From assembly GCF_020622265.1 (NCBI RefSeq), contig NZ_JACNMQ010000008.1:1-64000 (forward strand): 64,000 bases of DNA, read 5' to 3'. Numbering within the stretch: the first letter of the stretch is position 1; the number at the start of each line of letters is the position of its first letter. The translations under genes were made by a program, and so were the position numbers. Below are positions 1 to 64,000 of this stretch, piece by piece. The notes under the pieces are model-generated. The model did not search any database and was not told where the DNA came from. It was given only the letters and a program-made list of their open reading frames with translations. Source of the stretch: Halomonas sp. M20. GTDB taxonomy: Bacteria; Pseudomonadota; Gammaproteobacteria; Pseudomonadales; Halomonadaceae.

Positions 1-888
1 CACCTCAAGCAGCTCGAGGCGGAGTCGATCCACATCCTGCGCGAAGTCGCCGCCGAGTTCGCCAACCCGGTGATGCTCTACTCCATCGGCAAGGACTCCT
101 CGGTGATGCTGCATCTGGCGCGCAAGGCCTTCTATCCGGGGACGCCGCCGTTTCCGCTGATGCACGTCAACACCACCTGGAAGTTTCGCGAGATGATCGC
201 GTTCCGCGACCGCATGGCCGCGGAGGTGGGCATGGACCTGATCGAACACATCAACGAAGAGGGGCGGGCCGCCAACATCAACCCCTTCGATCACGGCAGC
301 GCCAAGTACACCGACATCATGAAGACCCAGTCCCTCAAGCAGGCGCTGGACAAGTACGGCTTCGATGCCGCCTTCGGCGGCGCGCGCCGGGACGAGGAGG
401 CCTCCCGAGCCAAGGAACGGGTCTACTCCTTTCGCGACAAACACCATCGCTGGGACCCCAAGAACCAGCGTCCGGAGCTGTGGAACGTCTACAACGCCCG
501 GATCAACAAGGGCGAATCGATCCGCGTGTTTCCACTCTCCAACTGGACCGAGCTCGACATCTGGCAGTACATCTACCTCGAATCGATCCCCATCGTGCCG
601 CTGTACTACGCCGCGCCACGCCCGGTGGTCGAACGCGACGGCATGCAGATCATGGTCGACGACGACCGCCTGCCGCTAGAACCCGGCGAAGTGCCCGAAC
701 AGAAGTCGGTGCGTTTTCGCACCCTGGGTTGCTACCCGCTGACCGGCGCGGTGGAATCCACCGCCGCCACCTTGCCGGAGATCATCCAGGAGATGCTCCT
801 GACCCGCACCAGTGAACGCAGTGGCCGCGCCATCGACCACGACCAGGCCGGCAGCATGGAGCGCAAGAAGCGCGAGGGGTACTTCTAA
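1..888 (+). CDS. cysD: Sulfate adenylyltransferase subunit 2 (5' end outside window)
   Basis: Small subunit of ATP sulfurylase, which makes adenylyl sulfate (APS) from ATP and sulfate together with CysN. The frame is open from base 1, so the gene starts upstream; about 295 residues are present here. Seen: the PP-loop-type motif [13 protein letters not shown] and the [18 protein letters not shown] block typical of CysD, followed by the family's conserved RELWN-like and [11 protein letters not shown] segments. The stop overlaps the start of cysNC by one base (TAATG), so the two are translationally coupled. Its position at the head of a polysaccharide locus with two sulfotransferases suggests that the APS/PAPS made here also serves polymer sulfation; this role is inferred, since cysD-cysNC also feeds cysteine synthesis. 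Confidence 0.95.
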
Positions 889-2804
889 TGGCACACCAAT
901 CGAATCTGATCGCCGACGACATCGACGCCTACCTCAAGGCCCACGAGAACAAGGATCTGTTGCGCTTCATCACCTGCGGCAGCGTCGATGATGGCAAATC
1001 GACCCTGATCGGGCGGCTCCTGCACGACGCCAAGATGATCTACGAGGATCAGCTCGCCGCCATTACCCGGGATTCGAAGAAAAGCGGCACCACCGGCGAG
1101 GCGGTGGATCTGGCATTGCTGGTGGACGGCTTGCAGTCCGAGCGTGAGCAGGGCATCACCATCGACGTCGCCTACCGCTACTTCTCCACGGACAAGCGCA
1201 AGTTCATCATCGCCGACACCCCGGGCCACGAGCAGTACACCCGCAACATGGCCACCGGCGCCTCCACCGCCAGTCTGGCGGTGATCTTGATCGATGCGCG
1301 CCATGGCGTACAGACCCAGACCCGCCGGCACAGTTTTATCTGCGACCTGCTGGGCATCCAGCATCTGGTGATCGCGGTCAACAAGATGGACCTGGTGGAT
1401 TTCTCCCAGGCGCGTTTCGACGAGATCGTCGCCGACTATCAAACGATCAGCGACAAGCTGAATGCCCGAGACATCCGCTTCGTTCCCGTCTCGGCGCTCG
1501 AGGGCGATAACGTCGTCGATCGCAGCGAGTCCATGAGCTGGTATGACGGTCCCGCGTTACTCGACCTGCTCGAGACCGTCGAGATCACCCACGACCAGAA
1601 CCTGCGCGATCTGCGCCTGCCGATACAGTATGTCAACCGGCCCAATCTGGACTTTCGCGGATACTGCGGCACCCTGAGCGCCGGGGTGATGACGCAGGGG
1701 CAAGCGGTACGTGCACTGCCTTCCGGCAAGACCTCCACCATCGAGCGCATCGTTACCTTCGATGGCGACCTGGATGCGGCATACCCCGGTCAGGCAATCA
1801 CCGTGACCCTCGCGGATGAGATCGACATTTCTCGGGGCGACTGGCTGGTGGCCGAAACGGATTTAGTGCCGATGGCCGGAAGCTTCGAGGCGGATATCGT
1901 GTGGATGCACGAGTCGGCGCTGGAGCTTGGTAAATTGTACGACCTCAAGCTCGCCACTCGGGATCTAGCCGGCAAGATCACGGCCATCGACTACCAGGTC
2001 GATGTCAACAATCTGGAACAACGTCACGCCGACCATCTGGATCTCAATACTATTGCCCGCTGCCAAGTGGAACTGACCGCGCCAGTACCGGTGGACGACT
2101 ACCGCGTAAGCCCGGGCACCGGCAGCTTTATCCTCATCGACCGGCTGAGCAACGTCACCGTGGGGGCGGGCATGATCCATCGGCCCCTGGAAAGTGAACT
2201 GCCCTACGAGTATCGCGAACACGACAGCAAGGCCAACGTGGTATGGAACCGCACCAGCGTGACCCAGGCCATGCGCGAGCAGATCAACGGCCATGCGGGC
2301 AAGTGCATCTGGTTTACCGGCTACTCAGGTTCCGGCAAGTCGACCTTAGCCAATGCTCTGGAAGTGGAACTCAATCGACGCGGCTACCACACCATGCTGC
2401 TCGATGGCGACAACGTCCGCCATGGCCTGTGCAAGGACTTAGGGATGGGCGAGGACGACCGCGCCGAGAATATCCGCCGAGTAGGGGAAGTGGCACGGCT
2501 ATTCGCCGAGGCGGGCATCGTCGTGATCACCGCCTTCATCTCGCCGTTCCGCTCGGACCGCGATGCAGCTCGCGAACTGTTCGACGAAGGCGCTTTCTTC
2601 GAAGTGCACGTCGATACGCCGCTGGATATCTGCGAACAGCGCGATCCTAAAGGGCTTTATCAGAAAGCGCGAGAGGGCAAGATCAAGGACTTCACCGGTA
2701 TCAATAGCCCTTATGAAGCGCCCAAGGCGGCGGAGATCTCTATCAATACCGCTGACTGCAATTTGCAGGAACTGGTCGGCCGGTTGGTTAGAGCCTGCTT
2801 CTGA
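888..2804 (+). CDS. cysNC: Bifunctional sulfate adenylyltransferase subunit 1 / APS kinase
   Basis: A 638-residue fusion. The N-terminal two thirds are the EF-Tu-like GTPase CysN: P-loop [12 protein letters not shown] near residue 31, [13 protein letters not shown] near 108 and NKMD near 163. The C-terminal part, from about residue 460, is APS kinase CysC with its own P-loop [13 protein letters not shown] near 475 and the DGDNVRHGL substrate motif. GTP hydrolysis drives APS formation with CysD, and the kinase domain phosphorylates APS to PAPS, the sulfate donor for sulfotransferases and PAPS reductase. Both active sites look complete. It overlaps cysD by one base and lies 75 bp before wecB in the same direction, so co-transcription with the polysaccharide genes is possible. 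The fusion is known from many proteobacteria. Confidence 0.95.
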
Positions 2805-2879
2805 AAAATTTAAGACGATGCAAATAATTAGCGTCTCTATTTGATTTCATAATCTCATTTGCTTGATAACAGGTTGACC

Positions 2880-4022
2880 ATGTCGTTAAAAACGCTTTGT
2901 GTCTTTGGTACGCGTCCGGAAGCCATCAAGATGGCACCACTGGCTCTTACTCTGGCCAACGATGAACGTTTCGACGCTCAGGTTTGTGTGACAGGCCAGC
3001 ACCGGGAAATGCTCGATCAGGTGCTGGATCTGTTTGGGCTCAAACCAGAGTACGACCTGAATATTATGAAGCCCGGGCAGGATCTAACCGATGTTACTAC
3101 CACGATCCTGCAAGGCATGAAGCACGTGCTAGAAAGTGTAAAGCCGGATATCGTGCTTGTTCATGGTGATACTGCAACAACGTTTGCCACGACACTAGCT
3201 GCTTATTATCAGCAGATACCCGTCGGGCATGTCGAAGCCGGTCTGCGCACGGGAAATATCTACTCCCCCTGGCCCGAAGAGGCCAATCGCAAGCTTACTG
3301 GCGCACTGGCTGAACTGCACTTTGCCCCGACTGAGCGTTCCAGGCAGAACCTGCTGGAAGAGGGGGTCTTTCCCAGTAAGATACATGTGACCGGCAATAC
3401 GGTCATTGATGCTCTGCTCGACGTGGTGGCCAAGCTGGAGGGCGATGATGCCTATCGGGAACGCTTCGAAAAGCACTTTGATTTTCTGGATAGCAAGCGA
3501 AAACTGATTCTGGTGACGGGGCACCGGCGTGAAAGCTTCGGTGAAGGCTTCGACCGCATCTGCCGCGCCCTGCACGACACCGCCGCTCAGCATCCCGAGG
3601 CTCAAATCGTTTACCCGGTACATCTAAACCCTAATGTACGCGAACCGGTAAATCGCCTTCTAAGTGATGTCGATAACGTACACTTAATTGAGCCGCTGGA
3701 CTACCTGCCGTTCGTCTACCTAATGAATCGTGCGCATATCATCCTGACCGACTCCGGCGGCATCCAGGAAGAGGCGCCCTCGCTTGGCAAGCCGGTGCTG
3801 GTGATGCGTGACATTACCGAGCGGCCGGAAGCAGTGGATGCGGGTACCGTGCGGCTGGTAGGTAGCAATCTTGAGTCAATTGTGAGTGAGGTTTCTCGGC
3901 TATTGAATGACGGCAGTGCCTATGACCAAATGATCATTGCACATAACCCGTATGGGGATGGTCATGCATGCCAAAGGATTATAAGCGTACTCGTCAACTG
4001 GAAGATTCGTGCAGGTGCATAA
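2880..4022 (+). CDS. wecB: UDP-N-acetylglucosamine 2-epimerase (non-hydrolysing)
   Basis: Cytoplasmic epimerase converting UDP-GlcNAc to UDP-ManNAc. At 380 residues it has the usual family length. Motifs seen: [13 protein letters not shown] at the N terminus, [39 protein letters not shown] and the C-terminal [19 protein letters not shown] start it at the ATG at 2880, preceded by AGG, which gives the standard [14 protein letters not shown] beginning; an in-frame TTG at 2859 would add seven non-conserved residues. The 3' end lies 19 bp before the best ATG of wecC. With wecC it supplies UDP-ManNAcA. Confidence 0.95.
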
Positions 4023-4041
4023 CGGGAACAGTAGAACCACT

Positions 4042-5295
4042 ATGTCTTTTAATAAAATCTGTGTCATTGGGCTAGGCTATATTGGCCTACCGACTGCAGC
4101 AGTCATTGCTGCTAGACAACGACAGGTTGTAGGTGTCGATATTGATGAAGACGCAGTAAATACGATAAACCGTGGCGAGATTCACATTGTTGAGCCTGAT
4201 CTGGATATGCTCGTTCACGCGACTGTCAAAGAAGGCTATCTTAGGGCGACCACTCTTGCCGAAACAGCAGATGCTTATCTCATTGCCGTTCCGACTCCTC
4301 TGACCGAAGAAAACCATCCGGATCTTTCATTTATTGATGAGGCTGTGCGCAATCTTGCTCCAGTGCTGAAGCAAGGGGACCTCGTAATCCTCGAGTCTAC
4401 TTCGCCAGTCGGAACCACAGAACGCTTGGCAGGGATGTTGGCTGAGCAGCGGCCTGATCTGTCGTTTCCGCCAGTCGCTGGAAGCAATGCCGACGTTAAC
4501 GTTGCCCACTGTCCCGAGCGCGTTATGCCGGGGCAGGTCATTCACGAGCTGGTTCACAATGATCGGATCGTTGGGGGGGTGAGCCCTCGTTGCGCGGAGC
4601 GAGCTCGCTCATTCTACGAACTGTTTGTTTCTGGCAAGTGCATAACAACGGATGTTCGCAGTGCAGAGATGTGCAAGCTCGCAGAAAACAGCTTCAGGGA
4701 TGTGAACATCGCCTTTGCCAACGAACTATCGGCAATTTGTGAAAAACTCGGGGTGCCCGTTTGGGAGCTTATTAGCTTGGCGAACCTTCATCCTCGGGTA
4801 AATATTCTGAACCCCGGCGCTGGCGTGGGTGGACACTGTATTGCCATAGATCCTTGGTTTGTCGTCTCTCAGGCAAGGGAAGAAGCCAGGCTAATCCGGC
4901 AAGCCAGAAGCGTGAACGACACCCGGCCCAGCAAAATTATCTCAAAGATTCTGGAACGAGTATCCAATCAATTCAATAATCAGCTTAATACAACGGTTGG
5001 TCTACTCGGATTGAGCTACAAAGCGAATACGGATGATTTACGCCACAGCCCTGCTCTTGCCATTGCAAATGCATTGGCACACGAAAGGGGGGTGGCGATC
5101 ATAGCAGCCGAACCACATCTCAGGCGCCGACCTGATGTTCTAGACGGAAACGTCGAGATAGTTTCTCTCGAGAATGCATGCCAGGCCGATATTGTTGTGG
5201 TACTTGTTCCCCACAAGCAGTTCCATAGCACGATCCTTGAACTCCAAAGTCGTGATCATGTGATAGACGTTTGTGGTTTGCTGAACACTTTCTGA
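4042..5295 (+). CDS. wecC: UDP-N-acetyl-D-mannosamine dehydrogenase
   Basis: NAD-dependent, two-step oxidation of UDP-ManNAc to UDP-ManNAcA. The 417 residues match the family. Seen: Rossmann motif VIGLGYIGLPTAAV at the N terminus, PTPLTEENHPDLSFI, ESTSPVGTTE, the central ENSFRDVNIAFANEL, and GVGGHCIAIDPWF, which contains the catalytic Cys. The ATG at 4042 is chosen; an in-frame GTG at 4009 overlaps wecB and adds 11 unconserved residues. The order wecB-wecC is the same as in enterobacterial common antigen (ECA) loci. Its product is a uronic acid that would give the polymer negative charge. Confidence 0.93.
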   Translation: MSFNKICVIGLGYIGLPTAAVIAARQRQVVGVDIDEDAVNTINRGEIHIVEPDLDMLVHATVKEGYLRATTLAETADAYLIAVPTPLTEENHPDLSFIDEAVRNLAPVLKQGDLVILESTSPVGTTERLAGMLAEQRPDLSFPPVAGSNADVNVAHCPERVMPGQVIHELVHNDRIVGGVSPRCAERARSFYELFVSGKCITTDVRSAEMCKLAENSFRDVNIAFANELSAICEKLGVPVWELISLANLHPRVNILNPGAGVGGHCIAIDPWFVVSQAREEARLIRQARSVNDTRPSKIISKILERVSNQFNNQLNTTVGLLGLSYKANTDDLRHSPALAIANALAHERGVAIIAAEPHLRRRPDVLDGNVEIVSLENACQADIVVVLVPHKQFHSTILELQSRDHVIDVCGLLNTF

Positions 5296-5320
5296 TACAT
5301 GATACAATGAGAAGGTAAGA

Positions 5321-6349
5321 ATGAACTTTTTCCAAGATAAAACAGTTTTGGTGACCGGCGGCTGCGGTACCGTAGGCCGTGAGCTGGTCAAACAGCTTAT
5401 TCATAAATACGACGTGAAAGAGTTGATTGTTCTGGACAATAACGAGAGTGAACTGTTTTTCCTGACAGAGGCATACCGGGATCATACAAATGCTCACTTC
5501 TTCCTCTGTGATATTCGTGACGAGAATGCACTGACCCGGAAAATGGAAGGCGCAGACATAGTTTTCCATACGGCTGCCTTCAAGCACGTTACGCTCTGTG
5601 AGCAAGTGCCCCACGAGGCTATTCAAACCAACATCATGGGGGTGGATAACGTCATCCGAGCGGCCGTAAACGCGGGTGTCTCTAAAGTCATTTTCACAAG
5701 CTCGGATAAGGCTGTTAACCCCACTAACGTTATGGGTACGTCCAAGCTTATGGGCGAACGGCTGACCACAGCTGCAAACGTTGAGTATCGCAAATCAGGC
5801 TGTATTTTTGCTTCAACCCGTTTTGGCAACGTCCTTGGCTCCCGTGGTTCCGTTATTCCAATTTTCCAGGAGCAGATCAAAAAAGGCGGTCCCATTACAC
5901 TAACGCACCAGGATATGACCCGCTTTATCATGAGCATTGAAGAGTCGGTTCAACTGATTATCGATTCTTCCATGCTGGCCAGGGGCGGTGAAGTGTTTGT
6001 TACCAAAATGCCTGTGATCAGAATCAAGGATCTGGCGGATGTGATGATTGAAAAGCTGGCGGAAGAGTATCAACAGAATCCTCAGCACATTGAAATCCAG
6101 GAAATCGGCGTGAAGCCCGGCGAAAAACTTTATGAAGAGCTGATGACTGGCGAAGAAACCGGGCGTGCCATCGAGTTGGAGCGTTACTTCGTCATCAAGC
6201 CGGCCATCATGAAGCGTTTCGCCGATATTGATTATTCCTACAATGGGATACTCTCTGAAGAGGTGACCAACCCCTACCATTCGGGGAACGAGCCGGCGCT
6301 GACTCATGACGAGCTGGCACAGTTCCTGACCGATAATCGTCTCATTTAA
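5321..6349 (+). CDS. UDP-N-acetylhexosamine 4,6-dehydratase, CapD/WbpM-type, soluble
   Basis: Short-chain dehydrogenase/reductase of the Polysacc_synt_2 family, 342 residues and without the N-terminal membrane domain of full-length CapD/WbpM. Seen: TGGCGTVGRELVK nucleotide-binding motif at residues 12-24, the AAFKHV segment, SSDKAVNP and NVMGTSK. The usual catalytic Tyr of Tyr-x-x-x-Lys is Met here; a Ser/Met/Lys arrangement is known for the WbpM branch, so the enzyme is probably active. It would make a UDP-4-keto-6-deoxy-HexNAc, a precursor of QuiNAc, FucNAc or bacillosamine-type sugars. Start: ATG at 5321 behind GAAGG. No dedicated aminotransferase or reductase for this intermediate is adjacent, so the final sugar is unknown. 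Confidence 0.85.
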   Translation: MNFFQDKTVLVTGGCGTVGRELVKQLIHKYDVKELIVLDNNESELFFLTEAYRDHTNAHFFLCDIRDENALTRKMEGADIVFHTAAFKHVTLCEQVPHEAIQTNIMGVDNVIRAAVNAGVSKVIFTSSDKAVNPTNVMGTSKLMGERLTTAANVEYRKSGCIFASTRFGNVLGSRGSVIPIFQEQIKKGGPITLTHQDMTRFIMSIEESVQLIIDSSMLARGGEVFVTKMPVIRIKDLADVMIEKLAEEYQQNPQHIEIQEIGVKPGEKLYEELMTGEETGRAIELERYFVIKPAIMKRFADIDYSYNGILSEEVTNPYHSGNEPALTHDELAQFLTDNRLI

Positions 6350-6419
6350 AGCTGCTATTTAACCTACTTATCGCCCAGCGCAGGTGCGAAGGGCCGGTGA
6401 CAATTGATTGGAGTGACTT

Positions 6420-7604
6420 ATGCACGTTTTGATTCTCGGTGGTGACGGTTACCTGGGTTGGCCGACGGCCATGTATTTCTCGGCTCGCGGGTATGAGGTA
6501 ACCGTGGTAGACAACTACCTGCGGCGCAACAACTGCCAGGACCTGGACGTTGGCATGCTGTACCCGGTGCCCACCCTGATGGAGCGGGCGAAGATCTGGC
6601 ACGAGAGAACAGGCCACGAGATCAAGGTAGTCATTGGAGACCTGGCGGATCCAGAAGTAATGCGCTCTCTGTTTGATGGACGTGTGAAATACAACTGGAG
6701 TGTTAACTCCACGTTCTCCGGTATTCCTGAAACCGTTGTTCACTACGCTGAGCAGCCCTCTGCGCCGTTCTCCTTAATTGACTACGCCCACGCCGACCAG
6801 ACGATTGTGAATAATCTGCGGGTGACCAATAACCTGATGTTTGCGGTGCGCGACTTTTCCCGCGATACCCACATCATCAAGCTGGGCACCATGGGCGAGT
6901 ACGGCACCCCCAATATCGACATCGAAGAAGGTTGGATCGAAATCGAGCACAAGGGACGCAAGGGCAAGTTTCTGTTCCCCCGTGCAGCCGGCTCCATCTA
7001 CCACACGACAAAAGTCATGGACACAGACCTCCTCTGGTTCGGTGTACGGATGTGGGATCTGAAAGTGACCGATCTGATGCAGGGCCCGGTGTACGGTATT
7101 GAGACCGATGAATCCGCTGTAGATCCGCGTTTGAGCACTATCTTCAACTATGACGAAGTGTTCGGCACCATCGTAAATCGCTTCATTGTGCAGGCTGTTG
7201 TGGACTACCCCCTAACCGTATACGGCAAAGGCGGGCAGACCCGTGGCTATCTCAATATCAAAGATACTCTTCAGTGTGTGCACCATGCGGAGAAGAGCCC
7301 CGCAGACAAAGGCGATCTGCGCATCTTTAACCAGATTATGGAAACTTTCTCTGTCAACGAACTCGCTGAAATGACCCAGCGCGTCGGTCAGCAACTGGGC
7401 TACGACGTGAAGGTGGACCACCTTGAAAATCCACGAAAAGAAGCCGAAGAGCACTATTACAATCCTACTTATCAGGGCCTTATTGAGTTGGGTGTGAAAC
7501 CGCATTACCTGACGGACGAGGTAGTGACTGAGATATTCAAGGTAGTTGAGAAATACAAAAGAGCGATTCGTAAAGACGTGATCTTTAAAGGGATCAAGTG
7601 GTAA
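6420..7604 (+). CDS. UDP-sulfoquinovose synthase homologue (SQD1/Agl3-like)
   Basis: NAD-dependent epimerase/dehydratase of 394 residues. SQD1 enzymes combine UDP-glucose with sulfite to give UDP-sulfoquinovose. Seen: the N terminus MHVLILGGDGYLGWPTA (Rossmann loop), VDNYLRR, then KLGTMGEYGTPNIDIEEG and YHTTKVMD, which carry the Thr and Tyr-x-x-x-Lys catalytic residues in an SQD1-specific context, and YGKGGQTRGYLNI near the C-terminal third. Start: ATG at 6420 after TTGGAGTGA. The following gene begins 21 bp downstream. Close to cysDNC and two sulfotransferases, it suggests a sulfosugar in the surface polymer rather than sulfolipid, because the sulfolipid glycosyltransferase SQD2/SqdX is not recognised. 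Related SDR enzymes can have other substrates, so substrate is inferred. Confidence 0.82.
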   Translation: MHVLILGGDGYLGWPTAMYFSARGYEVTVVDNYLRRNNCQDLDVGMLYPVPTLMERAKIWHERTGHEIKVVIGDLADPEVMRSLFDGRVKYNWSVNSTFSGIPETVVHYAEQPSAPFSLIDYAHADQTIVNNLRVTNNLMFAVRDFSRDTHIIKLGTMGEYGTPNIDIEEGWIEIEHKGRKGKFLFPRAAGSIYHTTKVMDTDLLWFGVRMWDLKVTDLMQGPVYGIETDESAVDPRLSTIFNYDEVFGTIVNRFIVQAVVDYPLTVYGKGGQTRGYLNIKDTLQCVHHAEKSPADKGDLRIFNQIMETFSVNELAEMTQRVGQQLGYDVKVDHLENPRKEAEEHYYNPTYQGLIELGVKPHYLTDEVVTEIFKVVEKYKRAIRKDVIFKGIKW

Positions 7605-7625
7605 CAACAGAAGAGGTGTTTCCCG

Positions 7626-9401
7626 ATGGTCTGGAGTAGCGAAGAACTCACGAAAGCAAGATTTTGGGCCGAGCCTCTTCAAGTACGTGAAGTGCCAAGT
7701 AGAGAAGCGCTATCGAATCTGAAAGTCGGTTTTATTGGAAGTCATCGGCTGAAGATAAATCTTGAATTCGACTGTTCAATTTATACTCTAACCCGACAAA
7801 ATTTTCGGTCAGTCATAGCTTCTTCTGGTCTCGATTTTATTTTGTTTGAGCCAGCGCTGAATTCTAACCGTAAAGAATGGGATGCAGCCGCAACTGATTA
7901 CTACAATAATCTTGAGGCTCTGAGTCAGATTGCAAGCCAGAGTGGAGTCCCGCTCGTTTATTGGGATACGCTAGGTGAAGGATATGACTCAATATTTTCA
8001 CCCATTTGGTCGCTTTTTCCATACCGTTACACAGCTGATTCGAACCGTGGCGGTGAGTGGCGTCAACTGGAACCGGCAATTCAGCCAGCTCTGCATAACC
8101 CATTCCGTCATCGTGGAGATGTTACGCTTTTTTCCGTGCCTGTGCTGTTCGATGGGATGGTTGATATTTCGAGACGTTCAAGAGATTTTGAGTTTCTTGA
8201 GCTAATAAATAATGAAGAGCTTTGTGTATTTGATTCACGGTATACTATGTTCCCTAATAAGATCCAGGAACTTGATTCTCGCTTTTCTAATGTGTTGGGG
8301 CATTTGCCGGTAGAGTTGGCCTATAAGGCCTATAAATTCTCTCGTTATTATTTGACGGTTTCTACGACTCAGAAAGAACCAGTTGCTCGTCTATTTGATT
8401 GTATTGAAGCTGCTGCTTGCGGTGCATGGGTGCTCGATGCAGGACCAGAATATATTAAAGGTACATTTAAGGGTTTGTTTCAAAAAATACCAAAGGATGA
8501 TTTGCAGAAATGGCTGAAAAATACAAGTGGGGAAGAATGGAATGCCCAAAGACAGCTAAACTTGAGAGCGTTAGTGCTAAATCACACATATGCTCATCGT
8601 TTAAGTAAGTTGTGTGACGATTTGGGAGTTAGTAATGAAGAGCCTAGGTTTCCAAAAATTTCCATTATTACACCAAGCAATCGTCCGCACCTTTCAAAAA
8701 AAATTGTCACACAATTCATTAATCAAACTTACTCTAAAAAAGAACTAGTTTACGTTTATAATGCTAACAGATCAAATGAAATATCTGATGTTGTAGAATC
8801 TGTTGATAATCTAAAATTTTATAGCCTTCCCCCAGAAATGAATATTGGTAGTTGCATGAATTATGCTATTAGTAAAGCGACTGGCGAGTTTTGCGTCAAA
8901 ATGGATGATGATGATTTTTATGGCAATAATTATCTGCTTGATATTTTTGTCTGCCTAAAGTGTATCGCAGCAGATTTTTGGGGAAAGCCGCCTAGCTTTA
9001 TCTATTTTCAGTCTACTGATGAATTGTATTTTCGAGAAAATTCCAATAGACGAGCCGTGCCATATAGTTTTTGTTTGGGTAAAGAGCTTGGCCTAAGTTA
9101 TAAAATGAAGAATTCAAAAAGTCTAGTTACTTTTAATTTGGCTGGAAATACTTTGGGCGGGCAAGCATCTTCATTGTTAAGACATAAATTCTCCGTGTCG
9201 AATGTTGGAGCTGTAGACACAATTTTTCATGACATGGAAAAAAAACCTAATTCGGTCGTAGCTGTAATGTGCTGTGGTAACATGGCTGTATATCGTGATG
9301 AAAACTTGGAGGCTCATAACTGGCGTGTGAGCGAAAATCAACTGAAGGGTAAAGCAAAATTGATTGGGCGGGGAATGAAACATGAGAAAGTGTTCTACTG
9401 A
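7626..9401 (+). CDS. Two-domain glycosyltransferase: CgeB-like N-terminal half plus GT2 C-terminal half
   Basis: Protein of 591 residues. The first about 330 residues resemble the CgeB/GT1-like proteins of spore-coat and surface polysaccharide clusters (YWDTLGEGYDSIF, a 'cut off by distance' layout and FDCIEAAACGAWVLDAG near residue 260). From about residue 343 a GT2 domain starts (KISIITPSNRPHLSKK) with the nucleotide-sugar/metal motif KMDDDDFYG near residue 423. It therefore probably transfers a sugar in polymer assembly; donor and acceptor are unknown. Start: ATG at 7626 behind AGAGGTG. From roughly 8.1 kb the sequence becomes distinctly AT-rich compared with the flanking SQD1-like gene, a sign of separate origin. 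Confidence 0.72.
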   Translation: MVWSSEELTKARFWAEPLQVREVPSREALSNLKVGFIGSHRLKINLEFDCSIYTLTRQNFRSVIASSGLDFILFEPALNSNRKEWDAAATDYYNNLEALSQIASQSGVPLVYWDTLGEGYDSIFSPIWSLFPYRYTADSNRGGEWRQLEPAIQPALHNPFRHRGDVTLFSVPVLFDGMVDISRRSRDFEFLELINNEELCVFDSRYTMFPNKIQELDSRFSNVLGHLPVELAYKAYKFSRYYLTVSTTQKEPVARLFDCIEAAACGAWVLDAGPEYIKGTFKGLFQKIPKDDLQKWLKNTSGEEWNAQRQLNLRALVLNHTYAHRLSKLCDDLGVSNEEPRFPKISIITPSNRPHLSKKIVTQFINQTYSKKELVYVYNANRSNEISDVVESVDNLKFYSLPPEMNIGSCMNYAISKATGEFCVKMDDDDFYGNNYLLDIFVCLKCIAADFWGKPPSFIYFQSTDELYFRENSNRRAVPYSFCLGKELGLSYKMKNSKSLVTFNLAGNTLGGQASSLLRHKFSVSNVGAVDTIFHDMEKKPNSVVAVMCCGNMAVYRDENLEAHNWRVSENQLKGKAKLIGRGMKHEKVFY

Positions 9402-9413
9402 GTTGAGGTCGGT

Positions 9414-10658
9414 ATGGCGGAATTAGTCTTTGTTATTGGCTCGGGACGCTCAGGCACGTCGCTAGCTTCACAAATACTGGGTAAACTCGGTGGACGAATT
9501 TCTAATGAATTGGTGCCCGTGGGTGAACAGAACCCAGATGGGGCATATGAAGACAAATTTGTTTTCGATACTATCACCCAGCTAATGCGTGAACTTGGGG
9601 CGACCCATAATTTGCCGATGCCAGAGGGATGGTTGGAAGCTTCTGCAACGCGAGCTTGCATTAATGCGTTGGTTGATAAAGTGAATGCTGAAGCTAAACT
9701 TGAGGGGGGGCCTTGGATATTGAAGGAACCAAGGTCTGCAATACTATTGCCCATGTGGCGAAAAGTGTTCAACCGTACCAAGGTGGCACCGAAATACGTA
9801 TTGACCCTGCGTGACCCGAAGAACGTCTGTGTTTCGTCCTTCAAACAGTATGGGGAACCAGTCGAAGTTACAGAGTTGATGTGGCTGAATAAGTATGTAT
9901 CCGCTTTAGGCGAGTTGAGTGTTAGCAGTTACTTACTGCATTATGAATCCTGGTTTACCAATCCTGTCGAGACGTCACGCGATTTGGCCGAATATGTCGG
10001 CTTGTCAGTGGATGAGGTCACCTTGAAGTCTATTGTAAGTGAAACGGTCAAGCCTCGTCTTAACCGTTCGGATTTTCTTGGCATTGAGTTAAAAAACCCT
10101 TGCGTAACGAACCTGTACCATGTCCTGCAGGCATGCAATGGCCTAGATTATAGGCGCGATCAGTTGAAGGGTGCGCTACAACAGGCAATAGCATCGATGG
10201 ATGCGTTTTCCGGCTGGGTGCAGCTTTATTACGCCAAGAAAACTTCAGCCCAGCCCGCCGATAAAGAAAAAAAGGATCTAAAAAAGCTGACTAGAGAGTT
10301 TGAAAAAGCAAAGTATGATTTGGCAGACGCTCTTCAGCGAGAGTCCCAACTGCTGGCGAAACTCGAAAGCGAACAGGCAAATCAACAAAATATCAATCTG
10401 ATGGCTACAAAGCTCGTCGAGGCAACTCAATCTATGCAGAAGACTGAGAAGGCTCTGAGAGAGAAAACGGAGGAGATAAAAGCCTTACGCGTGAAACTAA
10501 ATAAAGTTATGAAACGCTATGACATCATTGTTTCCTCAACAAGCTATCAGTTAAGTCAGGTTTTTGCGAATATGGTGCGATCCCCATTGAGAGGGTTTTT
10601 CCTATTGCCGGTTAATTTGTTTTCGGTTCTGAAGAAATGGCGTTCACGTGGTAATTAA
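9414..10658 (+). CDS. Sulfotransferase with C-terminal coiled coil
   Basis: Protein of 414 residues. Residues 1 to about 265 are a PAPS-dependent sulfotransferase fold: the 5'-phosphosulfate-binding loop FVIGSGRSGTS at residues 5-15 and the 3'-phosphate-binding segment LRDPKNVCVSSFKQY near residue 132. Residues about 280-365 are strongly charged, heptad-rich and likely form a coiled coil (KKDLKKLTREFEKAKYDL and onward). A short amphipathic tail rich in Phe/Leu follows and may touch the membrane or other assembly proteins. The gene starts 12 bp after the two-domain GT and ends 11 bp inside the next gene, so it belongs to the same operon. It would sulfate a sugar on the growing polymer with PAPS from CysNC; the acceptor is not known. 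Confidence 0.82.
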   Translation: MAELVFVIGSGRSGTSLASQILGKLGGRISNELVPVGEQNPDGAYEDKFVFDTITQLMRELGATHNLPMPEGWLEASATRACINALVDKVNAEAKLEGGPWILKEPRSAILLPMWRKVFNRTKVAPKYVLTLRDPKNVCVSSFKQYGEPVEVTELMWLNKYVSALGELSVSSYLLHYESWFTNPVETSRDLAEYVGLSVDEVTLKSIVSETVKPRLNRSDFLGIELKNPCVTNLYHVLQACNGLDYRRDQLKGALQQAIASMDAFSGWVQLYYAKKTSAQPADKEKKDLKKLTREFEKAKYDLADALQRESQLLAKLESEQANQQNINLMATKLVEATQSMQKTEKALREKTEEIKALRVKLNKVMKRYDIIVSSTSYQLSQVFANMVRSPLRGFFLLPVNLFSVLKKWRSRGN

Positions 10659-12975
10659 TATCAAAGTTTCTGTTATTGTACCGCTATACAATACGACGGA
10701 ATATATTACCGAGTGTCTCGAATCAGTGTTAGTTCAGACATTGAAGGAAGTCGAAATTATCGTCGTTGACGATGGCTCTACTGATGGAGGGGACAAGCTA
10801 GCAGAGCGATATTGCGCTAGGTATCCGCAGGTCAAGTTGCTGCGTCAGAAGCGTAAGCGACAAGGTGCTGCGAGAAACTTAGCGCTTTCTAATGCCAACG
10901 GTGAATATGTTTCTTTTTTGGACTCTGATGATACATTGCCTGCCGATGCACTTCAGAATATGGTCGACGCGGCAGAGCGATACGACAGCGACATGGTCTG
11001 CGGCATTCAGCAGTCCTTCAGCCAATGGCGTAGCTGGGTCGGTGTACCTGTACATCAGCGAGAGTTCAATCGACTGATTGAGCGCACCACCATTGAAGAG
11101 ATGCCAACCCTGATACAGGATATCAGCGCCTGTAATCGTTTGATCCGTCGTAAAAGTATTGAAAAACATAAAATTCGCTTTCCGGAAGGTACAGCGGGTG
11201 AAGATCTGGATTTCATGGCCCGGATGTACCTTAACTGCGATGTCATCACTATATTACCAGAGGTCGTCTACAACTACCGCGGGCGTGTTGATTCGCGTAC
11301 CAGTCGAATATCAGCGCAGTTTTTTGAGGATCGAGTAGCGGTCACCGAGAGCCTTAAACAGTCTTTTGCCGAAAAAGGCGCGCTGGATATATACCAGCGC
11401 CTATTGCGCTCCGAGGTGAGAAAACTCGTAGGCAATCGCTTCCTGAAGGTGATCAAAAGTTCACCTTATGATGAGCAACTGCAGATTTTCGAGATTATCG
11501 GCCGCTTAGTGAAGCAGTTGTCTCCAGCGGATATGCGTTCTGCTGAGGATTATTCGCTGCTTCAACAAGTGCGCATCATCATGCTCTGCGGCCAAGAGTA
11601 TGATGCTCTTGTAGCTTATGAAAACGCTCCGCGCTCACCACGCTACCTAGCCCTGCTCAAGTCTGATGTCATCAAGGCACAACTCTTCGAACCCATGATG
11701 CGTATGCAGTTCCAAGGCGTGGCGAGCTTCGAGCGGGTGCAGCAAGCGCAAAACTCGCGAGTATTTTCTATCGCTTCGCGTATCGCTCTCAAAGCGGCAA
11801 AAGTTCTGAGGTTGGCATCGAAAGTCAAAATTCTGCCTATGCTTAAGTACTTTGCGATGGCACCGGTAGCTAAGCTGATTGCCAAGTTGAATTCAGATAA
11901 AACCATTTGGCTGATGGACGAGAGGGTTGCCAGCAGTGCTGAGGATAACGGTTACTTTTTCTTCAAGCACCTGCGTGAAACCTATCCGCAATTGCCAGTC
12001 TTCTTCGTGCTTAACCGCCACTCGCCGCATTGGGATATCGTGGCACCGCTTGGCAATGTAGTGACGCAGTACTCCTTGAAGCATGCTTATTTGCTGTGGC
12101 GTGCCCGGGTGATGTTGTCCACCGACAGCTTCCGTGGCCTAGATTACCCGAGCGAAGCTTTACCTCGCCTACGGCGCAAAACATTGAACGTATTTCTGCA
12201 GCATGGCGTGGCTGGCAACAAGACCATGACTTACACACGGGAAAATTATCCTTATTTCTCGCAGGTGATCGTTTCGAACGGCATTGAACAGGCGTTTTTC
12301 AGCGACCACTATGGATTTTCGCCCGATCAGGTGAAACTGACCGGCATCGCCCGACTGGATGCGCTGCCGACCCAGCGCGCCAAGGAGCGCTCACGTAAAA
12401 TCCTGGTGGCTCCTACCTGGCGGCGCTGGCTCAGGGGTCGGGACGAAATTCAGGCCAGCCGGTATTACCATGCCTGGAACCGTTTTATCACCAGCCCGCG
12501 GCTAGCAGAGTTGCTGGATCAGCACCAGATGGAACTGTATTTCCGTCCCCATTTCAATATGATGCATTTCATTGGCGAGTTCGAAAAAAGCTCGTCACGG
12601 GTTCATGTGATCCGTGATCTCGATGAGCCGCTTCATCATCTGATTCGTGAGGCGGATTTACTGATCACCGACTATTCGAGCGTGATGTATGACTTCTTCT
12701 ATCAGGAGAAGCCTGTCCTGGGTTACATGTTCGACCGCCTTGAGTGGGAGATGCAGCCGCCGGGGCCACCACATTTGGACTATGAGCGTGATCTGGCGCT
12801 TGAGTTGGTTACAACTGAGGAAGCTTTGCTGGAGCAGTTACGACAATGCCTTGAAGATGGCTGCGAAATGCCAAAAGATAAGCGTGAGCGACTAACCAAG
12901 CTGTTCACCTACCGCGATGGCAGAAACTGTGAGCGAATCTATCAGGCGGTAAAAGAGGACTTGACCCGGGTATGA
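10648..12975 (+). CDS. Fusion of GT2 glycosyltransferase and CDP-glycerol glycerophosphotransferase (TagB/TagF-like)
   Basis: A 775-residue bifunctional protein. Residues 5-230 are a GT2 domain: VSVIVPLYNTTEYITECLES, VDDGSTDGG, FLDSDDTLP. From about residue 420 to the end it has the Glyphos_transf features of teichoic-acid enzymes: VFLQHGVAGNKTM near 515, LTGIARLDALP, LVAPTWRRW, ITDYSSVMYDFFY near 672 and KPVLGYMFD. It may add a sugar and glycerol phosphate (or ribitol phosphate) to a lipid-linked glycan on the inner membrane face. Start: GTG at 10648, overlapping the sulfotransferase by 11 bp, which implies coupling. A gene for glycerol-phosphate cytidylyltransferase (TagD) is not in the window, so the donor must come from elsewhere or differ. 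Confidence 0.85.
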   Translation: MVINIKVSVIVPLYNTTEYITECLESVLVQTLKEVEIIVVDDGSTDGGDKLAERYCARYPQVKLLRQKRKRQGAARNLALSNANGEYVSFLDSDDTLPADALQNMVDAAERYDSDMVCGIQQSFSQWRSWVGVPVHQREFNRLIERTTIEEMPTLIQDISACNRLIRRKSIEKHKIRFPEGTAGEDLDFMARMYLNCDVITILPEVVYNYRGRVDSRTSRISAQFFEDRVAVTESLKQSFAEKGALDIYQRLLRSEVRKLVGNRFLKVIKSSPYDEQLQIFEIIGRLVKQLSPADMRSAEDYSLLQQVRIIMLCGQEYDALVAYENAPRSPRYLALLKSDVIKAQLFEPMMRMQFQGVASFERVQQAQNSRVFSIASRIALKAAKVLRLASKVKILPMLKYFAMAPVAKLIAKLNSDKTIWLMDERVASSAEDNGYFFFKHLRETYPQLPVFFVLNRHSPHWDIVAPLGNVVTQYSLKHAYLLWRARVMLSTDSFRGLDYPSEALPRLRRKTLNVFLQHGVAGNKTMTYTRENYPYFSQVIVSNGIEQAFFSDHYGFSPDQVKLTGIARLDALPTQRAKERSRKILVAPTWRRWLRGRDEIQASRYYHAWNRFITSPRLAELLDQHQMELYFRPHFNMMHFIGEFEKSSSRVHVIRDLDEPLHHLIREADLLITDYSSVMYDFFYQEKPVLGYMFDRLEWEMQPPGPPHLDYERDLALELVTTEEALLEQLRQCLEDGCEMPKDKRERLTKLFTYRDGRNCERIYQAVKEDLTRV

Positions 12976-13090
12976 GCAACTGAGTCGAAAATCGCCGAGA
13001 AGGCGCATTTATATGGTGCGTTAAGTCATTTCCATAGATCGGTTTCTACTTCAGTCTGCGGTTATTTCAAAGGGATTAAAGGAGTTTTTT

Positions 13091-13792
13091 TTGAACAGAG
13101 ATGGAACGCAACAATTCGTTATTGTAGGACAAGGGCGTTGCGGTAGCAACTTGCTGAAATTTTCACTTAAACAGAATGGTTGTGTTAGTGTAATAGGGGA
13201 GTTGTACAACAAAAATGTTTATACTGATGTATTCGAGTTCGACGGTGTATACCGGGCTCAAAGGTTCTATGAAACAGAGCTTGCAAAAGGTCCTGTTATA
13301 GCTGCGGGGTTTAAGATATTTGCTCATCAAGCAACTAGAAAACCCGCCAAAACTGTTTGGCAATATTTGGTCAAGAAAAAAATAAAAGTAATTCATTTAG
13401 AGAGAAAAAATAAGGTTGACAGACTCATTAGCCTAGAGGTTGCTAATGCGACTGGATCCTTTCTGAAGCGTTCGGAAAGCGACGAATATAAACGACAACA
13501 ACTAGACTTTCCTGTGAGTTGGTGGCGAGAGCGAATCAAGAAAGATTATGTGATAGAGGATGAATTGACAAAGCGCTTTGCCAAGAATCCTTATATTCAT
13601 GTTTACTATGAGGATTTAGTGTCAGATTGGACTGAGCAGACAGGCAGGATTCAACGGTTTTTGGATGTGCCTGTTCAGGAAGTTAATAAGGCAATTGAAA
13701 AGCAGGAGTTTAAATTAAAATCTGATCGCTTGAAAAATTATGAAGAGTTAGTCGCTGCCTTTAAAAATACCGATTGCGGTTGGATGTTTTAA
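13091..13792 (+). CDS. Small sulfotransferase (Stf0/NodH-like)
   Basis: Protein of 233 residues with a PAPS 5'-phosphosulfate loop at the N terminus (FVIVGQGRCGSNLLKFSL), a VIHLERKNKVDRLISLEVA segment corresponding to the 3'-phosphate-binding strand and helix, and YEDLVSDW then RFLDVP near the C terminus, as in Stf0/NodH-type enzymes. The start is a TTG at 13091: a strong AAAGGAG lies seven bases before it and no in-frame ATG precedes the PAPS loop. AT-rich relative to the neighbours. It follows the fusion GT by 115 bp. It is the second sulfotransferase in the locus, so two different positions may be sulfated. Confidence 0.78.
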   Translation: MNRDGTQQFVIVGQGRCGSNLLKFSLKQNGCVSVIGELYNKNVYTDVFEFDGVYRAQRFYETELAKGPVIAAGFKIFAHQATRKPAKTVWQYLVKKKIKVIHLERKNKVDRLISLEVANATGSFLKRSESDEYKRQQLDFPVSWWRERIKKDYVIEDELTKRFAKNPYIHVYYEDLVSDWTEQTGRIQRFLDVPVQEVNKAIEKQEFKLKSDRLKNYEELVAAFKNTDCGWMF

Positions 13793-13858
13793 TAAGTCAG
13801 TTTTAGGCTAAGAGAGATTGCCTGTTTATAATAATTTTTTTGAAGTGTTGCGAAAGAA

Positions 13859-15697
13859 GTGGCGTGGTTTCGAGACGAGCCCCTTTTACGACGCTTCTTC
13901 ATGGTATGGGGCATTGCTTGGAGTTATTTGCTCTTGACTAATTATGAAGTGAAAGCCGGACGTTGGCTAGTTTTCTTGGGAGCGAAGTTTGCCTGGGTGG
14001 TACCTTTCAGGACGTCACTCGTCGTGCTACTGACTTTGTTTTCACAGATTGCTCATTTGTTGGCTTTTTTGCTGCCTCTTAAAATAGTGATTCTGCTTGG
14101 TTCAGAGGGGGTTCCTCGCTACTTTCCACCATCCTTCGCGCAGTTTGATCGCGATCTGCTGATGGTCATACTTGGTATCGCTACCGTAGGCTTCTTCGTT
14201 GCCCATACGCTCGCCGAGCGACTGATTGACTGGGTTACCAAGTCTGCAGCCCACCTGCTCGTGGAGCGTAACAAGAAGTTGGTTTTGTTCGAGAACCAGA
14301 ATCAAGTTGCCGAGGGGGCCTATCAGGGCTTTGCCAGAGCCCTGGCAGGGCTGATTTTCTGCTTTCTCGCGCTGATTGCCCTGGCGTGGGTGTACCCTGA
14401 GATGGCGATGGTCATGGGGGGCTATCTCGCTTTAGTCACCGTGCTGGTGCTGGGTATTTGTTCACATAGTGAACGCACACGGGACTGGGTTAGTTCTAAC
14501 CTGAGCGGATTCTTGGCTAACCTCAGTGCACTGGGGTTTTTTTGTGTGTTCGGGTACCTGGTTGTTGATTTTGTCGTGCTACAGCCCCCCGGGATTCTTA
14601 CGGCCATCCTTGCAATCCTTGCGGGGCGTCAGTCATTTGGCCGTGTTGCCGCAGCGGCGGGAGGGTTGTATCGTCTTTATGGCCAGCGCGAAAAGCTGGA
14701 TGCGATCTTTTTTCATGGGCGTCCTTTGTTGAGAGTGGTCGCAGACAAGCCGGGGTCATTTTGGCAACATCTGGCTCCTGGACAACGAGGTAAATGGGTG
14801 GCGCCACTGTTAAGGGAGTTCTGCGATGTTGAAACGCCAGCCCAAGAGGAGATTGACGAGAAGTTGGAGTGGCAGCAGCCGGCCACCCTCAATGTTGGCG
14901 CATTTATTTACCGTAAGCAGGGCGTAGTATGGATGGCGAAGCTGTTTGGCCAAAAAAAAGGGGGGGCCTCACAGCATGAAGCTACATTGCTCGCCGACGC
15001 ACCCAGAGGGCTTCCTGCCCCGGAATTTCAGGGAAGCTCACAATACGATGCCTTTTCTTGCGGTGTGTATCGGCTTGCACCGGGAAAGGTAGTTTCATCG
15101 CAGCATCATGGCTCCGTACGTTTCCAGGTATATTCCGAACTGCTCTCAGTAGAGCTTCCTAAGCCCTTGGTAAGGCGCTACCTTCGGTCCATGTCGACAC
15201 TACCACACCGGATGAGTGCTACCTGGCTGGAGCGGCTTGCAGTCGCGGTTGTTACCCCCGAACAACGGCGGTCGCTGAAGGGACTTAGTCTGCATTGGCA
15301 GGGGTTACGCGATCTTCTGAGCGCGCTGCCTCTTGTAATCTACAATCCTTCGTTGAAGCCCGGTTCATTATGGCAAGCTGAGTCCTCTGGGGACTTGTGT
15401 ATACTGCACTGGGAAAAGTGGAGTTTGGAGCCGGTTGGTGCGGGGTGGCCATTAGGTGGAAAAGCACTTGATCAGTTACTTGAGGCGCACGAGCAAGCCC
15501 GTAAACATCGAAAATCCATGCGTCATTGTCCGTTCGAGCACCTAGTGTTGGCAGCACTGGCATTCGAGCTTGAACAGCATGTAAAGAACCAAAAACTGGA
15601 CATGGCAGCCGAGACAGCAAAGCAGTTGTGGCAGACGCTTGAGGGCTTAGTAGAGGTAAATAAACTTGAGAAAGAGTTGGGGGGTAGTGATCATTAA
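13859..15697 (+). CDS. Polytopic membrane protein with C-terminal kinase-like region, function unknown
   Basis: Protein of 612 residues starting at a GTG 66 bp after the sulfotransferase. The N-terminal about 250 residues hold roughly six hydrophobic segments (near 12-30, 50-75, 98-118, 160-182, 186-205, 222-250) in a layout reminiscent of ABC-exporter membrane domains, but there is no Walker A/B nucleotide-binding domain. Residues about 330-600 are soluble; the segment LCILHWEKWSLEPVGAGWPL near 512 recalls the C-terminal part of choline/aminoglycoside phosphotransferase folds (where an Asp-x-Glu normally sits), but the upstream catalytic HxDxxxxN loop is not visible, so it may be a pseudokinase. 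Position among glycosyltransferases implies a part in polymer assembly or export. I do not recognise the family. Confidence 0.6.
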   Translation: MAWFRDEPLLRRFFMVWGIAWSYLLLTNYEVKAGRWLVFLGAKFAWVVPFRTSLVVLLTLFSQIAHLLAFLLPLKIVILLGSEGVPRYFPPSFAQFDRDLLMVILGIATVGFFVAHTLAERLIDWVTKSAAHLLVERNKKLVLFENQNQVAEGAYQGFARALAGLIFCFLALIALAWVYPEMAMVMGGYLALVTVLVLGICSHSERTRDWVSSNLSGFLANLSALGFFCVFGYLVVDFVVLQPPGILTAILAILAGRQSFGRVAAAAGGLYRLYGQREKLDAIFFHGRPLLRVVADKPGSFWQHLAPGQRGKWVAPLLREFCDVETPAQEEIDEKLEWQQPATLNVGAFIYRKQGVVWMAKLFGQKKGGASQHEATLLADAPRGLPAPEFQGSSQYDAFSCGVYRLAPGKVVSSQHHGSVRFQVYSELLSVELPKPLVRRYLRSMSTLPHRMSATWLERLAVAVVTPEQRRSLKGLSLHWQGLRDLLSALPLVIYNPSLKPGSLWQAESSGDLCILHWEKWSLEPVGAGWPLGGKALDQLLEAHEQARKHRKSMRHCPFEHLVLAALAFELEQHVKNQKLDMAAETAKQLWQTLEGLVEVNKLEKELGGSDH

Positions 15698-16003
15698 TCG
15701 TGCCCGCAACTTTTTGCGTGTTACTGCATATGGAGTCCGCCATAAAAAAATAAAATCTTAATCTCGATTGCAGATTCGGAAATGCTCCCCTTTCGGTCAA
15801 ATTATAGTACAGTTATTATAATTAAATTTTTTCAATTTAAATTTCGATCATTTTTATAAGATAAGATAATGTTATTTTTATTTATGCCAAAATGAGAGCG
15901 GCTTTTGTGATGAAGTTTATTTTTGATCCGGCTTGCAAGCAATAGTAAATTTGCCAAATATTACGAGTCTTGTGATCTGTTTTCCTGTAAAAAGGTATGT
16001 TCT
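15698..16003 (+). promoter_or_regulatory. AT-rich intergenic region with likely promoter
   Basis: About 225-306 bp, depending on the start of the next gene, and far more AT-rich than the genes around it, with A/T runs at 15743-15760 and 15815-15890. A perfect TATAAT occurs at 15817-15822, but no good -35 hexamer sits 16-18 bp upstream, so the promoter is tentative. The long gap in an otherwise tightly packed locus marks a transcription break or a recombination junction. Confidence 0.35.
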
Positions 16004-17125
16004 TTGCAAGCGTCTACTAAAGTATTAATGTTGGCTCCGGTTCTTAGAAATTGGGGTAACCGGGTGGTTCGCGAGTCGGAATCATTGTCAGAAACGGGGT
16101 ACTCCGTAACAGCCATGATGCAATGCGAGCAGCCGATCTCTAGAAACGGTGTCGACTATGTTTGTGCTCCCCCGGCTAAGGGACGTTTGAACCGCTTTGT
16201 GAAATTGCCTTTAGTGTTATGGTTTGCCATCCGCTTTCGTGCTCATATCTACCATTTGCATAATCCCGATATGCTTCCTCTAGCGTTTTGCTTACGGCTG
16301 CTGGGGAAGCGGGTTGTCTACGATACGCATGAAGACTATTCAAGGCGATTGCTTATGCGTGAGTGGATTCCGCCTTATTTTCGCAAGCCGCTTAGTATTC
16401 TAATTTCTTCATCTGAGCAATTGTTGAGCCATGTCGTCAATGCAGTTTTTGTAACTCAGGAAAACCAATTAGATGATTTTTCTAAACGCACCTATCTTCT
16501 GAGAAACGCACCTTTTATTCCTCTCCGAGTGAAAACAGAAGTCGAATATTTGAGTGCTGATATAAAAAGAGATCCCGATATTTATCGCCTTATATATGCT
16601 GGTGGTATATCGAAGGAACGCGGACTTTTTGTCATGATGGAAGCTCTCCAAGCTTTGAATGATAAAGGTATTCCAACCCGCTTGTGGCTTATTGGCCCAG
16701 AGCTAAACGCATGTCTTGATGAGGCAAAAAAAATGCCCGGCTGGAAGTTTGTTGATTATATTGGGCTCCAGTCTCAAGAAATTGTTTTCGCGTACATGAA
16801 ACAAGCTGATGTTGGTTTAGTCATATTGGGAGACATCGGGGATCATTCATCGGCTAGGCCCAGCAAGCTATTTGAATACATGGCTTGGGGGTTGCCATTC
16901 ATTGCAAGCGATTTTGAATGTTGGAAATCGTTCGTGGGAGGGAAAGGGGGTGTATGGATACAGCCAGATAATGCCGCCGCTCTCTCTGATGCTTTGAAGT
17001 CTCTTTATTATGATGTCCATTCGAGAGATGTCTTGTCAAATGAAGGGAAGGTCTTTTTTAATGAGTTTAACTGGGGGGGCGAAAGCAAGATACTTCTCGA
17101 TACTTATAAGACGATTTTATTATAG
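16004..17125 (+). CDS. Glycosyltransferase family 4
   Basis: GT-B-fold glycosyltransferase. The open frame begins at a TTG at 15923, but the conserved N-terminal strand (KVLMLAPVLRNWGNRVVRES) begins about 30 residues later. I prefer the TTG at 16004, which has AAAAAGG eight bases before it and gives 373 residues; an ATG at 16028 is another option. Seen: YHLHNPDMLPLAF, VVYDTHEDYSRR, the donor-site linker RLIYAGGISKERG near residue 200, and SSARPSKLFEYMAWGLPFIASD, the C-terminal acidic/loop region. It would transfer a sugar from a nucleotide donor to a lipid-linked glycan. AT-rich. IS630 remnant lies 50 bp downstream. Confidence 0.8.
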   Translation: MQASTKVLMLAPVLRNWGNRVVRESESLSETGYSVTAMMQCEQPISRNGVDYVCAPPAKGRLNRFVKLPLVLWFAIRFRAHIYHLHNPDMLPLAFCLRLLGKRVVYDTHEDYSRRLLMREWIPPYFRKPLSILISSSEQLLSHVVNAVFVTQENQLDDFSKRTYLLRNAPFIPLRVKTEVEYLSADIKRDPDIYRLIYAGGISKERGLFVMMEALQALNDKGIPTRLWLIGPELNACLDEAKKMPGWKFVDYIGLQSQEIVFAYMKQADVGLVILGDIGDHSSARPSKLFEYMAWGLPFIASDFECWKSFVGGKGGVWIQPDNAAALSDALKSLYYDVHSRDVLSNEGKVFFNEFNWGGESKILLDTYKTILL

Positions 17126-17175
17126 CTCTTGTTGTGTGTTGGTCGTATTTTCAATAAATATTATTTTTTTAAATG

Positions 17176-17749
17176 CCTGATCTGAAGTTTTCGCATAGCA
17201 TCCATGTCAGGATGACTGACACGGGTGGAGCCATGGCAAGGCGCTTCGTTGCTCCTCTCACTGAATCTGAACATCAGACGCTGACCTCGGCCTATCACGA
17301 TGGTGAGAAGCGCGTCCTACGTCGGCGTGCCCATGCCCTCCTGCTGAGTGATCGAGGCCATACCGTCAACCAGATTAGTGAGATACTGCAGGTTCGACGG
17401 ATGCTGTGTCACGCTGGTTCAAACAGTGGGAAGCGTGGGGCCTTGACGGAATTATCGACGAACCTCGCCAATGCCAGCATGCATCGCTCCAAGGCCTTCA
17501 TGCGCAAGATTTTGGAGTGGATGTCGCATCGTGTGCACCTGGTCTATCTGTCTGCTTACTCGCCAGAACTGAACCTGATTGAGATTTTGTGGCGGCAGAT
17601 GAAGTACGCCTGGCTGCCTTTGAGCGCCTATCTGTCATTTGACCGCCTCTATGATGAAGTGCACCGTTTGCTCGGTGGCTACGGCAATAAATACATGATT
17701 AATTATGAATAGTCACTTATGTAGCATCTGAGCTTCGATTCAGATATGG
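17176..17749 (+). mobile_element. IS630-family element, internally deleted remnant
   Basis: Imperfect terminal inverted repeats are visible: CCTGATCTGAA at 17176-17186 and its near complement TTCAGATATGG at 17739-17749 (9 of 11 positions). The inside encodes the N-terminal helix-turn-helix and the extreme C terminus of an IS630-type transposase, with the middle missing. About 575 bp remain; intact IS630 elements are roughly twice that. It lies between a GT4 gene and an acyltransferase and cannot move on its own. Confidence 0.7.
17233..17712 (+). pseudogene. IS630-family transposase, frameshifted and internally deleted
   Basis: From the ATG at 17233 the N-terminal part (FVAPLTESEHQTL, RRRAHALLLSDRGHTVNQISEIL) is a typical IS630 helix-turn-helix. 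At about 17395 one base is missing: after EILQV the next frame continues with the expected STDAVSRWFKQWEAWGLDGI. At about 17470 the sequence jumps directly to NASMHRSKAF, normally right after the second catalytic Asp, so the first catalytic Asp and most of the core are gone. The third acidic region survives (YSPELNLIEILWRQMK), as does the natural end GGYGNKYMINYE. Not functional. Confidence 0.85.
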
Positions 17750-17776
17750 TCGGCCGATTTTCGTAGGGGTAGAATC

Positions 17777-18838
17777 GTGCAAAGCAAAGGTCTATTTGGT
17801 ACGTATCGGTTGATACTGGCAGCTTTAGTTGTAGGTCTCCACATCGGAGGGATACAGGCTATTGGATCATACGCTGTCTTCGGCTTTTACGCATTGAGCG
17901 GCTACCTAATGACATTAATTACACATGAGCGCTATGGATTCACTAAAACAGGTATATTTCTTTATTTCGGAAATCGAATACTTAAACTTTACCCTCTATA
18001 CATTGGCTCTATTCTATTTACAATAGTCTTAATAACATACCTGCCTTCAAATTTTTATGAAAAGTACCATCCAACAATGTTTCTTCCGGGATCTCTTCTT
18101 GGATGGTTGAGTAATTTATCCATTATATTCGGACTGGGGTTCAAAGGGTTTGAGATCACATCAAGACTAACCCCGCCAGCGTGGGCACTAACAGTTGAGT
18201 TATTCTTTTACCTTGCAATCGGGTTAGGAGTTTCACGCACAAAAAGAATTACAGTTATATGGTTTGGAATGAGCATTCTGTATCACATAATAGTAGTTTC
18301 CGCCTCTTTATCTTGGTGGTGGAAATATTTCTCTTTCCTAGGGGCATCTTTACCCTTCTCTACGGGAGCAATGCTATACCATTACCGTGATTCGGTTACG
18401 AGGTTGGGTTTCTATTTTTCGACACGAACTGGCCTAATAACTTTATCATTTTTTTTCGCTTTAAACTGGTGGGTAGCAATGCAAATTGACTGGAGAGGAG
18501 CACCGTTCTACATAAATTTTGCTATATTTTCATGCGCACTAATGGGATGTATGGCCCGAGGAGGCAATAAAAAAACGAAACGCCTAGACACTCGCCTTGG
18601 AGATCTAAGTTATCCGTTATACCTGATTCACTATCAAGCGGGATTGGCAACTATTTTTGTTTCATCGATGCTTGGTTTAGATCTACAAAGACCGAGTCTA
18701 GAGCTTCTGGCGATCACATTGCCTGTATCATTATTGTTGGCTTTTTCCCTATCAGTCCTTATCGATAGGCCGATTGAAAGGTTAAGGTGTCGACTTAGAC
18801 CTCAACCTGTCACAGAGAGCAATTCATCTAAGCTGTAA
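17777..18838 (+). CDS. Acyltransferase 3 family (OafA/ExoZ-like)
   Basis: Integral inner-membrane acyltransferase of 353 residues with about ten hydrophobic segments. The N-terminal helix carries the family's RxxxALxVxxxH pattern (YRLILAALVVGLHIGG), followed by FYALSGYLMTL and, later, PPAWALTVELFFYL and the DLSYPLYLIHY segment near residue 275. Such proteins O-acetylate or otherwise acylate surface glycans using cytosolic acyl-CoA. Start: GTG at 17777 behind AGGGG. It is AT-rich and bracketed by two dead insertion sequences, which points to acquisition as a cassette. The stop codon at 18836-18838 lies inside the left end of the IS3 copy, so the last one or two residues may be IS-derived, although the length is normal. 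Confidence 0.85.
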   Translation: MQSKGLFGTYRLILAALVVGLHIGGIQAIGSYAVFGFYALSGYLMTLITHERYGFTKTGIFLYFGNRILKLYPLYIGSILFTIVLITYLPSNFYEKYHPTMFLPGSLLGWLSNLSIIFGLGFKGFEITSRLTPPAWALTVELFFYLAIGLGVSRTKRITVIWFGMSILYHIIVVSASLSWWWKYFSFLGASLPFSTGAMLYHYRDSVTRLGFYFSTRTGLITLSFFFALNWWVAMQIDWRGAPFYINFAIFSCALMGCMARGGNKKTKRLDTRLGDLSYPLYLIHYQAGLATIFVSSMLGLDLQRPSLELLAITLPVSLLLAFSLSVLIDRPIERLRCRLRPQPVTESNSSKL

Positions 18839-19694
18839 CCATCCCCTAAAATCGGTACCTACGTCATTAGAGTTCTCCGGCCTACAATAAGGCAAACGGA
18901 GAGCGGCATGAAGAAATCACGCTACAGCGAGTCACAGATCGTCCAGATCCTCAAAGAGGTCGAGGGTGGCCGCCTGGTCAAGGAAGTGTGTCAGGAGTAT
19001 GGCATCGCCGATGCGACCTACTACAACTGGAAGTCCACATATGGCGGCATGGAAGCCTCTGATGTGAAGCGCCTCAAGGAGCTGGAAGAGGAAAACCGCC
19101 GTCTGAAGCAGATGTACGCCGAGCTGAGCCTGGATCACAACCTGCTGAAGGATGTGATCGAAAAAAAAAAAGCTGTAACGCCGGCGGTTCGACGAGAACG
19201 GGTGAATTACCTCAAGCAGACTCACGGCGTCAGTTTCCGTCGAGCCTGCCGAATCACGGGCATCAGTGACGCCGTGTACCGGTATCGACCGGAGTCTTCT
19301 CGGGATGAACCGGTGATTGCAGCGCTTCGGAGCGCTATCCAGTCTACGCTTCAGCAAGCTGTTCAAGGTGTTGCGGCGATGGAGGCATGGCTGGAATCAC
19401 ACGCGGGTACATCGGCTGTACGGTGCCTTCAACCTGAACCAGCGACGACGAGGCAAGAAGCGGCTCGCCTCAAGACATCCTGAGCCGTTGGCCGTACCAG
19501 AGACGGCCAACCACTTATGTATGTCTTCCGGAATCTCACCGACGTCCGGCCACTGACCGAATCCTGGAGGGCTGAATACAACGACGAGCGACCTCACGAT
19601 TCATTGGAAGACCTGACGCCATGGGAGTATCTGGCGAAACATCAACGGGCGGAAAACTCTAATCAGCGGTGCTACTAAAACAGGGATGTTTACA
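18834..19694 (+). mobile_element. IS3-family element, internally deleted remnant
   Basis: The left end reads TGTAACCATCCCC at 18834 and the right end, on the opposite strand, reads TGTAAACATCCCT ending at 19694: a clear inverted-repeat pair with TG...CA termini. The interior carries a broken IS3 transposase lacking its catalytic core. The flanks (AGC on the left, GCA on the right) do not form a clean 3-4 bp duplication, and the two flanking genes are unrelated, so DNA next to the insertion has probably been deleted. Confidence 0.75.
18908..19678 (+). pseudogene. IS3-family transposase (OrfA-OrfB), broken
   Basis: Starts with the OrfA helix-turn-helix (MKKSRYSESQIVQILKEVE) and leucine-zipper-like segment up to LLKDVIEKKK, across an 11-A run at 19161-19171 where IS3 elements normally frameshift; here the OrfB N terminus (VTPAVRRERVNYLKQ) continues in the same frame. 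Near 19340 the frame is lost; the neighbouring frame carries LFKVLRRWRHGWNHTRVHRLY to LAVPETANH. Then the DDE catalytic core is missing, and the sequence resumes at about 19515 with YVFRNLTDVRPLTESW and NDERPHDSLEDLTPWEYLAK, the normal OrfB C terminus, ending at about 19678. Not functional. Confidence 0.85.
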
Positions 19695-19858
19695 GCACCA
19701 TAAGCCGGCTGGTGGGCGATCCTGAGTTGTGTTCATGGTATCATGCCCGCGCCAAGCAGGCGGTACAGACGCTTAACTGGGAAACTCAGGAGCAGGCATT
19801 GTTGGATCTTTACGCAAACGTATTACCGAACCGGGGCGTCGCGGGGGCCCGCGGGTGA
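19695..19858 (+). pseudogene. 3' fragment of a glycosyltransferase gene cut by the IS3 element
   Basis: Immediately right of the IS end, one frame reads in through SRLVGDPELCSWYHARAK, AVQTLNWETQEQALLDLY and ends at a TGA at 19856-19858. This is what the last about 50 residues of a GT4 glycosyltransferase look like (the '...LVGDPELxxxxxxxA...' C-terminal helix). No start or upstream part remains. The TGA overlaps the GTG start of the next glycosyltransferase (GTGA), the arrangement expected of neighbouring genes in an intact operon, which supports its being the tail of a once real gene. Confidence 0.65.
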
Positions 19859-21117
19859 CGCAGCGGGGCAGGATATTACTGCTGAGCTTCTATTTCCCGC
19901 CCGATCTAGGTGCCGGGTCGTTCCGCACTCAGGCCCTGGTCGAGGCGCTGATGAAGCGGTTACCGCCAGGCCATACCCTTGAGGTGATTACCACGGCACC
20001 CAATCGCTATGCGCGGTATGCTAGCCCGGCGCCGACCTTCGAGACTGCTTACGATGGAAGTCTCACTGTGCGGCGTATTGAGCTGCCCAGTCACCGTAGC
20101 GGTATTCTGGATCAATCGAGAGCCTTCTTGGCGTACGCGTGGCACGTGTCGCGCCTGACACGAGGCCAGCACTACGACTTGGTTATAGCGACTTCGTCGC
20201 GCCTGATGACTGCCGTGCTGGGCCGTTATGTGGCGGGCCGTGCGTCGGCGCAGCTTTATCTCGATATACGTGACATCTTTGTAGAGAACCTGCCCTTTTT
20301 GCTGCCAAAGGGCGCGCGATGGCTGGGCATTCAATTTTTCGGCGCCCTGGAGCGCTGGGCGGTTGGTCTTGCGGCCAAGGTCAACCTGGTATCGCCGGGC
20401 TTCGAGCCCTACTTCAAGTCACGCTATCCCGATCAGCAGTTCACCTGGCATACCAATGGGGTGGACCCGCTCTTTGCTGAATCGGCCACTGAGGCCACCG
20501 CGGAGCAGTCTTCCACATTGCAGGCCTCCGACCCGAGTGAGGTGACGCGGGAATCGCGCCGCTTGCGTGTACTGTATGCGGGCAATATCGGTATGTGCCA
20601 AGGTATCGATCGCATCTTGCCAGCCTTGGCCAAACGGCTGGAAGATCGCGCCGATTTCGTATTGATCGGCGATGGCGGGAGGCGCGAAGCGTTGGAGGCC
20701 GCTCTTAAGGCAGAAATGGTTACCAACGTGGAGATCCGCTCGCCGGTGGCTAGGGAGCAGTTGAACGAGGAGTACCGGGAAGCGGACGTGTTGTTTCTTC
20801 ACTTGAACGATATGTTCTGTTTTTCGCGGGTGATCCCTTCCAAGCTTTTCGAGTATGCCGCAACGGGCAAGCCGATCTGGGCCGGTGTGCGGGCCTTCCC
20901 CGCCAAGTTCTGTAATCAGCATATCGAGAATGTCAGTGTATTCGAGCCGTGCGATTCCGAAGCGGCGATGGGGGCGTTCGATTCGTTAGAGTTGGCGGCT
21001 CGCTCGCGTGAGCAGTTCATCGAGCGCTTTCGCCGAGACAGAATTATGGGAAGAATGGCTGACGATGTATTGAAGCTACTAGGGAGTACGACAAAACAGG
21101 CTATGGTCACCTCATGA
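19855..21117 (+). CDS. Glycosyltransferase family 4 (WbuB-like)
   Basis: GT-B-fold enzyme of 420 residues. Seen: LLLSFYFPPDLGAGSFRTQALVEAL at the N terminus, typical of the WbuB/WcaI branch, IATSSRLMTAVLGRYVAGR and YLDIRDIFVENLPFLL, then VLYAGNIGMCQGID near residue 240 and SKLFEYAATGKPIWAG near 330. Start: GTG at 19855, overlapping the stop of the truncated upstream gene. GC-rich again, unlike the preceding 6 kb, so the AT-rich block ends here. It probably adds a HexNAc or similar residue to the lipid-linked precursor made by the next gene's product. Confidence 0.85.
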   Translation: MTQRGRILLLSFYFPPDLGAGSFRTQALVEALMKRLPPGHTLEVITTAPNRYARYASPAPTFETAYDGSLTVRRIELPSHRSGILDQSRAFLAYAWHVSRLTRGQHYDLVIATSSRLMTAVLGRYVAGRASAQLYLDIRDIFVENLPFLLPKGARWLGIQFFGALERWAVGLAAKVNLVSPGFEPYFKSRYPDQQFTWHTNGVDPLFAESATEATAEQSSTLQASDPSEVTRESRRLRVLYAGNIGMCQGIDRILPALAKRLEDRADFVLIGDGGRREALEAALKAEMVTNVEIRSPVAREQLNEEYREADVLFLHLNDMFCFSRVIPSKLFEYAATGKPIWAGVRAFPAKFCNQHIENVSVFEPCDSEAAMGAFDSLELAARSREQFIERFRRDRIMGRMADDVLKLLGSTTKQAMVTS

Positions 21118-21250
21118 CCCGAACTTTCCGGCTGGTCAAACTATAGTATGGATACGCCCCCTTTATTCTAAGTACCATACTGCCCGGCAGCGCATAGTAT
21201 TGTTACAGAGACGCTGAGATCTTTCTGTCCTTGAGTTACCTGATTAGCCG

Positions 21251-22642
21251 ATGAGCGTTCCGAAACAACAGAGAAGCATTACCGAGCAGTACCCGGCCCA
21301 GATATTCGTGCCCCTAATTGACGCGGGGGCCGTGTTCTTTTCGGGCTTCCTGGCCCACTTCATCCGTTTTGGCACGATGGCCGTTCACGAACGCTTCATG
21401 CTGGGCATGGTGATCATCGCCATTTTCGTGGTAATGGCCAACTTCATCGATGGTGCCTACGTTCGCTGGCGTACAACCCGCCTCTCCAGCATTCTTTTCC
21501 GGTTGCTTGGGGTCTGGGGCATCGTGGCGCTGCTGGCAACGTCGATCATTTACCTAGCGGAAGCCTCAGTGCGTTATTCTCGTTTGTGGCTGGGGATGAC
21601 CTTATTGTTCTCGTTCGGATTCGCCGCCGGCTTTCGTGTACTGGTGATGCTGTTGCTCAAGCGGGCAAGGGCGTTGGGTAAGAACTTAAGGCAAGTGTTC
21701 CTCGTAGGGCCGTCGATGAACGTGCTCAAGGTGGCCAGGGGCATGCGCAAGATGCCCGGCGAGGGCTTCGCCATTGCCGGCGTGCAGCGCCTGAAAGGAG
21801 GGTTCTCCGCCTCGGAGTCCTACGACTGCCTGGCGCGGCGGGTCGAGGCGTCGGGGGCACGGGAAGTGTGGCTTTGTCTACCGCTCGAAATGGGCGGTAC
21901 CGTACGTGAGGTCATGTACGCATTGCGTCATCAGACGGTGGAGGTGCGCTTCATCCCCGAATTTCAGGATATGCGACTTCTAAATCATCGTATCAGCCGG
22001 GTGGCAGGGCACTTTTCCATCGACCTAAGCGTCACCCCGCTAGGGGAGACGGCGCGCTTTCTCAAGCGAGTAGAAGATCTTGTGCTGGGCACGCTGTTTC
22101 TGATCCTGTCGTTGCCTGTATGCGCCATCATCGCCTGCGTTCTAAAGGTGGAAGCCTCGGGGCCGGTACTCTTCAAGCAATACCGCATGGGAAGCAACGG
22201 CCGACACTTCAAGGTCTACAAGTTCCGCTCCATGGAAGTACACCAGGAAGCGGACGGCACTGTCACCCAAGCAAGCCAGGGTGATCCGCGTGTGACGCGT
22301 TTCGGCGCGTTCCTGCGGCGCACTTCATTGGACGAGCTGCCTCAGTTTTATAATGTGCTGCAGGGACGAATGTCCATCGTTGGCCCTCGCCCACATGCCT
22401 TGTCACATAACGAATATTACAAGGAGTTGGTTCAGTCCTACATGCTGCGCCACAAGGTCAAGCCGGGAATTACCGGTTGGGCACAGGTCAATGGCTTGCG
22501 CGGCGAGACGGCGACCCTGGAGAAAATGGAAAAACGCGTCGAGTACGACCTCTGGTATATTGATAATTGGTCGCTATGGCTGGACCTGCGCATCATAGCT
22601 TTAACGATATTAAGAGGATTTTCGAATCCCAATGCTTATTAA
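21251..22642 (+). CDS. Undecaprenyl-phosphate sugar-1-phosphate transferase (polyisoprenyl-phosphate hexose-1-P transferase)
   Basis: Protein of 463 residues that starts polymer assembly by moving a hexose- or HexNAc-1-phosphate to undecaprenyl phosphate. The N-terminal half has four predicted membrane helices and a CoA-binding-like domain; the C-terminal half is the Bac_transf catalytic domain: KVYKFRSMEV near residue 325, RRTSLDELPQFYNVLQGRMSIVGPRP near 356-382 and KPGITGWAQVNGLRGET near 405. The DELPQ and GPRP motifs are intact. Preceded by 133 bp of non-coding DNA, so it may start a new transcript. Substrate (Glc, Gal or a 6-deoxy-HexNAc) cannot be told from motifs. It may take the place of WecA, which is absent here. 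Confidence 0.9.
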   Translation: MSVPKQQRSITEQYPAQIFVPLIDAGAVFFSGFLAHFIRFGTMAVHERFMLGMVIIAIFVVMANFIDGAYVRWRTTRLSSILFRLLGVWGIVALLATSIIYLAEASVRYSRLWLGMTLLFSFGFAAGFRVLVMLLLKRARALGKNLRQVFLVGPSMNVLKVARGMRKMPGEGFAIAGVQRLKGGFSASESYDCLARRVEASGAREVWLCLPLEMGGTVREVMYALRHQTVEVRFIPEFQDMRLLNHRISRVAGHFSIDLSVTPLGETARFLKRVEDLVLGTLFLILSLPVCAIIACVLKVEASGPVLFKQYRMGSNGRHFKVYKFRSMEVHQEADGTVTQASQGDPRVTRFGAFLRRTSLDELPQFYNVLQGRMSIVGPRPHALSHNEYYKELVQSYMLRHKVKPGITGWAQVNGLRGETATLEKMEKRVEYDLWYIDNWSLWLDLRIIALTILRGFSNPNAY

Positions 22643-22867
22643 AATGTAATATTTGTAATGTTGGTGGTCGTATTTTTTATTTAATTACAAAAGTAAGTTG
22701 GCTGTATTGCAACTTTATAACGAATGTTCGTCTTTCTGCTAGGTGCAATATCTTTTCCAAATGGTTGCTCGGCAGGTGGCGGGGCGAGTTTAAGTGATCA
22801 TGTAGTTCCTAGCAGCAGCCATTTGGGTTGATATGCGAAGCATGGAAAGGTGTTGGATAATATTTAT

Positions 22868-23959
22868 ATGAATAAAGCTACAAAAAAGATACTTGTCACT
22901 GGTGGTGCAGGGTTTATTGGGTCAGCCGTAATTCGGAACTTGATTCTTAATACAAGCTGTAGCGTAGTCAATGTAGATAAACTGACGTATGCTGGTAACC
23001 TTGAATCGTTGGAGCTAGTATCAGGCAGTGCTCGTTATGAATTCGAGAAAGTAGATATATGCCGTCAGGATGAGCTTGAAAGAGTATTTGCCGAGCATCG
23101 TCCGGATGCCGTCATGCACCTGGCCGCCGAAAGCCATGTCGATCGCTCCATAGACGGTCCTGCGGCATTCATTGAAACCAACATCATTGGAACCTATACG
23201 CTATTGGAAGTAGCCCGATGCTACTGGCAGGGGCTGGACGCAAAGCGTAAAGCTGAATTCCGCTTTCATCATATATCTACGGATGAAGTGTACGGCGATC
23301 TTGGTAGGCTGGAGGGCTTGTTCGTCGAGACTACGCCTTACAAGCCAAGTTCGCCATACTCTGCAAGTAAAGCGAGCTCTGATCATCTTGTGCGGGCTTG
23401 GCAGCGCACTTATAACTTTCCTTCTATAATTACTAACTGCTCAAATAATTATGGCCCCTACCATTTCCCCGAAAAGCTCATCCCGTTGGTGATTCTCAAT
23501 GCGTTGGAAGGTAGAGAGCTCCCTATCTATGGGAAAGGTGAGCAGGTGCGCGACTGGTTATATGTGGAAGACCATGCCCGTGCCCTTTGCCTGGTAATGA
23601 GTAATGGTAAAATCGGTGAGACTTACAACATTGGCGGCCATAATGAGAAGCGGAACATTGATGTGGTACACGCACTATGCGACTTACTAGAAGAGATGGC
23701 TCCCGATAAGCCAGCAAGCGTTGAGAACTACCGTGATTTGATTATCTCGGTAAGTGATCGTCCTGGGCATGATCTACGCTATGCCATTGACGCAGGAAAG
23801 ATGCAGCGAGAATTGGGCTGGGTACCCGTTGAATCTTTTGAAAGCGGGCTCCGCAAAACAGTCAGTTGGTATCTAAATAATCTGGATTGGTGTAAGAGAA
23901 CATTGAATAATACTTATCAACGTGAACGTCTTGGTGTCGTAGTCGAGCATAAGCTATGA
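22868..23959 (+). CDS. rmlB: dTDP-glucose 4,6-dehydratase
   Basis: Makes dTDP-4-keto-6-deoxyglucose. Seen: [18 protein letters not shown] near the N terminus, [15 protein letters not shown], the STDEVYGDL motif with the catalytic Thr-Asp-Glu, and [10 protein letters not shown] with Tyr-x-x-x-Lys. The ATG at 22868 (363 residues) gives the standard start; in-frame GTG 22850 and TTG 22853 lie closer to the GGAAAGG but add residues not usual for the family. It overlaps rmlA by four bases (ATGA). No rmlC or rmlD is nearby, whereas wecE is, so the product is probably aminated to TDP-Fuc4N rather than turned into rhamnose, as with RffG in ECA synthesis. Confidence 0.94.
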
Positions 23960-24837
23960 AGGGTATCGTTTTAGCAGGTGGCAGCGGCACACGGCTCTAT
24001 CCCATCACCTTGGGAATATCGAAGCAATTGCTGCCCATCTATGACAAGCCTATGATTTATTATCCGCTTTCAGTGCTGATGCTGGCGGGTATTCGTGACA
24101 TCCTTATCATTACTACACCCGAGGATAATGATAGCTTCAAGCGGTTGCTTGGTGATGGTCGTCAGTTTGGAATTGAACTGAGTTACGCTATTCAACCCGA
24201 GCCTGACGGGCTTGCTCAAGCGTTTATCATTGCTGAGGAGTTTATCGGCAATGACTGTGTTTGCCTGGTGCTAGGAGATAATGTCTTCTACGGGCAGGGG
24301 TTCACCCCTAAGCTGCTCGAGGTTGCAAAGCGTTCCCAAGGGGCCACTATATTCGGTTATCAGGTTAAGGATCCCGAGCGTTTTGGTGTCGTCGAGTTCG
24401 ATGCCGATCTGCGAGTAGTTTCCATCGAAGAAAAACCACAAAGCCCAAAGTCTCACTTCGCCGTGACAGGTCTTTATTTCTACGATAACGATGTCGTGGA
24501 CATTGCCAAACAGATTGCACCGTCTCATCGGGGCGAGCTGGAAATTACCAGTATTAACCAAGCCTATCTTGAGCGCGGTGATTTGAATGTCGAACTATTG
24601 GGTCGCGGGTTCGCCTGGCTGGATACGGGTACTCATGAAAGCCTCTTGGAGGCTGGCATGTTCGTGCAAACCATTGAGCAGCGTCAGGGGTTGAAAGTAG
24701 CTTGTCTGGAGGAAATCGCTTATTTACGAGGGTGGATGACTACAGAAGACTTACAGCTGCGTGCTGAAAAATTCAAGAAGAATGCCTATGGTGTGTATCT
24801 ACAGAGTCTGGCCAATGGTGACTCCGCATGTTCTTGA
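23956..24837 (+). CDS. rmlA: Glucose-1-phosphate thymidylyltransferase
   Basis: Forms dTDP-glucose from dTTP and glucose-1-phosphate. At 293 residues it is of normal length. Seen: [50 protein letters not shown] and VVEFD...[14 protein letters not shown] and [15 protein letters not shown]: all the RmlA nucleotide- and sugar-binding motifs. Four-base overlap with rmlB means coupling. In this context it is the RffH-type enzyme feeding TDP-Fuc4NAc. Confidence 0.95.
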
Positions 24838-24992
24838 AAGAGCCTTGCATATCTCTTGATAGTTTTATTAACCCCACCGAGCTTTTGCCATTGAGTGAGT
24901 ACTTGCAGTTTTTTGACGGCATGAGCAATGTAGCGTTTTCTTATCGTCACCCGCAGGCCATAGGTAAAACCAGGCATAGCAATGCCTACTGA
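24828..24992 (+). CDS. Small ORF of 54 codons between rmlA and the ligase gene, doubtful
   Basis: Begins at an ATG ten bases before the rmlA stop and ends eleven bases inside the next gene, filling the gap exactly. Its product starts [19 protein letters not shown] and is neither low-complexity nor strongly hydrophobic. I do not recognise it. It may be a real small protein, the tail or head of a lost gene, or chance; tight overlaps on both sides favour coding, absence of a recognisable family argues against. Confidence 0.25.
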
Positions 24993-26385
24993 CATGCATA
25001 TTCGCCTGGGGCCTAAAGCCAACTGGCAGGCATTCTTGAAAGCGCGCAGTTTCGGCACGCGGCCCGCCTGGTTGCTGGTGCCGGGTATCCTGGGGTTGTT
25101 TCTCTATGCTTCGTTCCGGGTTTTTTGGCCCGAGGCCGGCAAGCTGGGGGAGCAGTTGACGGCCTTTCTAGGGCTGATCGCGATACTGGTCTATGGGCGG
25201 GGTGTTCGCAATTCGCTGGCGCTCTGGCTGCTGCTCGCGGCGGTTGTCGTGCAAGTCCTTTCCTGGTGGTTGGGGTATTTGCATCATCCCGATTGGGTTG
25301 CAAGTAATCCTGAAGTCGATCGACTGGCAAAGCTGTTTATCTTCATTGGCGTTGCCTGGTGGTTGGGGGGAAGTACCGGCTGGACCTTCATCGCCTGGGG
25401 GAGCGCACTGATATTTTACGTGCTGGCCACACTGATACTGGGCGATGGAATACAGGGCTGGATTCGCGGCCTGCAAGGAGAGCGGATAGGGTTTGGTATA
25501 CGCAACCTGCAACATGGTGCCATGTTGTTCGGCGTCGCTTTTCTGGGCCTCGTGCTGTTTGCAAGACGCTGGCTGCAGCCGGGGAAGTACAGGGCGCTGC
25601 GGCTGACGATCTGGTGCGTCCTTTTCGTGATCTGCCTGCTCGGGGTCGTGACAGGACAGACTCGGGCGATATGGCTGGCGCTGCTGATCGCCTTGCCGGT
25701 AGCCGGAGGGCTCTGGTGGCTATATAAGCCCCGCGACGCTTCACTGCGCACGAACCGCAGGTTTCTTGCCATCGGTTGCGTCATGGCACTGGTGGTACTG
25801 ACAATTGCAGGACTGTCCTTCGATGACACTGTCGAAGAGAGAATCGGCACCGAGTCCCAGGTCATTGCGCAATTGCTGGACGGGCGGGTAGAGGAATTGC
25901 CCTACACGAGCATCGGCATCCGCATTCATACCTGGCGTGCCGCGAGTGAATGGATCGCCGAGCGGCCCCTTGTGGGCTGGGGCGGTGAAGGGCGCAGCCT
26001 GGTCATCAGCGAAACTGCCTGGTTGCCTGATTGGGTAAAGCAGCAGTTTGGCCATCTTCACAATTTCTTCCTGGAGGTATGGGTAGCCTACGGCGTGCTG
26101 GGGTTGGCCGTGATTGGCGCTTTGGCATTCTGGATAGGGCGTGCTACCTGGCTTGCTTGGCGCGGCGGGGTCATGCCGGGGGATATGGCGCTATTCGGGG
26201 CCGCCTTTTTCGTTTATTGGATGATCGTCAATCAGTTTGAATCCTACAATTCCTTCTGGACAGGCGTTTACGTGCATAATCTCGTCGTAGGTGGATTGGT
26301 CACGCAATATTGGCGTTGGTTGGTGGTGAGCGGGCAAGCTGGGCCGGTGGCAGGTGGGGCGGTAGCGCCGCGCTTGGAGGGATGA
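24982..26385 (+). CDS. O-antigen ligase / polymerase-type membrane protein
   Basis: Polytopic inner-membrane protein of 467 residues with about eleven hydrophobic segments and one large periplasmic loop in the C-terminal third. Seen: RIGFGIRNLQHGAMLFG around residue 167, GVVTGQTRAIWLALLI near 216, and the Wzy_C signature region with GIRIHTWRAASEWIAERPLVGWGGEG near 312 followed by GHLHNFFLEVWVAYGVLGL near 356; the conserved His of the WaaL family lies in this last motif. It either ligates the glycan to lipid A core (WaaL) or polymerises repeat units; nearness of a WaaG-like gene and core kinase favours ligase. It overlaps the next gene by four bases (ATGA). Confidence 0.85.
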   Translation: MPTDMHIRLGPKANWQAFLKARSFGTRPAWLLVPGILGLFLYASFRVFWPEAGKLGEQLTAFLGLIAILVYGRGVRNSLALWLLLAAVVVQVLSWWLGYLHHPDWVASNPEVDRLAKLFIFIGVAWWLGGSTGWTFIAWGSALIFYVLATLILGDGIQGWIRGLQGERIGFGIRNLQHGAMLFGVAFLGLVLFARRWLQPGKYRALRLTIWCVLFVICLLGVVTGQTRAIWLALLIALPVAGGLWWLYKPRDASLRTNRRFLAIGCVMALVVLTIAGLSFDDTVEERIGTESQVIAQLLDGRVEELPYTSIGIRIHTWRAASEWIAERPLVGWGGEGRSLVISETAWLPDWVKQQFGHLHNFFLEVWVAYGVLGLAVIGALAFWIGRATWLAWRGGVMPGDMALFGAAFFVYWMIVNQFESYNSFWTGVYVHNLVVGGLVTQYWRWLVVSGQAGPVAGGAVAPRLEG

Positions 26386-27563
26386 CGAGTTTGCGTACGT
26401 TGGTCGTCGTTAGAAGTTTGAAGATGGGTGGCATGGAGCGTGTCGCCGTCGACTTGGCCGATGCTTTTGCCCAGGAAGGATGCGAAAGTCACCTGCTGGT
26501 GTTTAGAAAGCGAGACCAGGGGCTGGCGCCGGAACACCCGGCCGTGAAGGTGCATCTTTTTTCACTACGTTGGTGGCAGCGCGCGACCGGTATCGGCTTG
26601 CTGGCAGAGATGGCCTCGCGCCTGATATTGAACCCCTTGATTCGGCGTTCGCAATTCGTATGGACCGGTTGGCTGGGCGGCGGTTTGTTTCGCCTATGGC
26701 TGTGGCGTTTCGAGAAGCGTCATGGCCGGGTCGATCGCATCGTTTTCCGCGGTATAGGCACGTTCGAGCTGGTCTGGAGCTTTCGTGACGAGCGGGCGCG
26801 CTTCGTGCTCGAAAATCGGTTGCCCGTCGACAAGACATCATGGTCGCAGAAGCTGTTTGCACGCTGCCTGTTTCCGAACAAGCATCTCGTCGCCGTTTCC
26901 CAAGGCGTGGCGGAGAGCGTGCGTCTTGCCAAGAAGAAATGGGCATTCAAGCCTGCGTCGCTGACGGTGATCGTCAATCCCTGCCCGGTAGAGAGAATCC
27001 GTGAACTCATGCATCGGCCACAGCCGGGCCTCCCTTCGCAACCCTATATCGTCAACGTGGCGCGGCTGGTGCCGCAGAAGGATCATGCCTTGTTACTGCG
27101 TGCCTACGCCAAAGCAAACCCGGAGGAGGAGCTGGTGATCGTCGGCGATGGCCCCCTGCGAGGAAGGCTGGAAAGACAGGCCGCGGAGCTGGGTATCGCC
27201 GACAAGGTGCATTTTGTCGGGCATCAGGCCAACCCCTACCCTTGGATGCATCATGCTCGCCTGTTCGTGCTGAGCTCCCGGGTCGAGGGTATGGGCATCG
27301 TGCTGACCGAGTCGCTTGCCTGCGGCACGCCGGTGGTTTCCGTGGATTGCCCGGGCGGTATCCGTGAGGTGCTAAAAGGCGAGTTGGAGTCTGCTATTGC
27401 GGAACAGAGTGATTCAGGGTTGGCGGAGAAGATCAGGGCTTCCCTCGAAGGGCCCAAACCACCGATTGACGACGCATGGCTGCAGGATTTCTTGCCTTCG
27501 AAAGTGGTTCGGGGCTTTTTGGAAGAGGAAGCTGGAAGAGCAAGTTGGAAGGACAAACATTGA
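26382..27563 (+). CDS. Glycosyltransferase family 4
   Basis: GT-B-fold enzyme of 393 residues. The start at 26382 (GGAGGG then ATG, four-base overlap with the ligase gene) gives the normal GT4 opening LRTLVVVRSLKMGGMERVAVDLA; the longer frame from 26310 is upstream read-through. Seen: YIVNVARLVPQKDHALLLRAY near residue 223, VIVGDGPLRGRLE and SSRVEGMGIVLTESLACGTPVVS with the Glu-x7-Glu pattern near 302-310. It ends directly before wecF (zero intergenic bases), so it is probably the transferase that acts before WecF; in an ECA-like scheme that would be the ManNAcA step, but WecG is a different family (GT26), so this is only a guess. Confidence 0.85.
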   Translation: MTSLRTLVVVRSLKMGGMERVAVDLADAFAQEGCESHLLVFRKRDQGLAPEHPAVKVHLFSLRWWQRATGIGLLAEMASRLILNPLIRRSQFVWTGWLGGGLFRLWLWRFEKRHGRVDRIVFRGIGTFELVWSFRDERARFVLENRLPVDKTSWSQKLFARCLFPNKHLVAVSQGVAESVRLAKKKWAFKPASLTVIVNPCPVERIRELMHRPQPGLPSQPYIVNVARLVPQKDHALLLRAYAKANPEEELVIVGDGPLRGRLERQAAELGIADKVHFVGHQANPYPWMHHARLFVLSSRVEGMGIVLTESLACGTPVVSVDCPGGIREVLKGELESAIAEQSDSGLAEKIRASLEGPKPPIDDAWLQDFLPSKVVRGFLEEEAGRASWKDKH

Positions 27564-28625
27564 ATGAGCATCGACTGCGAGGCTGTGCCACAGGTGTCTG
27601 AAAAAGTCTTGCATATCTGCTACATGGACAAGTTCATCCCCGCATTCATCGACTTCGTGCGCGAGGAAGTCGGCGGTTCCCATAACCATTTCCATCTCAT
27701 AGAGAATAACCGGCACTACCCTTATCGGTCAGGCGAGGACACCGAGGAGCAAACCAGCAAGTTCGGCTTCTTCGGGCTCTACTTCAAGATGCGCCGCTAC
27801 GACAAGATCGTGCTGCACGGGCTTTTCAACAAGTACGTCATTTTGCTGCTGGCGCTCAACCCAAGACTGTTGCGCCGGTGCTATTGGGTCATGTGGGGCG
27901 GCGATCTTTATAGCTATAAAGCCAGGAAAAAGACGCTCAAGAAGAAGTTTGTGGAGCGCTGCCGGCGCAAGGTGATTCGGGACATGGGGCATCTGGTCAC
28001 CTACGTGCCCGGCGACGTCGAGCTGGCTCGGCAGTGGTATGGCGCCAAGGGGCGCTACGCCGAAAGCTTTGTCTATCCGAGCAACCTCTACAAGCCTCTG
28101 AACGTGCCTGAAAAGGAAGCCGAGGATGCCACGCTTACCGTGCTGATCGGTAACTCCGCGAGCAGGAGCAATGAGCACTTCGAGGCATTCGCCAGGCTGG
28201 CCGCGCTAACCAGGACGAACGTACGTGTTATCTGTCCGCTTTCCTATGGCGATCTGAAGTACGCAAAGCGCGTCATTGAGCGTGGCCAGGAATTGTTCGG
28301 CGATCGCTTCACGGCGCTTACGGATTTCATGCCGTTGGAGGATTACTTGAAGCTGCTTGGCGAGGTGGACATTGCGTTGTTCGCCCATCGCCGCCAGCAG
28401 GCCATGGGCAATCTCATCACCCTGCTGGGACTCGGCAAGAAGGTGTACATACGTCGGGAAATCACCCCCTGGTCGATGTTCGAAAGCCTGAACGTCAAGG
28501 TTTTCGATATGGACGAACTCAACCTCGCTACATTGGATAGCGACACGGCCAGCCACAACCGGGAAATCATCAGCGCGTATTTTTCCCGGGAACGATTGGC
28601 CCGCCAGCTCAAGGACATCTTGTAG
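27564..28625 (+). CDS. wecF: TDP-Fuc4NAc:lipid II Fuc4NAc transferase
   Basis: Member of GT56. At 353 residues it matches E. coli WecF in length. Seen: VLHICYMDKFIPAFIDFV near the N terminus, HGLFNKYVILLLALNP, CYWVMWGGDLYSY near residue 105, VTYVPGDVELARQWYGA, the diagnostic LTVLIGNSASRSNEHFEAF near 190 and HRRQQAMGNLITLLGLGKKVYIR near 273. It transfers Fuc4NAc from TDP-Fuc4NAc to a lipid-linked saccharide at the cytoplasmic membrane face. The rmlA, rmlB, wecE and acetyltransferase genes around it supply its donor. Start ATG at 27564 directly abuts the preceding stop. Confidence 0.9.
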   Translation: MSIDCEAVPQVSEKVLHICYMDKFIPAFIDFVREEVGGSHNHFHLIENNRHYPYRSGEDTEEQTSKFGFFGLYFKMRRYDKIVLHGLFNKYVILLLALNPRLLRRCYWVMWGGDLYSYKARKKTLKKKFVERCRRKVIRDMGHLVTYVPGDVELARQWYGAKGRYAESFVYPSNLYKPLNVPEKEAEDATLTVLIGNSASRSNEHFEAFARLAALTRTNVRVICPLSYGDLKYAKRVIERGQELFGDRFTALTDFMPLEDYLKLLGEVDIALFAHRRQQAMGNLITLLGLGKKVYIRREITPWSMFESLNVKVFDMDELNLATLDSDTASHNREIISAYFSRERLARQLKDIL

Positions 28626-28631
28626 GAAGCC

Positions 28632-29207
28632 ATGGCATACCTTACTCAAGAAGCGCTCGAGGCGCTGGGATTCAAGAAGCTTGGCAAGAACGTCAAGATC
28701 AGCGACAAGGCTAGCATCTACGATCACGATCGCATCGAGATCGACGACAATTCGCGGATCGACGATTTCTGCGTAATCTCCGGTCGGGTCAGCATCGGCA
28801 AGTTTTGCCATATTTCACCGCAATGCCTGGTGGCGGGGGGTGAGCTTGGGGTATTCCTTGCCGATTTTTGCGGCCTTGCTTATGGCGTCAAGGTGTTTTC
28901 CCAGTCGGATGACTACAGCGGTGCGACCCTGGTCAGTTCCCTGGTCGACAAGAAGTACAAGAACGAGTTCTTCAGCGCCGTGGTGCTGGAAAGGCATGTG
29001 ATCGTCGGCGCTGGGTCTATCATCTTGCCCGGAGTGGAGGTCAAGGAAGGGGGCTCGATTGGCGCAATGACGCTGGTGAACAAGAGCACCGATCCTTGGG
29101 GGATCTATTTTGGCAGCCCGGCTCGGCGTATCAAGGATAGGAAAAAAGACATGCTGGAGCTAGAAAAGCAATTTTTGCAAGAGCGCAATGATGATTCCGT
29201 TCAATAG
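28632..29207 (+). CDS. Left-handed beta-helix (hexapeptide) acetyltransferase, WecD substitute
   Basis: Protein of 191 residues made of hexapeptide repeats of the [LIV]-G-x-x-x-x type (IGKFCHISPQC, VIVGAGSIILPGVEVKEGGSIGAMTLVNKS), ending with YFGSPARRIKDRKK, as in many sugar O- and N-acetyltransferases. It lies between wecF and wecE, exactly where E. coli has the GNAT-type WecD that acetylates TDP-Fuc4N. I infer that this enzyme N-acetylates TDP-Fuc4N using acetyl-CoA. Overlaps wecE by 20 bases. Alternative: an O-acetyltransferase for another residue. Confidence 0.82.
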   Translation: MAYLTQEALEALGFKKLGKNVKISDKASIYDHDRIEIDDNSRIDDFCVISGRVSIGKFCHISPQCLVAGGELGVFLADFCGLAYGVKVFSQSDDYSGATLVSSLVDKKYKNEFFSAVVLERHVIVGAGSIILPGVEVKEGGSIGAMTLVNKSTDPWGIYFGSPARRIKDRKKDMLELEKQFLQERNDDSVQ

Positions 29208-30321
29208 GCCGCCCTACACCGGCAACGAAGATGCTCATGTGCTGGATGCCATGCGCAGCGACAAGATATCCGGTGACGGCGAATACACGTTGCGCTGCCA
29301 GCAGTGGTTTCGTGAACAACTCGGCTGCCACAAGGCGCTGCTGACGCCTTCCTGCACCCATGCCCTGGAGATGGCGGCGCTGCTGATTGACATTCGTCCC
29401 GGCGATGAAGTGATCATGCCCAGTTATACCTTCGTCAGCACCGCCAATGCCTTCGTGCTGCGCGGCGCCAGGATCGTCTTCGTCGACATTCGCCCGGATA
29501 CCATGAATATCGACGAGGCGTGCATCGAGGCTGCGATCACGGCCAACACCAAGGCGATCGTTGTCGTGCATTATGCCGGCGTGGCCTGCGAGATGGATGA
29601 CATCATGGCGCTGGCCGAGCACCATGGCATCTTTGTCATCGAGGATGCCGCCCAGGGCATGATGGCGACCTACAAGGGGCGGCCCCTTGGCAGCATTGGC
29701 CATCTTGGCGCTTATAGCTTCCACGAGACCAAGAACTATACCAGCGGTGGTGAGGGCGGGCTGCTGATCGTCAACGACGCGCGTTACGTGGAGCGGGCCG
29801 AGGTCCTCAGAGAAAAGGGCACCAATCGCAGCCAGTTCTTCCGGGGCATGGTGGATAAATATTCCTGGGTCGATGTAGGCAGCAGCTATCTGCCCAGCGA
29901 GTTGCAGGCGGCGTATCTGTGGGGACAATTACAAGCCGTCGACAAGATCGATGCCGACCGGCGGCGTGCCTGGCATTATTACTATGGTGCGCTTGCGCCC
30001 CTCGCCGAGCGCGGGCGTATTTGCCTGCCAACGATACCCGAGGCATGTCGGCACAACGCCCACATGTTCTACCTCAAGGTCGCGGACATCGACGAGCGTT
30101 CTCGTCTATTGGCTTTCTTGAAAGAACAAGACGTGATGGCGGTGTTCCACTACGTGCCGCTACATGCCTCGGTAGCCGGGCAACGCTGGGGTACCTTCAT
30201 CGGTGACGACAGGTATACCAGCCTAGAAAGCGACCGGCTGATTCGTTTGCCGCTATGGTACGGCATCGGTGAGAAAGAGCTGAATTGCGTCGTGGCAGCC
30301 GTGATGCGCTATTTCGACTGA
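29188..30321 (+). CDS. wecE: dTDP-4-amino-4,6-dideoxygalactose transaminase
   Basis: PLP-dependent DegT/DnrJ/EryC1-family aminotransferase of 377 residues. The N terminus MIPFNRPPYTGNEDAHVLDAM and SGDGEYTLRCQQWF are typical of WecE. Also seen: PSCTHALEMAALLIDIRPGDEVIMPSYTF near residue 50, FVIEDAAQG (PLP-binding Asp) near 152 and SFHETKNYTSGGEGG containing the Schiff-base Lys near 181. It converts TDP-4-keto-6-deoxyglucose from RmlB into TDP-Fuc4N. Two tandem ATGs at 29188 and 29191 can start it. The 3' end overlaps the convergent kinase gene by 13 bp, so both stop codons lie in shared sequence. Confidence 0.92.
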   Translation: MMIPFNRPPYTGNEDAHVLDAMRSDKISGDGEYTLRCQQWFREQLGCHKALLTPSCTHALEMAALLIDIRPGDEVIMPSYTFVSTANAFVLRGARIVFVDIRPDTMNIDEACIEAAITANTKAIVVVHYAGVACEMDDIMALAEHHGIFVIEDAAQGMMATYKGRPLGSIGHLGAYSFHETKNYTSGGEGGLLIVNDARYVERAEVLREKGTNRSQFFRGMVDKYSWVDVGSSYLPSELQAAYLWGQLQAVDKIDADRRRAWHYYYGALAPLAERGRICLPTIPEACRHNAHMFYLKVADIDERSRLLAFLKEQDVMAVFHYVPLHASVAGQRWGTFIGDDRYTSLESDRLIRLPLWYGIGEKELNCVVAAVMRYFD

Positions 30322-30878
30322 GCCTGTAGATTTTCCAGGCGCTTCATGAACCGCCCCCACTGGCGCTCGATCTTGGTCCTTCCCAGGCGCCTAGAGTGGG
30401 CGGCGAGCTTGACGAAGTCGCGGTCGCCGATGCCATCGATCAAGAATAAACGGGGTGGTGTTTTTTCCAGGTTGCAGACGATATTGCTGGCCCGCAAATC
30501 GCTGGTGAAAATACGGTTGGCGTGCAGATAATCATGCAGTTGCGTTAGCGGTGTGGCGATCTCCGCCATGGTGAGTCGGCCATCGGCCAGTAGAATATCC
30601 AGCCGCGGTAGCGGGCTGCCTTCCGTGTCTTGTAGCAGGTCGAAAACCAGCCCGTCGCCAAGGTTGGTTTCGACCCAGCCGTGACAGCGTGGCAAATGGG
30701 ACCAATCAATTCCACGACGCTCGAGTTTAGTGAAATATTCGTAGTCTTTCCGATTCTGCTGCTTGTTGTTCTTGAAGTTATGCGCGATCTTCACACAACG
30801 CGTCGGGTCTTGAGGATGGCGGTAGCAGTTGCGTTCGGTGCCTCGCCCAATCAAAAGATCGTCTTGCAGATGAAGCAT
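30309..30878 (-). CDS. YrbL-like / LPS-kinase-like protein
   Basis: Protein of 189 residues of the PhoP-regulated YrbL family, related to lipopolysaccharide core kinases. Seen: LLIGRGTERNCYRHP nucleotide loop with CVKIAH (Lys) a few residues on, FTSDLRASNIVCN (catalytic Asp and Asn) and LFLIDGIGDRDF in the place of the DFG motif. Essential kinase residues appear present. The longer open frame to 31016 is not used: the ATG at 30876-30878 has AAAGGA eight bases upstream, and the extra N terminus is Arg-rich with no family match. Its start lies 16 bp after the WaaG-like gene, so the two form an operon. Confidence 0.8.
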   Translation of the reverse strand: MLHLQDDLLIGRGTERNCYRHPQDPTRCVKIAHNFKNNKQQNRKDYEYFTKLERRGIDWSHLPRCHGWVETNLGDGLVFDLLQDTEGSPLPRLDILLADGRLTMAEIATPLTQLHDYLHANRIFTSDLRASNIVCNLEKTPPRLFLIDGIGDRDFVKLAAHSRRLGRTKIERQWGRFMKRLENLQAQSK

Positions 30879-30894
30879 GCGCGCGTTTCCTTTT

Positions 30895-32040
30895 TCAGCT
30901 GCCGTCGGCAAGCGACTGAAACGAAGCCTTGAGTTTCTTGTACTGCTCCTGGTGCGAATAGTGCGTAGCAAGTTCAGCCAGGCGTGGTCCCAGTTCTTCC
31001 TGTTCGTCGTTTGCAAGCAACTCGGCGATTCGCAAGGCCCAGGCGTTGCTATTGTTCTCGAGTATCAGATCGGGGAACTCTTTCTCGATCAATTCAGCGG
31101 CCCCGACCCAGGTAGATAGTAGCACCGGGGTGCCGCAGGCCATGGCTTCCAGCGCGACACGTCCAAACTCCTCGATATGGGCAGGGAGTGTAAATACATC
31201 GAGGGCGCCATAGAAGTGCTCGACATCCGACACCGTCGAGTGCCAGATGAAGCGATCGCTTATTCCCAGTTTTTCCGCCTGCTGCCTGTAAGGGGTGGCA
31301 TCGTCTTTACCGATCACGAGAAAGCGGCATTGGTTGGGAAGCCGCTGGCTCAGTAGCCCGGCGATCTCCACGAATCCTGCCACATTACGCTTCTTGAAGT
31401 TGCCGGATGTAATCAATCCGATCAGAAATTCATGCTGGCCAACGCCCAATGTCTCTCTGAAAGTGTCCCGTTCCGCGCGAGCCTTGATAGGCGTGAACTG
31501 CACTGGATCATAGCCGGGGTAGCTGACTTCGAGTTGGTGGTCGGCCAAGCCATAACGGCGCTTGAAATCGTCGGCCATCATCCTGGAGTTGACGGCTATT
31601 CGTTGGAACCGGCCCTGGGAAAGTACATGATCGTGGATGGCGGCAACTTCGTGGCCTTTTGGCAGCGCCTTTCCATGAATACGCTGGCTGGCTAGATGCA
31701 CGCAGTTATGCATGTAGATGACATCCCGGCTTTCCGCATCGCCATGGCTTACCAGCAGCGCCGGACGGTGACGCTTGCACCAAGACTGCACGCGCCGATT
31801 GAACCAGAAGCGTCGAAAAGGGCCTTTGAATGGCCAGCGGCGTAAGCGAATGAATTCTGCGCCCGTCTGTTTGGTCAGTGCGGGCTTTCCGCGCTCTGCG
31901 AGGATCACCACACGATACCCCAGCTCTTTGAGTGCCGCGGCCTGCTCGAAAGCATTACGGCTTGCCCCGGTGCTTTTTGCTATTTGACGAATAGCGATGA
32001 CGGCCAAGGGAAGCGGGTGCGACAGGGTGGGCGAGGGCAT
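30895..32040 (-). CDS. Glycosyltransferase family 4, WaaG-like
   Basis: Protein of 381 residues. Seen: N-terminal strand PLAVIAIRQIAKSTGASRNAFEQAAALKELGY with unusual spacing but GT4 layout, MHNCVHLASQRIHG near residue 119, FLIGLITSGNFKKRNVAGFVEIA near 204, FLVIGKDD, and HIEEFGRVALEAMACGTPVLLS near 308 with Glu-x7-Glu (E311/E319 region). The spacing and the presence of a core-kinase-like gene next to it suggest an LPS core hexosyltransferase resembling WaaG. It is divergent from the gene at 32199; 158 bp between them hold the promoters, with no clear -35/-10 pair that I can defend. Confidence 0.8.
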   Translation of the reverse strand: MPSPTLSHPLPLAVIAIRQIAKSTGASRNAFEQAAALKELGYRVVILAERGKPALTKQTGAEFIRLRRWPFKGPFRRFWFNRRVQSWCKRHRPALLVSHGDAESRDVIYMHNCVHLASQRIHGKALPKGHEVAAIHDHVLSQGRFQRIAVNSRMMADDFKRRYGLADHQLEVSYPGYDPVQFTPIKARAERDTFRETLGVGQHEFLIGLITSGNFKKRNVAGFVEIAGLLSQRLPNQCRFLVIGKDDATPYRQQAEKLGISDRFIWHSTVSDVEHFYGALDVFTLPAHIEEFGRVALEAMACGTPVLLSTWVGAAELIEKEFPDLILENNSNAWALRIAELLANDEQEELGPRLAELATHYSHQEQYKKLKASFQSLADGS

Positions 32041-32198
32041 TTGGATGGTTCGCTTTTACAGGCAAGTGTCGGAGTGGTGCTAAAGAAAGCATCTTAGGCT
32101 ATGTGCTAGAGCCACTTCTGGCAACCCAGGCTAAAATATTGCATATTACAGTATCGTAATTATTATCTGACTAATGGATTTCCAGATAGACGTTCTTG

Positions 32199-33047
32199 AT
32201 GTCTTCGATAGAAAAACTACCCAAATTACCCAGCGGGGAACCCGCTATTCCGGCGCTTTATGATCCCCAACTGCGCTGGGCGATGCTGCGCTCGCGTTGG
32301 GCCTATATCGTGCGCCTGGCTTTCGAAATGCGTATTCTCAGGCCGCTGGAAGATCGACTATTCGAGCGCTGGTTGACGCAGAAGCGGTTTGCCCGGCAGG
32401 TGGAGGCCACGGGGCTTCCCTATAGAAGTGTCGAGGCCCATCTGGATAAAAACCTGGCGTTACAGGTTGATCCGAATGCGTTGACGCAGCTGATATCCAT
32501 CCCACGCTCGTTTCCGGTCAAATCGGAGCGCCGTTCCGCCTTGAATCAGTTTATCTGGAAGGGGGAGTGGGATCGAACACGCTATGATTTTCGCAAAGGG
32601 AGCCGCTATCGGCTCATCGACGATATCTGGCGGCACCAGGATGATCTGATCGAGAGTGCGTCTTATCGGCGGCTTGTGCAGCGCATTGCCCAAGGAAATC
32701 CATTTCGTTCCCACCAGAAGGGCATTCTACTCAATACCCCGGACAAGGTGCTGGCGTACCTGAACGTCTATATCGGTTATATGAAGGACATGCAGCGTGA
32801 CGGTTTCGACAATACGCTGGGCAAGGATCGTCTGGGAGTGGCAATCGATCGACATGGTCGTGTCGTTAAACTGAACCGGGGATTGCACCGGCTTGCCATG
32901 GCCCAGGTGTTGGGTCTGAAGACGATCCCGGTGCAAGTGCGTTCCGTGCATGCCCGGTGGTGGTTTGAGGTCACCAGTGGTGAACGGGGAGAGGCCGCCT
33001 TGATGAAGATGGTGGAGGCCCTGCGGGATTGTCGGCCCGCTTCTTGA
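32199..33047 (+). CDS. ParB-like-fold protein of unknown function
   Basis: Protein of 282 residues, no signal peptide or membrane segments. The C-terminal quarter carries LGVAIDRHGRVVKLNRGLHRLAMAQVLG near residue 215 and IPVQVRSVHARWW, the pattern of ParB/sulfiredoxin-like domains with a G-x-HRL-A motif. This fold also occurs in proteins of polysaccharide loci that are not nucleases. The N-terminal part is basic and aromatic, with no match I know. ATG at 32199 is preferred over the TTG just before it. GC-rich; stands at the end of the polysaccharide region and downstream of a divergent WaaG-like gene. Confidence 0.6.
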   Translation: MSSIEKLPKLPSGEPAIPALYDPQLRWAMLRSRWAYIVRLAFEMRILRPLEDRLFERWLTQKRFARQVEATGLPYRSVEAHLDKNLALQVDPNALTQLISIPRSFPVKSERRSALNQFIWKGEWDRTRYDFRKGSRYRLIDDIWRHQDDLIESASYRRLVQRIAQGNPFRSHQKGILLNTPDKVLAYLNVYIGYMKDMQRDGFDNTLGKDRLGVAIDRHGRVVKLNRGLHRLAMAQVLGLKTIPVQVRSVHARWWFEVTSGERGEAALMKMVEALRDCRPAS

Positions 33048-33122
33048 GTGGGCTGGTTGAGAAGGCAGGCGTGACGTTCAGGATTCAATCTTCTGCATGT
33101 CTTCTATACTGTTCGATGAGAA

Positions 33123-33155
33123 GGGGCGATGCTGTGCTGATAGGCGCATCGCTCC
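33123..33155. repeat. REP-like inverted repeat
   Basis: Ten-base arms GGGGCGATGC (33123-33132) and GCATCGCTCC (33146-33155), complementary except for one position, around a 13-base loop, in the 141-bp gap before the Yip1-type gene. The right arm continues TACC, giving GGTAGGAGCGATGC on the minus strand, which resembles REP elements of other gammaproteobacteria (inference). No T-run follows, so it is not a clear terminator. Confidence 0.4.
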
Positions 33156-33188
33156 TACCGACAAGCAGTGCTATAGAGGACGAGTTCT

Positions 33189-33791
33189 ATGCTGACCCAC
33201 GTCTGGGGGCTGATGGCCCACCCCAATCGCGAATGGAAGCAGATCCAGAGCGAGAGGGAAACGATCACTCATCTGTATGCGCATCATGTTCTCGGGCTGG
33301 CGGCGATTCCGGTGATCTGTGCGTTCATCGGCACGACGCAAGTCGGCTGGAGTCTTGGCGAAGGTCACACAATCACGCTCAAGCTGGACGATGCATTCTA
33401 CGCTGGCATCGTGTTCTATCTTGCCATCATCGCCGCAGTCATCTTCATGGGAAATGTGATCCATTGGATGGCAAAGCGGTACGCTACACCACCCAGCAAG
33501 CGTCGTTGCGTCATCTTTGCCGGCTATGTCGCTACTCCGATGTTCCTGAGCGGTCTTGTGGCGCTCTACCCCTTGATCTGGTTATGCCTGCTGGCAGGAA
33601 CCATCGGTCTTTGCTATAGCGGCTATCTGTTGTATCTGGGAATCCCTAATTTTCTGGGCATCGACAGGAAAGAGGGCTTTATCGTGACTGGCTCGACACT
33701 GGCGATCGGTGTGCTTGTGCTCGAGGTGCTACTGGGTGCCACGGTACTGCTATGGGGCTATGGGGCAAGGATGCTGCTGGGTACTTATTAG
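33189..33791 (+). CDS. Yip1-domain inner-membrane protein
   Basis: Protein of 200 residues with five predicted membrane helices in the Yip1 layout (near 35-55, 75-95, 118-140, 142-160, 172-195). The N terminus MLTHVWGLMAHPNREWKQIQ is the usual cytoplasmic start of bacterial Yip1 proteins (hxxxxxPxxxWxxI), and KRRCVIFAGYVATPMFLSGL near 108 matches the core. Function is unknown in bacteria. Start: ATG at 33189 with GAGGA eight bases upstream. It appears monocistronic; a strong hairpin follows it. Confidence 0.8.
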   Translation: MLTHVWGLMAHPNREWKQIQSERETITHLYAHHVLGLAAIPVICAFIGTTQVGWSLGEGHTITLKLDDAFYAGIVFYLAIIAAVIFMGNVIHWMAKRYATPPSKRRCVIFAGYVATPMFLSGLVALYPLIWLCLLAGTIGLCYSGYLLYLGIPNFLGIDRKEGFIVTGSTLAIGVLVLEVLLGATVLLWGYGARMLLGTY

Positions 33792-33846
33792 AACGGTATC
33801 CAGCCTTTGCTCGAATCCCGTGTCGATGCCGCTGAGCCGAGGCCGC

Positions 33847-33878
33847 CCGCCGGGTGGTGGATTGGCATCACCCGGCGG
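33847..33878. terminator. Strong GC-rich hairpin between convergent genes
   Basis: Perfect 10-bp inverted repeat, CCGCCGGGTG at 33847-33856 and CACCCGGCGG at 33869-33878, with a 12-base loop. It sits 55 bp after the Yip1-type gene and 46 bp beyond the 3' end of the oppositely oriented protease gene, the place for a bidirectional terminator. There is no T-tract on either side, so Rho-independent termination is uncertain. Confidence 0.5.
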
Positions 33879-33924
33879 TGATTGGCAAGAAGGTTGGCTT
33901 TATGGCTCCAGTGCTGCATACGCA

Positions 33925-36900
33925 TCAAGGCCAGATTACTCCGGCAGTAGAGCGTCGCTCGAAGCCGTTCATTACCGTTAGGCTGATCTGATTGGCGGCA
34001 TCCGCCACGCCGCTGGCCACGGAGCTCACGTGGCTGACGATAGCCGGGGTCGGACTGCCGGTACTGTTGTAGCTGTCTTCAATCTGTTCGGCGATCTGCT
34101 CGGCGGCGTATTCACCGAAAGGCTTGCCCGGAATATATGCATAGGCACTGGCTTCACCGCCCGGCATGGCCGACATGGCTGCCGCTGCCGCCTGGTTGAT
34201 CATCGAGTTCTGCATGAAGGCAGTTGGGTCGCTGCCGTGATGCTGAGACTGCCAGGCATGGGCCAACTCGTGGATCAGGGTGTCCGAGCGGGGTCGGGTC
34301 GCAAAACTGGCGATCGAGCCCTGGTTCATGGCGATCCACCAGTCGCCACTCACCGGGAAGGCCACGGTGAACGGCCGACCACCGCAGCCGAGGCCGTCGG
34401 TGATGAGGATATGACTGAAGTCAAGGCTCGCCCCATAGACGGTGCGCGCTTCCGCCTGCTCGGCGGGATCCAGAAAACGCAGCCGACTCGGCGCCTTGAT
34501 ACCCGGGCAGACGATATTTTCGATGGCATCCGGTATCCATTCCTTCAGACTCTCAAGGGCGTCTTGTATCCGTTGCAGCAGCTCCCGGACGTTGTCTGGC
34601 ACGGGCGGCGATGTCGGTGGCCTCAATGGTGGCGGCGTAATTATGGGCGCTGGACGCAGTCGCTCAAGCTCGGCCCAGGTCAAGGGCCCGATCTTGCCGT
34701 CCCACTCCTCGCGCTGGCCGGGAAAGACGCAGCGTTGGAAGATCCGCGTGGCCGTATCCGTTTGCGGGCCAAAACGGCAGTCGACCCGTAGCAGCGCCGG
34801 GGATAGAGTGGCCCGCATCCGCCCGATGGCAGCGAGGTCGGCTCCGGTGCGGCAGTGGTAGCCGCCACTATCGAGCGCGGATAGGAATTTATTGAGCAGC
34901 CACTGGGCATCGCCGACGGTGGGGTTGCGCGAGCGGCGGCGGTCGCTGCCACGATAGACCAGCGGATGCAGACCGCGGCCCTCCGGGTCAGGCAATGCTG
35001 CCGGTGGCCCCTCTCCCGGGCGGCAGTGGTGAAGCACGGATTCCGTTTCCAAGATGTCCGCGATGCCATCGCCATCGAGGCCATTCCACGGGCGAAGCAG
35101 CATGGCATTGCCGGGTAGACGCGGCCGCGCCGAACTCCCGCGCAACCGCCAGGCGCACCGCCTTGAATTATCGATGCGCCTTATTCGAATCATACCGCCT
35201 GTATCCTGGGCCTCCACTACGCTCAGACGGGCCAGGCCTCCTTCGTCCAGCGCCCGTTCGATAAGCAGATCGCCGCGTTCGGGCTGAGCGGATAACGTTT
35301 CGCCTGGCCCACCCAGTATCTCGAAATCGTTCTCCCAAAGCGTGCGGTTTGCCGCTCCATACAATCCTAGCGCCGCATCCATGAAGCGTGCGGCGGCTTC
35401 GCCCGTCTCCATCACGCCATCCGCACGATCGACCAAGGGCAAGTTCGCTGCAATCTCATGCAACTGCGCACTCGGGGCCGATGCCGAGGCTGTAGGCAAA
35501 AAGGCGCTATCAACTTCCAGCGCCGGTACTGGCATCATTTCTTGCCAGAGTGGCTGCGATGAAGCGGGAATTTCCTTATCCGGCCAGAGCGCCGAGTCGA
35601 GAAAGCCATCATCCTGCTCCTCGCTGGGAGCCGACTGTGAGCTGCCTCCGGCGGCGAACCACTTGCGCTTCGTGCCGGATTTCAGAGTCGGTTCGCCGTC
35701 GGTGGCATGGATACCATCGAAGAGGATGACGCCCTTGAATCCTTCGGTTTCCACCGCAAAGGTCTTAGCCCACACCTTGGCGAAGTTATCGCTATTGCAT
35801 CCCAGGAAGCGGTGGCGTCGAGCGGACGACCCCGCACGAAAGCTCTTCTTGAGCTTGGAAGTGGCGTTATCCTTGATGTCATCCACCGCGATGATCTCGT
35901 GGGAATCCGGAGCTACCGGGGTGGCGCTGCTGCTATGAGCGAGGGTCAGCCAGAGCCCGTCCCGGGCGTGCCCCCAGTACCAGAGCCTGGAGATCGGATC
36001 GCTGAACGTCTTGAGCTTGCTCCACAGCTCGTCGGCTTTCTCGAGCCAGCGTAGGTTCCAGCCCCTGGACTTGGCCCGCCCCTCGAGCAGATCGACATAG
36101 GAGGAAAAGCCCTTGTCTCGAACTTCCTTGACCGATTTGCGGCGATGCTTGACGTCGTCCTCCCATCGGCGCACGTAGGCGGGCTTGTAGATGAACCACC
36201 AAACCTCCTCGTCGCTTGCGCCGAGGCTGCGATTCGGCCCCGAGCCGTCGCTCAGCAGCAACGGCGGCGTCACATAGTTCGCCCAGGATTTGTCGTGTTC
36301 GTCATCGCGGTCGTCGAACAGGCCGGGGCCGCCGGAGACGAGGATGAAATTGCGGTTGGTCGCCTCGCTCAATGTGTTTTCGGAATGCGCCTGTATATCG
36401 TCGAGCGGGGGCGTCTCCGGAAAGAGTGAATCATCCGGTTCGTTGTCGAAGTGTGCCATGTCGTCACCTGCTGGTAGATGCCCGAGGGCTGTGGCGCGCT
36501 CTACACTGTGCGCTATATTGAGGCGCCCGCCACCGAGCCGTCTTCTGTCCTGGTCGCCGGCTTCCACTGGCTCGAGTTCTCCCAGCAGGGCGCGACGGGT
36601 CTCGGCGATTGGCAGCAAGCGTCCGGCGGCCTCGAACATCAGCAGTAGCGTGCCCGCCACGTGAGGGGCGGCCATGCTGGTGCCGGTCTTGCGGGTCAGC
36701 AAGGGGGCGTCGTCTACTGTTCGGGGATGGGAGCGGGCCGCCAGGATGGCACCACCCGGGGCGATCAGGTCGGGTTTCGTGCGTCCGTCCCGGGTAGGAC
36801 CGGCACTGCTCGCCGATACCAACGGCAAGCCCTCGCGGTGGGCGTCGTAGGCCCCCACGGCCAGGGTCTGGAAACCGTTGCAGATGGTGCCGGTGGTAGT

Positions 36901-38211
36901 GGTCGGCTCCGCATCTTCCTCCACGAAGCGGGTCTGGCAGCTACGACAGCCCGAGTCTCGCTCGATCCAGGCATGGAAGCGTCCATCCACTACCTCGTCT
37001 GCGCTCAAGCGCAGCCGCCAGGCGCCAGCGGGGGCATCGGGGCTCAGGAACAAGTCGACGTGGTGATCGCCGGACCCTGGGTCCGAGGCACGGTGATAGA
37101 GCCGCCCGACTCCCTCGCCATCGATTATCAAGGGCACCGTCTCGCCCTGGCGGGCGCGGAAGGGGGCTTGGGAATTCGGGGCAAACACCTCGACAAGTAA
37201 GCGGTCGCGGCCTTCGTACCAGACTTCGAACTCATTCGGCGTGCGGTCCGCCGCGTCGGTGATCCAGGTCAAGGTGCGCTCTTGCCCCGGGCCGATACGC
37301 CCACTGGCGTGGGTGGCGGCACGGTAATAGTTGCCGCAGCTCTGGGTGATGGCACGTCCGGGGTGGTCGAGCAGCAGGGCATCCATACCTTGTTCGAGCA
37401 GCGATTCGCCCTTGTGACTGCCAGAATGACTGCCGAGGCTGGTATTGATCACGCAGGGCCGCTTGCCAGCGGTGCGGTGAATGAAGTCCAGAGCTTCCAG
37501 GATGCGTACCGAGTCGCCGAGATCGCTCAGACCGAACACTCGCGAATTGGCAAGATGCACGAAGATCAGCTCCGCGCCAGGTGCCACTCCCAGGGGGCTG
37601 CCCCCAAGACGTCCGTTGCCGGCAGCGATGTCCAGTACGTGGGTGCCGTGAGCACCAGCGCCGGGTGGGGCGTCCACGTCGGCAGAGTCATAATCCAGAG
37701 CGGTGTAGGGATCATCCTGTTCCAGTGCCACGTCGATGGCGGCGCGTGTCAACAAGCGGCCATAGCCGTAGGGAGCCGGTGAGGCGGGGTTGGCCTGCCC
37801 GCGTTGGTCCCACAGGGCGAGCAGCCGTGTACGTCCATACTCGTCGCGCAGATTGGGATGGGCAAAGTCGCAACCGAAATCGACAACGCCAAACACACAT
37901 CCGGCACCGGTTGCCTGGAGATTGTCCGGACGGCGCAGGTCGGTAGCTCGCAGCTCGGTATCGTTGGCCTCACCAAGGCCCAGTGGCTCCTGATGTAGAG
38001 CATCGAGCAGACGTGGCGCCTTGAGGCTCACGACGCGAGGGTCCGACCACACCTGCTGGATATCGCCCCGCCGTAACCGGCAGGTCGCCACCGAGCCGAA
38101 ACGCGACACTAGGGTCACCGCTGGGGGGGTCTGGCCTCCCCGCAGCTTGATCAGAGCCTCGAGCTCGGTATCGGCGGGGCCTTGCATCAGCTCGGCGAGT
38201 ATCGGGTCCAT
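33925..38211 (-). CDS. Giant multidomain protease: subtilisin, caspase-like region, PG-binding-like region, HExxH domain
   Basis: Protein of 1428 residues, no signal peptide or membrane helix seen. Residues 100-575 are an S8 subtilisin domain with an intact triad: Asp111 (VVDFGCD), His188 (GAHGTHV), Ser512 (TGTSMAAPHVAG) and oxyanion Asn294. Residues 620-850 form a conserved-looking region with WYWGHA (His747) and RFLGCNSDNFA (Cys805), a spacing and context reminiscent of caspase/CHAT dyads; this is my inference. Residues 1097-1185 resemble a peptidoglycan-binding repeat (FGPQTDTATRIFQR, GKIGPLTWAEL). A Pro-rich linker (1187-1205) leads to a C-terminal domain with HELAH (1314-1318) and a Glu-rich helix (E1367/E1371) fitting a gluzincin-type zinc site. 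Last gene of the minus-strand cluster, 24 bp after the coiled-coil protein. No inhibitor-like I9 prodomain was recognised. Substrate unknown. Confidence 0.85.
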   Translation of the reverse strand: MDPILAELMQGPADTELEALIKLRGGQTPPAVTLVSRFGSVATCRLRRGDIQQVWSDPRVVSLKAPRLLDALHQEPLGLGEANDTELRATDLRRPDNLQATGAGCVFGVVDFGCDFAHPNLRDEYGRTRLLALWDQRGQANPASPAPYGYGRLLTRAAIDVALEQDDPYTALDYDSADVDAPPGAGAHGTHVLDIAAGNGRLGGSPLGVAPGAELIFVHLANSRVFGLSDLGDSVRILEALDFIHRTAGKRPCVINTSLGSHSGSHKGESLLEQGMDALLLDHPGRAITQSCGNYYRAATHASGRIGPGQERTLTWITDAADRTPNEFEVWYEGRDRLLVEVFAPNSQAPFRARQGETVPLIIDGEGVGRLYHRASDPGSGDHHVDLFLSPDAPAGAWRLRLSADEVVDGRFHAWIERDSGCRSCQTRFVEEDAEPTTTTGTICNGFQTLAVGAYDAHREGLPLVSASSAGPTRDGRTKPDLIAPGGAILAARSHPRTVDDAPLLTRKTGTSMAAPHVAGTLLLMFEAAGRLLPIAETRRALLGELEPVEAGDQDRRRLGGGRLNIAHSVERATALGHLPAGDDMAHFDNEPDDSLFPETPPLDDIQAHSENTLSEATNRNFILVSGGPGLFDDRDDEHDKSWANYVTPPLLLSDGSGPNRSLGASDEEVWWFIYKPAYVRRWEDDVKHRRKSVKEVRDKGFSSYVDLLEGRAKSRGWNLRWLEKADELWSKLKTFSDPISRLWYWGHARDGLWLTLAHSSSATPVAPDSHEIIAVDDIKDNATSKLKKSFRAGSSARRHRFLGCNSDNFAKVWAKTFAVETEGFKGVILFDGIHATDGEPTLKSGTKRKWFAAGGSSQSAPSEEQDDGFLDSALWPDKEIPASSQPLWQEMMPVPALEVDSAFLPTASASAPSAQLHEIAANLPLVDRADGVMETGEAAARFMDAALGLYGAANRTLWENDFEILGGPGETLSAQPERGDLLIERALDEGGLARLSVVEAQDTGGMIRIRRIDNSRRCAWRLRGSSARPRLPGNAMLLRPWNGLDGDGIADILETESVLHHCRPGEGPPAALPDPEGRGLHPLVYRGSDRRRSRNPTVGDAQWLLNKFLSALDSGGYHCRTGADLAAIGRMRATLSPALLRVDCRFGPQTDTATRIFQRCVFPGQREEWDGKIGPLTWAELERLRPAPIITPPPLRPPTSPPVPDNVRELLQRIQDALESLKEWIPDAIENIVCPGIKAPSRLRFLDPAEQAEARTVYGASLDFSHILITDGLGCGGRPFTVAFPVSGDWWIAMNQGSIASFATRPRSDTLIHELAHAWQSQHHGSDPTAFMQNSMINQAAAAAMSAMPGGEASAYAYIPGKPFGEYAAEQIAEQIEDSYNSTGSPTPAIVSHVSSVASGVADAANQISLTVMNGFERRSTAGVIWP

Positions 38212-38235
38212 GGCGGTTCGGCCTGCCCAAAGGCA

Positions 38236-38718
38236 TCAGCGCGACCTGCCCCGGCGACGCTGCTTCGTTCCCCGGACGCCGTCACTTCCCACGAGTTGCA
38301 GGATGCCGTCACCGAGCTGCTTGACCGCTTCCTCGACGCTTGCCTTGTTGGCATTAGCTACATTGTCCGGCACCTTGAAGGCGTCCATTAGCTGCTTCAC
38401 GCCACTAAGCACTTCCTCGCGAAAGGCTTCGAGGTTCGCATCATCGTCGTCGGAGGGCTCTGAAGGCTCCAGCTCGTCCAGTCGCTTCTTCAACTCGAGG
38501 TTCTCGGCGGTCAGTCTGATGACCTCCGCGCTGCTGACGTTCAGTCGCGTTTCGAGCTCCTGCTTCTGATCGACCTGGCGTTTCACCAGCACCATACCGA
38601 TGGGGCTGTTGGCAGGCATCTGACCAAGCTGCAGGCCGGCGTTCAACGCTTCGTCTCGCGGGCGATCCTTCGCTAGCAGGAAGCCGAAGAGGAAGTTGTT
38701 GTTGAATATCTCATTCAT
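38236..38718 (-). CDS. Coiled-coil protein of the protease cluster, unknown
   Basis: Protein of 160 residues. The first 40 residues are mixed polar/hydrophobic (NEIFNNNFLFGFLLAKD). Residues about 48-85 form a Leu/Glu/Lys heptad region likely to be a coiled coil (QELETRLNVSSAEVIRLTAE and onward), then an acidic hinge (SEPSDDDDAN) and a helical part. The C terminus is very basic (GTKQRRRGRSR), a feature shared with two neighbours. Lies 22 bp downstream of the acidic/Arg-rich gene and 24 bp upstream of the protease gene, on the same strand. I do not recognise the family. Confidence 0.65.
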   Translation of the reverse strand: MNEIFNNNFLFGFLLAKDRPRDEALNAGLQLGQMPANSPIGMVLVKRQVDQKQELETRLNVSSAEVIRLTAENLELKKRLDELEPSEPSDDDDANLEAFREEVLSGVKQLMDAFKVPDNVANANKASVEEAVKQLGDGILQLVGSDGVRGTKQRRRGRSR

Positions 38719-38740
38719 GATATCTCTCCTCGGGGCCGCG

Positions 38741-39502
38741 TTATTTGAAAGCGCCGGATAGCAGCAGGGCCATCATCATCGACGAGTTGGAATCGCTACC
38801 ACCGCCGAAACCACCGGACATCATCAGGATCAGCGGCAGCGCCGAGTCGTCCTTGGCGAAGGCGTCACCGACCACCTGGAAGGTTGTGGGCGCCTGGCCA
38901 GATTCTTGCAGAGTGACGGCATTGTTCTTGAACTTGGGCGTGGAGCTCAGCAGCAGCGGTAGTATGCCGGCTTGCTGGACCTGGGCCTTGACCTTCTTGA
39001 GCGATTTTCCGGTGTCCGAGCGCAGAGCGTTGATCTTCTTGTCGACCATGGCAGTATTCTTGTCGAGGGTCTTGTCCACCTTGCTGAGAGAACGAGCCAG
39101 CTTGGTCAACTCGCCCTTGACCTGCCTGAAGCGCGCATCCACCGATGAGGCCTTGGCCAGCGAGGTGGGAAAGCGTAGCCGGGCATTGCCCGCCGGGGTG
39201 CGGATAGTGGCGGAGCGGGTGCGCGACACCCGGTGCAGTGCCATGGGACGGCTCACCCGGCTACGGCCGCGCCGCCGACGCCGATAGCGTGGAAAGCGCC
39301 GGCGACGACGCTCAGCAATCGACTCGCCTTCGTCGTCCCACCCCTCCCAGTCATCGTCACTTTCGTCGTAATCGTCTTCCGCGAACAGTGCCTCGCCGTC
39401 GAAATCATTCTCGTCTTCGCTATCGAAATCGTCGTCGTCTTCCGGCAGCGCGTCGAGCAGATCCTCATCGTCGAGCAGGTCCACCGTGTCTTCGAGTTGC
39501 AT
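38741..39502 (-). CDS. Acidic-then-Arg-rich protein of the protease cluster, unknown
   Basis: Protein of 253 residues with a striking charge split. Residues 1-60 are almost all Asp/Glu (DLLDDEDLLDALPEDDDDFD and onward); residues 64-85 are Arg-rich (ERRRRRFPRYRRRRRGRS). Residues about 110-165 are Lys/Leu/Asp heptads (KLARSLSKVDKTLDKNTAMVD), a likely coiled coil. The C-terminal third is hydrophobic with a Gly/Ser/Met-rich end (LPLILMMSGGFGGGSDSNSS). Oppositely charged ends could drive assembly or DNA/polymer binding. Function unknown; the coding frame is supported by GC-rich codon use and operon position. Confidence 0.65.
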   Translation of the reverse strand: MQLEDTVDLLDDEDLLDALPEDDDDFDSEDENDFDGEALFAEDDYDESDDDWEGWDDEGESIAERRRRRFPRYRRRRRGRSRVSRPMALHRVSRTRSATIRTPAGNARLRFPTSLAKASSVDARFRQVKGELTKLARSLSKVDKTLDKNTAMVDKKINALRSDTGKSLKKVKAQVQQAGILPLLLSSTPKFKNNAVTLQESGQAPTTFQVVGDAFAKDDSALPLILMMSGGFGGGSDSNSSMMMALLLSGAFK

Positions 39503-39544
39503 GGCGTCTTCTCCTTGCCCGCGTATCCCATGTTAGGGGGCGGG

Positions 39545-40006
39545 TCAGTCAGCTTGGTCGGAAGCCGTCGTTTCCTCGGATGTGGCGGCCTTCCGGGCGG
39601 CTCGAGCATTGCGCAAATCGCGCAGGGCCTCGAGCACCGGGATCACAAAGTTTCGAAAGTTGCGCCGACCGGGAATGAAGCTGCCGGGCCCGCCATCTCC
39701 TTGGCAGTCGGGACACTGGGGGTCGGTGCCGAAACAGTGGCAGGCGCCCAAGGCGTCGGCGAGAGTATCTGCCTGATAGACGAGCAGCTGATTTTCCCGG
39801 CGTAGCCGTTTCACCTCGGCCCGTAGTGCTGCAGTGGTGTCGCTGGCGCTACGCTCGACTTCGGTCTCCTCCACACTCGGCTCGTTGCTGGCGGCACGTA
39901 TCTGTTCCATCAGTTGCGCCGCGGCAGTGAGCTTCGCATCGTCAATGCCCAGCCGTTGAAGTAGGGCGGGGTCCATGGTGGCCAAGGGATCGTTGACTGA
40001 GTTCAT
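39545..40006 (-). CDS. Zinc-ribbon-like small protein of the protease cluster, unknown
   Basis: Protein of 153 residues. A helical N terminus is followed by a coiled-coil stretch (ALRAEVKRLRRENQLLVYQA) and a Cys cluster HCFGTDPQCPDCQGDGGPG preceded by another Cys (C-x-C...C-x-x-C), resembling DnaJ-like zinc modules; then a basic region (RRNFRNFVIPVLEALRDLRN). It probably binds one zinc ion. Position is second in the cluster, 15 bp after the glycine-zipper gene. Function unknown. Confidence 0.6.
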   Translation of the reverse strand: MNSVNDPLATMDPALLQRLGIDDAKLTAAAQLMEQIRAASNEPSVEETEVERSASDTTAALRAEVKRLRRENQLLVYQADTLADALGACHCFGTDPQCPDCQGDGGPGSFIPGRRNFRNFVIPVLEALRDLRNARAARKAATSEETTASDQAD

Positions 40007-40021
40007 CGTCTGGCTCCTTGC

Positions 40022-40891
40022 CTATACGGCACGCCCGAGCCAGGCGACGATCGACTCGGCTTGTGAGAAGGATGGGTCGGCCTGCGCTTCGGGGTCGGAA
40101 GCCCAGCGTTCTTCCGCCAGCAGGGCAAGCAGATGCTCCGCCCGAGCCTGATCGTCGCCAACGTCGACCACCGCCTCACCCGTCTCGTCCAGCAGGTATT
40201 CCGGAATGCCAGTACCACCGCTGTGCGCCTCCGTGGCGGCCTCGGTGGCTAACATTTCCAAAGCGTTCATGAATGCACCAAACGGCGCGGCCACCGCCGC
40301 TTCTCCTACGTGAACGGTACTTGCCTGGCTGTCACCCAGCAGACGTGCGGTCAGACTCCGCAGGAAGGATGGATTCTGTATCAGCGAGAGCAACTGGGCG
40401 GCGGCGTTGTCGCTCGCGGAGCGTCGCCTCGGTCGGCGTCCCGGGCCGCGGCGCCTGATGCGGCGAGAAACACGGGCCGTTCTTGCTGGCGTACTGGTGC
40501 GGCGGCGGGGGCGTCGTCGGCTTCCTCCTTGGGTGGCGCGACCGACCAATCCTCCGGCGATACCGCCCAGTTGACTGCCAACGGCAGTGCCCATCGGACC
40601 ACCGACCACTGTGCCTACGGCCCCACCCACCACGGGGAGTATCTTCGGGGCAGCGCGTACCAGGGTGCGCCCCAGTCCCTTGGCGACTCTACCCAGCGAG
40701 CTGAAGAAGCCCTCGATCTCCTCCGGCGTCATCTCGTCGAGGGCCTCGCTCAGAGCCTCGTCGACCTGATCGTCTTCCATGCCCCGGTAGACGGGGGATA
40801 TCTCACGCAGCAGCTCGGCATAGGTGATGCCCGGGTACTCTGATGTACTCTCCGCCGTTTCTGGTACCCAGTGTTCGAATGTGTCGGCCAT
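40022..40891 (-). CDS. Glycine-zipper and Arg-rich protein, first gene of the protease cluster
   Basis: Protein of 289 residues. The ATG at 40889-40891 with GGAGG nine bases upstream is preferred to the longer frame starting at 40942. Residues about 20-70 are acidic (DDQVDEALSEALDEMTPEEIE). Residues about 85-125 are a glycine zipper, VVGGAVGTVVGGPMGTAVGS and onward, of the kind that forms membrane-embedded or oligomeric helices. Residues 125-165 are Arg-rich (RRRPRRRTSTPARTARVSRR). The C-terminal half is Ala-rich and helical. Could be a membrane-active or particle-forming protein; not identified. It is the first gene downstream of the candidate SARP-type promoter. Confidence 0.65.
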   Translation of the reverse strand: MADTFEHWVPETAESTSEYPGITYAELLREISPVYRGMEDDQVDEALSEALDEMTPEEIEGFFSSLGRVAKGLGRTLVRAAPKILPVVGGAVGTVVGGPMGTAVGSQLGGIAGGLVGRATQGGSRRRPRRRTSTPARTARVSRRIRRRGPGRRPRRRSASDNAAAQLLSLIQNPSFLRSLTARLLGDSQASTVHVGEAAVAAPFGAFMNALEMLATEAATEAHSGGTGIPEYLLDETGEAVVDVGDDQARAEHLLALLAEERWASDPEAQADPSFSQAESIVAWLGRAV

Positions 40892-41011
40892 GATGTCCCG
40901 GCCTCCGTCGATGGTTTCGCGATCGACATGGCATCTAGACACGCGATCCCGGTGGCTTGCGGTGACAACTGTTGGGAAATAAACGCTTACAATGACTAGT
41001 TAAGCAGAGGA

Positions 41012-41053
41012 GTATCTCAGCCGGCTCACATCGGCATCAAAACGGACTCACAA
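41012..41053 (-). promoter_or_regulatory. Candidate SARP-type promoter: direct repeat plus -10 box
   Basis: Read on the minus strand, TGTGAG at 41053-41048 is repeated at 41031-41026, exactly 22 bp apart (two helix turns); eight bases further comes GATACT at 41017-41012, a weak -10 hexamer. Streptomyces SARP regulators bind direct repeats spaced by 11 or 22 bp with the last repeat 8 bp from the -10. The gene for such a regulator lies just upstream. The pattern is seen; the function is inferred. Confidence 0.45.
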
Positions 41054-41073
41054 AATTGTCTCGACTTTCTTGC

Positions 41074-41979
41074 TTACTCTTCAGAGTTCTTCAGCGCCTC
41101 TATCAGCAGGTTTTCGGCGATGATCAAGTGATGCATGGCACTTTGGAGAAGCTGCCCGGGTGGCTGGTCTTCCAAAGCGTAGGAAGAACGTGGCAGAGGT
41201 GCGCGAGATTCCTGCGAGGTGGATTCTATCGGCGGGGTAGTGTGCAGTGCGCGAACAAGACATAGCGTCTCTTGGGTTGGCACGCCGTGCAAGTCACTTT
41301 GCAGACGATTGGCGAGAATACGGAACTGGCGCATGGCCGCAGCGCGATTACCCAAGGCAATATGGGCACGCATCATCGCCCGATGGATACGCTCCTGAAG
41401 GGGATCATAGGCCAGCAGGCGATGCCCATAGTCGAGTACGTCATGCCAGGCTCGGCGTTCTTCGGCTAGGTGCAGTAGAGTCGCTAGTAGATCGAGGAAC
41501 TTGGCGCGAAATCGTTCCCGCTCCAGCCAGCACCAATCTTCGTTCATGCCCTCGGCAAAGTCGCTGTAGCGAAGCTCGTCAAGCCCTGCTTCCAGTAGTG
41601 CACCGTAGTCCAGTTTCTCCGATTGGCTATGAGGAAGGCTGCGATGAAGGCGCTCCAATTCCCCTACATCGCTCCAGAATTGGCAATCGATACACAAACC
41701 GATGCCGCTGTCCTGAGTGCGAATCAGTTGATCGACAGGCATACCCTGCTGGCGCAGTGCGCTTTTCAAACGCCAGAGCTCCGTACTGAGACAGTTGCTT
41801 GTCCTGATGTCGTCCCGCTTGGGCCATAGGAGATCGACGATCTGTGATCGACTGAGCCATTTGCCGGCATGTAGTGCCAAGAGACAGAACAGCGCCCTCG
41901 ATCGACGTGAAGTGAACTGACTGGCCCGGTTGTGCTCCATTTCAAGCCGGGGTCGACCCAACAGATAGATGTTGATCAT
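41074..41979 (-). CDS. BTAD-domain transcriptional regulator (SARP/AfsR-like)
   Basis: Protein of 301 residues. The N-terminal about 95 residues form an OmpR-type winged helix (IYLLGRPRLEM, SRRSRALFCLLALHAGKWLS, LLWPKRDDIRTSNCLSTELWRLKSAL), followed by a bacterial transcriptional activation domain made of TPR-like helices (LATLLHLAEERRAWHDVLDYG, AMMRAHIALGNRAAAMRQF). No ATPase domain is attached. The ATG at 41977-41979 gives the usual MINIYLLG start; a GTG at 42003 is less likely. Such regulators usually activate neighbouring gene clusters; here the minus-strand protease cluster begins 182 bp downstream, and the motA-motB pair is divergent. BTAD regulators are less common in gammaproteobacteria than in actinobacteria. 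Confidence 0.85.
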   Translation of the reverse strand: MINIYLLGRPRLEMEHNRASQFTSRRSRALFCLLALHAGKWLSRSQIVDLLWPKRDDIRTSNCLSTELWRLKSALRQQGMPVDQLIRTQDSGIGLCIDCQFWSDVGELERLHRSLPHSQSEKLDYGALLEAGLDELRYSDFAEGMNEDWCWLERERFRAKFLDLLATLLHLAEERRAWHDVLDYGHRLLAYDPLQERIHRAMMRAHIALGNRAAAMRQFRILANRLQSDLHGVPTQETLCLVRALHTTPPIESTSQESRAPLPRSSYALEDQPPGQLLQSAMHHLIIAENLLIEALKNSEE

Positions 41980-42194
41980 AGTGGTCCCCCCCGATAGAAC
42001 CACGAATATTTACTGTTTTTGCACACCGTTGGTCCGGCAAGAGTTATCCGGTATGTGACAAACGGCAAATTTATGTGAGTGTGTTATGAAGAATAGGTGA
42101 GTTGAGGCGTCTTTTCACTGCTTTGCCTCCTGGCTACATCGTTATGATGATCGTATTCCTCAAGCGATCGCCCATCGAAGGGCCCAGGCTCCGC
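41980..42194. promoter_or_regulatory. Divergent intergenic region between regulator and motA
   Basis: About 215 bp holding the promoters of the regulator (left) and motA (right). On the plus strand TATGTGA occurs at 42052-42058 and again at 42072-42078, 20 bp apart, sharing the TGTGA core with the direct repeat at 41026-41053, but spacing differs and no good -10 follows. I cannot assign a promoter with confidence. Confidence 0.3.
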
Positions 42195-43010
42195 ATGAAT
42201 GCTTCCACGCTGATCGGTATCGTTGCCAGTCTTTTGTTGCTGGCCTGTGTTCTCTTGCTTAGCGCCGATACGGCCATGAGCTTCATCAACCTGCCGGGCT
42301 TGATGATCGTTATTGCTGGTACTCTGGCCGCCACATTCATCAGCTACCCTTTGCGTGAAGTGATCCGCGTGGTGCGGATAATCAGGGTGGTTTTTCATCG
42401 CGAGAATAGCTACGTCGAGGAAGACGTGCGCGAATTGGTGGTCATGGCCCGACTGTGGTTCCAGGGCGATATCCGCGCGGTAGAAAGAGCCCTCGAGCAG
42501 ACGCGCAATCCGTTCCTGCGTACCGGTGTGCAACTTGTGATCGACAATACCAAGGAAGCGGAGATCATGGATCTTTTGCGCTGGCGTATTGCTCGCTTGA
42601 AGGCTCGGGAACTTGCCGAGGCGCAGATCTTTCGTACCATGGCCGCTTATGCCCCGGCCTTTGGCATGATCGGCACCCTCGTGGGGCTGGTCAACATGCT
42701 GCAAACCATGGATGCCGGCGATCTGGCCGTAATCGGCCCCGGCATGGCCGTGGCACTGCTTTCCACCTTCTACGGCATTTTGATCTCGAACCTGATCTGC
42801 AAGCCGATTGCCGTCAAGCTCGAACGCCGCACCGAACAGCGCTTGATTGCCATGAATATGGTGCTGGAAGGGGTCTCGCTTATCGCCAAGCGTCGCTTGC
42901 CATCTTTTGTCGAGGAGACGCTGAACTCGTTCATCGCCAACTACCAGGATGAAATCCGTGACCCTCTGGAACCTTCCATGGGAAACGAGGGTGTGACGGT
43001 CCATGCTTGA
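42195..43010 (+). CDS. MotA/PomA-family stator protein
   Basis: Inner-membrane ion-channel subunit of 271 residues. I start it at the ATG at 42195 (AGG nine bases before), giving MNASTLIGIVASLLLLACVLL as the first helix; the open frame extends to a TTG at 42102. Seen: four membrane segments, the cytoplasmic loop with charged RWRIARLKARELAEA, and the conserved third and fourth helices APAFGMIGTLVGLVNML and GPGMAVALLSTFYGIL with the key Pro. It forms a proton or sodium channel with the MotB-like protein whose gene overlaps by eight bases. No other flagellar genes are in the window, so the motor it drives is uncertain. Confidence 0.88.
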   Translation: MNASTLIGIVASLLLLACVLLLSADTAMSFINLPGLMIVIAGTLAATFISYPLREVIRVVRIIRVVFHRENSYVEEDVRELVVMARLWFQGDIRAVERALEQTRNPFLRTGVQLVIDNTKEAEIMDLLRWRIARLKARELAEAQIFRTMAAYAPAFGMIGTLVGLVNMLQTMDAGDLAVIGPGMAVALLSTFYGILISNLICKPIAVKLERRTEQRLIAMNMVLEGVSLIAKRRLPSFVEETLNSFIANYQDEIRDPLEPSMGNEGVTVHA

Positions 43011-43935
43011 AATACACCGTGAGCACACGAGCCATGACCGGCTGTTGACCCTGAATGCCGAAGATCGCGGGGGCGACAGCTGGATGATCAGCTACATGGA
43101 CATCATGACCCTGTTGGTTGCGCTGTTCGTGTTGGTCTTGAGCCTGAATGGTACGGCGGGAATTACCGCCGATGCCGCGCCCACCTCAGTTGTGTCCAAT
43201 GTGTCGCCTGAGGCCATAACGGCGGCGCGGCGCATCAATCATTCGCCGGGTCTGCTACCCAGAGCGCTACAGGCGGCCATTCAGGTTGCCTCTACCCCCA
43301 TCATCAGTGCCAACGCCATTGCCTTGGCACGCCAAGTGGCCAGATCGCAATTGATAACGGATCAAGCCATTGCTGCGGCTCGCTCGATTGCACGCTCACG
43401 ACTCATTCAAACCCAGACGATCGCGGCCTCGCTGAAGGTGGCGCGTACCCTGAAGGTGAGTGCGGAAGCTCAGGCGGCGGCGATACAGATTGCGGGGCAG
43501 TGGCAAGTACGACAATCCGAACAGGCGCTCCCGGTGATCGATGGCGTAGAAGTGTCTCGCGTCAAGGGTGGGATCAATCTACGCATCCAGGATCACCTGT
43601 TGTTCGACTCCGGGGATGCGGCGCTGACTGGCTCCGGCGAGGCGGTGACCCAGGAGCTGGTGGCAACGCTCAATCGCTATAAAGGCACCATTTCCGTGGA
43701 AGGGCACACTGATAGCGTACCCATCAAGACCGAGCGCTTTCCCTCAAACTGGGAGCTTTCCAGCGGACGCGCGACGGCCATCCTGCGCTATCTCAACCGG
43801 GCGGGTATCGAGTCCTCGCGGCTACGTGCGGTGGGCTATGCCGATACGCAACCCTTGAAGGACAACGATACGGAAAAGGGCCGCGCCGCCAACCGGCGGG
43901 TGGAGGTGATCATCCACGAGCCCGAGGTTGGTTGA
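43003..43935 (+). CDS. MotB-family protein with repeat-containing linker and OmpA-like domain
   Basis: Protein of 310 residues. A single membrane helix near residues 29-49 carries the ion-binding Asp33 (SYMDIMTLLVALF). Residues 70-172 are six consecutive 17-residue repeats with the pattern A-I-A-x-A-R-x-[VI]-A-R-S-x-L-I-x-x-x (clearest at 105-121 and 122-138), which is not usual for MotB. The C-terminal OmpA domain (VEGHTDSVPIKTERFPSNWELSSGRA near 235, GRAANRRVEVII near 295) binds peptidoglycan. It pairs with the MotA-like protein (8-bp overlap). Faces the rbsR gene convergently with 20 bp between. Confidence 0.88.
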   Translation: MLEIHREHTSHDRLLTLNAEDRGGDSWMISYMDIMTLLVALFVLVLSLNGTAGITADAAPTSVVSNVSPEAITAARRINHSPGLLPRALQAAIQVASTPIISANAIALARQVARSQLITDQAIAAARSIARSRLIQTQTIAASLKVARTLKVSAEAQAAAIQIAGQWQVRQSEQALPVIDGVEVSRVKGGINLRIQDHLLFDSGDAALTGSGEAVTQELVATLNRYKGTISVEGHTDSVPIKTERFPSNWELSSGRATAILRYLNRAGIESSRLRAVGYADTQPLKDNDTEKGRAANRRVEVIIHEPEVG

Positions 43936-43955
43936 TTGGGGGGTGGATTAGAGGC

Positions 43956-44972
43956 TCAAGCCGCAGAGCTGCGTCCGCTGAATACCGATTCGCGAATCAC
44001 CAGCCTGGGCGCCAGAGATAGCGTGGGTTCAAGAGGGCGGTCGTGTTCCAGGCGTTCGATGAGTTGGGCGATGGCCGTGGCGCCGAGTTCGTAGATGGGC
44101 TGGTGGATGGTGGTCAGGGCCGGGTTCAGATAGCGTGCGAGCTCGATGTCGTCGTAGCCGATCACTGAAAGTTCCTCGGGCACCCGAAGGCCCCATTCAT
44201 AGGCGGCCCGGATGGCACCGATGGCGACCAGGTCGTTGAAGGCGAACACCGCCTGTGGGTAAGGCTTTTCTTCCAGCAGCGCCGGCATGGCGTCGAAGCC
44301 GCCATCGGCCAGCAGGTTGGTGGTAATGATGCGTTGTGCTGGCGGCTCGATTCCGGCGGCTTGCAATGTGTCGAGGGCACCGGCCAGGCGCTCACGAGAG
44401 CGCGGATGATCCTCGGGGCCGGTCAGCAAGGCAATATCCTTCAATCCCTGGCTCAGCAGATGATCGATGGCCAACTTGGCGCCGAGGCGCGAATCGTCAT
44501 TGACCACGCCGATATTCGGGCTCGCCGAAGGCTCGGCATCCATGAGAATGGTCGGCAGATTCTGCTGTGTCAGCGCCTCGAGAAAAGCCGGGGCGTTGCG
44601 GGAGGTCATCACCACCAGCCCATCGATACGCCGGTCAAGCAGTGTGTCTAGATACGTCAGCTGTTTCTCTTCGACATCGTCTGCGTTACATAACACTAGA
44701 CTGTAGCCATTGGCAAAACAGTGATCCTCGACGCCGCGAATGATCGCCGAGAAAAATGGATTGTGAGCAGAGGTCACGATCATGCCGATGGTGTGGCTGC
44801 GATTGGATTTCAGCGTGCGGGCTACACTGTCGGGGCGATAGCCGAGTTCACCGATGGCGCGTTGCACCCGCTCGAGGGTGGCGGGGGCAACGCGCCGCGT
44901 GTCGTTGACCACATGCGATACGGTGGTGATCGAGACGCCGGCCCGACGGGCGACGTCCTTGAGGCGAATCAT
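43956..44972 (-). CDS. rbsR: LacI-family transcriptional regulator of ribose uptake
   Basis: Protein of 338 residues. N-terminal LacI helix-turn-helix (LKDVARRAGVSITTVSHVVND) with hinge helix (RTLKSNRSHTIG), then a periplasmic-binding-protein-like effector domain (GMIVTSAHNPFFSAIIRGVED, VFAFNDLVAIGAIRAAYEWG, VIGYDDIELARYLNPALTTI). Last gene of the rbsD-A-C-B-R cluster, 12 bp after rbsB. By analogy it represses the operon from the palindrome at 48887-48900 and is released by ribose. The gene name is given from context. Confidence 0.88.
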   Translation of the reverse strand: MIRLKDVARRAGVSITTVSHVVNDTRRVAPATLERVQRAIGELGYRPDSVARTLKSNRSHTIGMIVTSAHNPFFSAIIRGVEDHCFANGYSLVLCNADDVEEKQLTYLDTLLDRRIDGLVVMTSRNAPAFLEALTQQNLPTILMDAEPSASPNIGVVNDDSRLGAKLAIDHLLSQGLKDIALLTGPEDHPRSRERLAGALDTLQAAGIEPPAQRIITTNLLADGGFDAMPALLEEKPYPQAVFAFNDLVAIGAIRAAYEWGLRVPEELSVIGYDDIELARYLNPALTTIHQPIYELGATAIAQLIERLEHDRPLEPTLSLAPRLVIRESVFSGRSSAA

Positions 44973-44984
44973 AACCGTGCGTAC

Positions 44985-45872
44985 TTACTCAGCAGTGATC
45001 AGCTTGAGCGGCACGGGAATATTGTCCTCCACGCTTTCACCCTTGAGCAGCTTGTCGGCGGTGCTGACCCCCAGCTCGCCGATGCGTGCCGGCTGCTGTG
45101 CCACCGTGGCCGCCATCTTGCCGTCCTCGACCGCCTGGATACCGGCGTCGGTGCCATCGAAGCCGACCAGCAGCACGTTCTCCTTGCCGCTGGCGGCCAG
45201 GGCGCGCTGGGCTCCCAAGGCCATCTCGTCATTCTGGGCGAACACCGCGTCGATCTCGGGATGGGCCTGCAGCAGGTTTTCCATCACGTTCAACCCTTCG
45301 GTGCGATTGAAGTTGGCCGGCTGAGACGCCACCAGCTCGACATTCTCGGCATCTTCGATTGCGTTGGTGAAACCTTCGCCACGATCCCGGGTGGCCGAAG
45401 CCCCGGGCACGCCTTCGAGCTGCACGACCTTGCCTTTGCCGCCAAGCTGTTCGACAACGTGTTCGCCTGCCAGCTTGCCGCCGGCGACGTTGTCCGAGGC
45501 GATATGCGCCGCTACGTTGCCACTGTTGGCACTGCGATCCAGAGTGATGACCGGCACGTTGCGGGCGTTGGCGGTGCGCACGCCGGATGCTGCCGCATCG
45601 GAATCCGTCGGGTTCATCATCAACAGGTCGATATCCCGGGACAGGGCGTCTTCGACATTGGAGAGCTCCCGGGCAGCGTCGTTGCCGGAATCCAGCACGA
45701 TCAATTCATGACCGAGTTCCTCGGCCTTCTGCTGGGCGCCTTCCTGCAACGTCACGAAGAAGGGGTTGTTCAGCGTCGAGATGACCAGGGCGATCTTGTC
45801 GGCCATTGCGGTCCCGGTCGTGCCGATGCCGAGTCCGGCGGCGACGGCGGAGGCGAGTAGCAGTTTCTTCAT
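44985..45872 (-). CDS. rbsB: Ribose ABC transporter substrate-binding protein
   Basis: Periplasmic protein of 295 residues with a Sec signal peptide ([20 protein letters not shown], cleavage likely after AMA). Peripla_BP_4 features: [76 protein letters not shown] and VGFDGTDAG, closely like E. coli RbsB, including aromatic and Asp/Arg residues that bind ribose. It delivers ribose to RbsC/RbsA. Confidence 0.93.
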
Positions 45873-45909
45873 GTTGGAGCTCCTTGGGTCTTGTTTTGCA
45901 TCGCGTTGT

Positions 45910-46872
45910 TCAAGTCGATGGTTTTGAACGACTATCTATTAGCACAGCCAGGAGAATGACCGCTCCCTTGGCGATCATCTGGAAATAGGATGACACGCCC
46001 ATGATGTTCAGCGCATTGTTGAGCACGCCGATGACCAGGGCGCCGATCAGGGTGCCGAAAATGCGCCCGCGCCCGCCCATCAGGCTAGTGCCACCGATCA
46101 CGACGGCAGCGATGGCGTCCAGTTCGTAGCCGGTCCCGGCGGTGGGCTGGGCCGAACCCAGGCGGGCGGTGAGCACCACCCCGGCCAGTGCCGCGCAGGC
46201 GCCGGAAATGGCATAGACGCTGATCTTGATACGATTGACGTTGATGCCAGACAGCCGTGCAACCTTCTCGCCGCCGCCCACCGCATAGACGTGGCGGCCG
46301 AAGCGGGTGTGGTGCAACACGCTCCAGCACAGCACGAAGACGAAGAACATCAAATAGATGGGAATCGGTACCCCGAACCAGTAGCCGCCCCCCAGTTGCC
46401 AGAAGATGTCCGCGGCATCGCTGGCGCCGATGGAGATTGGCCGACCATCGGTATACACCAGCGCAACGCCGCGCAGGATGGTCATGGCCACCAGTGTGAC
46501 AATGAACGCTTGAACGCGGCCGTAGGCCACGAACAACCCGGAGATTGCGCCCAGGGCAGCACCGGCGGCCACGGTGCCGGGCACGCTCAGCCAGGGGGCG
46601 AGACCGGAGGCGGTCATCGAAGCGGCAAAGGCGCCGGTCAGGGCCAGCACGGCCCCCACTGACAGATCGATGCCCGCAGTAAGGATTACGAAGGTCACGC
46701 CCATGGCAATGATGGCATTGATACTGGTCTGGCGCAGCACATTGAGCATGTTATCCAGGGTCAGGAAGTTGTCGCTCATGCCGGCACTGACGGCTACTAA
46801 CAAGGCCAACGCCAGAAAGGCCTTGTTGTCGATCAGCAGGCGGGTGACGCTGCGGCTCGTGGGGGCATTCAT
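45910..46872 (-). CDS. rbsC: Ribose ABC transporter permease
   Basis: Inner-membrane protein of 320 residues with about nine helices of the BPD_transp_2 family. Seen: [37 protein letters not shown] near residue 30-70, [23 protein letters not shown] (the cytoplasmic coupling motif) near 190, and [25 protein letters not shown] near 255. Overlaps rbsA by four bases. Forms the translocation channel for ribose. Confidence 0.93.
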
Positions 46873-48431
46873 CTGGCTTGCGTCTCCTTCGTGTTGTCGA
46901 CAAGCGTTTCGGTAGGTGCCTCGACATGGGCGGCAGCGGTCATGATTTTCTCCTGGGTGGCATCCGCGCGGGTGAATTCACCGGTGATACGGCCATTGGC
47001 AAGTACCATGATGCGATCGGATAGGCCGAGTAGTTCGGGCATCTCCGAGGAAATCAGTAGCACGCATTTACCCTCGCGCTTGAGTTGGTTGATCAGCAGG
47101 TAGATTTCCCGCTTGGCACCCACATCGACGCCCCGGGTGGGTTCGTCGAGGATGACGATATCCGGCTGACACATCAGAGCCTTGGCCAGGGAAACCTTCT
47201 GCTGATTGCCACCGGAGAGCGTTTCGGTGGACTGGTCGGGATCGCTCAGCTTGATACGGAAGGCGTCGATGTACTGCTGAATCGCCGCTCGCTCCTGGCC
47301 ATGGCGAATGATGCCCAGAGGGCCACAAAAGGCGGGAAGGGCGGTCAGTGACATGTTCTCTGCTACCGAATGGTCGAGCAGCAGGCCGGCCTGCTTGCGA
47401 TCTTCCGGCACATACACTAAACCGGCTCTCAACGCTTGCCCCGGCGAGGCGAAGCGCACCTCGCGACCGCGTAGGCGCACCCTGCCTGAACCCACGGCGA
47501 CATCGCCGCAGATCGCCCGGGCCATTTCCGTACGCCCGGCCCCCATCAAACCCCCGAACCCCAGCACCTCACCTGCCCGGGCATGAAAGGACACCCCCTC
47601 TACACCTGGCGCGACGAGATCATCCACCGCGATCAGGGTGTCACCGGGCGATGGTGACTCGTAAGGGTAGCGATCGGCGAGCTCGCGGCCCACCATCTGC
47701 CGAATCAAGTGCTCCTCGTTCGACTCGCTGGCTGGCCCCTGGTGCACCAGCCGACCATCGCGCAGCACCGCCACGTCGTCACACATGCGGAAGATTTCTG
47801 CCAGGCGATGGGTGATCAGCACCAGGGATTTACCGGCGTCGCGCAAGGTAGCAATCACCTGGGCGAGGATGTCGGTCTCGATATCGGTCAGCGAGTCGGT
47901 GGGCTCGTCCATGACAATGATCTCGGCATCCAGTGACAGGGCCCGAGCGATCTCGACCATTTGCTGTTGGCCGATGCTGAGCTGCGATACCGGCGTGCGC
48001 GGGTCGAGCCGTTGCTGCAAGCGCTCCAGCAATTTGCTTGATTCCCGGTAGAGCCGGGGCCAGTCGACGGTGCCCAGTCGAGTGCGCGGCTCGCGGCCCA
48101 GGAAGATGTTCTCGCCGGCGGAGAGCGTGGGAATCAGATTGAGTTCCTGGTGGATGATGGCGATGCCTGCATCCATGGCTTGGCGCGGCGTGGTAAAACG
48201 CACCTTCTCGCCGCGCAATATGATGCTGCCGCCATCGGCGCGGTAGACACCGCTGAGGATCTTCATCAGCGTCGATTTGCCTGCGCCATTTTCGCCGGCC
48301 AGGGCCAGCACGCGACCCGGATGTAGCGCCAGATTGACGTCCGCCAGTACCTTCACACCGGCGAATGCCTTGTCGATGCCGCGCAGCTCCATGAGGAGAG
48401 TGCGGTTGTCGTGGGCTGTGGCGGAGGTCAA
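46869..48431 (-). CDS. rbsA: Ribose ABC transporter ATP-binding protein
   Basis: Tandem-domain sugar ABC ATPase. First domain: Walker A GENGAGKSTLMK, signature LSIGQQQMVEIARALS, Walker B IIVMDEPTDSL. Second domain: degenerate Walker A region and signature LSGGNQQKVSLAKALM with IVILDEPTRGVDVGAK. The start is uncertain: the TTG at 48429-48431 overlaps the rbsD stop (TTTTGA) and gives 520 residues; a GTG at 48476 lies inside rbsD, and the ATG at 48390-48392 fits the E. coli RbsA N terminus but lacks a Shine-Dalgarno. Coupled to rbsD and rbsC by short overlaps. Confidence 0.92.
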   Translation of the reverse strand: MTSATAHDNRTLLMELRGIDKAFAGVKVLADVNLALHPGRVLALAGENGAGKSTLMKILSGVYRADGGSIILRGEKVRFTTPRQAMDAGIAIIHQELNLIPTLSAGENIFLGREPRTRLGTVDWPRLYRESSKLLERLQQRLDPRTPVSQLSIGQQQMVEIARALSLDAEIIVMDEPTDSLTDIETDILAQVIATLRDAGKSLVLITHRLAEIFRMCDDVAVLRDGRLVHQGPASESNEEHLIRQMVGRELADRYPYESPSPGDTLIAVDDLVAPGVEGVSFHARAGEVLGFGGLMGAGRTEMARAICGDVAVGSGRVRLRGREVRFASPGQALRAGLVYVPEDRKQAGLLLDHSVAENMSLTALPAFCGPLGIIRHGQERAAIQQYIDAFRIKLSDPDQSTETLSGGNQQKVSLAKALMCQPDIVILDEPTRGVDVGAKREIYLLINQLKREGKCVLLISSEMPELLGLSDRIMVLANGRITGEFTRADATQEKIMTAAAHVEAPTETLVDNTKETQAR

Positions 48432-48847
48432 AACGGCACGCCGCTGCGCAGGATGATATTGGCGAAGGGGGTGCACTCACCGGTGCGGATCACGCCGCGA
48501 GCATTGATGATCTCGCGTTTGAACGTCTCATGAGCAATCAACCTTCGCTCGATCGAGCAGCTGTCGCGATGCTCCTGAGCGGCGAGACGCTTCTCGACCA
48601 TCTGGTGCAGATTTGCGTTGCGCTCATCTATCTCGCTGGCTAGGGTCGCGCTCTCGATACAGAGTTCGTCCAGCACCGCATCCAGTACATCCAAGAAACT
48701 GGGAAGGCCTGGACGCAATGCCAGATCGATGCGTGGCATCCCAGGAGGAATGGGTAGTCCGGCATCTGCGATGACCAGAGTATCGGTGTGCCCCAGTTCA
48801 GCGAGCAATGTGCTGATCGGCGCGTTCAGCAGGCCTTGGCGTTTCAC
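48428..48847 (-). CDS. rbsD: D-ribose pyranase
   Basis: Converts beta-pyranose ribose to the furanose form used by ribokinase. At 139 residues it is normal length. Seen: MKRQGLLNAPISTLLAELGHTD with the conserved GHTD containing the active-site His, IADAGLPIPPGMPRIDLALRPGLPSF, and the C-terminal RTGECTPFANIILRSGVPF. First gene of the rbs operon, as in E. coli. No ribokinase gene (rbsK) follows in the window; rbsR comes last instead. Confidence 0.93.
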   Translation of the reverse strand: MKRQGLLNAPISTLLAELGHTDTLVIADAGLPIPPGMPRIDLALRPGLPSFLDVLDAVLDELCIESATLASEIDERNANLHQMVEKRLAAQEHRDSCSIERRLIAHETFKREIINARGVIRTGECTPFANIILRSGVPF

Positions 48848-48886
48848 GGATACCCCACAGTGATGATTATGGTTTGTAGCGTAATA

Positions 48887-48900
48887 CGCAAACGTTTGCG
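48887..48900. promoter_or_regulatory. LacI-type operator upstream of rbsD
   Basis: Perfect 14-bp palindrome CGCAAACGTTTGCG, 40 bp upstream of rbsD, with the central CpG and AAACGTTT core typical of LacI/PurR/RbsR-family operators. A CATAAT-like -10 on the minus strand lies between it and rbsD, so the operator probably overlaps the -35 region; binding of RbsR there would block transcription. Confidence 0.75.
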
Positions 48901-49138
48901 CATGCGATTAGCACAAAGTCTGAAAAAGCATGATCCAGTTGAAATAGTAGCTGTCTCGACCGTTATCCGACTCCTTTCATCAGGACGTGGCAATCTATCG
49001 CCCGGCCAGTCGACTCAGGGCTAATTATTTATACTTAGATAAATCATTCTTCTTTAATTGAAGGACCATATAAAGCTTTACCACAATCGGTCGATGCAAT
49101 AGATAAGACTGGAGAATAGGACTGGCACCACGCGCTCA

Positions 49139-49642
49139 ATGACAGACGGTTTGCTGAGCCCGGCTATGCTAGCAATTCTGCCAGAAGTTCTGACAGAGAC
49201 TCTGCCAGCAACCCGTTCCGACCGTGAAAGCCTGACCGTGAAACCGACAGCCGCTGCATTGCGCTATTATGAGCGCGAAATATTTCGAGAAAATCGCTTC
49301 CTGGGGCTACCCAATGGGATCGCAGCTACTGGGCCGGCGATACTGATGACGCTGACCTGTCTGCGCCTGTCGATGGGTCTTGCCGATGTTCTGTTGTGGA
49401 TGCTTCCCACTGCCAGCTATCTGCTCGCCTACTCCATTCTCGTGTCGCACTTGCCTGGTCGCGGTGAGCTCAAGGCATTGGCTATCGAGGCGCTCTACGA
49501 GGAGATGAGCTACAAAGTAGAACAGCTTGAACTGTGCTTTGACGAAAACGAGTGGCGCATCGAGGGCATGGAAAGCGAGATCGGTCAACTAGAGCTCAGC
49601 ATTGCAGCCCATCCGCTGCCGTCGGTTCGTGAATTTGCCTGA
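49139..49642 (+). CDS. Small membrane protein, unknown
   Basis: Protein of 167 residues with two probable membrane helices in the middle (about residues 60-78 and 82-103, around GPAILMTLTCLRLSMGLADV), a polar N terminus and a charged C-terminal part likely to form a coiled coil (YKVEQLELCFDENEWRIEGM). No family recognised. It stands alone between the rbs operon (divergent, 291 bp gap holding the rbs operator) and an oppositely oriented hydrolase, 32 bp away. Confidence 0.5.
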   Translation: MTDGLLSPAMLAILPEVLTETLPATRSDRESLTVKPTAAALRYYEREIFRENRFLGLPNGIAATGPAILMTLTCLRLSMGLADVLLWMLPTASYLLAYSILVSHLPGRGELKALAIEALYEEMSYKVEQLELCFDENEWRIEGMESEIGQLELSIAAHPLPSVREFA

Positions 49643-49674
49643 GTGAAATAAAAGGCAACGCTGACAGTTCATGC

Positions 49675-50436
49675 TTACCGGTTTTCCAACCAGGCGGCGA
49701 TCTGTGCCGCGGGTTTCTCCCATCCAGGCTCCTTCAATATCCAGTGCGCGTGCCCCGAGAACTCCATGAACGTGCTTTGCGGCTGATATTTGCGTGCCAC
49801 CTTGCGCACCACGCAGGCCGGTGTAATGCGATCTTCGGCACCAGCGACGATGAGCATCGGGCAGGTCACGCGGTTTGCATCAACCTGGGCCCCTTTGAAG
49901 CCCAGCGGCCAAAGGCCGATCTCGGCCATCACCCGGCCTGATTCCCAACCACAGCGTGAGTAGATGGCACGGCGCTCGGCATCGGGCAACTTGTGCATCA
50001 TTGCGTAGACGGCGCGCTCGTACTCCAGTTGATGAGCCTGCTTCCAGAAGGCCCCACGGGTAAAGATGCCGAAGAAACTCTTGAGCACGGAATAGCGCAG
50101 AGAGAGTATGCCGGCAGGCGCCGCTGGCGTAATGCAGACAGCGGCCTGGGCGCAATCGCGTCCTGCGAGGATCTGCGCGAGCAGCCCACCCATGGAATGC
50201 CCGAACAGGATCGGCTTCTCAGGTAGCGCGCGGATCTCGGTTTCGAGATCCGCTGCATAATCGAGCAAGCTCGTAATGCCAAGCTCGGCCAATGGTATTT
50301 GATCCACGGGCACGCCATGGTGACGCAAATCCGGCGTCAGGCAGCGATAGCCCTTGGCTTCAAAAAAGCGCCGGTAGTTGTCCCAGTACCAGCTGCCGCC
50401 CCACATGCCGTGGATCATGAGGATAGTCTCTTGCAT
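49675..50436 (-). CDS. Alpha/beta hydrolase
   Basis: Protein of 253 residues. Seen: ILMIHGMWGGSWYWDNYRRFFEAKGY (oxyanion HG motif), LTPDLRHHG, the nucleophile elbow FGHSMGGLLAQ with Ser, LIVAGAEDRITPACVV with the acidic residue, and FSGHAHWILKEPGWE with the His: a complete triad. Start: ATG at 50434-50436 behind GAGGGAGC; the longer frame to 50493 lacks a ribosome site. Cytoplasmic; esterase, lipase or C-C hydrolase specificity cannot be told. 92 bp separate it from the amidohydrolase gene. Confidence 0.85.
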   Translation of the reverse strand: MQETILMIHGMWGGSWYWDNYRRFFEAKGYRCLTPDLRHHGVPVDQIPLAELGITSLLDYAADLETEIRALPEKPILFGHSMGGLLAQILAGRDCAQAAVCITPAAPAGILSLRYSVLKSFFGIFTRGAFWKQAHQLEYERAVYAMMHKLPDAERRAIYSRCGWESGRVMAEIGLWPLGFKGAQVDANRVTCPMLIVAGAEDRITPACVVRKVARKYQPQSTFMEFSGHAHWILKEPGWEKPAAQIAAWLENR

Positions 50437-50528
50437 GCTCCCTCCTCGATCCAAGCTGTGCTTCCAGGCATTATCCAGACATTGTCCAGACATCGCCGAG
50501 TACGCCTGTTGTCATGCCGATGGCATCA

Positions 50529-52196
50529 TCAGTCTGCCTTTGCTGCCGAATACATCTGCTCCCCCGCGATCCAGGTCTCGGCGACCTGAGTTTGCCAGAT
50601 GTTCTCAGGATCAGTGCGAATGATGTCGGTATCCACCAGAATGAAGTCCGCCCATTGCCCGGGCATCAGCCCACCCAGGCTCTTTTCCTGATGGGCCGCA
50701 TAGGCTGCGTCCAGGGTAAAGGCGCGTAGTGCCTCCGTAGCGGTGAGTTTCTGGCCCGGTAGCCAGCCGCCCTGAGGCTGGTCATCTCGATCCTCTCGGG
50801 TGACAGCAGCGTGCAGTCCGTAGAATGGATTCGCTGGCTCGACGGGGAAGTCGGAACCCGCTGCGACTCGGCTACCGTTGTCGAGGAAGAAGCGCCAGGC
50901 GTAGGCACCGGCAAGGCGTTGCTGCCCCAGCCGATCGCCCGCCATGTTCTTGTCGCTGGTGGCATGAGTCGGCTGCATGGACGGAATGACCCCGAGCGCC
51001 GAGAAGCGTGGAATATCATTGACGTTCACGACCTGGGCATGTTCGATGCGGTGGCGCAGTTTTCGGGCGTCCGAATCGTTTTTCAGGTTTTCTTCGTAGA
51101 TGTTCAAGGCGATGCGATTGGCGCGATCGCCGATCGCGTGCATGTTGGCCTGAAAGCCATGTCGGCTGGAGACGTCGACCAGCGACTGCAGCGATTTCTT
51201 GTCTTGCAGCATCAGCCCCTTGGAGTCCGGGCGATCACTATATTGCTTGAGCAGGGCGGCACCACGACTACCCAGGGCACCATCGGCAAAAATCTTGACG
51301 CTGCGAATATCGAGCCAATCCTCCGGGTCATCCTGTGGGCCTTTTTCGAGAAGGGCCTCGAATTGTGGATCGCTCGAAGCGATCATCGGGTACAGGCGCA
51401 CGCCGAGTTGGCCGGCTTCGTCGCGAGAACGGAAAAGCGCGAGTTCCGCGGCGCTGGCACCGGCATCGTGCACGCTGGTGATGCCGACTTCCTGAAGATG
51501 CGCGACGGCAGTATCGAAGGCCTGAGTCATCTCCTGCTGGCTGCGATCTGGAATCTTGTCGGTGATCAACTGCTCGGCGTTGTCGATGAATACGCCGATA
51601 GGATTGCCTTCGTCGTCGCGCAGGATCTCGCCACCCTCCGGAGCTTGGGTGTCTGCATCGATGCCGGCCAGTTCCATGGCCTTGCTGTTGACCCAGATCG
51701 CATGCTTGTCGACTCGGCTCAGCACCACCGGGCGTTCGGTAATCATGGCATCAAGTGTCTCGGCGGTAGGGAACTCCTGGCCTTCCCACAACACCTGGTT
51801 CCAGCCGCCGCCACGGATCCATTCGAGATTCGGATTCTGGCTGGCAAAATTCGCTACCTTCTTCGCTCCTTGCCTGGCCGATTCGAGATCCCGCAGATCC
51901 ACTTCCAGCAGGCTATACCCTAGCGCCATGAAATGACCGTGGGCATCGATCAACCCTGGCAGAAGCGTCTTGCCTTCCGCATCAATGGCGTTCTCGGCCT
52001 CGGGGTAGTCCGCCGCCAGCTGTTTGTCACCTCGGGCCACCACCTTGCCATCCTCGATGATCAGGGTAGAAAAGGGAACGAGCTGGCGATTGGTATCGAA
52101 ACCGTAACCGTTGGCGTTGTCGATCACCGTGGTCTGGGCCTGGGTGGACAGGCTGATGGTGGCGATGGAGAGACTTAATAGCGTCTTTCTGAGCAT
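50529..52196 (-). CDS. Exported YtcJ-like amidohydrolase
   Basis: Protein of 555 residues from the second ATG (52194-52196), which has AAGGA at proper spacing; the first ATG at 52203-52205 directly follows that site. N-terminal signal peptide (LRKTLLSLSIATISLSTQAQ). Amidohydrolase_3 features: LLPGLIDAHGHFMALG with the HxH-type metal motif, GGGWNQVLWEG, VTSVHDAG, ANMHAIGDRANRIAL near residue 355 and RIEHAQVV, and GSDFPVEPANPFYGLHAAVTR near the end. Family members hydrolyse amides of unknown natural substrate; export to the periplasm is inferred from the signal sequence. Divergent from the acyl-CoA dehydrogenase gene. Confidence 0.88.
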   Translation of the reverse strand: MLRKTLLSLSIATISLSTQAQTTVIDNANGYGFDTNRQLVPFSTLIIEDGKVVARGDKQLAADYPEAENAIDAEGKTLLPGLIDAHGHFMALGYSLLEVDLRDLESARQGAKKVANFASQNPNLEWIRGGGWNQVLWEGQEFPTAETLDAMITERPVVLSRVDKHAIWVNSKAMELAGIDADTQAPEGGEILRDDEGNPIGVFIDNAEQLITDKIPDRSQQEMTQAFDTAVAHLQEVGITSVHDAGASAAELALFRSRDEAGQLGVRLYPMIASSDPQFEALLEKGPQDDPEDWLDIRSVKIFADGALGSRGAALLKQYSDRPDSKGLMLQDKKSLQSLVDVSSRHGFQANMHAIGDRANRIALNIYEENLKNDSDARKLRHRIEHAQVVNVNDIPRFSALGVIPSMQPTHATSDKNMAGDRLGQQRLAGAYAWRFFLDNGSRVAAGSDFPVEPANPFYGLHAAVTREDRDDQPQGGWLPGQKLTATEALRAFTLDAAYAAHQEKSLGGLMPGQWADFILVDTDIIRTDPENIWQTQVAETWIAGEQMYSAAKAD

Positions 52197-52499
52197 GGTA
52201 TCCATTCCTTATGCTTGTACTTTGCAGCAGATGAACCGCCGAGGCTGCTACGCTATGCCTATAACCCATGAACAGTAGCGTTGCGGCAAGGCGTGAGTGC
52301 AAAAAACAGCATATGTCATAGCGTTGCCGATGGAAAATCAGCGCCTTGCCGAATTCCTGCTCTGGAGGGTGGGCGCAGGCCTCGTAGTGGTGTAGATTGG
52401 AGTTGAATATTTCGAACACTCTTTAACATGTCTCGATCCGTAACGCTGAACGGGCGAGGCCTCCAGAAGAGAATATGGTGAGAACAAGAGGAGAGGACG

Positions 52500-53678
52500 A
52501 TGAGCGGATTTCAGTGGGATGATGCGCTGCTGTTGTCGCAGCAATTGACCGACGACGAGCGCCAGATTCAGGATGCTGCCCAGGCCTATTGTCAAGAAAG
52601 GCTGCAGCCCAGAGTGCTTGAGGCCTTTCGCGAAGAGAATTTCGATCGGGAGATACTCACCGAGATGGGCGAAATGGGGTTGCTGGGGGCGACCGTCGCC
52701 GAGGAGTACGGTGGCTCCGCTATCGGTCATGTCGCCTACGGTTTGATCGCCCGAGAAGTCGAGCGGGTCGATTCCGGCTATCGTTCCGCGATGAGTGTGC
52801 AGTCCTCCCTGGTGATGCACCCGATCGAGGCTTACGGCAGCGAAGAGCAGAAGCAGCACTATCTGCCCAAGCTGGCCACCGGCGAGCTGGTAGGCTGTTT
52901 CGGCCTTACCGAACCGGATTCCGGCTCCGACCCGGCCAGTATGCGTACCCGAGCACGCAAGGTTGACGGCGGTTACCGCCTGACGGGCCAGAAGATGTGG
53001 ATCACCAACAGCCCTATTGCCGATCTGGCCATTGTCTGGGCCAAGTCCGATGCCCATGATGACAAGATCAAGGGCTTCATCGTCGATCGCGATGTCGAGG
53101 GTTTCACCACGCCGACCATCCACGGCAAGGTATCCCTACGCGCCTCGATCACCGGCGAAATCGTGCTGGACGACGCCTTCGTTGCCGAAGACAAGCTGTT
53201 GCCCGAAGCGGCCGGTCTAGGCGGGCCTTTCGGCTGTCTTAACAAGGCACGTTATGGTATCGCCTGGGGCGCCATGGGGGCTGCGGAGTTCTGTTGGCAC
53301 GCCGCACGTCAATACACTCTGGATCGCAAGCAGTTCGGTCGTCCTCTGGCCGCGACCCAGCTCGTTCAGCTCAAGCTGGCCAATATGCAGACCGATATCA
53401 GCCTGGGCCTACAGGCCTGTCTGCAGGTGGGTCGACTGCTGGACGCCAAGCAGGGCACCCCGGAGATGATCTCTTTGATCAAGCGCAACAATGCCGGCAA
53501 GGCACTGGATATTGCCCGGGTAGCGCGGGACATGCACGGTGGCAACGGTATCTCCGAGGAGTACGGCGTGATTCGTCACATGGTCAACCTGGAAACCGTG
53601 AATACCTATGAGGGAACTCATGACATCCACGCTCTGATACTGGGTCGCGCACAAACCGGCATTCAGGCGTTCTTTTAA
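52500..53678 (+). CDS. gcdH: Glutaryl-CoA dehydrogenase
   Basis: FAD-dependent acyl-CoA dehydrogenase of 392 residues that oxidises and decarboxylates glutaryl-CoA to crotonyl-CoA in lysine/tryptophan breakdown. Seen: [61 protein letters not shown] (GCDH-type variant of the FAD motif), [31 protein letters not shown] and the catalytic Glu in [19 protein letters not shown]. Start: ATG at 52500 after GAGGAGAGG. The CoA-transferase gene 18 bp downstream completes the glutarate module. Confidence 0.92.
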
Positions 53679-53696
53679 CGGCGGGGAGTTCGCGCA

Positions 53697-54914
53697 ATGA
53701 ACAAACCGCTCGAAGGCGTACGCGTCCTGGATCTGTCGCGGGTGCTGGCCGGCCCCTGGTGCGGTCAGCAACTGGCGGATCTGGGTGCTGAAGTGATCAA
53801 GATCGAGCGCCCGGGCACCGGCGACGATACCCGGGCCTGGGGGCCGCCCTGGCTTTCAGGTACCCGGGAGTCCGCCTATTTCCTCAGTGCCAATCGGGGC
53901 AAGCGCTCCGTGACTGTGAACCTGGCCGACCCAGAAGGGCAGGCGCTGATTCACGAGTTGGTCGGCCACTGCGACGTGGTGCTCGAGAACTTCAAGGTCG
54001 GGGGTCTCAAGGCTTATGGGCTGGATTACGAGAGCTTGAAGGCCCTCAAGCCGGATCTGATCTACTGCTCGATCACGGGCTTCGGTCAGGATGGCCCTTA
54101 TGCTCATCGCGCTGGTTACGACTTCATGATTCAGGGCATGGGCGGATTGATGAGCCTGACCGGGCAACCCGATGGAACACCCGGCAGCGAGCCCATGAAG
54201 GTCGGTGTCGCCCTGACGGATATCTTCACCGGTATGTATGCGGCAAATGCCATCATGGCGGCGCTTTTCCAGCGGGAGCGCACCGGGCAGGGCGGCCATC
54301 TCGATCTGGCATTGCTCGATGTACAGGTAGGCGTGCTGGCCAACCAGGCTCTCAATTATCTAACCAGCGATGTACCACCCCGGCGCTTGGGCAATACCCA
54401 TCCCAATATCGTGCCCTACCAGGCGTTTCCTACCCAGGACGGCTACCTGATCATCACCGTGGGTAACGACAGTCAGTTCCGACGGCTGTGTCAGGTGCTG
54501 GATCGAGCGCATCTGGCCGACGATGAGCGTTTTGCCACCAATGCGGCTCGGGTCGAGTATCGCGAACTGCTGCTGCCGGAAATTGCTTCCCGCTTGTTGG
54601 AGAGAGGTACGGACGATTGGTTGGCGAGCCTGGAAGCAGTAGGGGTACCCTGCGGTCCGATCAACACGCTGGATCGCGTCTTCGATGATCCCCAGGTGCG
54701 CCATCGCGGAATGCAGATGCACATGACCCATCCCCAATCCGGCGAAGTCGATCTGGTCAGCAATCCTATTCGACTCAATGGCCAAGCACTCAACGCGGAT
54801 CTGCCACCGCCGACGCTGGGGCAGCATAGTGATGAGGTGTTGCGGGAGCTTTTGGATCTCGACGATGAGAGCCTGGCGGACTTGCGTCAGCGGGGCGTGA
54901 TCGGCGGCCATTAA
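53697..54914 (+). CDS. Class III CoA-transferase (CaiB/BaiF family)
   Basis: Protein of 405 residues. Seen: LEGVRVLDLSRVLAGPWCGQQLADLGAEVIKIERPG at the N terminus, NRGKRSVTVNLADPEGQ, DVVLENFKVGGL with the catalytic Asp region, YCSITGFGQDGPYAHRAGYDFMIQGMGG and PLTDIFTGMYA-like GVALTDIFTGMYAANAIMAALF. Together with GcdH it probably activates glutarate by CoA transfer from succinyl-CoA (SUGCT-like role); inferred from the neighbour. It appears to be in the same operon as gcdH. Confidence 0.9.
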   Translation: MNKPLEGVRVLDLSRVLAGPWCGQQLADLGAEVIKIERPGTGDDTRAWGPPWLSGTRESAYFLSANRGKRSVTVNLADPEGQALIHELVGHCDVVLENFKVGGLKAYGLDYESLKALKPDLIYCSITGFGQDGPYAHRAGYDFMIQGMGGLMSLTGQPDGTPGSEPMKVGVALTDIFTGMYAANAIMAALFQRERTGQGGHLDLALLDVQVGVLANQALNYLTSDVPPRRLGNTHPNIVPYQAFPTQDGYLIITVGNDSQFRRLCQVLDRAHLADDERFATNAARVEYRELLLPEIASRLLERGTDDWLASLEAVGVPCGPINTLDRVFDDPQVRHRGMQMHMTHPQSGEVDLVSNPIRLNGQALNADLPPPTLGQHSDEVLRELLDLDDESLADLRQRGVIGGH

Positions 54915-54949
54915 AGATTGAAGCGCTTGGTTGATGACGTTTGTTAAAG

Positions 54950-54973
54950 TTTAAGCCAATGGATTGGCTTAAA
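54950..54973. promoter_or_regulatory. 24-bp palindrome before the GT28-like gene
   Basis: Perfect inverted repeat with 11-bp arms (TTTAAGCCAAT and ATTGGCTTAAA) around GG, 36 bp downstream of the CoA-transferase stop and 34 bp upstream of the next start. Length and lack of a T-run fit an operator rather than a terminator, possibly controlling the gene at 55007. Confidence 0.5.
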
Positions 54974-55006
54974 TTGTGACTGATACGATTACCAGGAAGG
55001 TTCCTC

Positions 55007-56152
55007 GTGAAAAAACGCATCAGCTTCTTTATCCATCATCAGGGGCGGGGCCATGCGCGCCGCGCCATGGCTATCATCGCCCGGTTCTCGCCGGATAGGC
55101 CCGTCACGGTCATGACCGCAGACCCGTCGCTGTTCGACGGTTTCGAGCGCAGTATCGACCTGGTGACGCTGCCCAACATGATCGGCGCCGAAGTGGCCAC
55201 GCCGGCACTCCATGAAGCTGCCATCACGCCTTCCGTCATGCACTGCGTACCGCTTGGCGTGCGAGCGATGCGGCGTACCATGCGCTTGATTCTGGATCAT
55301 CTGGATGACAGCGATGCGGGCCTGTTCGTCAGCGACGTTTCCGCCGAGATGGTGTTGCTGGCGCGCATCGCAAGCGTACCGGCGGTCAAGGTGCGCATGC
55401 ACGGGGATCGCAACGACCCGGGGCATATGGCGGCCTATGAATGTTGCGTGGGCATGTTGGCCCCGTTCGATGAACGGCTCGAGCAGCAGGACTACCCGGA
55501 CTGGGCCCGGGCCAAGACCTGCTATACCGGCGGGCTATGCACCAGCGACGATGCAGTGAAGGGCAAACATGCTGCACGAAAGAAACTGGGCTTGCCCGAA
55601 GATCAGGAAATCATCGTCGTGCTTACCGGGGGTGGCGGTGCTGGAACGCCCTATGCGCCTTTGACGGTGGCAGCCCGAGCGGTACCCCGGTCGCGTTTGA
55701 TCGTCATTGGCCCGGTGCATCGCGAAGGCCATGAAACAGATTTTGCCAATCTCGAAGAGCACGGCTGGGTATCGAATGTCACGGATTACCTGGCGGCAAG
55801 CGATATCGTGCTTGCCTCTGCTGGCGATAACACGGTGCATGAAATCGCCAAGATCGGTCGCCCTTACATCTGTGCGCCGGAATGGCGTTATTTCGGTGAG
55901 CAGTCGCGCAAGGCCCAGTGCCTGGCCCGGCTCGAGGCCGCCATCCATCTCGAGACCTGGCCCGGGGATATTCAAACCTGGCAAGCGGTATTTGCCAGTG
56001 CCAGGGAGCTTGATATCACCAACTTGCAGATGCTCTATTCCCCGGATGCGGACCGGATAGCCGCGCACTGGCTCGAAGAAACAGCGGATCGGCTCTGGCG
56101 CGGTGAAACGGCGCTTGAACAAGTCTTGCCTACCGCCCAAGCCAACGATTGA
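55007..56152 (+). CDS. GT28/MurG-like glycosyltransferase
   Basis: Protein of 381 residues in the GT-B class with MurG-like C-terminal half. Seen: ISFFIHHQGRGHARRAMAII at the N terminus, with the Gly-rich loop and His typical of acceptor sites, VVLTGGGGAGTPYAP near residue 207, and GWVSNVTDYLAASDIVLASAGDNTVHEIAKIGRPYICAP near 258-295, the UDP-sugar donor-binding region (G-x-x-T-x-x-E...). Start: GTG at 55007 behind AGGAAGG. Convergent with a GT2 gene (29 bp gap). Substrates unknown; sits next to sucrose-phosphate synthase. Confidence 0.75.
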   Translation: MKKRISFFIHHQGRGHARRAMAIIARFSPDRPVTVMTADPSLFDGFERSIDLVTLPNMIGAEVATPALHEAAITPSVMHCVPLGVRAMRRTMRLILDHLDDSDAGLFVSDVSAEMVLLARIASVPAVKVRMHGDRNDPGHMAAYECCVGMLAPFDERLEQQDYPDWARAKTCYTGGLCTSDDAVKGKHAARKKLGLPEDQEIIVVLTGGGGAGTPYAPLTVAARAVPRSRLIVIGPVHREGHETDFANLEEHGWVSNVTDYLAASDIVLASAGDNTVHEIAKIGRPYICAPEWRYFGEQSRKAQCLARLEAAIHLETWPGDIQTWQAVFASARELDITNLQMLYSPDADRIAAHWLEETADRLWRGETALEQVLPTAQAND

Positions 56153-56181
56153 CGATCAGCTAGACTGCTCAGCTATACCAT

Positions 56182-57042
56182 CTAGCTATACAGGGCAGAA
56201 GGGGGCAGTTCGGCGTGTGCAATATCCTGCTTGGTCGGATAGCGCAGTATCTGGATGCTTTTACTATTTTCGTTCCAGTCGATTAGCCCCGCATCGCGAA
56301 ACTGCCCGAGCCAGTACTCCATGCACCAGCGCCCCCACTGACCATGAAAATACTCCGCGTTGCGCAGAATATGCGCGAAGTGCTGATAGGGCGGTGCAAA
56401 CAGGCGATGGTGCTGATGATAGGCCCGGGCATTGGCGACCCAGAAGAAGGGTAAATCGGTTTGGGCCAGACGCCAGGCGAAATCCGTCTCCTCGCCGCCA
56501 TAGCCCTCATAGGCCTCGTTCATCCCCCCCGCACGCTGGTAGCTGTCACGATGCAAGGCAAAGGAGAGGCCCCATAGACTACCCGGATCGGGTTCCGCCC
56601 GAGTGCCGGTGTCTGGGATTGGAGGGCGTGCGGGATGCGCTTGTCCCAATTGATCGAGTCGCGTGTAGTCAAGCGCTCCCTTCACGCTTTTCGCGGGCAG
56701 ATAAAGTACTTCACCCAGATAGAGCCCGCGTTTGTCATCTAGGGCTAGCGAGTAGCTTTCGACCAGCGTCGGCGAGGGAATGCAGTCCACGTCGAGAAAG
56801 ATCAGCTTGTCGTGACGCGCCACGGCGGCGGCCTGGTTGCGTGCTCGCGCCAGGGGCATGATTTCGCCGGGAACATGCAGGTGACGCACCGGGAAGGGCA
56901 TGGCGGGTAGATCCGGATGAGGCTCGGGCTGCATGTAGGCAATCACCAGCTCATCCGGCAGCTGAGTCTGCAGTGCCAAGCCATGCAAGAGATTGACGAG
57001 ATGATCGCGCCGTCCGCGAACCAGCGTCAATACGCTACTCAA
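56182..57042 (-). CDS. Glycosyltransferase family 2 (galactosyltransferase-type C-terminus)
   Basis: Protein of 286 residues. N-terminal GT2 fold (VLTLVRGRRDHLVNLLHGLALQTQL, LARARNQAAAVARHDKLIFLDVDCIPSPTL with DxD-like Asp-Val-Asp) and the Glyco_transf_7C region (GLSFALHRDSYQRAGGMNEAYEGYGGEETDFAWRL). Overlaps the sucrose-phosphate synthase gene by four bases, so it is co-translated with it. It may glycosylate sucrose phosphate, glycerate or another small acceptor, or be an unrelated surface-glycan enzyme. Confidence 0.82.
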   Translation of the reverse strand: MSSVLTLVRGRRDHLVNLLHGLALQTQLPDELVIAYMQPEPHPDLPAMPFPVRHLHVPGEIMPLARARNQAAAVARHDKLIFLDVDCIPSPTLVESYSLALDDKRGLYLGEVLYLPAKSVKGALDYTRLDQLGQAHPARPPIPDTGTRAEPDPGSLWGLSFALHRDSYQRAGGMNEAYEGYGGEETDFAWRLAQTDLPFFWVANARAYHQHHRLFAPPYQHFAHILRNAEYFHGQWGRWCMEYWLGQFRDAGLIDWNENSKSIQILRYPTKQDIAHAELPPSALYS

Positions 57043-59111
57043 GAACCACCTCGACGCTTGCGAAAATGGGTTACTCCCTCTATCACGCCCCGAGCATAGC
57101 TGGACTTGGCTAAATAGGCGTGGGTCAAACCGGGATGGCTGACCAACCTGTCGGAAAAATTGGCCACGATGATGGAGCAGGGCATGGCCTGCAGCATTTC
57201 TACATCGTTACCGGAATCACCGGCAACGAAGATCGCCTCTCTGGCTAGGCCATAGTGTTGCCTGACATGCTCTACCGCGGCGCCTTTCGAGGCTAGCGCG
57301 GGAAGGATATCCAGATAGCGCCCGTGGCTGTGTATCACGGTGCAGGCCAAACCTTGCGCCTGGAGCAAGCTACGTATCCGTTCATTGAGTGAGGGTTGCC
57401 CTTCGGTCAAATAGCTGAGCTTGAAATCACGCTGTTCAAGAGGGCTTTGTGGCGTCAGCTCAGGTAGCTGCGCCAAGAGTTCGACGATTTCTTGGCGACG
57501 CCACCCTTCGGCGATGATTGTTCTCCAGGTGTTGTCTCGCTGATAGGTCGTAGCGTTATCCGCAAGAAAATAGACTTCAGATCCCACCGAGGTGATCAAG
57601 ACCTCGGGATAGGGCGTGCCTTCCATGCTCAGAATGGCCAAAGCGCTGTGCAGGCTTCTTCCCGTGGCTACACCGAAACCAAGCGAAACCTGCCCGCTGC
57701 GCCACCGGCAAAATGTGGCAGCGGATTCCGGAGAGCCCAATAGGGTATTGTCGATGTCGGTAATCAGAAAACTATCGAATCCCGGCTGGGGCTCTGGTCT
57801 TCTACAGAGCCTGCCAAGGAGTTCATGGTATTGGCTGACATGCGACTGCCAGTTGAATGCGTTTATCGCACGCGCGCCTCCGTTGGCATGGCGTTGCCAG
57901 GCTGTCTCACTGGTGAGCAGTTCGAGCGCTGCCTTGCGAATGCTGGCAGTGGAATGAGGGTCGACCAGTATCCCGTTCTGGCATCGCTTGATGATGTCGT
58001 TGGGGCCGCCGCTTTCCGTGGCAATCAAGGGTAAACCTGCGGCGGATGCTTCAAGTAACGTCAAGCCGAAAGGTTCGTTGAACGCTGGATTGACGAAAAC
58101 ACCACGGCGCATACGAGCATAGGCATAAATGGCAGGAATATCCGCTGATTCATGCTGCTTGGGGTAGGCCACCTTGCCATACAGGTCGTACTTGTCGATC
58201 AGGTATAAGATCTCGCCAAGATTGTGACCGATTTCCGGTTCCAGGCTGCGGATATCGCCCCGCGTTCCGGCGATAAGTACCAGATTGGCTTTCTCCTGGA
58301 GCTCAGGGGATTCGCCATAGGCTTTTATCAGGGTAGCAAGATTCTTCTTGGTGACCGGGCGGGCAATTGCAAGAAGCGGGGGGTTGTCAGGATTGACCAG
58401 AAAACGGTTGATTGCTCGGTTCACGCGGTCGCAAGTAGGTGCATCTTGAAAAGCGTCGAGATTGCTGCCAGGGGTAACGACGCGAATCTTGCCAGGGTCG
58501 TAATGGGTATAGCTGGCATATTGCACTTCCGCTTCATCGCGACTGCTGGCAATGATCAGATCCGCTTCCCGCAGCGCTCGCTCTTCAAAGGTAATACGCC
58601 GTTCGAGCGCATCCAGTTCTTCCTGGGTTGGGGCAGTATCGCAATGGGTGAAGGTGGCGAGCTTTACACGCCCCAGGGAGTGGGCGGTAAACACGAAAGG
58701 AATGCCATGGCGTTGCTTGATCGTCGCTGCCACTTCCGCGGCATCCGCATAGTGGGCGTGAATGATGTCCGGTTTTGAGTCCAGAGACTGGATATACGCA
58801 TCCAGTCCTTCGGTAAAGGAGGGTAGCTCCGTCCATAGCGCTTCTTTCGCGAGATAGCCTGGGCACGTAGTGCGAAATCGTAGGATACGGGTCTTGGCAT
58901 CGATGACTTCGCAATGGGTGTCGTAGTCTTTCGAATAATCGCTTATGAAGGCGCGGGTAGCGATATCGATGCGTTCAATATTCGCATCCTGGGCAGACGC
59001 CTCGACCAGTTCCAGCAGGTAGCGAATGTGCCCGCCCGTATCTGCAGTCAGTCCATATGCGACCTGTTTTCCACGTAAGCACCCTTGTAACGCAATATGT
59101 AATATGACCAT
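57039..59111 (-). CDS. Sucrose-phosphate synthase with C-terminal phosphatase domain
   Basis: Protein of 690 residues. Residues 1-440 are GT-B SPS: GLTADTGGHIRYLLELVEA near 20-40, HAHYADAAEVA, FTAHSLGRVKL near 141, LAIARPVTKKNLATLI near 247 and FNEPFGLTLLEASAAGLPLIAT with Glu346-x7-Glu354. Residues 445-690 are a HAD sucrose-6-phosphate phosphatase-like domain: DIDNTL with Asp452/Asp454, and VAGDSGNDVEML near residue 640. It makes sucrose-6-phosphate from UDP-glucose and fructose-6-phosphate and, if the phosphatase is active, sucrose. Sucrose serves as osmolyte in halophilic and salt-stressed bacteria (inferred). Divergent from the GT4 gene at 59217. Confidence 0.92.
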   Translation of the reverse strand: MVILHIALQGCLRGKQVAYGLTADTGGHIRYLLELVEASAQDANIERIDIATRAFISDYSKDYDTHCEVIDAKTRILRFRTTCPGYLAKEALWTELPSFTEGLDAYIQSLDSKPDIIHAHYADAAEVAATIKQRHGIPFVFTAHSLGRVKLATFTHCDTAPTQEELDALERRITFEERALREADLIIASSRDEAEVQYASYTHYDPGKIRVVTPGSNLDAFQDAPTCDRVNRAINRFLVNPDNPPLLAIARPVTKKNLATLIKAYGESPELQEKANLVLIAGTRGDIRSLEPEIGHNLGEILYLIDKYDLYGKVAYPKQHESADIPAIYAYARMRRGVFVNPAFNEPFGLTLLEASAAGLPLIATESGGPNDIIKRCQNGILVDPHSTASIRKAALELLTSETAWQRHANGGARAINAFNWQSHVSQYHELLGRLCRRPEPQPGFDSFLITDIDNTLLGSPESAATFCRWRSGQVSLGFGVATGRSLHSALAILSMEGTPYPEVLITSVGSEVYFLADNATTYQRDNTWRTIIAEGWRRQEIVELLAQLPELTPQSPLEQRDFKLSYLTEGQPSLNERIRSLLQAQGLACTVIHSHGRYLDILPALASKGAAVEHVRQHYGLAREAIFVAGDSGNDVEMLQAMPCSIIVANFSDRLVSHPGLTHAYLAKSSYARGVIEGVTHFRKRRGGS

Positions 59112-59174
59112 ATGCTTACTTCCTTGTTGGGAAGCCCCGTTCGTCTTCCCGAGTAATCAAGCTCCCGGGCTTCC

Positions 59175-59204
59175 TTGACTTAGTAACAGAACGCCAATAC
59201 CAAG
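59175..59204 (+). promoter_or_regulatory. Candidate promoter of the GT4 gene
   Basis: TTGACT at 59175-59180 followed, after a 17-base spacer, by TACCAA at 59198-59203; the first box is good, the second weak. It points towards the gene beginning at 59217 in the 105-bp divergent gap. AAGG at 59202-59205 could serve as its ribosome site. Confidence 0.35.
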
Positions 59205-59216
59205 GCATGGTACAAG

Positions 59217-60263
59217 ATGGCATTACGGATAGCACAAATCGCGCCCGTCATTTTCCCTATTCCCCCGGTCCATTACGGCGGGACGGAACGCATCGTTCAT
59301 GACCTGACGGAAGCACTGATCGCTCTGGGCCACGAGGTCACCCTGTTTGCTGCAAGCGATAGCCAGACTTCCGCCAGGCTGGTCTCCGCACTACCCAGTC
59401 TTGCCCAGTTGCAGGCCAATGAAGGCGAGTTGCCACCGGGTACGGCAGGCGTCCTTGAGACCGCATTACTGGACAAAGTACGTGGATCAATAATGGAGTT
59501 CGATATCCTGCATTGCCATGGTGAATTTTTTCATGCGGCGCTATTAGGAGAGCTTCGTAAAAAGAGCCTTACCACGATACATTGGCGCGTCGATGAACGG
59601 GATCGCCAACTGTTCTTTTCCAGTTTTCCCGATCTGCCGGTAGCGGCAATTTCTCATGCGCAGGCCAAAAGCATTCCTGTCGAAAATCGCGCAGGAATCG
59701 TGCATCACGGTCTGGATTCCAGGCGATTCCCCTTCGTCGAGCAAAGTAAGGGATATCTGGCGTTCGTTGGCCGTATGACGGATCAAAAGCGACCGGATAG
59801 AGCCATCGAAATAGCCACGGCAACGGGCAAAGCCTTGAAACTGGCCGGCGGTATCGATGTGGGTAACCCGAGCTATTTCGATCACCAAGTCAAGCCGCGG
59901 CTGAACGACGACATTCGCTATATAGGCTCGGTCGATGATTCTCAAAAAGCGTTGCTGCTAGGCCATGCCGATGCGCTGCTTTTTCCGATCGAGTGGCCTG
60001 AACCTTTTGGATTGGTGATGATAGAGGCAATGGCTTGTGGCACACCGGTCATTGCCTGGCGCAACGGCGCCGTCGAAGAAATCGTCGAGCATGGCGTGAA
60101 TGGCTATATCGTGGAAAGCATGGAAGAAGCATGCTGGGCGGTGAAAAATATCAGTGCACTGGATCGACGTGTTGTACGAGAGCGTTTCATGAGAGGCTTC
60201 ACTCGCGAGCGCATGGCACGAGATTATGTGACGCTTTATCGACGATTGCTCGCCAACGCCTAG
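59217..60263 (+). CDS. Glycosyltransferase family 4
   Basis: Protein of 348 residues. Seen: IAQIAPVIFPIPPVHYGGTERIVHDLTEALIALGHEVTLFAA at the N terminus, as in a common bacterial GT4 subgroup; FDILHCHGEFFHAALL; YLAFVGRMTDQKRPDRAIEIA near residue 178 and FPIEWPEPFGLVMIEAMACGTPVIAW near 258 with Glu-x7-Glu. Start ATG at 59217. Divergently placed with sucrose-phosphate synthase, it may act on a sucrose-related or other small-molecule substrate. Exact role unknown. Confidence 0.83.
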   Translation: MALRIAQIAPVIFPIPPVHYGGTERIVHDLTEALIALGHEVTLFAASDSQTSARLVSALPSLAQLQANEGELPPGTAGVLETALLDKVRGSIMEFDILHCHGEFFHAALLGELRKKSLTTIHWRVDERDRQLFFSSFPDLPVAAISHAQAKSIPVENRAGIVHHGLDSRRFPFVEQSKGYLAFVGRMTDQKRPDRAIEIATATGKALKLAGGIDVGNPSYFDHQVKPRLNDDIRYIGSVDDSQKALLLGHADALLFPIEWPEPFGLVMIEAMACGTPVIAWRNGAVEEIVEHGVNGYIVESMEEACWAVKNISALDRRVVRERFMRGFTRERMARDYVTLYRRLLANA

Positions 60264-60287
60264 ACCTTGAAGCCGCAACTAGTGGAA

Positions 60288-61088
60288 TCAAATCACCTTC
60301 TTGCGCAACCAGGCCGCCAGCGCTTCACCCGCGATAACGAGCACGATGATCGCCAGTAGAATGGTAGCCACGGTGCGCCAATCCAGCATGTCGATGGCCC
60401 CCTGCAGAATGACCCCGATCCCGCCTGCGCCGACGAGCCCAAGTACCGTGGATTCGCGCAGGTTGATGTCCCAGCGGAGGATGCTCACGGCAAAAAACGT
60501 TGGCACCACCTGGGGTACGATCGCATAGAGAATGACCTTGGCCCGGGAGGCGCCGGTAGCTTCCAGCGCCTCGACCGGACGCCGATCGATCTCCTCGATG
60601 GCCTCGCCGATCAGCTTGCCGAGAAAACCCAGGGAGCGAAACATGATGGCGACGATGCCGGCGAGCACTCCCGGACCAAAGATTGCCACGAACAGCAGCG
60701 CCCAGATCAGGGTATTCACCGAACGGCTGGAGACCAGGATGAAACGGCCAAGCCACAGGGTGGCCCGATTGGGGGTGGTGTTCTGGGCCGAGATGTAGGC
60801 GACGGGCAGGGAGAGAAAGACCGCAAAGAACGTCGCGATGGTGGCAATGTTGAGCGTCTCGATCAGCGCCCAGGTAATGGCGTTGATGGCGGAAACATCC
60901 GGTGGCACCATGCGTTTGAAAAGATCGCCGATCTGAACGGGTGCATCCCACACCCAGGGCCAGATGATGTCGATAGTGGTCAGTGACCATGCGGCGGCGG
61001 CAGCAATGAAGAGCATGCCCGCAAGCCGACCCCAGCGTTGGCGTCGGGTATGGCGCGACCAGGCGCGATCAGCAATCGACTCTTTCAC
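60288..61088 (-). CDS. phnE: Phosphonate-type ABC transporter permease (second)
   Basis: Inner-membrane protein of 266 residues with about six helices. Seen: a polar N terminus (SRHTRRQRWGRL), PLPVAYISAQNTTPN-like sequence, and the EAA loop IDRRPVEALEATGASRAKVILYAIVPQVVP near residue 170, then INLRESTVLGLVGAGGIGVIL near 208, the PhnE signature. 12 bp downstream of the first phnE. Tandem phnE genes are usual in some phosphonate/phosphite importers and may form a heterodimer. 24 bp separate its 3' end from the convergent GT4 gene. Confidence 0.9.
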   Translation of the reverse strand: MKESIADRAWSRHTRRQRWGRLAGMLFIAAAAAWSLTTIDIIWPWVWDAPVQIGDLFKRMVPPDVSAINAITWALIETLNIATIATFFAVFLSLPVAYISAQNTTPNRATLWLGRFILVSSRSVNTLIWALLFVAIFGPGVLAGIVAIMFRSLGFLGKLIGEAIEEIDRRPVEALEATGASRAKVILYAIVPQVVPTFFAVSILRWDINLRESTVLGLVGAGGIGVILQGAIDMLDWRTVATILLAIIVLVIAGEALAAWLRKKVI

Positions 61089-61100
61089 CAGACGCTCCTT

Positions 61101-61913
61101 TTACCAGAGATTTTTCCGAATGCGCCCACTGATCGCTTCGCTGACCAGGATGACGGCGATGATGACCAGGGTGATCGCCAAGGCAAAATCGTAGTCGTAG
61201 CGGCCGAAGGCGTTCATCAGGGTCGAGCCGATGCCCCCAGCGCCGACGATACCGACCACCGCCGAGGCGCGCAGATTGCTATCCAATTGATAGATCGAAA
61301 GGCCAATCTGGCGCGGCATGATTTGTGGCAACACGCCGAATTGAAGCACGGTGAATGAGCCAGTGCCGGTGCTGCGCAGCGCTTCCACCTGGCCCCAGTC
61401 GATTTCCTCGATGCGCTCCGCGAGCATCTTGGCAACGAAGCCGATGGAGTAGATGGTCAAGGTCAGAATACCCGCCACCGGGCCGAATCCTACGGCCTTG
61501 ACGAACAAAATGGCGACGATGACCGGGTGAAAACTACGGGCGATGATGATCAAGATGCGGCCCAGCAGATAGACCGGCAGGGCAGCGATGTTGCGCGCCG
61601 CCATGAAGGCGATGGGCACACTCAGTGCCAGCCCGAGCAGGGTGGCGAGAATGGCGATCTGCAGGCTTTCCAGAAAACCCTTCAGCAGTAGCCCGCCGCG
61701 GTCGAAGTTGGGCGGAAAGGCGCCACCGAAGATGCGCGCTGCGCGCTCCATGCCTTGGCTGATGCGCGCCCAGTCGAAGGGCAGAGTGGCGATTGCCCAG
61801 GCGGCATAGATCACGAAACCGATCAGGAGTCCCCAGCGCAGCCAAGGATTGGCAATGAAGGGCGCCTTGCGCCACTGGCGGGGCGTTGCTGCCGGCGTCG
61901 AGTTGCTGCTCAT
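61101..61913 (-). CDS. phnE: Phosphonate-type ABC transporter permease (first)
   Basis: Inner-membrane protein of 270 residues, about six helices. Seen: LLLKGFLESLQIAILATLLGLALSVPIAFMAARN near residue 71, the EAA loop with IDWGQVEALRSTGTGSFTVLQFGVLPQIMP near 170-200, and SNLRASAVVGIVGAGGIGSTL near 215. The ATG at 61911-61913 overlaps the phnC stop by four bases. Forms the channel with the second PhnE. Confidence 0.92.
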   Translation of the reverse strand: MSSNSTPAATPRQWRKAPFIANPWLRWGLLIGFVIYAAWAIATLPFDWARISQGMERAARIFGGAFPPNFDRGGLLLKGFLESLQIAILATLLGLALSVPIAFMAARNIAALPVYLLGRILIIIARSFHPVIVAILFVKAVGFGPVAGILTLTIYSIGFVAKMLAERIEEIDWGQVEALRSTGTGSFTVLQFGVLPQIMPRQIGLSIYQLDSNLRASAVVGIVGAGGIGSTLMNAFGRYDYDFALAITLVIIAVILVSEAISGRIRKNLW

Positions 61914-62701
61914 GTTGCCACCTTGTCGGTACTCGAGACTGTGGCAGGCGTTTCCTGGTCTTCCGACGTGCCGCTGTACACCGAGTCCATGGCGTCCTGG
62001 TCCAGATCGTCGGGCTTGCCATCGAAGATGATGCGCCCGAAGCGCATGCCGACGATGCGCTGAGTGAACTCCTTGGCTTCGTTGACGTTGTGAATATTGA
62101 TCAGTACGGGCAGGTGCAGCTCACTGGCGAGTCGTTGCAACAACTCCATGATCTGGCGAGATGTGACCGGGTCCAGAGAGGCGGTGGGTTCGTCCGCGAG
62201 CAGGATGTCCGGATCCTGCATCAACGCGCGCACGACGCCGACCCGCTGGCGCTCGCCCCCGGAAAGCTCGTCGGCGCGCTTGTTGGCATAATGCGCAATC
62301 CCCACCCGCTCCATGAGCTGGAAGGCGCGTTCGATATCTTCCGCCGGGTAACGACGCAGGGCGGCACGCCAGTAGGGGATGTACCCCAGGCGGCCGCACT
62401 GCACGTTCTCCATGACCGTCAGCCGATCGACCAGATTGAAGCCCTGAAAGATCATGCCGATACGTCGGCGAGCCTTGCGCAACCCTTCGCCGCGCAGTGT
62501 AGTGAGCTCGAGGTCGTTTAGCGCGATACTGCCCGAGGTTGGTTCGACCAGGCGATTGATACAGCGTAGCAACGTACTCTTGCCGGCCCCCGAGGCGCCG
62601 ATTATCGAAACGACGGATTCTCCCGGCACTTCCAGATCGAGCTCCTTGAGTACGGGCTCGCCATTACCGTAGCGCTTGACCAGGCGGTTGATGCGAAGCA
62701 T
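61910..62701 (-). CDS. phnC: Phosphonate-type ABC transporter ATP-binding protein
   Basis: Protein of 263 residues. Seen: Walker A IIGASGAGKSTLLRCINRL, the Q-loop region (GMIFQGFNLVDRLTVMENV), signature LSGGERQRVGVVRALM, Walker B ILLADEPTASLD and the H-loop near VLINIHNVNEA. Closest in layout to PhnC of phosphonate importers. Followed by phnE with a four-base overlap; preceded by a 225-bp gap from phnD. Confidence 0.92.
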   Translation of the reverse strand: MLRINRLVKRYGNGEPVLKELDLEVPGESVVSIIGASGAGKSTLLRCINRLVEPTSGSIALNDLELTTLRGEGLRKARRRIGMIFQGFNLVDRLTVMENVQCGRLGYIPYWRAALRRYPAEDIERAFQLMERVGIAHYANKRADELSGGERQRVGVVRALMQDPDILLADEPTASLDPVTSRQIMELLQRLASELHLPVLINIHNVNEAKEFTQRIVGMRFGRIIFDGKPDDLDQDAMDSVYSGTSEDQETPATVSSTDKVAT

Positions 62702-62926
62702 GGGGGATCCTTAGCGTTTATTTCCAAACGTCTTGTAATGATGGATCCCGGGGGCAAGGCAAAGCGAGGGTCTTTTGCCATGGCCGGGAAAAGCTCCATG
62801 CAATCCCGGTATTTCCGCCATCCATGGCGGTCAGATAGCAAAAGTAGCGCCCAAGGACGGGTTTACAGCGCCCTCGCAATGCCTTGCTGCCGGAGAAGTC
62901 CGTCTTGCTTATCGGGTTTTGTCCTT
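62702..62926. repeat. Non-coding gap inside the phn operon with inverted repeats, possible dispersed repeat
   Basis: Unusually long gap between phnD and phnC. It holds CCGCCATCCATGGCGG at 62815-62830 (7-bp arms, two-base centre) and several other short GC-rich inversions (such as GGCAAGGCAAAGC ahead of GCCTTGCTGCC at 62875-62892 on the far side). This layout is typical of an intergenic repeat that can fold in RNA; it could also lower phnC-E expression relative to phnD. Whether it recurs elsewhere cannot be seen here. Confidence 0.35.
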
Positions 62927-63949
62927 TTATTCGATATTCTCGCGGGTGTAACTGATCCCGTTCGCTTCCTGAATATCCCGGATGACCTCCCAGTCTTCCT
63001 TGTAGCTGATGGGTACGAATTGTGTGACGCCGGTGAACTCTTCACCCAAGGCCGTCCCTTGCATGTCGAAGCTCATGAAGGCGTCCTTGATCTTCTCGGC
63101 AAGCTCCGGTTCGAGGTTGTGTGCGTAGGTATAGGAAGTGGTCGGGAAGCGCTTGGACTCGAATACGATCTTGACCTCTTCGGGATCATAGAGCCCTCGA
63201 TCCGCCATGCGATCGACCACTTCCGAGGCCACCGGAGCGGCATCGTAGTCTCCGGCCACCACGCCGAGCATCGACTGGTCGTGGGAGCCGGAATAGACCA
63301 CCTCGTAGTCCTCACCGGGCACGATGCCCTGTTTGGGAAACAGCGCGCGTGGCGCCTGATTGCCAGAATTGGAGGTGGGGGAGGTGTGGGCCACGCGCTT
63401 GCCCTTGAGATCCTTTAGTTCGTCGATCCCGCTGTCCTTGCGGGTGTAGACCTGCAGCGTATAGCCGAAGTTGCCGTCCTCGGAGCCCATGATGGCAAAG
63501 GGCACTGCGCCGGCCAGGTTGACTGCGAAGGGCGTCGGGCCGGTGGAGAAACCTGCGATATGGATGCGATTGCTGCGCATGGCTTCGATTTCCGCGGAGT
63601 TGGATTGCACCGCGAAGAAGCGCACGTCCTTGCCGGTCTTTTCGGATAGGTGTTCGATGAACGGCTCCCAGATATCGGCATAGATCGCCGGATCCTCGAC
63701 CGGAGTGTAAGCGAAGATCAGCGTATCCGGATCGAGTAGCTTCGAGGGGTCGCTTGGTGTATCCGCGACAAGATCGTTATTTGCGTCGCAGTACATGGGA
63801 GCCAAGGCGCCTTGGTTGGAGCACTCCTGGGCGGCCATGACACTGGCGGAGGGGACCAGCAACGCGGTAATGGCGGTGCCTAGTATCATCTGTTGAATAC
63901 GCTGGACGTTGACGCGAAGCCGAGCTGGATCAAGTGCTTTTGTCGACAT
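62927..63949 (-). CDS. phnD: Phosphonate-type ABC transporter substrate-binding protein
   Basis: Periplasmic binding protein of 340 residues with an N-terminal signal sequence (IQQMILGTAITALLVPSASVMAA). PhnD-family features: LIFAYTPVEDPAIYADIWEPFIEHLSEKTG, EAMRSNRIHIAGFSTGPTPFAVNLAG, KDLKGKRVAHTSPTSNSGNQAPRAL and YSGSHDQSMLGVVAGDYDAAPVASEVVDRM. These bind phosphonate or phosphite. Start ATG at 63947-63949 with AAGGAG upstream. First gene of phnD-C-E-E; no C-P lyase genes or ptxD are in the window, so the ligand is uncertain. Confidence 0.92.
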   Translation of the reverse strand: MSTKALDPARLRVNVQRIQQMILGTAITALLVPSASVMAAQECSNQGALAPMYCDANNDLVADTPSDPSKLLDPDTLIFAYTPVEDPAIYADIWEPFIEHLSEKTGKDVRFFAVQSNSAEIEAMRSNRIHIAGFSTGPTPFAVNLAGAVPFAIMGSEDGNFGYTLQVYTRKDSGIDELKDLKGKRVAHTSPTSNSGNQAPRALFPKQGIVPGEDYEVVYSGSHDQSMLGVVAGDYDAAPVASEVVDRMADRGLYDPEEVKIVFESKRFPTTSYTYAHNLEPELAEKIKDAFMSFDMQGTALGEEFTGVTQFVPISYKEDWEVIRDIQEANGISYTRENIE

Positions 63950-64000
63950 TGCGAGAGCTCCTTATCCCTTATTGAGATTATTATCGGACCGAGCCAATAC

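What the first reader, a model, noticed from the sequence alone, without database searches (positions are those of the whole stretch)
38236..40891. Four small, charge-segregated proteins linked to the giant protease and a SARP-like regulator
Four adjacent minus-strand genes encode proteins with glycine zipper plus Arg tract, CxC/CxxC zinc module, acidic-then-Arg-rich chain with coiled coil, and coiled coil with basic tail. Arg-rich tails recur in three of them. They look like parts of one assembly (membrane-active, particle or filament) processed by the protease. I recognise no described system with this set, so this is the best candidate for an undescribed system in the window.
Basis: partly seen in the sequence, partly recalled or inferred. 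Interest (0 to 1): 0.85.

Follow-up and report, generated by a model that had tools for sequence, protein, structure and literature searches.

The report
Five-gene cassette carrying wall-cutting protease fusions
Four small proteins of unknown kind travel with one type of protease, whose tail end is swapped between bacteria, often for enzymes that bind or cut the cell wall, so this looks like an undescribed bacterial weapon or lysis system.

Summary
Genes A (40022-40891), B (39545-40006), C (38741-39502) and D (38236-38718) sit 15-42 nt apart, upstream of a 1428-aa subtilase (33925-38211). None reaches a curated family cut-off. Profiles recover A in 32 of 50 sources scanned, B in 31, C in 29 and D in 16; where present, the order is A-B-C-(D)-subtilase on one strand, in six phyla. 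In a tree of 47 protease heads all 31 cassette rows lie on one side of a supported branch and all 13 cassette-free rows on the other. Gene pairs compared show purifying selection. The cassette is sporadic: of 97 relatives searched only the own genome matches B.

The subtilase head is closest to clostridial Csp germination proteases. Its tails differ: M23, M15/VanY, amidase, phage-tail lysozyme, phospholipase D, OmpA, PG_binding; the window's ends in a HExxHxxQ domain shared with Pseudomonas.

Best reading: a polymorphic, mainly wall-lytic effector system with a latent Csp-like processing head, with A-D as packaging or delivery module; the last part is inference. The regulator link is partial (BTAD in 7 of 27). 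14 of 25 cassette genomes carry an eCIS gene, the window's own does not.

The parts
40022..40891 (-). Protein A, 289 aa: acidic helical N-terminus, Gly-zipper-like helix (nearly invariant G89, G93, G105, G109), Arg tract (in some relatives only), C-terminal helical domain
39545..40006 (-). Protein B, 153 aa: coiled-coil-like part followed by a CxC/CxxC (CxxC/CxxC in most relatives) zinc-type motif
39704..39742 (-). Cys motif of B (C89, C91, C98, C101; invariant columns in the 28 aligned rows)
38741..39502 (-). Protein C, 253 aa: acidic segment, Arg-rich segment, coiled-coil-like part, short hydrophobic stretches in a Gly/Asn/Ser-rich tail
38236..38718 (-). Protein D, 160 aa: N-terminal ~60 aa alignable with relatives, variable C-terminus (coiled-coil-like and basic tail here; three PASTA repeats in the cyanobacterial L020)
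33925..38211 (-). Giant protease, 1428 aa: Csp-like subtilase head plus variable tail
36502..38211 (-). Subtilase head with Asp (VVDFG, from residue 109), His (HGTH, from 188) and Ser (GTSMAAPH, from 510); closest solved relatives are Csp germination proteases
35050..35325 (-). Module found in many of the tails (GDLLIERA... here), CHAP/NlpC-like in a low-confidence model; degenerate copy here
34660..34917 (-). Peptidoglycan-binding-like segment, aligned with the PG_binding_1 region of a cyanobacterial cassette protease (L020); no Pfam match of its own
33928..34539 (-). C-terminal domain with HExxHxxQ (HELAHAWQ from residue 1314); the end of the protein is 75% identical to the ends of two Pseudomonas cassette proteases
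41074..42003 (-). BTAD (SARP-like) regulator, same strand, 182 nt upstream of A; a BTAD gene is upstream in 7 of 27 loci

Best explanation
This is one of a widespread, horizontally spread family of effector cassettes. Shown: A, B, C (often D) and a Csp-like subtilase form one conserved unit; the subtilase has a constant head and a tail that differs between genomes; the recognised tails are mostly peptidoglycan-binding or peptidoglycan- or phospholipid-cutting domains. Inferred: the subtilase is kept latent with its prodomain, as CspB is, within a complex built by A-D without any Sec signal; when the complex is deployed against another cell, the subtilase processes the protein and frees or activates the tail, which then attacks the envelope. 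In the window the tail is a peptidoglycan-binding-like segment plus a HExxHxxQ metallopeptidase-like domain.
For: Same gene order in six phyla. All 31 cassette rows lie on one side of a branch with 100/99 support. Of 24 tails scanned, 14 had a Pfam match at E up to 0.01 (12 over a cut-off), 13 of them wall-related: PG_binding_1, M23, Phage_lysozyme2, M15/VanY, Amidase_2, CHAP, OmpA. Second downstream genes carry VanY, Muramidase, PLD or OmpA. D has three PASTA repeats in L020. Mosaic tails: the window's last 228 aa are 75% identical to the Pseudomonas ones while the heads are 51%, and the segment before it matches a cyanobacterial tail. The head is closest to Csp proteases; CspB stays bound to its prodomain, and the csp locus is needed for cleavage of the cortex hydrolase SleC (PMC3567191, passages). 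No N-terminal 35 residues of 95 aligned A-D rows reach 1.6 in hydropathy. A diverged sister family of A lies near toxin-like genes.
Against: No delivery route is shown. No immunity gene was recognised: in the window the next gene downstream is on the other strand. 10 of 24 tails match no Pfam family at E up to 0.01. Some tails are not wall enzymes (PLD, a sub-cut-off beta-lactamase-fold match). The window's own tail has no Pfam match over a cut-off. Fold searches with A gave nothing significant. A's Gly-rich part gives weak matches to phage tape measure proteins (E 0.003 in PHROGs; E 0.001 in the PDB), which I take as shared composition but cannot exclude. L034 lies on the cassette side of the branch, has 2.2 kb of upstream sequence held, and shows no A-D.
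Confidence: 0.5

Rival explanations
1. Programmed self-lysis. The hydrophobic Gly-rich parts of A, C and D act like a holin in the producer's own membrane, the subtilase activates the fused lysin, and the cell lyses to release something, as in a phage lysis cassette.
For: Lytic tails without an evident signal peptide, no immunity gene recognised, Gly-rich hydrophobic stretches, regulators upstream in some loci.
Against: Kyte-Doolittle maxima of 1.6 or more over 19 residues in only 5 of 24 A, 0 of 23 C and 8 of 20 D. PASTA repeats in D and a subtilase head are not holin-endolysin features as I recall them.
Confidence: 0.2
2. An eCIS (contractile injection) cargo module: the subtilase fusions are loaded into contractile particles encoded elsewhere, and A-D are chaperones or adaptors.
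For: The eCIS gene Pvc16_N occurs in 14 of 25 cassette genomes, against 75 of 291 in one bacteroidote order, a sample that includes two cassette genomes, and 0 of 14 controls. A sister A-like gene lies near an eCIS_core protein. Zhang et al. list subtilisin among processing proteases of the PVC pathway (PMC3482391, passages).
Against: The window's own genome (100% complete) has no Pvc16_N match, and its one sheath match is on another contig. Eleven of 25 cassette genomes lack Pvc16_N, among them the window's and all four named Pseudomonadota. Cassette and sheath share a contig in only 1 of 15 genomes with a sheath match, about 35 kb apart; many of these genomes are fragmented, which weakens that test. 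The enrichment is confounded by lineage.
Confidence: 0.15
3. A structural or surface assembly (coat, filament or cell-wall remodelling complex) with a maturation protease, not a weapon.
For: Coiled-coil-like parts, short hydrophobic stretches in C, PASTA and PG_binding domains; Csp proteases act on a spore enzyme.
Against: Sporadic distribution and mosaic tails fit conflict systems better than housekeeping assembly.
Confidence: 0.12
4. Unrelated neighbours or chance ORFs.
For: No family over a cut-off for A-D.
Against: Conserved order across six phyla and purifying selection.
Confidence: 0.01

Closest known systems
PVC/eCIS metallopeptidase effectors (polymorphic toxins with a constant N-terminal peptidase, PMC3482391, passages)
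   Same: Constant peptidase head, highly variable tail, a notable share without adjacent immunity genes, wide phyletic spread
   Different: The head is a Csp-like subtilase, not the PVC metallopeptidase; dedicated small genes A-D come first; no Pvc16_N match in the window's genome
Csp germination proteases of clostridia (CspB/CspBA with SleC; PMC3567191, passages)
   Same: Closest solved relatives of the head, over residues 56-527; a subtilase coupled to peptidoglycan hydrolysis
   Different: Here the hydrolase is usually fused to the protease, none of the cassette loci is clostridial, and A-D do not appear in the passages read
Phage holin-endolysin lysis cassettes (recalled)
   Same: Small proteins with hydrophobic stretches plus a wall hydrolase
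   Different: Strong membrane-spanning segments are the exception; subtilase head, coiled-coil-like parts and a Cys motif
Conflict systems of Kaur et al. (PMC7159879, two passages)
   Same: One system joins an S8 domain to a NucA nuclease; another has a partner helix with a Gly-rich patch
   Different: These are two separate systems; neither passage mentions anything like A-D or wall-lytic tails

Membership tests
Polymorphic toxin / effector systems | Constant N-terminal part with variable C-terminal effector domains | tested here: met
   Heads lie together in the tree; tails differ in Pfam content and are mosaic
Polymorphic toxin / effector systems | Adjacent immunity gene | tested here: inconclusive
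   None recognised by eye in the window or in 24 downstream regions listed; unknown immunity families cannot be excluded
Polymorphic toxin / effector systems | Known trafficking domain (PAAR, WXG, TPS, signal peptide, PVC metallopeptidase) | tested here: inconclusive
   No such Pfam match in the window protease; no signal-peptide predictor was run
eCIS / PVC cargo | eCIS apparatus in the genome | tested here: not met
   No Pvc16_N match in the window's genome; 14 of 25 cassette genomes have one
eCIS / PVC cargo | eCIS_core (PVC metallopeptidase) domain in the effector | tested here: not met
   Not among the Pfam matches of the window protease at E up to 1, although its C-terminal motif is HExxHxxQ
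Subtilases (Pfam Peptidase_S8) | Family match and Asp, His, Ser triad | tested here: met
   E 1.8e-24, 87 bits against 21.8; triad motifs present
Csp germination proteases (NCBIfam CspBA, CspC) | Score over the curated cut-off | tested here: not met
   122.3 bits against 1250 and 89.5 against 675: related but not a member
BTAD (SARP-like) regulators | BTAD domain | tested here: met
   52.4 bits against 22.1; the Trans_reg_C match is just under its cut-off, 25.7 against 26.2
Holins | One or more membrane-spanning helices | tested here: inconclusive
   Few strong hydrophobic windows; no dedicated predictor available
CHAP / NlpC-P60 (module of the tail) | Shared fold | tested here: inconclusive

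The most novel reading that the evidence does not exclude
A-D build a non-contractile, signal-peptide-free delivery particle or pore, a categorically new export system found across phyla, that carries polymorphic wall-lytic effectors whose Csp-like subtilase head is both the docking part and the trigger.
Probability: 0.25. Interest if true: 0.95.

Novelty: new variant of a known kind. Interest (0 to 1): 0.74.

Why it matters
Four protein families without any curated model turn out to be a fixed set linked to a protease with swappable, often wall-related tails, in at least six phyla. If the set exports or deploys these tails it would be a new route for antibacterial enzymes. If it lyses the producer it would be a chromosomal lysis switch of a new design. 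Either way the cassette gives four profiles, a marker protease group and an unambiguous gene set to test.

Tried and rejected

Weak profile hits were checked. Of three marginal B hits, two (L100, L101) were unrelated proteins and the third (G403) was not examined. Of five other genomes hit with A, three have a diverged sister family without B, C, D or this subtilase nearby (L097-L099), and two hits look unrelated (L102, L103). The second A hit in L003 belongs to a decayed second cassette. A sample of Actinomycetota was not obtained (searches failed).

Rows dropped: the tree left out L038 (same sequence as L037 by eye), L041 and L050 (fragments). One search listed 29 tails; 24 were scanned, and L014 (near copy of L016), L015, L034, L036 and L037 were not. 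Proteases without a tail of that length (L022, L024, L033, L041, L043, L046 and others) were not in that list. The window protease was scanned whole.

Full report
What is there. Five adjacent minus-strand genes: A 40022-40891, B 39545-40006, C 38741-39502, D 38236-38718 and a 1428-aa subtilase at 33925-38211, with a BTAD regulator 182 nt upstream on the same strand. Gaps within the five are 15, 42, 22 and 24 nt, and A-D each have a Shine-Dalgarno-like stretch. A-D match no family over a curated cut-off in Pfam or NCBIfam and nothing convincing in PHROGs or PADLOC.

Is the unit real? A tblastn of the protease against plasmids matched 29 records, of which I opened 8. Three of the 8 (Cupriavidus, Streptomyces, Gemmatirosa) have the same small genes in front. 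A scan of the species-genome collection (84,980 species by its description) with an alignment of four such proteases gave 41 loci. Iterated profiles of A-D, searched in all six frames of 50 sources (the window, 8 plasmid loci, 41 loci), found A in 32 sources, B in 31, C in 29 (one marginal, E 9e-4) and D in 16. Thirty-three sources have at least two of A, B and C; L022, L026 and L041 start inside B or A because the sequence held ends there. In all 33 the main hits stand in the order A-B-C-(D)-subtilase on one strand. Phyla: Pseudomonadota, Bacteroidota, Cyanobacteriota, Actinomycetota, Chloroflexota and Gemmatimonadota (records and titles). L037 and L038 are the same sequence by eye, and L014 and L016 are close kin, so the independent number is a little smaller. 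The Streptomyces record has an unannotated B in the right place. L025, L029, L030, L032 and L039 lack a well-recognised C but have in its place a protein with an Ig-like tail (my reading of the sequences).

Controls. Seventeen sources had none of A-D. Two of them (L012, L036) hold less than 0.9 kb upstream and say little. In a maximum-likelihood tree of 47 protease heads, the 31 cassette rows and L012, L034 and L036 form one side of a branch (100/99), and all 13 cassette-free rows lie on the other side. L034 is an exception: 2.2 kb upstream held and no A-D. Within the cassette side phyla are mixed, which suggests horizontal transfer. Sampling without the protease: profile B over 398 genomes of the window's phylum gave the own genome and three marginal hits, two of which proved unrelated and one of which was not examined; over 97 relatives only the own genome; over 292 genomes of the phylum of the Calothrix locus three genomes, all already known to carry the cassette. 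Profile A over 345 genomes of the phylum of the Hymenobacter montanus locus gave that known cassette, three members of a diverged sister family and two weak hits. These samples scored only a limited number of candidates per genome. pN/pS is 0.07-0.49 in 16 gene pairs from four pairs of loci; synonymous change is near saturation in several.

What varies. After about residue 600 the proteases differ. A module of the type GDLLVRRALGEG is seen in many: a pattern for its core hits past residue 520 in 16 of 43 proteases listed, and others carry degenerate forms by eye. Of 29 tails, 24 were scanned with Pfam at E up to 0.01; 14 had matches, 12 of them over a curated cut-off: PG_binding_1, M23, Phage_lysozyme2, M15_3, VanY, Amidase_2, PLDc_2, OmpA and DUF4056. 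CHAP (L040), PG_binding_1 in L019 and Lactamase_B_2 (L008) were under the cut-off; 10 tails had no match. Some loci have a second effector-like gene downstream: VanY (L013), Muramidase and VanY (L015, L023), PLD and PG_binding (L019), OmpA (L033); the one in L043 had no match. In the two Flavobacterium loci the subtilase is short, 557-560 aa from the match start. D of the cyanobacterium L020 has three PASTA repeats. The window's own tail has a segment that aligns with the PG_binding region of L020, and its last 228 aa, with HELAHAWQ, are 75% identical to two Pseudomonas proteases whose heads are 51% identical to the query: a mosaic.

The head. Its best curated profiles are CspBA and CspC, far below their cut-offs, and its best solved relatives are Csp proteases over residues 56-527. 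In the passages I read of PMC3567191, CspB removes its own prodomain, stays bound to it and has a jellyroll domain, and disruption of the csp locus prevents cleavage of the cortex hydrolase SleC. A latent subtilase coupled to a wall hydrolase is therefore a known pairing; here the two are usually one protein.

What A-D look like. B ends in a C-x(1-2)-C...C-x-x-C motif whose Cys columns are invariant in 28 aligned rows. C goes from acidic to Arg-rich to coiled-coil-like to short hydrophobic stretches. D is poorly conserved, and several rows of its alignment were chosen by gene position, not by profile. A has a Gly-rich zipper-like helix between helical parts, but its model is weak (pLDDT 66.7) and has no fold match; its Gly-rich part weakly resembles phage tape measure proteins. 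Hydropathy argues against simple membrane proteins: 19-residue maxima of 1.6 or more in 5 of 24 A, 0 of 28 B, 0 of 23 C and 8 of 20 D, and in no N-terminal 35 residues.

Link to injection systems. Sheath (PF04984) matches occur in 15 of 25 cassette genomes (11 over the cut-off), but on the cassette's contig in only one. The eCIS gene Pvc16_N occurs in 14 of those 25 (14 of 28, counting three sister-family genomes, all negative), against 75 of 291 genomes of one bacteroidote order, a sample that includes two cassette genomes, both positive, and 0 of 14 controls. With that rate the chance of 14 or more of 25 is about 0.001, but lineages differ and the window's own genome has none. I read this as a possible ecological or functional link, not as dependence.

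Regulators. Among 27 loci with at least 1.5 kb held upstream of A (26 and the window), BTAD proteins lie upstream in 7 (window, L004, L024, L025, L033, L035, L039), LuxR-type in 2 (L008, L029) and sigma-54 activators in 2 (L014, L016); more distant LuxR-type matches in L013, L021 and L046 were not counted.

Interpretation. Shown: conserved unit, constant head, variable tails rich in wall-related domains, sporadic spread. Inferred: latency and activation as in Csp, packaging or delivery by A-D, and use against other cells. The self-lysis reading is the main rival and only an experiment can separate the two.

Literature. I read passages of PMC3482391, PMC3567191 and PMC7159879. Preprints and most subscription papers are not in the library, so a description elsewhere is possible.

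Noticed in passing
L097 9140-9853, L098 9186-9989, L099 9134-10147 (and 10186-11031 by eye): A diverged sister family of the Gly-zipper protein A, without B, C, D or this subtilase, near toxin-like genes: an eCIS_core protein with a sub-cut-off phospholipase C match in L098, a sub-cut-off deaminase-like match in L097.
   Followed up: partly
L104 9348-13441 (Cupriavidus oxalaticus plasmid NZ_CP038636.1): A decayed second cassette close to the intact one: a partial A beside a protease tail, with a regulator-like ORF upstream (tail PG_binding).
   Followed up: partly
L013 14783-16207, L015 12571-15276, L021 15222-16640, L023 13968-16694: A second effector-type gene after the protease with a similar N-terminus; VanY in the three scanned (L013, L015, L023), N-acetylmuramidase in two of them (L015, L023); L021 was not scanned.
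   Followed up: partly
L005 9479-9736, L006 9841-10119, L009 9668-9925: Cassette-free subtilases on three plasmids are followed by a small gene; in L005 and L009 a phospholipase D-like gene comes next.
   Followed up: no
window 42102-43935: A MotA/TolQ-like gene and an OmpA/MotB-like gene (my reading) on the plus strand right beside the BTAD gene; no link to the cassette was tested.
   Followed up: no
window 4000-32000: A long, mostly plus-strand run of sugar-nucleotide, glycosyltransferase and polysaccharide-type genes (my reading), at GC 0.42-0.57, ends shortly before the cassette.
   Followed up: no
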